From assembly GCA_016882305.1 (NCBI GenBank), contig VGQX01000012.1, positions 1-37,216 on the forward strand: a stretch of 37,216 nt of DNA, in the 5' to 3' direction. This DNA comes from Cyanobacteria bacterium K_Offshore_surface_m2_239. GTDB lineage: Bacteria; Cyanobacteriota; Cyanobacteriia; PCC-6307; Cyanobiaceae. Position 1 is the stretch's first letter. Every line of letters begins with the position of its first letter. Of the stretch, positions 1 through 37,216 are shown piece by piece. Below the pieces are notes generated by a model. The model did no database searches. It was given only the letters and a program-made list of their open reading frames with translations, and was not told the DNA's origin. The position numbers were made by a program, and so were the translations under genes.

Positions 1-843
1 ATCCGGGCTCCAGCCCACGCTCCTCACCCAATCCTTGTGGCCTTCGAGCAGGGCCAGCTGCTTGCCGCTTGCCGCCTCCCACAGCCGCACCGTGCCATCA
101 CCCCCGCCGCTGGCCAGGCGCTGCCCATCCGGGCTCCAGCCCACGCTGTTCACCTGGCCGGGGTGGAAGAGATCAAGACTGTGGGGAAGCTGGGGCGCTC
201 CGAGGTGATCCAGGGAGGGTGGGGCGCGATCCACAGCGGAGGGGCTGGGGCTGGCGGGAGAGGAGGGCGGCTTCGCCGTTGGAGGCGGCGGAAGGCTGGA
301 GGTTGCATCGGTGCTCTCCGCGGCTCGGGTGGACTCCGTTGCCGTGGAATCTGTCGCCGCCGTTTCCGCCTTCGTGCCTTCAGCCGGCTCGCCGACCTCT
401 CCGCCGATCCCCTCCCCAGCGTTCTCCACTCGGCAGGCCTCCAACAGCCGAGCCCACTCGCGCTCGCGATCCGCGCCTGGCCGCCAATCCACCTCGGCGA
501 AAATGCGCAGCATCGCCTTGGGCTCGGCGTCGTCGAGACGCAGCGGAATAAAGCGCCTTTCCAGGTTTTGCGGATCGCGAAAGATGGCGGCGTGGCGCTC
601 CAGCCCCGCCCACTCCGAGCCGAAAGCGTTGGCCGACATGCAAAACAGCAGCACCTTCGAGTGCTCCAGCCCCTCCTCGATCTTCACGGAGATCGGATCG
701 CCCGGCTTGATGATCCACTCGTCGAACCACACCCGCAGCCCAGTCGCCCGCAGCCCCTCGGCCAGCTCACGCACCACCGTCTTGTCGGCGCTGCTGTGGC
801 TGAGGAAAACGTTGTAGCGGTAGGTGGTGTGGGGCCCGGCCAT
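1..843 (-). CDS. TIR domain - low-complexity linker - WD40 repeat protein (3' end beyond window edge)
   Basis: Reverse-strand frame open from ATG at 843 to the window edge; absent from the ORF track because it has no stop in the window. Reads MAGPHTTYRYNVFLSHSSADKTVVRELAEGLRATGLRVWFDEWIIKPGDPISVKIEEGLEHSKVLLFCMSANAFGSEW... (TIR: VFLSHSSADK, WFDEW), then a Pro/Ser/Ala/Thr-rich linker, then VNSVGWSPDGQRLASGGGDGTVRLWEAASGKQLALLEGHKDWVRSVGWSPD (WD40). Confidence 0.93.
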   Translation of the reverse strand, partial: MAGPHTTYRYNVFLSHSSADKTVVRELAEGLRATGLRVWFDEWIIKPGDPISVKIEEGLEHSKVLLFCMSANAFGSEWAGLERHAAIFRDPQNLERRFIPLRLDDAEPKAMLRIFAEVDWRPGADREREWARLLEACRVENAGEGIGGEVGEPAEGTKAETAATDSTATESTRAAESTDATSSLPPPPTAKPPSSPASPSPSAVDRAPPSLDHLGAPQLPHSLDLFHPGQVNSVGWSPDGQRLASGGGDGTVRLWEAASGKQLALLEGHKDWVRSVGWSPD

Positions 844-942
844 GGGGGCAGGGTAGGGGGTGAACTGTGCCGGGCATGGGGTGGCCGGGCACAATGGGCT
901 CTGGTGAAGGGGGTTCGCTGCCCTGGCTGGCTGAATGGAGCG

Positions 943-2169
943 ATGAGCCACTACTCCGACGCTGAACTGGAAGCCCTGCTTGCGGATACGGAATCCGACC
1001 AGGTGGAGCGCAAAAGGGCCTGGACCGGTAATGCCCCCAGCAAGGGCCGCGAGGCTGTCTGCGCGTTTGCCAATGATCTGCCCGACCACGGCACACCAGG
1101 GGTGTTGATTGTTGGCGCGAACGATGACGGTAGCCCCTCCCACACGCCCATCGATGATCAACTCTTGCAGACCCTGTCTGATATCAAGACCGATGGGAAA
1201 ATCGTGCCGCCGCCTACCCTCACGGTTCAAAAACGCCTGTTGAAGGGTGCCGATCGGGCGGTGGTGACCGTCTGGCCGGCGGATTCGCCCCCCGTTCGCT
1301 ACGACGGCCGCATCTGGATTCGCCTGGGCCCTCGACGGGATCTGGCCACCGCCCAGGATGAGCGCATTCTCAATGAAAAGCGACGCTGCCGCGATCAACC
1401 CTTTGATGCCCGGCCCTGTGGTAGCGCCACCTGGAAGGATTTGGATCTGGCCTGGTATCGGGAGACCTATCTGCCGATGGCCGTGGCGCCGGAGGTGTTG
1501 GAGGCCAATGAGCGCTCCTTGGAGGAGCAGTTGGCCAGCACCCGCATGATCCTCAGCCCCGCCGAACCCACGCCCACCCACTTGGGCGTACTCACCCTGT
1601 GTGACCATGGACGCGACTTCCTCCCCTGCGCTTACGTGCAGTTTTTGAAGCTGGCCGGCACCAGCCTGGCGGATGAACCGGTGGATGCGGAGGAGTTTGA
1701 GGGGCGCCTGGTGGATGTCATCCGCCTGGTGGAAGAGAAGTTGATGTCACACAACCGCACAACGGTGGATTTCAAGAGCGGGGCCAACGAGAGGCGCACT
1801 CAGCTCTACCCGCTGGTGGCGCTGCAGCAATTGTTTCGCAATGCCATGCTGTACCGCACCTATGAGCACACCCAGGCGCCGATTCGCGTCTACTGGTATG
1901 CGGATCGTCTTGAGATCTTCAGCCCCGGCGGGCCCGTGGGCATCGTGACGGCCGAAACCTTTGGCCTGCCAGGCTATACCGACTATCGCAACCCCAACCT
2001 GGCGGGTTTTCTGCGGGAGACGGGTTTCGCGCAACGGTTTGGGGCTGGTATCGCCAGCGCACGGCGTGAATGTTCCCGTAATGGCAATCCCTTACCTGAA
2101 TTCAAGATCTCCAATCTCGCTATCGCGGTGACGTTGCGGCCCGCAGAGGAGATGATAGAGGAGCCATGA
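943..2169 (+). CDS. AlbA_2 (Schlafen-like) DNA-binding domain / GHKL-type ATP-binding protein
   Basis: Within ORF 37..2169; real start likely ATG at 943 (MSHYSDAELEALLADTESDQVERKRAWTG...). The ESDQVERK...VCAFANDLP...GVLIVGANDDG pattern fits AlbA_2; C-terminal LVALQQLFRNAMLYRTYE...DRLEIFSPGGP...GAGI fits HATPase_c_4-type domains. Confidence 0.85.
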   Translation: MSHYSDAELEALLADTESDQVERKRAWTGNAPSKGREAVCAFANDLPDHGTPGVLIVGANDDGSPSHTPIDDQLLQTLSDIKTDGKIVPPPTLTVQKRLLKGADRAVVTVWPADSPPVRYDGRIWIRLGPRRDLATAQDERILNEKRRCRDQPFDARPCGSATWKDLDLAWYRETYLPMAVAPEVLEANERSLEEQLASTRMILSPAEPTPTHLGVLTLCDHGRDFLPCAYVQFLKLAGTSLADEPVDAEEFEGRLVDVIRLVEEKLMSHNRTTVDFKSGANERRTQLYPLVALQQLFRNAMLYRTYEHTQAPIRVYWYADRLEIFSPGGPVGIVTAETFGLPGYTDYRNPNLAGFLRETGFAQRFGAGIASARRECSRNGNPLPEFKISNLAIAVTLRPAEEMIEEP

Positions 2170-3167
2170 AAACCATCGCATTTTTCAACGATCGCGCTGG
2201 TGTTGGCAAGACCACGCTTGTGTATCACCTTGCCTGGATGTTGGCGGAATTGGGCCTCTCCGTGCTGGCCGCCGATCTGGATCCCCAGGCCAATCTCAGC
2301 AGCCTGTTCCTCGATGAAGACCTCCTGGAGGAGATCTGGACAGAGCCCCGTACCCCAAGAACCGTGCTCGGCAGCCTGCTGCCTTTGCTGGAGGGAACGG
2401 GCGAGGTGGCCACTCCCTGGATCGCTCAGGTTGCCTCTGGGATCGGGCTTGTTGTCGGCGATCTGGCCCTTTCGGCGCGGGTGGAGGATGGGTTGTCGGC
2501 GTGTTGGCTCAACGGCCTGGAGCGCGAGCCGAATGCTTTGCGTGTTTTCACAGCGTTTTGGCGCTTGTTGGCCCTGGCTGCCGCTGAACGCCAGGCTGAT
2601 GTGGTGTTGCTTGATGTGGCGTCCAACCTGGGAGCGTTGAATCGGGCGGTCTTGAGCTCAGCGAGCCAGGTGGTGATTCCGCTGGTGCCGGATCTGTATT
2701 CCATCCAAGGGTTGACCCATCTCGGCGCCACCCTGCGCGGCTGGCAGGAGAGCTGGCGGGAGCGCTTGGCGTCGACACCCGAGTCATCCCGCACCGCGCC
2801 GGTTCCAGGCGGCGCGATGGAGCCAGTGGGCTATGTGATGTTGCAACACCCGGTGCGCCTGGATCGACCGGTGATGGCCTACAAGCGCTGGCTGGATCAG
2901 GTGCCCGCCATCTATGCCCGTGCCGTCTTGAACCAGGCACCGGAGCCGCCTGCCGCAACCCCGAACGATGACCCCAACTGCCTCGCCCAGCTCAGGTACA
3001 ACCGGATCCTGATGCCCCTGGCCCGGGAGGCACGCAAGCCGATGTTTCATCTGACGCCAGCGGATGGGGCCCTGGGGGGCCATCTCCAGGCCGCCGTGGC
3101 TTGCCGGAAGGAGTTTCGTGCCTTGGCCAGGGAGCTCGCGGGGCGGTGTGGGTTGCTCTTGCCCTGA
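2166..3167 (+). CDS. ParA/MinD-like P-loop ATPase
   Basis: MKTIAFFNDRAGVGKTTLVYHLAWMLAELGLSVLAADLDPQANLSSLFLDED: ParA-type Walker A region and DLDPQAN; later VVLLDVASNLGALNRA. ATGA overlap with the upstream gene. Confidence 0.88.
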   Translation: MKTIAFFNDRAGVGKTTLVYHLAWMLAELGLSVLAADLDPQANLSSLFLDEDLLEEIWTEPRTPRTVLGSLLPLLEGTGEVATPWIAQVASGIGLVVGDLALSARVEDGLSACWLNGLEREPNALRVFTAFWRLLALAAAERQADVVLLDVASNLGALNRAVLSSASQVVIPLVPDLYSIQGLTHLGATLRGWQESWRERLASTPESSRTAPVPGGAMEPVGYVMLQHPVRLDRPVMAYKRWLDQVPAIYARAVLNQAPEPPAATPNDDPNCLAQLRYNRILMPLAREARKPMFHLTPADGALGGHLQAAVACRKEFRALARELAGRCGLLLP

Positions 3168-3183
3168 GGGATGGGGTCAAGGA

Positions 3184-6100
3184 TTACAAGCCAGACAAAA
3201 CATCATCCATAGATCGTGCTGTCAGATATCGTGCAGGATTATCACCGTCTGCAAGGGCGTTGAAATGTGCCTTGCCGCAGTTGATTTTAGCGCTCTCTTT
3301 GTCGCGCAAGTCGTCGGTAAACAAGCTGCTTTTGGTTTCCACAACAAGATAGAGACGTTCTCCCTCGGGCTTTGCAACCAGAATAGCCCAATCTGGATTG
3401 TATGGTCCCAGTGGGGTGGGTACCTTGAACCAGGCTGGGAGTTTGGCGTAGACCTTGATCGCCTCATTCCTTTCGAGCTCCTCGGCAAATGTGCGTTCGG
3501 TGTCCGATTGGTAAATCACCTGTTCATGGACCGCCTTGTTGGCATCGACCATTGACTTGAGATAGCCCATCAGCTCCTGATTCTCGAACAACTCCTGAGC
3601 GTAATAAGCATCATTACCGATCCGCTGGTATTTGATGCCATCCACAAGTGCCAGGCGTTTGGTGCGATTGATGATCTCCGCAGCCAGCTCGATGAACTGC
3701 TGCGGGTTGCGCTTGAAATCATCCAGCCGCTGACTGTCCACGAGGATGCGGCAGATGCTGCGGCGTGTGAGCGAGGTCTTGTCCTGAAGATCGGTCAAGA
3801 TGTCGGGCAGTTCGATGTCGGCTTCGTCGAGGGTCACAGGAGGGGCGGCGGTCTTCTCCGTTGCGTCCACGCCTGAGCGACCGATGGCGAGGTCTGCCTT
3901 GCGCCATTGGAGGCGGGTTTTGGCGATGGGTGGTGCTTCAGCAAGGGCTTGGATGCAGGTGGCGAGCAGGGCCTCGTTGTCGAACTGCACGCGGTAGGTG
4001 GTCTTGTGCTTGATGCGATCCCAGAGCGCTTTGAAGTCCGCACTGTTCAGAACGGCCTGGCGGGTCTTCACCTGCCTGCGTTCGTCCGCGTTCTTGATGT
4101 CCAGGCGGCCGGCGAGCTTGCGGAGGAGCTCCTTCACCTGAGGCAGTTGGGCCGTGAACGGCTCCGGCAGGGTCAACGTGTCGTTCTTGAGCGCCGTGCG
4201 CAGGGCGTCTTGCACCTTGCCCTTGGCGTTGATCAACCCTGAAGTCTTCAGGCTCTCCCAGAGCAGCTTCGATTGGGCGAGCCCCAACGGTGCGGGATGG
4301 CCATCGGCGCCGATGGCCGTGATTCCGGCGAACTGGTGGGCTTCAACGATGCCAAACCGGATGCCTGTATCGGTTTCAATTTCTTTCTGGAGGTTTTCCG
4401 CGAACTGCTCGTAACTCTCGGATGCGATGACGGTGAGTGTGTTCAATTCAAAGCCACGCTGGCGCTCGCCCTGTTGATTCACACAGAGGCGCAGGCCACG
4501 GCCAATGGTCTGCCGGCGCTGCTGCTCGGAGGCCATTTCCCGCAGGCTGCAGATCTGGAAAACGTTCGGATTGTCCCAGCCTTCACGCAGAGCCGAATGC
4601 GAGAAGATGAATTTCAATGGTGTCTCCAGGCTGAGAAGCTTTTCCTTGTCACGCATGATCAGATTGTAGGTATCGTCGTCGGCCTTGGTGGTTCCCTCAC
4701 CCTTTGAATCTTTGAATATTTCCACCGTCTTTCCACCGACCTTTTTCTTGTCGATGGAGAAGTATCCGTCATGAACCTCCTCGGCAGCAGCCGTGAGGTC
4801 CACTTCTTGGAAGAGGGTTTGGTAGTCAAGATGACTGGCAAGCTGGCGGTATTCCTCCTCAAAGATGCGGGCATAGGCACCATTGACCCGGTTGCCCTCA
4901 GCGTCGTACTGCCGATACTTGTCGACAGCATCGATGAAGAACAGACTCAGCACCTTGATGCCTTGGGGGCGCAGCCGCATCTCCTTGTCGAAGTGTTCCT
5001 TGATCGTGCGCTTGATCATCTGTCGCTGGATGGCGAGAGGCTCAATATCTCCATAGGCCTCGCCAATGTGGAGAAAGGTCTCGCCACCGGGATGGCGCAG
5101 CTCAAGAAACTCTGTGCCTTTGGCCACGCGGATCTCACCAACTCTGAAATCGCGGTACACGGCCCGTTGGGTTGTCATTTCCAAAAGGTCTCCGTCTTGC
5201 ACGGAAACTTCTCGACGTGAGACGCCTGCTCCTGCCTGCAGGTCGAGTTCCACCTTGGCCGAGATGACGCCACGCTTGTTGCTGACAGAGAGGAGCCGCA
5301 CAAACGGTTTGTTGTAAGCACCTTCCACCGAGGCCGCAGCCACTTCGATTTGCTTCACCAGCTTGCGCTCGTAGGCATCCACCGCATCAAGCTTGTAGAG
5401 CATGTGATGGGCCTGCTTTGGGGTTGCGGAATAACGCAGGTTGCAGAGAGGATTCATCCGCTCCATGGCTTTCTTCCCCTTGCCGTCAAGCCCGCCCTCA
5501 ACGCTTTGGGGCTCATCAACAATCAGGATGGGGCGCGTCGCACGAATGAGGTCGATGGGCTTCTCGCCACCAGTCTTCTCGCTGGGGCGATACATCACAT
5601 TCTTTGACTTCTCGCGGCGTACAGCTTCGTCTGCCTCTTCTGATTCCGCCTGTTGTTCGTCGCCGAATTTGTTGATGGCACCTACCGTCATCACCATGAT
5701 TTGGATTTGCGGGCTGGTGGCAAAGTTACGGACCTGTCCGAGCTTGGCTGAGTCGTAGATGAAGACGTCAAAGGGTGCGCCCGCATAGAGCCCTTTGAGG
5801 TGTTCGGCTGCGGTCTGGATCGTGTGATAGACACCTTCTTTGATCGCCACTGTGGGCACCACGATCACAAACTTGGTGAAACCAAAGCGCTTGTTCAGCT
5901 CGAATATGGTTCGCAGATAGACATAGGTTTTGCCGGTGCCGGTCTCCATCTCTACGGTGAAGTCCAGAGATTCGAGTGCTTCTGATGGAGCCAAGCCATG
6001 ACGAAGTTGAATGGCACGCAAATTGTCCAGGAGTTGATCCTCTAGCAATGTGCGCCTATTGCCGATGCCTAGTTCATTTTCCAACAAAGAAAGCTGGCCG

Positions 6101-6222
6101 CTGGAAGTCTCTCTTACGACTGTGAACTCAGTTCGGCAGGTTTCCTGCCCACGAAAGAGATCGCACGCTGCTTCGATTGCTTGGAGCTGATAATCGAGGT
6201 TGGGTTCAAACTGCAGTTTCAT
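3184..6222 (-). CDS. res: Type III restriction endonuclease subunit Res (DEAD/DEAH helicase-nuclease)
   Basis: 1012 aa; METGTGKTYVYLRTIFELNKRFGFTKFVIVVPTVAIKEGV (helicase motif I), ILIVDEPQSVEGG (motif II), REGWDNPNVFQICSLREM...RRQTIGRGLRLCV (motif VI), C-terminal LYLVVETKSS nuclease-like end. Confidence 0.95.
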   Translation of the reverse strand: MKLQFEPNLDYQLQAIEAACDLFRGQETCRTEFTVVRETSSGQLSLLENELGIGNRRTLLEDQLLDNLRAIQLRHGLAPSEALESLDFTVEMETGTGKTYVYLRTIFELNKRFGFTKFVIVVPTVAIKEGVYHTIQTAAEHLKGLYAGAPFDVFIYDSAKLGQVRNFATSPQIQIMVMTVGAINKFGDEQQAESEEADEAVRREKSKNVMYRPSEKTGGEKPIDLIRATRPILIVDEPQSVEGGLDGKGKKAMERMNPLCNLRYSATPKQAHHMLYKLDAVDAYERKLVKQIEVAAASVEGAYNKPFVRLLSVSNKRGVISAKVELDLQAGAGVSRREVSVQDGDLLEMTTQRAVYRDFRVGEIRVAKGTEFLELRHPGGETFLHIGEAYGDIEPLAIQRQMIKRTIKEHFDKEMRLRPQGIKVLSLFFIDAVDKYRQYDAEGNRVNGAYARIFEEEYRQLASHLDYQTLFQEVDLTAAAEEVHDGYFSIDKKKVGGKTVEIFKDSKGEGTTKADDDTYNLIMRDKEKLLSLETPLKFIFSHSALREGWDNPNVFQICSLREMASEQQRRQTIGRGLRLCVNQQGERQRGFELNTLTVIASESYEQFAENLQKEIETDTGIRFGIVEAHQFAGITAIGADGHPAPLGLAQSKLLWESLKTSGLINAKGKVQDALRTALKNDTLTLPEPFTAQLPQVKELLRKLAGRLDIKNADERRQVKTRQAVLNSADFKALWDRIKHKTTYRVQFDNEALLATCIQALAEAPPIAKTRLQWRKADLAIGRSGVDATEKTAAPPVTLDEADIELPDILTDLQDKTSLTRRSICRILVDSQRLDDFKRNPQQFIELAAEIINRTKRLALVDGIKYQRIGNDAYYAQELFENQELMGYLKSMVDANKAVHEQVIYQSDTERTFAEELERNEAIKVYAKLPAWFKVPTPLGPYNPDWAILVAKPEGERLYLVVETKSSLFTDDLRDKESAKINCGKAHFNALADGDNPARYLTARSMDDVLSGL

Positions 6223-6476
6223 GCCTGAGCTCTAACTCTGCTGCCGATGGGGACCATTTTCGTGACGCCACGAAAATGGTGATCCGGGACGAAGCCTGTT
6301 GTCTTGCACGACTCGATCGCACGCTGGATCGCGGTGATGAAATTCTCCCAACGGGCATAGCCCAAGGGTTCCTGAAGGACACGGGCAAACCAGAACTCCA
6401 CTTCATCAGCACCTGGCTCTTTGCGAGCAAGAGCATCGAACTGTCTCTGCATCCTTTGGAGAAGATCTTTGATCAC
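6219..6476 (-). CDS. Short DinD/BRO-N-like protein (possible N-terminal remnant of DinD)
   Basis: 85 aa; FWFARVLQEPLGYARWENFITAIQRAIESCKTTGFVPDHHFRGVTKMVPIGS resembles the N-terminal part of DNA-damage-inducible protein D. Overlaps the mod stop (ATGA) and the res start (ATGA). Confidence 0.6.
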   Translation of the reverse strand: MIKDLLQRMQRQFDALARKEPGADEVEFWFARVLQEPLGYARWENFITAIQRAIESCKTTGFVPDHHFRGVTKMVPIGSRVRAQA

Positions 6477-8403
6477 AGGCTTCTCACGGTTTCGAGCCCG
6501 TGCTGCTGGAGGATGGCGGTGATGTTGGTCTTGGCCACGTCATCAGCGAAGGCACTGTCACGGAAGACAACTGTAGTTTCTCCGGCAGGCTTCAACTCCT
6601 GATGCCTTGCCACGATGGCGAGAGCAAGAGGCTCTACATCCACCTGCGGGACGGATTGGGAGAGGCATACAAGCAGGGAGCCGCCACCGATGGAGTGGAG
6701 GTCGTGTGCTTGCGTGGCACCGAGTGCCTTTTTTCGAGTTTCAATCGGGACACAGAGATCAAGTCCCAACTTGAGCAGGAGCTCAAAGAGGATGTCTTGC
6801 TCGGTACGGTCGGTCTTGAGATGCTCGATGGAGGCTTCGAGGGTTTCGGCGATCTTGTCGCTGTCTGGGTCCCATTCGCGGATGTTCGTGGAGTCTAGTT
6901 TGAAGACGCGAAAGCCGATGTCACCAGTAAACATAGGATTTGAGTTGGTTATTCGCCTTCCTGCTGCTCGAATACGCGTAAGAGTTACGTCAGCTATTGA
7001 TTTCCATCCTACTGAATCTGCACCCTGAATGGGTTCTTGAAGCTGGATCAAGATGCAACGCCTCTTCCCGCCATCCTCAGCATTCTGGGCTAAAACTGCA
7101 TCCATAGTCGTCCCTGTTCCGGCAAAGAAATCCATGACCAAGTCTTCACTGGCTAGGCTTGTTGACAGTTGCAGTATTCGTCGGATCAGGCGCGTAGGCT
7201 TTGGCGTTTCGAATACGACGTCCGAATTCGGAAAGTCGACAGCCGCAATCAACTCCTTCTTGGCTTCTTGTGTATGACCGACCTCTTGATAGGACCAGAG
7301 GGTTTGTGGTACACGCCCGTCTTTTACTTCGCTTAGGAAACGCTTGATGGCTGGCACATTATTTCCATCTGCACCCCACCAAATTCTATCATCAGCATTC
7401 AACTCTTTAAACTTGGTCTGCGACACACGCCAATAAGTGCCAGGCGGAGGGCCGGAGAGTTGGCGCCCAGAAGGACAAATGATCTGATAAGTGCCTTCTC
7501 CATAATAGTTTCTCGCTGACAGATCACCTGGTTTCCAAGGCCCTCGTGGGTCATTATCTGGATTCCCATAGCGAGCCTCCATTTCCTCTGTTCGCGGAAG
7601 TAACTTTGGAATCCATGTCTCGGAATTCTTGGCATACACGATGATATAGTCATGATCTTCAGAGAAGTGCTTCGCAGAATTCTTGGGCGAATACACTTTC
7701 TGCCAAACCGCAGTAGCAATGAAGTTCTCTTCACCGAACAGCCGTTCATTACGCAGCGTAGATTATGAACCTCATGGTCTGCAATGCTAATGAAGACTAC
7801 ACCATCATCTCGAAGCAAATTGTGCGCGAGCTTAAGCCGCGGATACATCATATTGAGCCAATCCGTATGGAAGCGTCCGGAGGCCTCGGTATTGGAAGAG
7901 AGCTTCACGCCTCCCTCACCAGTCTGGCCAGTAAGCTCCAGGTAGTTCTTGATGTTATCTTGAAAGTTATCGGGATAAACGAAGTCTCTGCCGGTGTTGT
8001 AGGGAGGATCGATGTAAATGAGCTTCACCTTCCCCGCATAGCTCTTCTGCAACAGCTTGAGCACTTCCAGGTTGTCACCCTCGATCATCAGATTCTTGGT
8101 GGTATCCCAATCCACGCTCTCTTCCGGGCAGGGCCGCAAGGTTCCCGTGGAGGGGGTGAGGGCCAGCTGGCGGGCGCGGCGTTTGCCATGCCAGTTGAGG
8201 CCGTACTTCTCCTCCGCATCAGTGACGGTCTTGTCACCAACGAGCGACTTGAGCACGTCGACATTCACGGCCACGCCATCCGGTCCCTCGGTGATCAGTT
8301 CAGGGAAAAGCGCCCGTAGCGCAGCCAGATTTTCCGCCACCAGGTCGGGCGAATGGGTCTCAGGGTCGGCGGCGGTCAGTTTCTGCATGGTGGCGTTGTG
8401 CAT
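6473..8403 (-). pseudogene. mod: Type III DNA methyltransferase Mod, interrupted by a frameshift near 7742
   Basis: ORF 7399..8541 gives the N-terminal half (MHNATMQKLTAADPETH...KLIYIDPPYNTGRDFVY...HTDWLNMMYPRLKLAHNLLRDDGVVFISIADHEVHNLRCVMN). The sequence continues in another frame as LFGEENFIATAVWQKVYSPKNSAKHFSEDHDYIIVYAKN...DLVMDFFAGTGTTMDAVL (ORF 6473..7696 and upstream). Start ATG overlaps the upstream TGA (TGATG). Confidence 0.9.
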
Positions 8404-9161
8404 CACAGCCTGGCCTGGGCAGCAGCCTGGGCCGCTTCCAAGCGCTTGAGTTCGAGGTTCAGGTCCACACGCCGCGCCATCTGCTTCTCCTTGGCGGCAG
8501 TGGCTCGCACGCGGGCGATCTCCCTGGACAGGCGCGTGCATTCTTGCAGGGCCTGGCGCCGAAGCCCAGCCTGCTCAGGGTTGGTGGCCATGGCAAAGGC
8601 CCCGGTCAGGCGAGCCGCCTGCAGCGCCAGCAGTGTATCGATCCAGCCTTGATACAACGCCTCCAGGGTGGTGCGTGGCTGCTGGCCAAGCCTCAGCGCC
8701 TCACCGAAAGCAGGCCAGCGTTCAGCGTCCTGCTCCACGTCCCACGCCACGGTCACCACATCGCCCTCCAGCACCGTTTTTCCCGCCTCGGCTTGCGACC
8801 AACGCTTCTGTGCCAGCGAGAGGGATGCGTTGCCGCCCTGCTCAGTGATCAACAGCACCGGATAGGGGACCGCCCGGTGCACCAGCTCGATCAGCCGACC
8901 CCCTTTGGCGGCGGCGCGCAGCGTGAGATGAAGCACGGCAATCTCAAGCACCTCCCGCAGCTCGTCGCGATACTCCGCCACGCCAATCGTGGTGGGCTTG
9001 AGCGCTGCCACCCAGACGAGGTGCTCGATTCCCTCATTGATTTGCCGCTTGTCGGCGGCTGTGGGGGCCCCGTGCTCGTGCAGCAACGTTTTCGGCACGC
9101 GCTTATCGACCCTGGCAGACGCGGGCAGATCAAGGGCAGCCAGGAGCAGCGCTGCCTTCAT
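8403..9161 (-). CDS. DUF4391-like protein of the type III RM locus
   Basis: 252 aa; start MKAALLLAALDLPASARVDKRVPKTLLHEHGAPTAADKRQINEGIEHLVWVAALKPTTIGVAEYRDELREV; position between helicase and mod; overlapping start/stop codons on both sides. Confidence 0.8.
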   Translation of the reverse strand: MKAALLLAALDLPASARVDKRVPKTLLHEHGAPTAADKRQINEGIEHLVWVAALKPTTIGVAEYRDELREVLEIAVLHLTLRAAAKGGRLIELVHRAVPYPVLLITEQGGNASLSLAQKRWSQAEAGKTVLEGDVVTVAWDVEQDAERWPAFGEALRLGQQPRTTLEALYQGWIDTLLALQAARLTGAFAMATNPEQAGLRRQALQECTRLSREIARVRATAAKEKQMARRVDLNLELKRLEAAQAAAQARL

Positions 9162-12100
9162 GCGGGCTGCTCCGCAAGCACCACCAGGAAGGCCACCACT
9201 TCGAAATCATTGATCCCGGCGAATTCACCAGCCAAGGCATGGGTGCCGCCAGGGCTGAACAGGCTGGCCACGGCTCGCTCCTCGCTTTTGCCCACCACAG
9301 AGGCAACGGCCGCAGCCAACAGCCGCTGGGCCTGACGCATGTCTTCTCCAGCCTTCGTGGAACGATCAAAGCGTGCACAGGCTCCGGCATCGGGTGTGTC
9401 ACGTCCGATGCAGAGCCGTTTCAGCCGATCCAGGATCTGCTTGGCCTGGGTGAAGGGAAGCAACACAGCTCCGTCTTCTCCCACATGGATCAGGTAATGC
9501 GGGGCCAGTGGATAGGCACGATCGCTGATCTTCTCAGCGACTCCTGCCTCTGCTCGCAGGCAGAAAATCATGCCCGCTGGAAGGTCGAGATCACGGCTGG
9601 TGGTGACGGCGAAGGTGCCCAGTGCCAAGCTCTCCAGCAGGCCGGGATTGGCCTTGGTGAATTGGGCCAGATCAATGCGACAATCCGTAAGCGTGAGGTC
9701 TGCGATCGAAACACCTGTCGACAGATCCTCCAGATCGATCACGGCCTCCTGGAGCTTGAGCAGCTGGTTGCACCGGTACTCCAGGTCATTCATCGGATTG
9801 CCAGACTGCTGTTCAATCAGGTTCTCCTCACCTGTTGCCGAGATATCGAGCAGCACCATCCGGCCGCTGACACGCTGCTCCAAGTTGATGTACTCCTCCA
9901 GTTCCATGTTGGGCCAGAAGTTGGCGAGCTGGATGCAGGCATTGGGGGATCCAAGCCTGTCGATGCGACCAAAGCGCTGAATGATCCGCACTGGGTTCCA
10001 ATGAATGTCGTAGTTGATCAGCCAATCGCAGTCCTGCAGGTTCTGGCCCTCGGAGATGCAGTCCGTCGCAATCAGAAGATCAAGCTCACCCTCGTCCGCC
10101 AGGTCTTCGGGCCGCTCCTTGGCGCGAGGCGCGAACGACGTCAGGATTGCGGTCAGATCACGTCTTTGTTTTGGCAGGGTGGTGAGGTTGCTGCCTGTGC
10201 CCGTCACGAGTGCAGAGTCTAGCTGCAACTCCGTCTTTGCCCAGCCGGCCAGCTGGTCGTAGAGATAGCGGGCCGTATCGGCGAACGCTGTGAAAATGAT
10301 CAGCTTGCGGTTCTCAGGATTGATGGGTGCTCGGATCTTCTTGCGGATCATCTCTTTCAGTTCTTTCAGCTTTGCATCACGGGATGGCACCACGACCCGG
10401 GCGGCAGCGAGAAGGGTGGCCAAGCGGTTGCGGTCTTCCACGAGGTCTTGCTTCCAGCGAATCAGGTCAACGTCTTGAAGCAGCACCTTGATCTTTCGGC
10501 CAACCAGCAAACTCTCGAAAGCAGGATCCTCAAAATCCACATCGCTAATGTCGATTTCTTCCACTTCAAACGACTGATCTTCGATGCGCTCCAAAGTGGC
10601 ATCCACATCCTTGAGCTGACGTTCCACCGTCAACGCGAAGGAAGCGACGGAACTTTCCATTCGCTTGAGCACATTCACTCGGATCAGATGGATCAGACTC
10701 TCCTCCCGGTCCACTTGGCGGAAGAAGCCCAAGCCACCCTTCACTTCGATGCTGTACTTTCTGTCGTAGGCCTCTTGCTTGTGGGGCAGCACATAACGCA
10801 ACGGCGCGTAGGAGGCCAGGTTGAGTCTGCGGATCTCCAGGTTTACGGTGCTGATCGCTGGAAAGGTTCCACTCAGATCCACATCCGCCTTGATGTTGAT
10901 GGGTTTCAACCGCTCAGGAAACTTGCCGGTCTCGGCGATTCCGTAATACTTTTCCACGTGCTTGCGTGAACGGGCAATGGTGAGCGTGTCCAGTAGGGTG
11001 AAATAGTCGAACCCCAGCATCTCCATCAGGAGCTGCGGTGTGCGGCTGACTTCCTCAAGATCCAGCCAGCGGTTGAATTGTTTTTGCGCCAGACGGGTGG
11101 TCATGTCGATGCTGCTGATCCCTTGAGCCAGCAGGGCAGCGTCGTTGGCCTCGGTGGCAAAGGCGATCTGATTGCGCAGGTCCGCCATGCGGTTGTTGAC
11201 CGGCGTTGCGGAAAGCATCAGCACCCGCGTCCTGACGCCTTCCTTGATGATTTTGCGCATCAGGCGGTCGTAGCGGGTTTCAACACCCATCTGGGGCGTT
11301 CGCTTGTTGCGGAAATTATGGGATTCATCAATCACGACAAGATCGTAATTGCCCCAGTTGATAAGGCCAAGGTCAATGTCACCTGACAGGCCTCCAGCAC
11401 GAGATAGATCCGTGTGGTTGAGCACGTCATAATTGAAACGATCGGTTGCCAGGATGTTGCGACGATCATTGGCTTTATAGATCGTCCAGTTATCGCGCAG
11501 CCGCTTGGGGCACAGTACGAGAATGCGGTCATTGCGTAACTCGTGGTACTTGATGATGGCCAACGCCTCAAATGTCTTCCCGAGCCCCACGCTGTCGGCA
11601 ATGATGCAGCCACCAAACCGATTCAGCTTGTCGACGGCGCCAACAACACCATCCCGTTGAAACTTGTAGAGCTTCTGCCAGACAACCGTATTGCGGATTC
11701 CCGTAGCGGCATTGACAATCTGATCCTCATCCAGTTGGTCCTCACGGCTGCTAAAGAGGCTGTGAAGAATGAGGATGTAGATGAGATAGGGGTCGCGATA
11801 GCTTGCGATCTGATGGAGCGAATCGAGCAATGAGCTCTTGGCCTGCGGATCTTCTCTAAGGCCGTTCCATTGCGACTGAAACCATTCATCGATCAGCTTG
11901 GCCTCCTCAGGCCCTTCCGATGCCTGAATCAGGCTGAGGGGATTGCCGGCTGTGATCCCCAGCCCATCGCTGCTGAAGGCGAGCGATCCGAGCAAGGCCT
12001 GAACAGGCCGATGCCCCTCCCCACGGATGACCATGGCACCTTGAGGCACGGCCGTCGACGCCCGCCGCAAATCCACCTTGCTTGAGAGCCATTGGGCAAG

Positions 12101-12355
12101 CTGACCTGCCAGCCAGTGCGCTTGGAGGCGGTTGCGGGCGGGACGGTCTGCCGCGGAACCCAGCAGCTGCAGATCCGCTCCCGCCGGTGGCAGAACCAGC
12201 TGACACCGCTCAACCGCCAACAGCCCCCGGCGCAGTTCAGCGAAGGCAAACATTGACAGGGCGGCACTCACCACGCGCACGTCCTGGCCCGAGCGCAGCA
12301 GGGGGCGAACCAGGTCGATGACCCGGTCATTACCGGTGTTGCGGACCAGCCTCAT
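9158..12355 (-). CDS. SNF2-family helicase with N-terminal PLD-like domain
   Basis: 1065 aa; GGCIIADSVGLGKTFEALAIIKYHELRNDRILVLCPKRLRDNW, VVIDESHNFRNK, LMLSATPVNN, LIATDCISEGQNLQDCDWLINYDIHWNPVRIIQRFGRIDRLGS. N-terminus (DVRVVSAALSMFAFAELRRGL...ALLGSLAFSSDGLG) resembles PLD-like domains of helicase fusions. Confidence 0.92.
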   Translation of the reverse strand: MRLVRNTGNDRVIDLVRPLLRSGQDVRVVSAALSMFAFAELRRGLLAVERCQLVLPPAGADLQLLGSAADRPARNRLQAHWLAGQLAQWLSSKVDLRRASTAVPQGAMVIRGEGHRPVQALLGSLAFSSDGLGITAGNPLSLIQASEGPEEAKLIDEWFQSQWNGLREDPQAKSSLLDSLHQIASYRDPYLIYILILHSLFSSREDQLDEDQIVNAATGIRNTVVWQKLYKFQRDGVVGAVDKLNRFGGCIIADSVGLGKTFEALAIIKYHELRNDRILVLCPKRLRDNWTIYKANDRRNILATDRFNYDVLNHTDLSRAGGLSGDIDLGLINWGNYDLVVIDESHNFRNKRTPQMGVETRYDRLMRKIIKEGVRTRVLMLSATPVNNRMADLRNQIAFATEANDAALLAQGISSIDMTTRLAQKQFNRWLDLEEVSRTPQLLMEMLGFDYFTLLDTLTIARSRKHVEKYYGIAETGKFPERLKPINIKADVDLSGTFPAISTVNLEIRRLNLASYAPLRYVLPHKQEAYDRKYSIEVKGGLGFFRQVDREESLIHLIRVNVLKRMESSVASFALTVERQLKDVDATLERIEDQSFEVEEIDISDVDFEDPAFESLLVGRKIKVLLQDVDLIRWKQDLVEDRNRLATLLAAARVVVPSRDAKLKELKEMIRKKIRAPINPENRKLIIFTAFADTARYLYDQLAGWAKTELQLDSALVTGTGSNLTTLPKQRRDLTAILTSFAPRAKERPEDLADEGELDLLIATDCISEGQNLQDCDWLINYDIHWNPVRIIQRFGRIDRLGSPNACIQLANFWPNMELEEYINLEQRVSGRMVLLDISATGEENLIEQQSGNPMNDLEYRCNQLLKLQEAVIDLEDLSTGVSIADLTLTDCRIDLAQFTKANPGLLESLALGTFAVTTSRDLDLPAGMIFCLRAEAGVAEKISDRAYPLAPHYLIHVGEDGAVLLPFTQAKQILDRLKRLCIGRDTPDAGACARFDRSTKAGEDMRQAQRLLAAAVASVVGKSEERAVASLFSPGGTHALAGEFAGINDFEVVAFLVVLAEQPA

Positions 12356-12412
12356 GCGGTATCCCTGCCTGGTAGCTTTTTTCTCGAATAGGACAATCCA
12401 ACTTAAAACCCC

Positions 12413-12568
12413 CTATGCCATAGGCAAGCCTGACGGTAGAGACGGCCCATCGCTGAACAACACCACATCGGCGCCGGCGAGGATCAGCTCCCGGCTGAGC
12501 GGACCCAGCCTGGAATCGTCGGCGATGGCCCAGAGAAAGGCATGCGTATCCAGCAGGACCTTGCTCAT
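12413..12568 (-). pseudogene. PIN-domain (VapC-type) toxin, truncated after ~40 aa
   Basis: MSKVLLDTHAFLWAIADDSRLGPLSRELILAGADVVLFSDGPSLPSGLPMA*: canonical PIN N-terminus, then homology ends. ATGA overlap with the antitoxin. Confidence 0.75.
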
Positions 12569-12849
12569 CCTTGCTCGAAGAGCTCCGCGATCTGAAGATT
12601 GGCGGCATCGATGGAATCGGGCACAGAGAACTGGCCTCGGGCCACCCCCAGGCGGCGCGGTGGCTGGGACGTGCGCAACGACGTGAGCCGGGCGACAGGC
12701 CGACCATTGCGGGCGATCACCACCTCCGTTTCCGCGCCGGATTCGATGGCCTCCACCAGGCGCGAGAGATGGGTTTTGGCCTCCAGCATGTTCACCACAC
12801 GGCTGTCAGCGGCAGGTGGCGGTGTGGGGCTCCCCATGGCTTCCATCAC
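12565..12849 (-). CDS. Phd/YefM-family antitoxin
   Basis: RVVNMLEAKTHLSRLVEAIESGAETEVVIARNGRPVARLTSL...RRLGVARGQFSVPDSIDAANLQIAELFEQG, typical Phd/YefM pattern. Confidence 0.85.
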   Translation of the reverse strand: MMEAMGSPTPPPAADSRVVNMLEAKTHLSRLVEAIESGAETEVVIARNGRPVARLTSLRTSQPPRRLGVARGQFSVPDSIDAANLQIAELFEQG

Positions 12850-12923
12850 GTGCTAACAGATCAGACTAGACCAAACCAGTTGAGCGGGCCTGGCTGGAGC
12901 GCCTGGAGTGCGCGGCTGCTGTC

Positions 12924-13052
12924 ACCCCCCTGCCAGGGATTGAGCAGCCGCACTCCGGAGGCCTGGACATCCGCGAGGTTTCGGGTCACCACCACCAGGT
13001 TGTGCACCAGGGCGGTGGCGGCGATCAAGCCATCGCGGAACGGCTGGGGATT
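12924..13052 (-). pseudogene. C-terminal fragment of a FitB-like VapC/PIN toxin
   Basis: NPQPFRDGLIAATALVHNLVVVTRNLADVQASGVRLLNPWQGG; no N-terminal PIN part in any nearby frame. Confidence 0.75.
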
Positions 13053-13153
13053 GGGCACAGGCAAGGCGGCCGGATCGCCGTGACAAACGATTGCCCGCCC
13101 ATATTGACACATGGCCCGTGCGCACATAGACTGTGCCAAGCAATGGGTGCAGT

Positions 13154-13399
13154 ATGAACATCACGCTTTCCGCTGACGAAAAAATCATTGAGCGGGCCCG
13201 CAAGGCCGCGCAGGGCATGGGCAAGAGCCTCAATCAGGCGGTACGCGACTACCTTGAGCAACTCGCTGCCGGCGAAGAGGGCCTGGACGTCGAACTTGAA
13301 GCATTGCGCAGCCTGGCCGGGCAAGGCAACTCAGGTGGACAGCGCATCAGTTGTGATGAGCTGTATGCCGACCGCCTGGAGTTTCAGCGTGGCGCGTAG
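13154..13399 (+). CDS. VapB/RHH-type antitoxin
   Basis: MNITLSADEKIIERARKAAQGMGKSLNQAVRDYLEQLAAGEEGLDVELEALRSLAGQG; overlaps the downstream PIN gene. Confidence 0.8.
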   Translation: MNITLSADEKIIERARKAAQGMGKSLNQAVRDYLEQLAAGEEGLDVELEALRSLAGQGNSGGQRISCDELYADRLEFQRGA

Positions 13400-13799
13400 C
13401 TTCATCGACACCAACATCCTTGTCTACGCCGACGATGCTTTCGACCCGCGCAAGCAACAGCTCGCGCTCGATCTGGTGGTGGATCTGCGCTCCCGCCAGG
13501 AGGCCGTGCTATCGACGCAGGTGCTTCAGGAATACTTCGTCACCGCAACGCGCAAACTGGGTCTGGAGGCGCACGTTGCTCGCCAGCGCGTCACGCAATT
13601 TGGACGCTTCGAACTGATCCAGCCCACACTTGACATGTTGCTGGCGGCGATCGATCTGCAACAGAACCGCAGCCTCTCATTCTGGGATGCGCTGATCGTG
13701 CAGACAGCGAGCGCAGCCCGCTGCAGTGTGCTCTACAGTGAGGATATGCAGGCAGGGGCAAGGATTGGCAACGTTCTCATCGTCAATCCCTTCACGTGA
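13389..13799 (+). CDS. VapC-like PIN-domain toxin
   Basis: GTG start: VARSFIDTNILVYADDAFDPRKQQLALDLVVDLRSRQEAVLSTQVLQEYFVTATRKL...LSFWDALIVQTASAARCSVLYSEDMQAGARIGNVLIVNPFT; acidic PIN residues present (D in DTN, E in LQEY, D in FWDA, ED). Confidence 0.87.
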   Translation: MARSFIDTNILVYADDAFDPRKQQLALDLVVDLRSRQEAVLSTQVLQEYFVTATRKLGLEAHVARQRVTQFGRFELIQPTLDMLLAAIDLQQNRSLSFWDALIVQTASAARCSVLYSEDMQAGARIGNVLIVNPFT

Positions 13800-13976
13800 T
13801 TACCGGGTGCGGGAGCCTTCTCGCTCCCGAACAACCCATTGGTTGTGGTCGCACCTCCAACGTCCAGCCTTCACGGTCTTGGCCAGCCAGCGCTTCGATG
13901 AAGATCACGGCCCCATCGCGTTGGCCGCACGAGGGAGCAGCAGCTCCGAGGCCGTGCGGCTGTCGTCGGTGCCGCG

Positions 13977-14278
13977 CAGCGCCTGATCAAACAGGCCCTC
14001 GCCACCGAGTGCGCTTGCATTAGTTTTCAAGTGGTCCAGGAGTGCCTCAACACCGTGCTTCGCAAAGCTGATGTCCTGCGGAATGTCGTCGATGCGCGAG
14101 CTTGGCTGGACACCGTTCTTGTGCCGCTGGTTCGTGTCGTCCCCACCCCCGCTCTCTCCCGGCGCGGCCTTGATGTGCAGGAGGGTTGGAAGCCGGCTGC
14201 AAACGGTGACTCAGCGATGACCTGCAACACGGCCAACGCATCGAAGGGCTGCGCGTCGAGAACCCTTTTGGTCTCTGA
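13977..14278 (+). pseudogene. Decayed PIN-domain toxin
   Basis: QRLIKQALATECACISFQVVQECLNTVLRKADVLRNVVDARAWLDTVLVPLVRVVPTPALSRRGLDVQEGWK (frame of ORF 14031..14618), then C-terminal SDDLQHGQRIEGLRVENPFGL* in a different frame; N-terminus not visible. Confidence 0.7.
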
Positions 14279-14357
14279 TCTGGCCGCCCCCGGCAACACC
14301 AATCAGCCTTCGATGCTCAAATCTCATAACATACTGACAAGGCACAAGGAAGGTTCC

Positions 14358-14618
14358 GTGACCCTGACCACAGTGACAGCTCGAGACTTTGCGCGCGACC
14401 TCGCCAGCGCGAAGAGGGCTGCCAATGCCGGGCCGGTCATCGTCACCGACCGGGGGCGGCCGGCCTACGCGCTGCTCAAGATTGAGGACGATTACAAACT
14501 GGACGGAATCCAGCGGCAGAGCCTGCTGGCTGTCATGGATGCGATTCCGGGCGGCGACGTCGTGTTTGAGCCTTCCAGCTTGGCAGGAAACGATTTCAAG
14601 CCGGCGGACTTGGACTGA
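14358..14618 (+). CDS. Phd-like antitoxin
   Basis: GTG start: VTLTTVTARDFARDLASAKRAANAGPVIVTDRGRPAYALLKIEDDYKLDG...DVVFEPSSLAGNDFKPADLD. Confidence 0.78.
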   Translation: MTLTTVTARDFARDLASAKRAANAGPVIVTDRGRPAYALLKIEDDYKLDGIQRQSLLAVMDAIPGGDVVFEPSSLAGNDFKPADLD

Positions 14619-14624
14619 AGAGAA

Positions 14625-14765
14625 ATGTTTCTCCTCGACACCAAAGTGATCTCCGAGCTGCGCATGGAACGTAAAGATCGCTCCCAAGGCAAGGTCCTGG
14701 CACGTCTCGATGGTGATCAGCGCCTGGCGCCATTCATTGCCGAGCCTGGTTCCAGTTCGTCCTGA
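14625..14765 (+). pseudogene. PIN-domain toxin, truncated N-terminal fragment
   Basis: MFLLDTKVISELRMERKDRSQGKVLARLDGDQRLAPFIAEPGSSSS*; a normal PIN toxin is ~130-140 aa. Confidence 0.7.
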
Positions 14766-14813
14766 CGTTGATCGCGGACGTCAATTTACCCTTGAATCAA
14801 CAAGGAGACACCC

Positions 14814-15800
14814 ATGCAATCCCGATCCCTTGGCCATGGCAAATCGGAGCTGCCCGTCATCGGTCTCGGCTGCATGGGCCTGTCTGAGTTTTATGGGCCA
14901 GCCCTGGAGCCCAAGGCGGCGATCAAGCTGTTGCACGAAGCCCTCGACATTGGCGTTGTTCACTTCGACACCGCTGAGATCTATGGCCTTGGTGCTGCCA
15001 ATGAGACGCTGCTGGGCCAGGCGTTCGCCGATCGCCGGGAGCGCGTTTTTCTTGCCAGCAAGTTTGGTGTGATGCGCAATTACGACACAGGTGAATTCAC
15101 GGGACTCGATGGATCGCTCGCCAACTGCCGCCGCGCCATCGAAGGTTCCCTGCAACGTCTGCAAACGGATCACCTCGATCTCTACTATCTGCATCGCGTC
15201 GATCCGGCAACGCCCATCGAGGAAACGGTGAGCGCCATGGCGGCTTTGGTGGCCGAGGGGAAGGTGGGTGCCATTGGGTTGTCGGAAGCCTCCGGGGCCA
15301 CCATCCGCCGTGCGGCCAAGATCCATCCGATTGCGGCGGTGCAATCGGAATACTCTCTCTTCAGTCGGGATATTGAAGCTTATGTGATCCCTGCTTGCTT
15401 GGAGGTGGGCGCATCGTTGGTGGCCTATTCGCCACTGGGCCGAGGACTGCTGAGCGGACGCTTCAGCGAGGAGGGGATGCCAGAAGGAGACTGGCGAGCC
15501 ACAACGCCACGGTTTCAAGGAAAAGATTTCGCCGCCAATGTGGCCCTGGCCCGAGAGCTCCAAGCGCTGGCCTTGGCGAAGGGTTGCACGCCTGCTCAGC
15601 TTGCCCTGGCCTGGGTGCTCAGCCGTGGTGCCAACATTCTGGCGCTCACCGGCACCACGAAACTGGCGAACCTCAAGGACAATCTGGGCGCTTGTGCCGT
15701 GGAGCTTTCCGCCGAGGAGCAAGCCTCCCTGGCTGGGTTCGCCCCACGTGTCCGTGGCGACCGCTACGACAGCTGGGGCATGGCGGGCATCAACGGCTGA
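14814..15800 (+). CDS. Aldo/keto reductase
   Basis: 328 aa; LGCMGLSEFYG, FDTAEIYGLGAANETLLGQAF, FLASKFGV, DLYYLHRVDPATPIEETVSAMAALV, VAYSPLGRGLLSG. Confidence 0.95.
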   Translation: MQSRSLGHGKSELPVIGLGCMGLSEFYGPALEPKAAIKLLHEALDIGVVHFDTAEIYGLGAANETLLGQAFADRRERVFLASKFGVMRNYDTGEFTGLDGSLANCRRAIEGSLQRLQTDHLDLYYLHRVDPATPIEETVSAMAALVAEGKVGAIGLSEASGATIRRAAKIHPIAAVQSEYSLFSRDIEAYVIPACLEVGASLVAYSPLGRGLLSGRFSEEGMPEGDWRATTPRFQGKDFAANVALARELQALALAKGCTPAQLALAWVLSRGANILALTGTTKLANLKDNLGACAVELSAEEQASLAGFAPRVRGDRYDSWGMAGING

Positions 15801-16540
15801 ACAGCGGGTTGGAACCATCAGCCTGGGTCCGAGCTTTGGCCAGCAGTTGAAGACCATCGCCAGAGACGCCAATGTGAACGTCAGCTGTCGGGTGTCGGTC
15901 TCGGGGTTGGCCCAGCCGCCGGTGATCACCGAAGAGACCATGGCGGCCTTTGCCAGCTCCTTCGGCACCCTTGCGCTCGACAATCCCGTGGTGCTTTCGC
16001 TGCAGACCCAGGGCTATGAGAACGTGGGCGAGTTGCGAGAAGTGTTTCAACCCGTGGCCCGCAACCGGATCCTGCTGAGCGGCGATGGTTTGAAACCCGG
16101 TTTGCGGCGCCAGTGGCAGCGGTTGCGGGAACTTGTGAACCAATGCGACTGGGTGGCGGGCACCTACGACGTTTATGGCATCCCTCAGGACCCCTCCCTG
16201 GCCAGCTATCACACCTCGCCCTCCACGCCCCTGCCGGAGCCGGTGCTGGAGGCCTTCGCGACGGGGAGCCCCAGGCTGCAGGTGCAGGTGCGGGATGGGG
16301 CCACCATGGGGGGGCGGGGCGGTGATCCCTTTGCCTACGTGGATCGGGACAACTCCGTGCGGCGGTGGCGGAAGCTGGTGCGGGTGGGGCTGAGAGCGGG
16401 CAACCGGGTGGATCAGATTCGCTTGCGCTATCACCAGGAACCCACCGACGAGCCGGATGAGTGGATCAATGAGAGCCATGGCGGAGGTGGCGGCCGTGAT
16501 CGCCACGTTTGGGCCATTAGTCTGGGAGGAAGTTCCTTAG
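15801..16540 (+). pseudogene. Fragment of a jacalin-like lectin-domain protein, no start codon and truncated 3' end
   Basis: Frame of ORF 15538..16653 after the AKR stop: GPSFGQQLKTIARDANVNVSCRVSVSGLAQ...LVNQCDWVAGTYDVYGIPQDPSLASYH...GGRGGDPFAYVDRDNSVRRWRKLVRVGLRAGNRVDQIRLRYHQE...ESHGGGGGRDRHVWAISLGG. The GG..F......V..V.....VD.I...Y and HGGGGG pattern is jacalin-like. Confidence 0.55.
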
Positions 16541-16696
16541 GCGGAGGATCCCTAACTCCCAGGTCCCGCCGTCCACGTCCCTTTCACCACAGCACCCCTC
16601 ATCAAGACCGCAACACCCCCCAGCCTTGGCGGCGAGCAAATACCCGCCGATGAAGCTGAAGCGATCGCCAAGCTGACGGCCCAGAGCGAAATTACG

Positions 16697-17692
16697 ATGC
16701 GGAAAAAGTCCAGCCATCCAACCCAGCGAGATCAGCACCCCAAGAGCCATGGCTATGTGCATGGTGAATTGGTGGTAGAGGGTGATCTGCCGGAGAGTTT
16801 CCGGCAAGGGCTCTTCGCCAACCCCAACAGCTATCCCTGCTGGGTGCGTTTTTCCAACGGCAGCTCGAAACGCGACGCTCAGGGAAAATTTGTCCCGGAT
16901 GCAACGCGCCAAGGCGACGACATTGTGGTGACTTCCGACATCCGCGGCATGGCGGTGAAAGTGCTGGGTGTAACTGGCGAAATGGTGCCGGAGGCTGCGG
17001 GGAGGACGGGCGAGCAGGATCTGATCATGATCAACAGTCCGGTCTTTTTCATCCGCAATGTGGTTGATTATCTCGTGTTTTTCAAGGTGATGGCTGCCAT
17101 CGCCAAGGGAACCATCAATTTCAAAGCCCAACCACCGTTGATCCCAGCTGAGGACGTCGCCGCTGTGCAGCAGGTGAAGTATGCCCTGGATTTGGTGGGT
17201 AAGATCCAGAACAGCGAAGCGGGCGTGGTCCATAGCCCTTTGCAGACCACGTTTTGGAGTGCGACCCCCTACAAGCTGGGCGAGGCCGCGATGAAGTACA
17301 AGATGGTGCCGGTGACACCAGAACCACGCTTTGATCCGAGCCAATCGGTAGATCTTGAGAATCTGTTCAGGGACGCGATCAGCAGCCAGCTGGCCCGAAC
17401 GGAGGCGCAGTTTGATCTGCTGGTTCAGGTTCAAACCGATGCGACGGAGATGCCGATTGAAGACCCCACGAAGCTCTGGGAAGAGACCAGCTCACCCTAT
17501 GTCAAGGTCGCCACGTTGCGCTTGCCCCAGCAGGACATCAACAGCCCCGATCGTTTGGCGGAGGATGAACACCAATCGTTCTCGCCCTGGCATTCCCTTG
17601 CCGCCCACCGACCCTTGGGCGGCGTGAACCGCGCCCGCCGCATGTATGGCCATCTGGCCCAGGAACGCAACAAGGACAACCAGGCGGGGTGA
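16697..17692 (+). CDS. Catalase-family (SrpA-like) heme protein, probably 5'-truncated
   Basis: HPKSHGYVHGELVVEGDLPESFRQGLFANPNSYPCWVRFSNGSS...DIRGMAVKVLG...FFIRNVVDYLVFFKVM...VDRLEFT-type C-terminus. In-frame family-like sequence (TAPLIKTATPPSLGGEQIPADEAEAIAKLTAQSEIT) precedes the first ATG without an obvious start. Confidence 0.85.
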   Translation: MRKKSSHPTQRDQHPKSHGYVHGELVVEGDLPESFRQGLFANPNSYPCWVRFSNGSSKRDAQGKFVPDATRQGDDIVVTSDIRGMAVKVLGVTGEMVPEAAGRTGEQDLIMINSPVFFIRNVVDYLVFFKVMAAIAKGTINFKAQPPLIPAEDVAAVQQVKYALDLVGKIQNSEAGVVHSPLQTTFWSATPYKLGEAAMKYKMVPVTPEPRFDPSQSVDLENLFRDAISSQLARTEAQFDLLVQVQTDATEMPIEDPTKLWEETSSPYVKVATLRLPQQDINSPDRLAEDEHQSFSPWHSLAAHRPLGGVNRARRMYGHLAQERNKDNQAG

Positions 17693-18028
17693 TTGGCAAG
17701 GCGGCAAGGGCAGGGGTGCAGCAGGGGCTGGCATGTTATTCAGTGATGAAGTCGGAGTGCCCAAATGCTCAGCCCAGCGGTCTACAAAAGGGCCACTCAG
17801 GACAGTCTCAAACTGTTCAGGTGCGGAGCGGTAGAAGATTACATTCAGCTTCACCTGCCTCACCAGCACGGTCTCCGCGCCGGCTCCCGCAGCACCACCG
17901 CCAGCACCGCTCTGGTGTTGACAGCGAATTCGGTCACCTCCAGCGTGTGGATACCAGGGCCATCGGCCGAGTGAGAGAAGCCGAGCTGCTTGTTTGCTGC
18001 GGTGTATTGTTGCTAATCAGGTTCCGAG

Positions 18029-18238
18029 ATGCGCGAGGCGTATCGCCAAACAATGGCCCTGCTGGAAACAAATCCGTACTACCGTTCCCTGTGTCTTTAT
18101 GCCCTACGGGGCCGCCTTCAAGGGCTGCATTCCGTTTCGATCAATCTCAGCACTCGCATCACGCTGGAAGTTCTGATTGAAGGCCAGACCCTGATCCCCA
18201 TCGATATTGGCTCCCACGATGCGATGTATCCAGCCTGA
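18029..18238 (+). pseudogene. RelE/ParE-family toxin C-terminal fragment (or very short toxin)
   Basis: REAYRQTMALLETNPYYRSLCLYALRGRLQGLHSVSINLSTRITLEVLIEGQTLIPIDIGSHDAMYPA; the L.G.L.GL.S..IN...RI....I......IDIGSHD..Y pattern is typical of RelE-superfamily toxins. Confidence 0.55.
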
Positions 18239-18257
18239 CAGTCACGGCGTGATAGGA

Positions 18258-18300
18258 ATCAGGCTGCTGAGAATGAAGGGACGACGGTTCTCCCTGATTC
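18258..18300 (-). pseudogene. Relic of a second MntA-like C-terminus
   Basis: Reverse strand reads IRENRRPFILSSLIPITP*, parallel to IKENRRTVILSSLLHVAP* of the MntA gene at 18899..19219; nucleotide match aggctgctgagaatgaagggacgacggttctcc vs aggctgctgagaatgacggtacgacggttctcc. Confidence 0.6.
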
Positions 18301-18357
18301 AAACACCAAGGCCCGGTAGTTGGCGTTGATCGGAGCTGAATCCTTTCTCCAGATCCA

Positions 18358-18912
18358 TCAGAGTATCGGAGGAAATCTCGATGATCTTTCGTTCAGGCGC
18401 TGCAGCTGCGCCCTGGCCTTAAGCTTGGACAGACGCGTGGCTGAAGCGTCGAGGAGTCGCTGACGGCGCTCAGCCAGGACATCGGCGTGCCACTCTGGTG
18501 AGGCCAAGGAATACGGCTGGCTGCAGAGTCTCTGCCACTTGTCTGCTCCAGCAGCAGCCCCTTCTCCGGCACTGTCAGGGCGTCGCTTTGCTCTCCGGTG
18601 CGTGGCCAGTTCCGGTAAGTCCATCTGAACGATGGCCCAGATCACCTTCAGGCTGAGGCCGAAGTATTCGTGCACGATGCGATTCCTCAGCCCCTTGATG
18701 GCGCGCCAATCGATGTCGGGCCTGATGCGCTTCTTCTCCTCGGGGATTCCATTGGAGGCCTCGCCGATGATTTCGAGATTGCGGACCACGGCATCCACCG
18801 TACGAGTGTCTGCGCTGAACGCCTCAAAATCCATGCCGCTGGTGTAGGCAGCAATCTTGTCGCACGCCTCCTGCATGTCGGCGACAAACAGCCTCCAATC
18901 ACGGAGCGACAT
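18358..18912 (-). CDS. hepT: HepT-like HEPN toxin (DUF86) with atypical C-terminal extension
   Basis: MSLRDWRLFVADMQEACDKIAAYTSGMDFEAFSADTRTVDAVVRNLEIIGEASNGIPEEKKRIRPDIDWRAIKGLRNRIVHEYFGLSLKVIWAIVQMDLPEL; contains RX4HXY (RNRIVHEY). Confidence 0.85.
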   Translation of the reverse strand: MSLRDWRLFVADMQEACDKIAAYTSGMDFEAFSADTRTVDAVVRNLEIIGEASNGIPEEKKRIRPDIDWRAIKGLRNRIVHEYFGLSLKVIWAIVQMDLPELATHRRAKRRPDSAGEGAAAGADKWQRLCSQPYSLASPEWHADVLAERRQRLLDASATRLSKLKARAQLQRLNERSSRFPPIL

Positions 18913-19219
18913 GGAGCAGGCTGCTGAGAATGACGGTACGACGGTTCTCCTTGATCCCGTCAGCCGCCACCAGATCCACCTTGCGACCCAGCAGCTCTTC
19001 CAGTCGATCGGCCAGGTGGATGAAGCCGAAACCGATGGGTTCGGCGAAGCTCGCCAGCAGATCGACATCGCTGATGGCCGTGGCCTCATCCGTGGCAAAC
19101 GAGCCAAACAGCTGCAGGCTGCTGAGCTTGAACTCAGCGGCCAGGTCTGGGAAGTGCTCGCGCAGCACCCCAAGCACCTCGGCGCGGCTCGTGCAGGGGT
19201 GGGCGACGGAGCTCGTCAT
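18899..19219 (-). CDS. mntA: MntA-like minimal nucleotidyltransferase antitoxin
   Basis: LQLFGSFATDEATAISDVDLLASFAEPIGFGFIHLADRLEELLGRKVDLVAADGIKENRRTVILSSLLHVAP; exact GSX10DXD motif (GSFATDEATAISDVD). Overlaps hepT. Confidence 0.88.
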   Translation of the reverse strand: MTSSVAHPCTSRAEVLGVLREHFPDLAAEFKLSSLQLFGSFATDEATAISDVDLLASFAEPIGFGFIHLADRLEELLGRKVDLVAADGIKENRRTVILSSLLHVAP

Positions 19220-19319
19220 GGCAGCGGCAGGGCTGGACGCTGAATAGTAGCCGCACTGCAAGGGAGAGCCGAGCAGCAACCTCTGGCTGCACGACAAGCG
19301 CAAGCATGGTTACAGGGAA

Positions 19320-19640
19320 TCACTGGATGCACTGCCCCGCAGCTTCTGGCGCCGGGCCACATGTCCGCAGCATGCGGATGAAGTGTTGCAGAAACAGAAG
19401 GGCCCTATCGCCGGAGCGAATGCCGAAATTCAGCTTCATCTCTTCGCGTTCGCTGCCACCGAAAGGTGGATTGGCCAGGATCACAGCAAAGCGATCGCGC
19501 TCCTCCCCATCGCTGAGGTTTTCGGTATGCATGTGGACGTGCAGGAAGTTGGGCGCCTCGATGCCTGCCATGCAGGATCAAGTCCTGATCGCGATCCCAT
19601 AGGCAGGGACTCCGCCTCAGCCAGCGGGGGTTGGCTGAGG
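19320..19640 (-). pseudogene. Fragment of type I RM methyltransferase HsdM (N-6 DNA methylase)
   Basis: GIEAPNFLHVHMHTENLSDGEERDRFAVILANPPFGGSEREEMKLNFGIRSGDRALLFLQHFIRMLR (NPPF motif); preceded in another frame by DQDLILHG. Confidence 0.8.
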
Positions 19641-19782
19641 CCACCGGCTTGGGCGGGTGGACAGGCTGTCAAGCCCTGGGCGTTTCAAAACCCCGAACTG
19701 ATTAGCAACAATGCGCCGCAGCTGTCAACATCTAACCCCCCTCCTCATGGGCACCCGTGCCATGGGCTCCAAGCGGGGCGGT

Positions 19783-20421
19783 TCACACCGCCCAGAGCTC
19801 CTCCAAATCCAGTCCCAACCCCTCGGCCAGCTCTCCGCCATCGAGGCGGGTGGCGTTCTCCAGCCGCTCAGCCCTGCCCTGCTGACCCTCCCGCCAGATC
19901 TCCACAGCCCGCTCTTGGGGCAGCAGCAGCCAGCCGAGGCGGGCACCGTTGGCCTGGTAGAGGTCCATTTTGTGCCGAAGGGCGTTGCTGTTCTGGAGGC
20001 CATCGTTGCTGGGGCTGGCGAGTTCCACCACCAGGTCGGGGCAGAGGGGGGCGAAGCCGCGCCGTTCAGCGGCGGTGAGAGCTCTCCAGCGCTCTTCCCG
20101 CACAAGCGAGGCGTCGGGGCTCAACACGGAGCCATCCGGCAGGAGGAAACCTCCGGAGCTGTCGAACACCATCCAGCCACCCCGCTGATCCGCCCAGAGG
20201 AGGAGCCGCATGGATAGGCGGGAGTTGCGATTGCTGGTTTCGCTGCCCGCGGGAGTCATGTGGAGCACTCTGCCGTTCGCAGCAAGTTCGAGCACGGCCT
20301 CGGGGTTGGCCTGGCACACCTGCTCAAATTGCTCGGGCGTCAGCCGCAGATCCTCAGGGAGCTGGAGAGGAGCGGGCTCCAGAGCCGGTGGGGTGTGGGC
20401 GGGAGAGGGCGCCAGGGCCAT
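19783..20421 (-). CDS. Uma2-family (DUF820) putative endonuclease
   Basis: LTPEQFEQVCQANPEAVLELAANGRVLHMTPAGSETSNRNSRLSMRLLLWADQRGGWMVFDSSGGFLLPDGSVLSPDASLVREERW...LCPDLVVELASPSN; standard Uma2 pattern. Start may instead be 20448. Confidence 0.92.
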   Translation of the reverse strand: MALAPSPAHTPPALEPAPLQLPEDLRLTPEQFEQVCQANPEAVLELAANGRVLHMTPAGSETSNRNSRLSMRLLLWADQRGGWMVFDSSGGFLLPDGSVLSPDASLVREERWRALTAAERRGFAPLCPDLVVELASPSNDGLQNSNALRHKMDLYQANGARLGWLLLPQERAVEIWREGQQGRAERLENATRLDGGELAEGLGLDLEELWAV

Positions 20422-20461
20422 GGCGTGACGCCGACATTGGACGATCATTTTATGGGGGGTT

Positions 20462-20735
20462 GGCAGGATGTCCCAGCCGAACGAGCCGCCGAACGGCTGG
20501 CTGAAGCCCTGGTGGGTGATGACGTCCTCGCCATCGATCACGACCTCTGGCAGGCCATGGCCCACTCGCCGTCGCCCCATTGGCGGGCGATCCACGCCCG
20601 GGCGATCCGCCTCGTCAGCCCACTGGATGGCCCGGGCGGCGGAAAGGGGCAGGCCAGAGCGGCCGAGGGAGTGCTTGAAGGCGATGTCCCAGAGCGAGAC
20701 ATCAAGGCATGAGTATCGAGCACAACCATGCTCAT
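20462..20735 (-). pseudogene. PIN-domain toxin with internal deletion/frameshift
   Basis: MSMVVLDTHAL (20735 leftward) runs directly into VSLWDIAFKHSLGRSGLPLSAARAIQWADEA in another frame; the middle of the PIN domain is missing. Confidence 0.65.
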
Positions 20736-20908
20736 CCCCGCTCGAAGAGCTCCGCGATCAGAGGATTGGCGGCATCGATGTCATCGGGCACAGAGAACTG
20801 GCCCCGGGCCACCCCCAGGCGGCGCGGTGGCTGGGGGGTGTCCAACGACGTGATCCGGGCGACAGGCCGACCCTTGCGGGCGATCACCACCTCCGATTCC
20901 GCGCCGGT
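20732..20908 (-). pseudogene. Phd/YefM antitoxin, second copy, truncated at its 5' end
   Basis: Nearly the same nucleotide sequence as 12565..~12745; breaks at gattccgcgccgg/ttgaccgg. Confidence 0.75.
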
Positions 20909-20959
20909 TGACCGGTCTGTGCCGGTGCTGTGCAGGTGGTGTGCCGGTGCTGTTCAGGT

Positions 20960-21274
20960 GTTCTCACCCCCCTGCCAGGGATTGAGCAGCTGCACTCCGG
21001 AGGCCTGGACATCCGCGAGGTTTCGGGTCACCACCACCAGGTTGTGCACCACGGCGGTGGCGGCGATCAAGCCATCACAGAACGGCTGGGGATGGGGCCC
21101 ATGCAAGGCGGCGCTCCACCAACAGCACGCCAAGCTCCAGCTCATGCAGCGTGATCCCCGAGACAAACAAGCTGCCAGCCTCAACCCGTTCCGCCCAGGC
21201 GGCGACACCCGGGTCGGCCTCGCCCGCCCGCACCTTGCGCAATTCCGAAACCAGGTTTGTGTCAAGCAGAACAT
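20960..21274 (-). pseudogene. FitB-like VapC toxin with internal deletion and frameshifts
   Basis: N-terminal HVLLDTNLVSELRKVRAGEADPGVAAWAERVEAGSLFVSGITLHELELGVLLVERR in one frame and C-terminal PQPFCDGLIAATAVVHNLVVVTRNLADVQASGVQLLNPWQGG in another; the central segment is absent. Confidence 0.8.
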
Positions 21275-21291
21275 GGGTCGATCCGCAACCC

Positions 21292-21504
21292 TCAGGCCAG
21301 GTCGGCGGCTTGGGGCGCCTCACCATGGCGGATCGAGGGCAACGCCACCGCATCAGCGCCTGGGGTGGCCAGCAGGTCGGCAATCGAACCGGCGCGGCCC
21401 AGCAGGCGGTCGGTGATGAACACAAGCCCCCGATTCGCAGCCCGCTTGGCTCCAGCCGCGTCTTGATCAAAGGCCCGGCTGGTGATGGTGACGGCCATGG
21501 GCAC
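21292..21504 (-). CDS. Phd-like antitoxin (probably internally deleted)
   Basis: MAVTITSRAFDQDAAGAKRAANRGLVFITDRLLGRAGSIADLLATPGADAVALPSIRHGEAPQAADLA; the usual RGRPxxVL... block after FITD is missing. Confidence 0.6.
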   Translation of the reverse strand: MPMAVTITSRAFDQDAAGAKRAANRGLVFITDRLLGRAGSIADLLATPGADAVALPSIRHGEAPQAADLA

Positions 21505-21636
21505 AAGTTTTGTTCAATTTAGTGTAGCAATGTTGCTACTTTTGGGGTGCGCCAACTTTTGGCCGAAGTCTAGACGTAATGCACCAGCTTGCGTCACACA
21601 CCAGCTTTGGGTGTGATGCGGTAATGCTGGATCAGC

Positions 21637-21939
21637 ATGGCGCTCACCATGAGGCTGGATGCCGAAACCGATCGCTGCCTCCGCGACCTCCAGGCAGAGA
21701 GCGGCCTCGATCGCAGTGCCCTGACTCGCCAACTGATCCGCAAGGGCTGGCAGCAACGCCAGGCGCCGCCAACGATCAGCGAACAGCTGGGCGGCCCTCC
21801 CCCCGCGTTTCTGAGCACCTTGACGCCTGGTGGTTCCGAGCGAGACCAGCGGCGGCGAAGCGTGCGGGACATCTGCGGCAACGGCAGCCGCTATCGCCAC
21901 GGCTCTGGCGGCAACCGGTGTGACAGGTGGTGGCATTGA
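21637..21939 (+). CDS. RHH/CopG-like putative DNA-binding protein, C-terminus possibly frameshifted
   Basis: MALTMRLDAETDRCLRDLQAESGLDRSALTRQLIRKGWQQRQAPPTISEQLGGPPPAFLSTLTPGGSERDQRRR; the last ~25 aa look out of frame. Confidence 0.5.
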   Translation: MALTMRLDAETDRCLRDLQAESGLDRSALTRQLIRKGWQQRQAPPTISEQLGGPPPAFLSTLTPGGSERDQRRRSVRDICGNGSRYRHGSGGNRCDRWWH

Positions 21940-21993
21940 TCTCCCGGGCTCTGTCGCAGGGCTCCACCCGCCACCGCCACACCCCCGGATGCC

Positions 21994-22512
21994 GTGTCGC
22001 CATCCCCGCCCGCAGCCCAACAGCCGCCAAACAGCGCCCCGGAGCTGCCAGATCCGCCAGAATCACCCTTACCACCACGCCGCTGGCTGGGCCTTGATCG
22101 CCTGGGTGTGCTCCAGGTGCTTGGCGGCATCGCCCTGGGCCTGATTGCCCTGTTCTCCTCCTATGACCACATCACCCTCGCCGGCCACACCCTGCAGCTC
22201 CAGCAGCAATGGGGAATCCCTTTCATCCTTGCCTCGCTGGCGACAGTTGTTGTCGATGCTCAACTGGCGACGGGATCCCGGCTACGAGCAGAGCATCGTG
22301 CAGCACGAATTGCGGATGAAGCAGCTGAAGAGCGAGATCGAGCTGCTGAGGCGCGAGAACGCCAGACAGAGAGCTTTAAGCGCCTTGATCAAGCAGCACT
22401 GCTTTCCGGACGATTTCAACTCGATCCCACGCCCACCAACCGCGCCCGATTCCAGTTCTTTCTGACGCTCCTCGCGGACCCCAGCGCACTTGATTCGGAA
22501 GAGAAGGGTTGA
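21994..22512 (+). CDS. Hypothetical membrane protein with C-terminal coiled-coil-like region
   Basis: 172 aa; LGVLQVLGGIALGLIALFSSYDHI and WGIPFILASLATVVVDAQL hydrophobic segments, then RAEHRAARIADEAAEERDRAAEARERQTESFKRLDQAALLSGRFQLDPTPTNRARFQFFLTLLADP. Confidence 0.55.
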   Translation: MSPSPPAAQQPPNSAPELPDPPESPLPPRRWLGLDRLGVLQVLGGIALGLIALFSSYDHITLAGHTLQLQQQWGIPFILASLATVVVDAQLATGSRLRAEHRAARIADEAAEERDRAAEARERQTESFKRLDQAALLSGRFQLDPTPTNRARFQFFLTLLADPSALDSEEKG

Positions 22513-22631
22513 GCCCTCTCCAACTGGGCCAGGGGGCAGAAGGGCTCACCAAGGTTCGCCGGCAGGTTCGTGACCAGGACCAGCACTCCAGGAAACGTTT
22601 CGCTATTCAATGGGATGTTCGATGGCTGCCA

Positions 22632-22730
22632 TCAAGACATCCCTTCGGGCACGCGGAACTGGCCGTAGGCCACCCCCAGACGCCGCAGTTGCGGGGGGCC
22701 GCGCAGCGTCGTGATCCCGACGACAGCCCC
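22632..22730 (-). pseudogene. Third Phd/YefM antitoxin C-terminal relic
   Basis: GAVVGITTLRGPPQLRRLGVAYGQFRVPEGMS* parallels ARLTSLRTSQPPRRLGVARGQFSVPDSID of the 12565..12849 copy; abuts the stop codon of the next gene. Confidence 0.6.
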
Positions 22731-23578
22731 TACCGGCGCCGAATCAACAGCAGCCCCCGGCTCCGCCCCGCGCTGGCATCCACCGCCCCCATGGCTGTCC
22801 ACAGATCCGCCGCGCTCACCCACGCGGCGGGATAGCGGTAGCGCGCCACATCCAGGATCAACACCTTGTCGCTGGCCGGGTCATAGGCCGCCAGCGGTGA
22901 GATGTGGCCCCCGCCCCGCTGGCCGAGGGCCGGGCGGAAGTAGTTCACCAGCAGCCGATCGTCGGGGTCCTGGAGCGAGCGGCGCAACAGGGCGCGCCAC
23001 TGCGCCAGGCTCAAGCGATCGCCGTGGATGCGTTCCACCACCAGCTCGGGTGCGGCGGCCAGCCAGCCGTGCAGTTGGGTGAGGGTCATCCCCTCCCGCG
23101 CCACCGTCTCCGGCCGCACAAAACCTTGGCTGCCGGGGATCGCGAAGGCGTTGGTCTGGGTCCAGAAGCGGTAGGCGCCATACCCCGGCACCGGCGGCGC
23201 CGGCACCGCCAGGCTGTTGAGCGCCATCACGGCGCTGGCCACGCCGCAGTAGGCCAGGTTGGCCTGGGTCTCGAACCATTGCGCCAGGGGGCCGTGGTCC
23301 GCGCGGGCGCTGGCGCGCAGGAGCAGCCGCTGGCCGGCCGGCCCCTCCAGGGGGATGGGTTCCGCCGGGGGCATGGGCCCCGCTGGAGAAACGGGCGCCG
23401 CCGGCGGTAGCGGCGTCGTGGGAAGCGGGCTCGCCGAGGGGAGCGCGGGGTTGGGGGAGGCCCAGCCGCGGCTGGCTCCACCCATCGCCAGGGCCAGGGC
23501 GAGCCCCAGGGCGACCCCTCCCAGCCAGCGGCCGGGCGGCGCGGAGGACTGGCGATGGTTCAGGCATTGGCGTGTCAT
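22730..23578 (-). CDS. Phytochelatin synthase-family (papain-like) secreted/membrane protein
   Basis: QANLAYCGVASAVMALNSLAVPAPP (catalytic Cys), GGGHISPLAAYDPASDKVLILDVARYRYPAAWV (His, Asp), N-terminal hydrophobic segment. Start ATG at 23578. Confidence 0.88.
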   Translation of the reverse strand: MTRQCLNHRQSSAPPGRWLGGVALGLALALAMGGASRGWASPNPALPSASPLPTTPLPPAAPVSPAGPMPPAEPIPLEGPAGQRLLLRASARADHGPLAQWFETQANLAYCGVASAVMALNSLAVPAPPVPGYGAYRFWTQTNAFAIPGSQGFVRPETVAREGMTLTQLHGWLAAAPELVVERIHGDRLSLAQWRALLRRSLQDPDDRLLVNYFRPALGQRGGGHISPLAAYDPASDKVLILDVARYRYPAAWVSAADLWTAMGAVDASAGRSRGLLLIRRR

Positions 23579-23607
23579 GGTTCTTTGGGGCCTTGGTCTT
23601 TTGGGCC

Positions 23608-24630
23608 TCAATACCCCGAGGAGCCCGGGGGAGGCGCGCTGGCGGGCACCTGCTTCAGATAGCTGGCCACCGGGATCGGGCGGGGTTGGTTGTAGCCCAC
23701 CGGAAGCCAGAGATCTCCCGCGCCGGACGCGAAGTGCACCTCCCAGTGATACAGCCCGCGAAAGGCGGCCGGGTCGTCTTTCATCAAGGCGGCGTAATGG
23801 AGAACGGCCCTGCCGTAGTGGTCGCTGTTGTTGTAGCCCCACAGGGCTTTCTTGAGATTGCCGGGGCCACCGCGCCGGACGAGATAACGGGCGGCGGCGT
23901 GGATGGCGTCACGGGGGTTGCGGATGTCGCCCTTGCCGATGCCTGGCTCCGCCCAGGTGGTGGGCAAAAACTGCATCGGTCCCTGGGCCCCCGCCACGGA
24001 GATCCCATCCAGCCGACCCATGCCCGACTCCACGAGGTTGACGGCGGCGAGCACCTCCCAGGGGATGCCTGTGGCCGCCGCCGCCTCTTTGTAGTAGCTC
24101 AGCAGTTGCTCGGGAGGTTCCGGGGAGCGGATGCGCCAGCTCGGCAGGGTGAGGGTGCGCTGTCCCCGATGCATGGCGAGAAATTCCCGCCGCGCCGCCA
24201 AGTGGCGCTCCAACACCGTTTGCCAGCGCGCGGGGAGGGCCGCCCGCACCTGGTCGGCGAGCGCCCGGCGATGGGACAACACCCGATAGATCACCTGTTG
24301 CTGGTGACCCAGCCGCGGCAGCTGCTCGGCGGGGGTGGCGGGATCTCGCAGGGCCTCCTCCACGGCCGCCAGCAGGGCCGCGAGGCTCGTCGCGTCCGGG
24401 GGCAGCAGGGGGTAATGGCGACCGTCGGCGCTGGTGGGCAGCGCCGCATCTGACGGCAGCGGGGCCACCACGCGCTCCGGAGTGGCCTCACGGCTGGGTG
24501 CTTCCGCTTTTCCCCGAGACAGACACTGTCCCGGAAGGCAGATCAGGCCCACCCCCACGAGAAGCGCGGCGCCACCGACGACCAGACCCGCGCGACCCGC
24601 TCCGGGCCATCGGTGAGGGATCGGTCGCAT
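23608..24630 (-). CDS. Lytic transglycosylase (SLT domain)
   Basis: ATGIPWEVLAAVNLVESGMGRLDGISVAGAQGPMQFLPTTWAEPGIGKGDIRNPRDAIHAAARYLV; N-terminal hydrophobic segment from ATG at 24630. Confidence 0.9.
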   Translation of the reverse strand: MRPIPHRWPGAGRAGLVVGGAALLVGVGLICLPGQCLSRGKAEAPSREATPERVVAPLPSDAALPTSADGRHYPLLPPDATSLAALLAAVEEALRDPATPAEQLPRLGHQQQVIYRVLSHRRALADQVRAALPARWQTVLERHLAARREFLAMHRGQRTLTLPSWRIRSPEPPEQLLSYYKEAAAATGIPWEVLAAVNLVESGMGRLDGISVAGAQGPMQFLPTTWAEPGIGKGDIRNPRDAIHAAARYLVRRGGPGNLKKALWGYNNSDHYGRAVLHYAALMKDDPAAFRGLYHWEVHFASGAGDLWLPVGYNQPRPIPVASYLKQVPASAPPPGSSGY

Positions 24631-24664
24631 CGGCACTCCGCCAGGGAGGGGCACCTTAAGCGCG

Positions 24665-27181
24665 TCAGGGAGCGGTGACCAGAGGCAACAGTTCCACAAC
24701 GCTTTCCCCGGCCCGCAGGGGCAGCTGGATCCCCGGTGTGGAGCCATCCTCCCGGGCGAGCTGGGCCACGCTCCAGCGCAGGTGGCGCCCCTCTCGACCA
24801 CTCAGCCGCACGCCCACCACGCTCCCTTCGGCCGCCCGCAGGTCGACCAGCTGATCGGCTCGCTGGAGGAAGCGCAAGCCGATCTGGCCCAGATCGCCCC
24901 GCTGACAGAGCCGCAGGCTCTCCACCCCCAGCTTCTTCAATTGCCCGAGGCGACTCGCCAGCAACACCTCCCCGCCGCCTTGCGCGCTCGCCGCGCCCAC
25001 CACCTCCTCCCCGGGAAGCAGGCGCATCAATTGGGGCCCCTGGGCGATGCGGCCCAACAGCGGCAGGTTGGCGTCATTCACCGCCAGCCGCAGCAGCCGG
25101 CCCGTGCTGCTGGCCACCACCAACTCATCGTTGTCGCCAAAGGCCACCACCCGTTTGAGGGTCACCCCCTCTTTGAGCTTCAGCACGGTGGCGGCCCGAC
25201 CGGACAGATCCTGAAACTCCTCGATGGCCAGGCGCTTGAAGCGTCCATCGCTGCTGAGCAGGCCCAAGCTGCTGTGGGTGTTGCTCCGCAGCGGCACCAC
25301 CTGCACCACCGCTTCGTCCGCCAGACTCTCGGGCAGGAAACGCTCCAGAGGACCCTGTTGCTGGGCGGCGAATTCCCAGCGCACCAGGGCCACCCGGCCG
25401 TCGGCGGTGAAGGCGAGCAGGGCGGGCGGCGGATCAACGGGCAGAAGGATCCGGGGCGGGGCGGGCCCTTCCGCCGTTTCCGTCATCTCCTCCAGCTTCA
25501 TCCGGCTCGCCTGTTGGGCGGAGAGGATCCGCACGTGGCCATCCGCCTGGATGAGCACTCGCGCTTCCGCCGGCAGGGCATCCAGGGCCTGCTGGCGCTG
25601 CTCCTCGGTGGAGGGTCGGGCCGCAGCGCCGCGCTGAGCCATCACGGCATCGCCCCCTTCCACCAGGCGGGTGCGCCGGGGGGTGGCGTAGCGCTTCCGC
25701 AGGTGCCGCAGCTCCCGCACCATCGTGTCCAGCAGGGTGGGACGGTCATCCAGCAGGTGGCGCAGTTCCGCCTGCTCCTTGCTCAGGTCGCCGGCCTCCT
25801 GCCGCAGGCTTTCCTGCTCCAGGCTGGTCAGCCGCCGCAGGGGCATGGCCAGAACGGCGTCGGCCTGGCGATCGCTCAGGTCGAGGTGCACCTGCAGGCT
25901 GGCCTTCGCGGCCGCGGCATCGCTGGCGGCGGTGATCATGGCGATCACCTCTTGCAGGCGGGCCAGGGCCTTGATCAGCCCCTCCACCACCTCCAGCCGG
26001 TCTTCGCAGCGCTTGAGTGCATGGCGGGTGCGGCGGATGAGAGTGTGCTCGCGAAAGTCGAGGAACTGATCCAGCAGCTGGCGCAGGCTGAGCTGCTGGG
26101 GTTGGCCGTTGACGAGCGCCAGGAGGATCGCGCCGAAATTGCTCTGCAGCGCCGTGCGCCGCTGGAGCTCCGCCAACACCTTGCTGGAGTCCGCATCGCG
26201 CCGCACCTCGACAACGATGCGCATGCCCTCCCGGTCGCTTTCATCGCGGATGTCGGCAATGCCGATGATCTTGCCGTCGTTGACCATCTCGGCCAGCTTC
26301 TCGATCCAGCCCGCCTTGCTCAGTTGATAGGGCAGCTCGGTGATCACCACAGCGCCGCGCCGATGGCGACCCTTTCCCGGCTGCACCTCCTCGATGTGCG
26401 CCACCCCGCGCATCGGAATGCTGCCCCGGCCGGTGAGATAGGTGTCGCGCACGCCAGCGCCGAGGAGCACCTCGCCACCGGTTGGAAAATCAGGTCCGGG
26501 AACAAGTTCCAGCAGCTTCTCATCGGAGAGGTCGGGCTGGCGGATCAGGGCGATGAGGGCATCGACCACCTCGCCGAGATTGTGGGGCGGGATGCTTGTG
26601 GCCATGCCCACCGCGATGCCGTTGCAGCCATTGAGGATCAGAAAGGGCAATTGCGCCGGCAGGACGGCAGGCTCCTGCTGGGAGCCATCGAAATTGGCGG
26701 TGAAGGCCACCGTGTCGTTGCCGATCTCATCGAGGAGGCCCTCATTGGCGATCGGCGCCAGACGGGTTTCCGTGTAGCGCATGGCCGCCGGGGGATCATC
26801 ATCCACCGAGCCGAAATTGCCATGGCCATCCAGCAGGGGGTGGCGGCTGGAGAAGGTCTGCACCAACCGCACCAGGGCGTCATACACGGCTTGATCGCCG
26901 TGGGGATGGTATTTGCCCAGCACGTCCCCCACCACGCGGGCGCACTTGCGGTAGGGCCGATCCGGGGTCAGCCCGAGCTCGTGCATGGCGTAAAGAATGC
27001 GCCGTTGCACCGGCTTCAGGCCATCGCGCACATCGGGCAGGGCCCGCCCGACGATGACGCTCATCGCGTACTCCAGGTAGGAGCGCTGCATCTCCTGGTG
27101 CAAGGCGATCGGCTCGATCCGCTGATCGTTATCGGGATCGTTTCCCGGGTCCTTGCGATTGCCTGAGCGTGTGTCGGCCAT
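24665..27181 (-). CDS. parC: Type IIA DNA topoisomerase subunit A (ParC/GyrA-like)
   Basis: 838 aa; [64 protein letters not shown]. No clear GyrA-box (QRRGG-like) seen in the C-terminal domain, favouring ParC over GyrA. Confidence 0.92.
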
Positions 27182-27273
27182 CCTGTGCTGGCAAGGTGGG
27201 GCGGACGACGGGGGTCAGCCTACAGATTCAACGGTCATCACCCCCCGAGGCGAAGCCATCTCCTCCGTTGGCC

Positions 27274-28206
27274 TCACTCCGCCTCCTGGGTGCCTGTGGC
27301 ATTGGCTTTGGCTCTCTCCACCGCCGGTCGGAGGGAGGGTTCGGCGAGAAGTCGGCCGGCGGCCTCGCGCAACCGCGGTCCCCAGAGCTGCTCTTTCTGA
27401 TACTCCTCTTTCACGTAGTTGGGATCATCCGCCAGGGCCGATTCCGCCAAGCGGAAGGCGTCCTCCTTGAGGGCGGGTTGACCATTGTGGAGGGCGGCGG
27501 CGAGGGCCAGGGAGGACTCAGCCACGGAGGGCTTGATCGTGAGCACCTTGCGCCAGAGACGCATCGCCTCTTGATCCTTGCCGCGCTCGTACAACACGAG
27601 CCCCTGGTTGTTGATCGCTTCCCAGAAGTTGGCCCGCAGGGAGGCGGCCCGCTCGAAGGCGCGCAGGGCCGGATCCGGCTGGTTCAGAAGGATGTGGGCA
27701 TTGCCCAGATCAAACAAGGCTCCGGCGTTCCGCCCGTCCAGGCGCAGTCCCTTCTGAATCAGATCCAGGGCCTCGGCCGGCTTGCCATTGCGCAGGGCCA
27801 GGGCCCCTTCGGCGAACCAGATGCCGGGATTGTTCGGATCCAGCCTCTTGGCGCGGGCGAGAGCCTTGAGGGCTTCCTTGGAGTTGTTGTCACGCAGCTG
27901 AGCCTCCGCCAGGAGCACCCAGCCGCGAGGGTCGTTCGGCAGCAGGCGCACCGTGAGCTCCGCCAACCGGGCCGCGTACTCCGGCTGGCCCAGCCGGAGC
28001 ATCTGAACGGCTTCCTCGGCAATCCCCAGACCCGCCTCGCGCAGGCCCTTCTCGGAGGGGAGGAACACATAGGGAACCACGGCCCGCGCCGGGGTTCCCA
28101 AGGTGGTCAAGAGTCCCAGGACGACGGGGAAAAGCAAGCGCCTGAGGCGACGGCCCACGGAAGTTTTACGGATGTAACGAAGCTTAGGGACTGGATCTCC
28201 CCGCAT
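27274..28206 (-). CDS. Tetratricopeptide repeat protein
   Basis: PRGWVLLAEAQLRDNNSKEALKALARAKRLDPNNPGIWFAEGALALRNGKPAEALDLIQKGLRLDGRNAGALFDLGNAHILLNQPDPALRAFERA; signal-like N-terminus. Confidence 0.9.
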   Translation of the reverse strand: MRGDPVPKLRYIRKTSVGRRLRRLLFPVVLGLLTTLGTPARAVVPYVFLPSEKGLREAGLGIAEEAVQMLRLGQPEYAARLAELTVRLLPNDPRGWVLLAEAQLRDNNSKEALKALARAKRLDPNNPGIWFAEGALALRNGKPAEALDLIQKGLRLDGRNAGALFDLGNAHILLNQPDPALRAFERAASLRANFWEAINNQGLVLYERGKDQEAMRLWRKVLTIKPSVAESSLALAAALHNGQPALKEDAFRLAESALADDPNYVKEEYQKEQLWGPRLREAAGRLLAEPSLRPAVERAKANATGTQEAE

Positions 28207-29134
28207 CCAGCGCCGCCTGGATGTTGCGTTGCCACATCCACGGTTGGATGCGTCGCAGGGCGGAGGCCCGCAGGCGTTCATCCCACTCCTGTTCGGTCCA
28301 GGTGAGGGCCTCCTCGCCATTGAGCGCCAGCCACCAAGGCCGCGGCTGCAGATCCGCCTCAGGCGACTCCGGCAGATCCGGCCGGTTCCAGGGGCACACC
28401 TCCTGGCAGATGTCGCAGCCGGCCACCCAGCCCTGGAGGTGGGGCGGGAGCCAGTCCGGCAGCCGGGGCTCTCGATTTTCAATCGTGTGATACGCGATGC
28501 AGCGTCTGGCATCCACCACGAAGGGTTCGCGGATCGCTCCGGTGGGGCAGGCGCTGATGCAACGGCTGCAGCCCCCGCAGAGCGAGGGCGAGGGCCGGTC
28601 CGCCGGCAGCTCCACGGTGGTGAGCAGATGCCCCAGCAACAGCCAGGAGCCCCGCCGACGATGGATCAGGTTGCCGTTCTTGCCGATCCAGCCCAGGCCA
28701 GCCTCCTCAGCCCAGGCCTTGTCCATCAAGGGCGCGCTGTCCACGCAGGCCCGCCAGCGACCGCCGGGAACGCGGGCTTCCAGCCAGCGGCCCAGGCGGC
28801 GCAGCCGCTGATGGATGACGCGGTGGTAGTCCCGCCCCCAGCCATAGCGGGCCACCCGCAGGCTGCCGGCCCGAGGTCTGGCCCGCACGTGATGGCTGAG
28901 GGCCACGGCCACCACGCTGCGCACTCCCGGCAGCAGCGCCTCAATGGCGCGGCGCCGCGGATCGGCCATCCAGCCCATGTCGGCCTGGTATCCCGCCTCC
29001 AACCAGCGCTCCAGCGCCGCCTGGCGCAGGGGCAGGCGAGAGCTTCCGGGCACGGAGGCCAGGCCCACAGGGTCGAATCCGAGGGCGCGCGCCTGGGATT
29101 TGAGCTCTTCCGCCAGCGCAAAAGGCGTTCCCAT
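28184..29134 (-). CDS. queG: Epoxyqueuosine reductase
   Basis: CGGCSRCISACPTGAI and CDICQEVCPWN 4Fe-4S motifs; WIGKNGNLIHRRRGSW; VARYGWGRDYH. Confidence 0.96.
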   Translation of the reverse strand: MGTPFALAEELKSQARALGFDPVGLASVPGSSRLPLRQAALERWLEAGYQADMGWMADPRRRAIEALLPGVRSVVAVALSHHVRARPRAGSLRVARYGWGRDYHRVIHQRLRRLGRWLEARVPGGRWRACVDSAPLMDKAWAEEAGLGWIGKNGNLIHRRRGSWLLLGHLLTTVELPADRPSPSLCGGCSRCISACPTGAIREPFVVDARRCIAYHTIENREPRLPDWLPPHLQGWVAGCDICQEVCPWNRPDLPESPEADLQPRPWWLALNGEEALTWTEQEWDERLRASALRRIQPWMWQRNIQAALDAGRSSP

Positions 29135-29180
29135 AGGGGATCAAACCCCGCTGGTGGGTAAAGTCACGCTACTGCGGCAA

Positions 29181-29840
29181 GTGTCAGTGGCCATCGCTTC
29201 TTCAGATCGTTTCAGCCCCATTTTGCGCTGGATCGGCATCACGCTTGTGGTTCTGACCGTTCTGCAGATGCTCGCTGTCCTCGCGCTCTGGGACTGGCAA
29301 GCGGAGCCGTTCCGGCAGCTGGTGGTGGAGCGTCTGACCAAGGAATCGCCCATGGCCCTGGTGGGTCTGCTGTTCATGTATGTCTCGGGTCGTCTCGATC
29401 ATCAGGAAGCCCTGGGCCGATCCCGCCTTCTTTGGGTGGTGTGCATCCTCAGCGGCCTGATGGCCGTGCTGCTCACGGCGGCCCTGCCGATCGTGTTTGG
29501 CGGCGACCGGATGATGCAGGAGCAGACGGAACAACAGATCACCGCCAAGCAGGGTCAGTTGGAGATGGCGCGCGAACAGAGCAAGAATCCCCAGGTGCTC
29601 CAACAGTTGGTGCGGCAGGCGGAGAGCGCTGGTCAGATCCCGCCAGGGGCCTCGGACGCCCAGAAGCTCCAGACCGCTCGGGCGTTTGTCGATCGTCAGC
29701 TCCAACAAATGGAGGACCAGTTCAAGCAGGCCAAGCAAGGCGGTGAGCTGGCCCTGAACCAGCGGCGCTACGGCACCTCCATCGGAGCGATCGTGCTGAT
29801 CGTGGCCTTCACCCTGCTCTGCCTGGGCAGCGTCCTTTGA
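29181..29840 (+). CDS. HpsJ-like membrane protein
   Basis: RWIGITLVVLTVLQMLAVLALWDWQAEPFRQLVVERLTKESPMALVGLLFMYVSGRLD...RRYGTSIGAIVLIVAFTLLCLGSVL. GTG start at 29181 (or 29154). Confidence 0.7.
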   Translation: MSVAIASSDRFSPILRWIGITLVVLTVLQMLAVLALWDWQAEPFRQLVVERLTKESPMALVGLLFMYVSGRLDHQEALGRSRLLWVVCILSGLMAVLLTAALPIVFGGDRMMQEQTEQQITAKQGQLEMAREQSKNPQVLQQLVRQAESAGQIPPGASDAQKLQTARAFVDRQLQQMEDQFKQAKQGGELALNQRRYGTSIGAIVLIVAFTLLCLGSVL

Positions 29841-29889
29841 GGGCGCCGGCTCAGAGCTACCTTAAAAGCCTGCCCTTGCCTCCTCGGTC

Positions 29890-30621
29890 TTGGTCCCTTC
29901 CAGTCCCAGACCAGATCAGCAACCCTTCGGATCGCGCCTTCAGGAGGATCTGAAGAATGATCTGATCGCCGGTCTGCTCGTGGTGATCCCGCTGGCGACC
30001 ACGATCTGGCTGGCGACCACGGTCAGTCGCTTCGTTCTGGCCTTCCTCACGTCGATCCCGAAGCAGTTCAATCCCTTCAACACCCTCAACCCGCTTCTCC
30101 AGGAACTGATCAATCTCAGTCTGGGCTTGCTGGTTCCCCTTCTGGGGATCCTGTTGATCGGCCTGATGGCCCGCAACATCGTGGGCCGTTGGCTTCTGGA
30201 ATTCGGAGAGGGCACCCTGCAGCGGATTCCGCTGGCGGGCTCGGTTTACAAAACCCTCAAGCAACTGCTGGAAACCTTCCTGCGCGACAACTCCTCCCGC
30301 TTTCGTCGGGTCGTGCTGGTCGAATACCCCCGGGAAGGCCTGTATGCCATCGGTTTTGTCACCGGTGTGCTCGGGGCGTCGATCCAGTCTGATTTTCAGG
30401 AGACCATGTTGAGCGTCTTCATCCCCACCGCCCCCAATCCCACCACGGGCTGGTACGCGGTCGTGCCGGAGCGGTCCGTGCGCGACATTGAGCTCAGCGT
30501 GGAAGACGCCTTCCGCACCATCATCTCGGCGGGCATCGTCAGTCCGGATGATCGCGAAACCTCCTCCACCAGGAGCTTCTCCAGTCTCCTGGCCCAACTC
30601 CGCGCCCCCCAGCTGTCCTGA
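29890..30621 (+). CDS. DUF502 family membrane protein
   Basis: LKNDLIAGLLVVIPLATTIWLA...IPLAGSVYKTLKQLLETFL...VFIPTAPNPTTGWYAVVPE. Confidence 0.92.
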   Translation: MVPSSPRPDQQPFGSRLQEDLKNDLIAGLLVVIPLATTIWLATTVSRFVLAFLTSIPKQFNPFNTLNPLLQELINLSLGLLVPLLGILLIGLMARNIVGRWLLEFGEGTLQRIPLAGSVYKTLKQLLETFLRDNSSRFRRVVLVEYPREGLYAIGFVTGVLGASIQSDFQETMLSVFIPTAPNPTTGWYAVVPERSVRDIELSVEDAFRTIISAGIVSPDDRETSSTRSFSSLLAQLRAPQLS

Positions 30622-31247
30622 TGCAGAGCCGCAGCCTCTCCCGTGAACTGGCCCTGCTTCTGCTCGCCCAGCTCCCGGATCGCGGAGCCGTCTCCGTTCC
30701 CTCCGACACGACGCTGCTGGGTTTGTTGGAAAAAGCCCTGGCCAGCCTCGCCGAGCACGTGCGCGATGGCCTCGATCGTTCGGCGGAGGCTCTCGCCCGG
30801 GCGCAGCAAGATCTGCTGGACAGCGAGCTGCAGGCGGGACCCGAGGCCCAGGTCCCCAAGGTGCGGGAGCATCTGCGCCATGGCATCGCCCAGGCGGAGC
30901 AGGCCCTCAATCGGTTGTCCGCCTGTTTGGAGATTCCGCGGCTGCTGATGCTGGCTGATCAAGAGGTCGTGCGACGCGGGGCTCTGGACCGGGCGCGGGC
31001 GGTGCTCCGCGATCGGCAGGCCATCGACGCCCGTTTGGACGGGGTGATGGAGGGCTGGCGCCTGACGCGGCTCCCCCGCATCGATCGCGACATCCTGCGC
31101 CTGGCGGTGGTGGATCTCGAAAGCTTCGACACCCCTTCCGCCGTGGCCTGCAACGAGGCGGTGGAGCTGGCCAAGCGCTACAGCGATGAGCAGGGACGAC
31201 GCATGATCAATGGCGTTCTGGGTCGCTTCACCGCCGCGAGGGTCTGA
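30621..31247 (+). CDS. nusB: Transcription antitermination protein NusB
   Basis: RLTRLPRIDRDILRLAVVDLESFDTPSAVACNEAVELAKRYSDEQGRRMINGVLGRF. Confidence 0.95.
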   Translation: MQSRSLSRELALLLLAQLPDRGAVSVPSDTTLLGLLEKALASLAEHVRDGLDRSAEALARAQQDLLDSELQAGPEAQVPKVREHLRHGIAQAEQALNRLSACLEIPRLLMLADQEVVRRGALDRARAVLRDRQAIDARLDGVMEGWRLTRLPRIDRDILRLAVVDLESFDTPSAVACNEAVELAKRYSDEQGRRMINGVLGRFTAARV

Positions 31248-31253
31248 AACGTC

Positions 31254-33005
31254 ATGGTCTTTGATTGGTTCCAACGTCGGCTGGCGAAGGCGGACACCAC
31301 CGCCCCTCCCCCACAGGAGCCCGCCGCCCCCCCGTCCGCTGATTCCGCTGAGTCCGCTGATTACGCCGAGGCCTCGGGGCCTCCAGCTGCTGATGCCGCT
31401 GCCACCGCCCCGGCTCCCCCAGCCGTTGAGCCGGCTTCCTCCCAGCAGGTCTCTACCCAGACCGCTTCGCCTCAGCCGGCCACGCCCCAGCCGGCGGCAC
31501 CCTCCGCGCCCGGCATCGACAGCGACGCCCTGGCCTGGGCGCGGGAGGCTTACGCCCGGCTGAAGGCGGAGCAGCAGGCCGCTCGCCAGGCCGAGGCCGA
31601 GCCCCCGGCAACGGAGCCCTCAGCACCCGAGCCCCGGGAGGACTCCCCCCCGCCGGTCCCCGACGCCGAAGCCGTCTCGGACCTCCCGGTCGCCGAAGCC
31701 TTCGCCCCGGACCTTCCAGCCGTCGCCCCGGACCTTCCGGCCGCCGTCCAGACCGCGCCGGAGCCCCGGGCGGTGCCAGAACCTGTGGCTGAGGCTGAGG
31801 CTGAGGCTGAGGCTGAGGCTGAGGCCCCGGCCGCGCCGCTGTCGCTGCTGGAGCGGGCGGCGGCGGCGCGCCAGCTGCGCCAGCGCGAGCTCCTCGCCAC
31901 AGAGGTCTCTGCAGAGCCCGTCGTCCCTGACCCCCCGAGGGCGTCGGAGGCCTCCCCCTCCGCTCGGACCGACGAAGCGATTGAACCGCGCCTGGGCGAC
32001 TTTGACGAGGTGTTCACCTGGTCGGCGGAGGTGTTGGCCGCCCAGGGTCGCCGTCCGGATCAGGTGACCCTGGAGGAGATCGACTGGTTGACGCGTCTGC
32101 GGCGCGGCCTGGAGAAGACCCGTCGCGGCTTTGTCAGCCAGCTGCTGGAAACCCTCGGCGATGACCCCCTGACGCCCGAGGTGCTGGACAATCTCGAGTC
32201 CTCCCTGCTGCGGGCGGATGTGGGGGTGAAAGCCACCGATCAGGTGATCGAGGCCCTGCGCGCCCGCCTCAACCAGGAGGTGGTGGAGGCCAGCGAAGGG
32301 CTTCGTTTCTTGAAAGAACAGTTGCGCGAGCTGTTGGAGGAGCCCATCCAGGCCAGCGGCCAGGAGCTCCTCGTGCCGGAACGGGATCGGCTGAACATCT
32401 GGTTGCTGGTGGGTGTCAACGGGGTCGGCAAGACCACCACCCTCGGCAAGCTGGCCAATCTCGCCGTGCGCAGCGGTTACACCTGCCTGATCGCTGCGGC
32501 GGACACGTTCCGGGCCGCCGCCGTGGAACAGGTGCGCATCTGGGGGGAGCGCAGCGCGGTGCCCGTCATCGCCAATCCGAGTCCCAATGCAGATCCCGCC
32601 GCCGTGGTCTACGACGCCATTGGCGCGGCGAAGGCCAACGGCACGGAGCTGGTGCTCGTTGACACGGCCGGCCGCCTGCAGACAAAGCACAACCTGATGG
32701 AAGAGCTCAGCAAGGTTCGCCGCATCGTGGACAAGCTGGCGCCAGAGGCGGCGGTGGAATCCTTGCTGGTGCTCGATGCCAGCCAGGGCCAGAACGGTCT
32801 GCGGCAGGCGATGGCGTTCGCCAAGGCGGCAGGCCTCACCGGGGTGGTGATCACCAAGCTGGATGGCAGCTCCCGGGGCGGCGTGGCCGTGGCGGTCTGC
32901 CGCGAGGTGGGCCTGCCGATTCGCTTCATCGGGGCCGGGGAGGGCCTCCGTGACCTGCGTCCCTTCAACAGCTATGAGTTCGTGGAGGCGCTCCTGGCCA
33001 CCTGA
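31254..33005 (+). CDS. ftsY: Signal recognition particle receptor FtsY
   Basis: LLVGVNGVGKTTTLGKLANLA, AADTFRAAAVEQV, LVDTAGRLQTKHNLMEEL, ITKLDGSSRGG; long acidic/Ala-Pro N-terminal region. Confidence 0.97.
   Translation: MVFDWFQRRLAKADTTAPPPQEPAAPPSADSAESADYAEASGPPAADAAATAPAPPAVEPASSQQVSTQTASPQPATPQPAAPSAPGIDSDALAWAREAYARLKAEQQAARQAEAEPPATEPSAPEPREDSPPPVPDAEAVSDLPVAEAFAPDLPAVAPDLPAAVQTAPEPRAVPEPVAEAEAEAEAEAEAPAAPLSLLERAAAARQLRQRELLATEVSAEPVVPDPPRASEASPSARTDEAIEPRLGDFDEVFTWSAEVLAAQGRRPDQVTLEEIDWLTRLRRGLEKTRRGFVSQLLETLGDDPLTPEVLDNLESSLLRADVGVKATDQVIEALRARLNQEVVEASEGLRFLKEQLRELLEEPIQASGQELLVPERDRLNIWLLVGVNGVGKTTTLGKLANLAVRSGYTCLIAAADTFRAAAVEQVRIWGERSAVPVIANPSPNADPAAVVYDAIGAAKANGTELVLVDTAGRLQTKHNLMEELSKVRRIVDKLAPEAAVESLLVLDASQGQNGLRQAMAFAKAAGLTGVVITKLDGSSRGGVAVAVCREVGLPIRFIGAGEGLRDLRPFNSYEFVEALLAT
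31788..31823 (+). repeat. GCTGAG hexanucleotide tandem repeat (6 copies) inside ftsY, coding (AE)n
   Basis: gctgaggctgaggctgaggctgaggctgaggctgag read directly. Confidence 0.97.
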
Positions 33006-33042
33006 GGGCACCATGGAGGGGTGACCTGTCTCCAGTGTTCCG

Positions 33043-33297
33043 ATGGTTGATCGCGGTTCCTCTCCCACCCGCCGCCCCGCCGCTGGCCTGGGGCAGCTGT
33101 TTTCCCTCCCGGCCCTGTTGGCGCTGGTGTTCGGCCTGATCGTTGTGGCGGGCCTCGCCCTGCTGCCGGGGGTGGTGTGGCAGGTGAATCCCTTTCTCTG
33201 GCGGCAGCTGTTGCGGGTGCAGGGGGGGCTGGTCGGGCTGGTGGTCGGTGCGCCGCTGGGCTTTCTGATCGGTCGCCTGACGGCCCGGCGGCGGTGA
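33043..33297 (+). CDS. Small hypothetical membrane protein
   Basis: 84 aa with two hydrophobic segments (LFSLPALLALVFGLIVVAGLALLPGVVW; GGLVGLVVGAPLGFLIGRL); good start and coding context downstream of ftsY. Confidence 0.6.
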   Translation: MVDRGSSPTRRPAAGLGQLFSLPALLALVFGLIVVAGLALLPGVVWQVNPFLWRQLLRVQGGLVGLVVGAPLGFLIGRLTARRR

Positions 33298-33393
33298 TCC
33301 GTCCGGCGACCGCCCGGCCTCGCCCCCGCATACCGGCGCGATTGTGCATATCCTCAAAACACATTCTGTTTCGACGCTTCCAGTCGCTCAGCC

Positions 33394-34086
33394 ATGTTTT
33401 TTGATACCCAATCCCTGCTTCTCACCCTTCCGGCCCTGGGGTTCAGCCTTTGGGCCCAATGGCGCGTGAAGTCCACCTTCCAGCGCTTTGCCGAGGTGGG
33501 CGTGCGCTCCGGTTTCACCGGCGCCGAGGCTGCGGAAGCCGTGTTGCGCAGCGCCGGCGTGCAGGGGGTGAAGATCGAGCGTCACCAGGGCTTCCTCAGC
33601 GACCATTACGACCCCCTGGCCAAGGCACTGCGCCTCTCTCCCCACGTCCACGACGGTCGTTCGATCTCCTCCATCGCCGTGGCGGCCCATGAAGCGGGCC
33701 ATGCCATCCAGGACAAGGTGGGCTATGTCCCCCTGGTGTGGCGATCGGCCCTCGTGCCCCTGTGCAATGTGGGCAGCACGCTGTGGTTCTTCCCGTTCCT
33801 GGCGGGAATCCTGCTGCGGCAGCTGGCCTTTGCGCCGCTGTTGATGTGGATCGGCATCGGCCTGTTCGCCACGGTGGTGCTGTTCCAGCTGATCACCCTG
33901 CCGACGGAGTTCAATGCCTCCAACCGGGCGAAGGCCGTGCTGGCGAGCACTGGCATCGTGTCCACCCGCGCCGAGGCGGATGGGGTGAAACAGGTGTTGG
34001 ACGCGGCGGCCCTCACCTACGTGGCCGCTGCGGCTGCGGCCGTGATGCAGCTGTTGGATCTGGTGCCGCGTCAAACCCGGCAATGA
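33394..34086 (+). CDS. YugP-family neutral zinc metallopeptidase
   Basis: ISSIAVAAHEAGHAIQDKVGY (HEAGH) and multiple transmembrane segments. Confidence 0.93.
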   Translation: MFFDTQSLLLTLPALGFSLWAQWRVKSTFQRFAEVGVRSGFTGAEAAEAVLRSAGVQGVKIERHQGFLSDHYDPLAKALRLSPHVHDGRSISSIAVAAHEAGHAIQDKVGYVPLVWRSALVPLCNVGSTLWFFPFLAGILLRQLAFAPLLMWIGIGLFATVVLFQLITLPTEFNASNRAKAVLASTGIVSTRAEADGVKQVLDAAALTYVAAAAAAVMQLLDLVPRQTRQ

Positions 34087-34090
34087 TCCG

Positions 34091-34165
34091 AACCGCCCTC
34101 AGGCGTGTGTTTGAAGGAACCGCCCTCAGGCGTGTGTTTGAAGGAACCGCCCTCAGGCGTGTGTT
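34091..34165 (+). repeat. 27-bp tandem repeat, 2.8 copies, at the 3' end of the bile acid:Na+ symporter-like gene
   Basis: aaccgccctcaggcgtgtgtttgaagg x2 then aaccgccctcaggcgtgtgtt; read directly. Confidence 0.97.
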
Positions 34166-35022
34166 GGCCGGTTGGCCCAGCGCAGGAAGGGGATGGAGCC
34201 GAGGAGGGTGACCAGGAGGTAGGTGACGATCGCGAGCTTCAACCCGGGAACGGTGCTGCCGTGGCTGGCGGCAAACAGCAGGGCCAGTCCCGGGTTGCGC
34301 ATGGAGGTCACCACGGCGCAGGTGAGGCGCTCGTTGCGATCGGCGCCGCCCAGCCCGTAGCCCAGGGCCAGGGCGGCCGCCGTCATCGCCGCCATGGCGG
34401 GGATCACCAGGGGATTCCTGGCCAGGAAGGCGCTGAGTTTCGGCAGCACCTGCACCAGGATGATTCCCACCACCGTCAGATTGATTCCCAGCGCGATCGA
34501 CTGCATGGGGGCCGCCCAGCGGGCCCCCAGTTCCGGTTTCCAGCGTCCGAGCAGCAGGCCGACGCTGAGGGGCAGCACCTGCACCAGGCCCACCTGCAGA
34601 GCCACAGGGCCGGGTCGCAGGTCCCAGCCCCGCACCTGGAACACCGCCCGGAAGAGGTCGCTGAGCAGGGGGATCGACACGACGGCCAGCAGAGCGGCGA
34701 CCACCTGCAGCACGGCGGCCAGGTTGGCGTCGCCGCCTTTGGCGCCGGCTTTCCGCAGGGTGAGGGGGGCGCTGGGGCTGAGGGCCATCAAGGCGATCCC
34801 CAGACGGGCGCCGGGGGAGAGCTGGAGGGCCCAGGGAAGTTTCAGCAGGAGCAAGGCCACCAGGGGCACGAGCACGCAGGAGCCGAGCACCACCCGCAGC
34901 ACCAGCCAGGGCCGCCGCTGTTGCGCCATCAGTTGATGGGGCCGCAACTGCAGGCCCAGGGCGATCATCAGGCTGATCAGGCTGATCTTGATCAGCAGGA
35001 GCAGCAGGGTGGCGAGGGTCAT
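34153..35022 (-). CDS. Bile acid:sodium symporter (BASS)-family transporter
   Basis: 289 aa hydrophobic; MIALGLQLRP..., ALSPSAPLTLRKAGAKGGDANLAAVLQ, SMRNPGLALLFAASH. Confidence 0.82.
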   Translation of the reverse strand: MTLATLLLLLIKISLISLMIALGLQLRPHQLMAQQRRPWLVLRVVLGSCVLVPLVALLLLKLPWALQLSPGARLGIALMALSPSAPLTLRKAGAKGGDANLAAVLQVVAALLAVVSIPLLSDLFRAVFQVRGWDLRPGPVALQVGLVQVLPLSVGLLLGRWKPELGARWAAPMQSIALGINLTVVGIILVQVLPKLSAFLARNPLVIPAMAAMTAAALALGYGLGGADRNERLTCAVVTSMRNPGLALLFAASHGSTVPGLKLAIVTYLLVTLLGSIPFLRWANRPTHA

Positions 35023-35453
35023 GGGGGCGGCATGGAGCTGGAGGGCGGCGCGGCGCTGGAGGGCGCAAGGCCGCGAGCGGCGGCGCGGCGGGAGCCCTGC
35101 TCCTCCCAGCGCAGTTCCGCCTCGATTTCCTTGCCCAGAAACACATTGAGCACGGTGCGGATCACGGCGATGACGCCCAGCTGGATCAGGTTGGTTTCGC
35201 TGGGGCTGATGGTGGTGGCGACGATGTCAGCGGCGAGTTGGAACTCCAGGGCCAGGGCCAGCCAGCTGCCGAAGGTGAGGCGCGCCAGGTTGGAGGGGCG
35301 TTCGGGCAGGTGACGGTGGCGGCCGCGACGGGCGATGGCCTGGCGGCTCAGGGCCACGAGGCCGTAGAGCACCGTGAGCACGGAGAGGGCTTCCAGCAGC
35401 AGTCGGGTGGCCGTGCCGAGCGGTTCGAGGACGTCCTGGAGGGCGGCAATCAT
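35019..35453 (-). CDS. DUF1622 family membrane protein
   Basis: LARLTFGSWLALALEFQLAADIVATTISPSETNLIQLGVIAVIRTVLNVFLGKEIEAE. Confidence 0.9.
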   Translation of the reverse strand: MIAALQDVLEPLGTATRLLLEALSVLTVLYGLVALSRQAIARRGRHRHLPERPSNLARLTFGSWLALALEFQLAADIVATTISPSETNLIQLGVIAVIRTVLNVFLGKEIEAELRWEEQGSRRAAARGLAPSSAAPPSSSMPPP

Positions 35454-35830
35454 GTCCTGGCTCCTCGAATGAGGATGAACAGGCAAAGGCCGCCGATGGT
35501 CATCAGGGCCACGGCGGTGGCGATGCCCAGGGACGTGTGTTCGTGATAGACGAATTCATCGTGCCGCAGTCGCCGCAGGATGCGCTTGTGCTGGAGGGTG
35601 GCCGCAGCGAGGGCGCCGATGCCGGTGACGATGAAGGCGATGGCCATCAGCCGCACGGAGAGGTCGGCGCGGGCGGAGTCGCCCCAGCGGCTGCGGTTGA
35701 TGGCGCCGATCACCTTGTCCACGCCGAACCCGAAGCTGATCAGCGACAGGGACGTGCGAATCCAGGCCATCAGGGTGCGTTCCGCCGCCTCCCGGTTGCG
35801 TTCCTTGGCGAGCTCGTTGGTGAGATTCAT
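35450..35830 (-). CDS. YidH/DUF202 family membrane protein
   Basis: NELAKERNREAAERTLMAWIRTSLSLISFGFGVDKVI; ATGA-type overlap with the downstream gene. Confidence 0.92.
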   Translation of the reverse strand: MNLTNELAKERNREAAERTLMAWIRTSLSLISFGFGVDKVIGAINRSRWGDSARADLSVRLMAIAFIVTGIGALAAATLQHKRILRRLRHDEFVYHEHTSLGIATAVALMTIGGLCLFILIRGART

Positions 35831-35863
35831 CGGGGGATTCGCGGGGGACCCTTCGCGGCGGAT

Positions 35864-36877
35864 TCAGCTGGCCTGCCCGAAGGCCACTTGGCAGGCGGCA
35901 TTGAGCAACTCCGCCTCTTGGGAGGAGTTGGGCAGGCGACCGTTGAGGGTGCCGGCGTTGCAGTCGGCCGTCAGCTGCCAGCTGGTGCCAGCTTCCGTGA
36001 CCACAAAGGTCACGGAGCCGTTGCCGGTGGGTTGCACCGTGCCGAACTGCAGCTGGTAGTCGCTGTTCGGGACGACGATGAAGGTGACATCGTTGCTGAC
36101 GGCCTCGTTCACGGCGGCATTGACCATCGCCGCTGTCGCCAGGGTGCCGATCCCCCAGACGGCGGCTCGGGCCCCCCACCAGCCCCAGGGGGGATTGCTC
36201 CAGCCGCCATACCAACCCCAGTTCCAGGGCCGGGCCACCCCCCAGCCCGGTCGTGCCCAGCCCGGATGGAGGTTGATGTCGCCGATGTTCACCTGTCGAT
36301 TCCAGTCGCGATCCACCTGGATCGAGCGATTGCCGCGATCGATGTTGAGGGTGCGATCTCCCCGATCGAGATTGAGGGTGCGGTCGCCGTCGCGATTCAG
36401 GGTGCGATCCCCCAGCTCCGCGCGGCGATCCGTTGCGCTTGGCCCGCCACCGGGTCGCTGCAGCGGCTGGCTGGGCCGTTGTCCTGCTTCGGGCCGTGCC
36501 GGGCGCGCCGCTCCGTCTGCGGGTCGGCTGACCGGTTGCCGGATGGAGGGATTGCCCACGCGGTTGAGCCGATCCCCGCTGCTGAAGCCCCCGCTGGGTT
36601 GCCGATCGCCCCGGGTGAACGAGCCTCCGCCGCTGAACCCCGTGCGCGCCTGACCACCCCCGCCGCGTCCGCCCCCTCCCGCACGACCACCCCCGCCCCC
36701 GCGTCCGCCTCCACCCCCGCGGCCTCCACCCCCACCGCCCCGGGCGAGAAGGCTGGGTGGAGCTGTCGGGGCGGAGGGATCCGAGGCACTCGCGATTGCC
36801 ACGACGGGAAGGGTGCCGGCGATCGCCAGCAGAGCGGCGGTCGCCAGACCCAGGAATGGTTGAACGGGTCCGGCCAT
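35864..36877 (-). CDS. Secreted Gly-rich protein with DRTLN-type repeats
   Basis: Signal-like MAGPVQPFLGLATAALLAIAGTLPVVAIASA, then [31 protein letters not shown], then GDRTLNRDGDRTLNLDRGDRTLNIDRGNRSIQVDRDWN, then a W/G/P-rich segment. Confidence 0.7.
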   Translation of the reverse strand: MAGPVQPFLGLATAALLAIAGTLPVVAIASASDPSAPTAPPSLLARGGGGGGRGGGGGRGGGGGRAGGGGRGGGGQARTGFSGGGSFTRGDRQPSGGFSSGDRLNRVGNPSIRQPVSRPADGAARPARPEAGQRPSQPLQRPGGGPSATDRRAELGDRTLNRDGDRTLNLDRGDRTLNIDRGNRSIQVDRDWNRQVNIGDINLHPGWARPGWGVARPWNWGWYGGWSNPPWGWWGARAAVWGIGTLATAAMVNAAVNEAVSNDVTFIVVPNSDYQLQFGTVQPTGNGSVTFVVTEAGTSWQLTADCNAGTLNGRLPNSSQEAELLNAACQVAFGQAS

Positions 36878-37216
36878 CACTTGCCCTCTCCCTGCGCCTT
36901 GATCAGGTCGCAACCGCCGTCGTAGCAAAGGATGTCAACGCGCCCGCTGGCGGCGAAGTGCACCCGCACCAGATCGCGACCACGAAAATCCTGCCGTTCC
37001 TGCAACAGGCTGTTCAGATAGTTGGGGTTGACGACGCAGAGGTCCGTGTCATTAATGCACAGCGTGTTGGTCGAAAACCGCACGGCGGCGTTGCGCAGGG
37101 GAGTCCAGCTTTGGCGTCCCGGCTCCTGGAGGGCGAAGCGCGCGGGCTGGTCGCTGATGCGCAGGGTGTGGGTGAGGCCAGCAATGGTGTGGCGATACAG
37201 GGAGCCCGCTTCGTTG
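36877..37216 (-). CDS. Hypothetical protein, 5' end beyond window
   Basis: Open frame to the window edge: NEAGSLYRHTIAGLTHTLRISDQPARFALQEPGRQSWTPLRNAAVRFSTNTLCINDTDLCVVNPNYLNSLLQERQDFRGRDLVRVHFAASGRVDILCYDGGCDLIKAQGEGK*; stop overlaps the next start (ATGA). Confidence 0.6.
   Translation of the reverse strand, partial: NEAGSLYRHTIAGLTHTLRISDQPARFALQEPGRQSWTPLRNAAVRFSTNTLCINDTDLCVVNPNYLNSLLQERQDFRGRDLVRVHFAASGRVDILCYDGGCDLIKAQGEGK

Follow-up and report, generated by a model that had tools for sequence, protein, structure and literature searches.

The first three genes of a contig from Cyanobacteria bacterium K_Offshore_surface_m2_239 raise the question of whether they form an undescribed defense system and, if so, which of the three belong to it. 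The stretch analyzed here (the window; 37,216 nucleotides) is the whole of contig C12, in a genome represented by 343 contigs. An earlier note on this DNA had described a TIR-WD40 gene diverging from a two-gene operon, and had proposed that the AlbA_2 and ParA-like products of the operon constitute a two-component ATPase module, with the TIR protein as either a part or a neighbor. Strands and coordinates of its three open reading frames were correct, and the features of the locus are as follows.

1..843, minus strand: gene with TIR_2 and WD40 domains (Pfam), truncated by the contig end; a neighbor outside the module.
943..2169, plus strand: predicted Schlafen-like effector gene, 408 aa, with AlbA_2 (residues 17-132) and GHKL HATPase_c_4 (312-398) domains (Pfam, AF2, Foldseek).
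991..1008, plus strand: E17 and E22, acidic residues invariant in 78/78 sequences, with the spacing of SLFN13 E205/E210 (PMC5862951).
1123..1125, plus strand: D61, candidate third acidic residue equivalent to SLFN13 D248 (D in 68/78).
1828..1842, plus strand: GHKL N-box, Q296...N300; N is invariant and the catalytic-Glu position is Q in 44/78 and E in 34/78.
2166..2169, plus strand: ATGA stop/start overlap of the Schlafen and ParA genes, the same in 72/77 pairs.
2166..3167, plus strand: extended ParA-like ATPase with a deviant Walker A, 333 aa, predicted switch or gate (Pfam, AF2, Foldseek, HMM).
2187..2216, plus strand: ParA Walker A, NDRAGVGKTT in the window and NNKGGVGKTS in the family (Lys10 to Arg; K in 92/95).

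The minus-strand gene (TIR_2, E 2e-27, plus WD40 in Pfam) starts at 843 and runs past the end of both window and contig, and is therefore a fragment. It diverges from the AlbA_2 gene across a gap of 99 bp (844-942), a spacing that would suit a three-gene defense system joined through a shared promoter. Against such a system, no TIR homologue was found near the pair in 80 loci from GTDB or in 7 loci of the window's bacterial family, and in a sister species (G499) the TIR homologue and the pair reside on different contigs (C25 and C51, respectively). TIR-WD40 was thus rejected as a component, and a three-gene system is very improbable.

The plus-strand genes gave a different result. GTDB contigs were searched with the window ParA, and 80 loci with 48-58% identity were retained, spanning roughly 20 phylum-level groups as judged by their titles. 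An AlbA_2-GHKL homologue was located directly upstream on the same strand in 79 of the 80, and 72 of 77 intact pairs shared the exact 4-bp ATGA overlap, compared to 40 of 289 (14%) other adjacent same-strand gene pairs of the same loci. Recurrence at this frequency across many phyla places both the pairing and the overlap beyond chance. Furthermore, protein distances of the AlbA_2 and ParA families were correlated (Mantel r 0.57, a value reached in none of 2000 permutations). Results strongly support a real, tightly conserved two-gene module with two ATPase folds. No small gene was found to be conserved upstream of the pair. PADLOC returned partial Aga (pAgo) and P-loop matches for the two genes, with no single catalogued system covering both, and the literature searched likewise yielded no match, in agreement with the undescribed status suspected earlier.

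Domain and structural data characterize the first protein as Schlafen-like. Pfam matches to SLFN_AlbA_2 (E 2e-11) and HATPase_c_4/GHKL (E 1e-16) were obtained, and the AF2 model (pLDDT 93.9) was most similar in Foldseek to 3LMM and 2KYY, followed by the N-domains of SLFN11/12/14 with probabilities of 0.93-1.00 and weak E values of ~1e-3. E17, E22, and D61 are separated by 5 and 39 residues, versus 5 and 38 in the triad of SLFN13 (E205/E210/D248; PMC5862951), so that the AlbA_2 domain appears to combine a Schlafen-type fold with an E-E-D triad, the latter assigned by spacing. N300 of the GHKL domain does not vary, and many sequences have Gln at the position normally occupied by the catalytic Glu. 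No C-terminal wHTH was detected; the protein ends 10 residues past the GHKL domain with no further Pfam match.

The second protein (AAA_31/ParA in Pfam, E 7e-22; AF2 pLDDT 92) matched 3PG5 best in Foldseek, followed by Soj and further ParAs, and belongs to the ParA-type ATPases but carries an extension. Two canonical plasmid ParAs scored 13-20 bits with the family HMM, distinguishing the family from the canonical ParA of ParABS systems, and no ParB gene was found beside the pair. 3LMM (DIP2311) and 3PG5 (DIP2308), to which the two proteins are structurally most similar, are both from Corynebacterium diphtheriae and have close locus numbers; they are uncharacterized, and 3LMM is longer than the window Schlafen protein. 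The window copy of ParA is itself unusual. The signature Walker A lysine, replaced by Arg, is one change, GPN is altered to ASN, and about a dozen further otherwise invariant sites differ. With the signature lysine lost, the sequence suggests that this copy may be decaying or impaired. Both window genes had a pN/pS of 0.2-0.4 against family members, with synonymous sites near saturation, and contig C143 of the same genome contains a second, broken ParA piece.

Distribution of AlbA_2-GHKL within the window's bacterial family is patchy, with a close homologue in 9 of 300 genomes (its own included; 67-77% identity where near full length). The window branch clusters with Planctomycetes, Acidobacteria, and others, apart from other cyanobacterial copies, implying horizontal transfer. 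Related copies in differing surroundings (L063/L065, L103/L109, L084/L109, and L011/L019) are homologous only across the two genes (~2.2 kb), with ~20 bp of flank on the upstream side and ~16 bp on the downstream side; the unit that moves is therefore a minimal cassette consisting of the pair. In one Chlorobiaceae genome (L333, L334), two copies 18 kb apart share 93.5% identity across 2,185 bp and have immediate flanks that are unrelated to each other; one of the two ParAs lacks the Walker A lysine (GGVGNT). No transposase or integrase is present within the two-gene unit. In L075 the terminal 96-bp piece of a helicase gene is found again after ParA (8687-8782 and 11050-11145), a long target duplication without a transposase. 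After removal of a tRNA artefact, flanking target duplications were present at 8 of 82 pairs and 13 of 1603 control windows (p 3e-6), of which clear gene-fragment duplications numbered only four (L034, L043, L075, L096; p 0.008). One of nine candidates, the direct repeat flanking L095, was rejected as two tRNA-Thr genes with different anticodons, and the L109 candidate sits within a region of dispersed repeats.

Tight gene overlap and mobility as a two-gene unit are also properties expected of a toxin-antitoxin system, in which a constitutive Schlafen toxin would be held in check by the ParA ATPase and the pair kept by addiction, not for defense. The same proposal was published in 2013 for a dyad of HEPN (MAE_18760 family) and ParA/Soj, predicted to be a toxin-antitoxin (Anantharaman et al. 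2013; PMC3710099). Damaged copies of the pair speak mildly against ParA as an indispensable antitoxin: in L127 (G331) ParA is truncated but the Schlafen frame stays open, suggesting that ParA is not essential in this role, and the Walker A lysine is Ser in L128 and is also lost in one Chlorobiaceae copy, although these are draft assemblies in which sequencing error is possible. In L130-L132 it is the Schlafen genes that are broken or truncated. We consider the toxin-antitoxin explanation unlikely.

Distant relatives of the window ParA, which can be aligned with it almost end to end at about 25-33% identity, reside beside different effector genes. SIR2 adjoins extended ParA on plasmids of Salmonella, Vibrio ponticus, Spirosoma, Burkholderia stagnalis, Neorhizobium, and Photobacterium. 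HEPN is the neighbor in cyanobacteria, in phage Pf1, and on plasmids of Burkholderia glumae, and RelA/SpoT (RSH) is the neighbor in Caballeronia. A fourth partner class is cyclase-like by eye alone and has no Pfam match. Members beside SIR2, HEPN, RSH, and cyclase-like genes, together with solo members, scored 109-275 bits over the full length of the window-type ParA HMM, and the tree of extended ParAs is grouped largely by partner type. Across 119 distinct ParA loci on viral contigs, 61 had an adjacent downstream gene and 58 did not; SIR2 (20), RSH (17), HEPN (14), and cyclase-like genes (4) accounted for 55 of the 61. Gene order varies by partner, Schlafen preceding ParA and the other effectors following it, which indicates independent recruitment. 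Enzymes of the SIR2, HEPN, and RelA/SpoT types are well known as effectors or toxins of prokaryotic conflict systems, and on this basis ParA is read as a gate for exchangeable effectors.

Individual members of this wider group were also recorded. A RelA/SpoT-domain gene (L155, 6095-6766) is directly downstream of extended ParA on a Caballeronia plasmid, and 17 similar dyads occur in viral contigs. In phage Pf1 (AY324828.1; L159, 3525-4052) an unannotated HEPN gene overlaps the ParA-like 'putative regulatory protein' beside att2, so that this filamentous prophage carries a ParA-HEPN dyad. Salmonella phage ST160 (L160, 3501-4574) carries a partnerless extended ParA-like gene in the immunity region between c2 and gp24, and similar solo genes are found in E. 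coli, Pantoea, and one Helicobacter prophage. A DNA-level search for homologues of the SIR2-ParA dyad in E. coli returned none.

Genomic context was examined for a link to defense. The pair is adjacent to a type III restriction-modification operon in the window, as had been noted, with a Res gene and a Mod in two overlapping frames beside the locus. The Mod (6473-8541, minus strand) is split into frames 7399-8541 and 6473-7696, probably by a frameshift or assembly error. Also beside the type III genes (8403-12355, minus strand) are a DUF4391 gene and a Snf2-type helicase whose best PADLOC match is 'HKD+Snf2' C3a139. Farther along, a candidate PIN toxin (13188-13799), Phd-like antitoxin (14031-14618), HEPN/MNT pair (18358-19303), and VapC-like fragment (21075-21506) were recognized by eye. 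Several DUF1156/DUF499 (BREX-related) loci are present on other contigs of this genome (C33, C136, C149, C168, C183).

Across the 80 loci, BREX-related genes, namely DUF1156 methylase, DUF499 ATPase, and Swi2/Snf2 helicase (so named in PMC12839542), directly flank the pair in 8, compared to about 0.1 loci expected from a DUF1156 prevalence of 45/283 in Cyanobacteria. The frequent order is helicase, Schlafen, ParA, methylase, and in L048 these four are linked in a chain by 4-bp overlaps. No independent occurrence of BREX-related genes more than 5.5 kb from the pair was found in the 80 loci. On a viral contig (L137) the pair is situated inside a BREX operon, between a PglX-type methylase and PglZ, with BrxL following. 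Within the window's bacterial family the pair is found beside type I-E Cas3 (L130, L131), beside DUF1156/HNH/DUF499 (L126), and near TrlF-like and other genes (L127). Most of the remaining GTDB loci have ordinary or housekeeping neighbors, and PADLOC and Pfam tallies of near versus far neighbors revealed no clear excess of defense genes. BREX-related adjacency alone is therefore claimed, and not the general defense-island enrichment anticipated in the earlier note; the defense role it proposed remains plausible through exchangeable toxic ParA partners and BREX-related or BREX placement, but not through neighborhood at large.

In Nitrosomonadales-type genomes the pair has a stable position, with gyrA on one side and serine-synthesis genes on the other, and starts 3-6 bp after gyrA in L045, L062, L077, L101, and L111, which represent two separate pair clades. 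This location looks like a settled chromosomal function and counts against a role in conflict. AlbA_2 was first annotated as a DNA-binding domain, and the pair could be a regulatory or DNA-maintenance module in which AlbA_2 binds nucleic acid without cutting and is positioned by ParA, consistent with the many loci in ordinary operons, the gyrA-linked site included. Such a module would not readily account for the invariant Schlafen-type acidic residues, the pairing of ParA relatives with SIR2, HEPN, and RSH genes, the broken copies and uneven occurrence within the window's bacterial family, or insertion into BREX-related operons, and we regard it as unlikely.

A defense or toxin function is likely for the pair. 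The reading that we prefer, and consider somewhat probable, is a ParA-gated Schlafen RNase module used in conflict with phages or mobile elements. The first protein would be a Schlafen-type endoribonuclease (AlbA_2) with an ATP-binding GHKL domain, and the ParA-type ATPase would dimerize on ATP and gate this effector, acting as an activator rather than an antitoxin. The trigger would be a sign that a phage or plasmid is taking over, perhaps an altered state of DNA or nucleotides, or a neighboring restriction system that has failed. The ParA switch would then release or activate the nuclease, and cleavage of tRNA or other RNA would stop growth. The module may serve as a stand-alone or back-up abortive layer.

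Comparison with known systems places this module near several of them. In the HEPN-ParA/Soj dyad a ParA/Soj-type ATPase gene likewise adjoins a predicted RNase gene. Window ParA and the ParA of HEPN_RiboL-PSP dyads are homologous along their full length (ParAs beside HEPN genes scored 124-169 bits over nearly the full length), and these dyads may correspond to the published MAE_18760 dyads. The Schlafen-ParA effector differs in being AlbA_2 plus GHKL and not HEPN with an Rx4-6H motif, and its gene comes first, usually with the exact ATGA overlap. Schlafen-histidine kinase-wHTH proteins, listed as back-up effectors of BREX and related (BR) systems (PMC12839542, 2026), share the order of AlbA_2 then GHKL ATPase domain, and part of the pair family shares their BREX-related placement. 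The Schlafen of the pair lacks a wHTH and has an obligate ParA partner, of which the main text of PMC12839542 makes no mention; furthermore, most copies of the pair lie outside BREX/BR, and no BREX/BR core genes were found beside the window copy on its contig. PARIS (AriA ABC-type ATPase and AriB TOPRIM tRNase; PMC12839542, PMC12409363) is similar in its proposed logic, an ATPase controlling a translation-stopping nuclease, sometimes inside BREX loci, but the ATPase and nuclease folds are unrelated and the likeness is one of analogy only.

Neither the Schlafen-ParA pair nor a wider ParA-effector class was found described in the literature searched, although overlap with a bacterial-Schlafen preprint is possible, and nothing was found on a ParA-SIR2 or ParA-RSH system; among extended ParA-effector dyads, only HEPN-ParA was found described. 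A ParA family with varied toxic partners suggests a little-studied class of switch-controlled defense or toxin systems. More tentatively, and at less than even confidence, the extended ParA subfamily might be a general gate of at least five effector chemistries (Schlafen, HEPN, SIR2, RelA/SpoT, and cyclase-like), defining a class of phage-, plasmid-, and chromosome-borne defense systems in which the Schlafen branch is a transposase-less cassette of ~2.2 kb.

That so compact a unit moves with no evident transposase is puzzling in itself. If the ParA switch truly controls interchangeable toxic enzymes, an ATPase family known for 'plasmid partition' would be an infection sensor in many phages, plasmids, and bacteria. 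Genes annotated as 'ParA family protein' in prophages (e.g. Pf1 and P22-like phages) would then become testable defense candidates, and bacterial Schlafens would gain a dedicated regulator.
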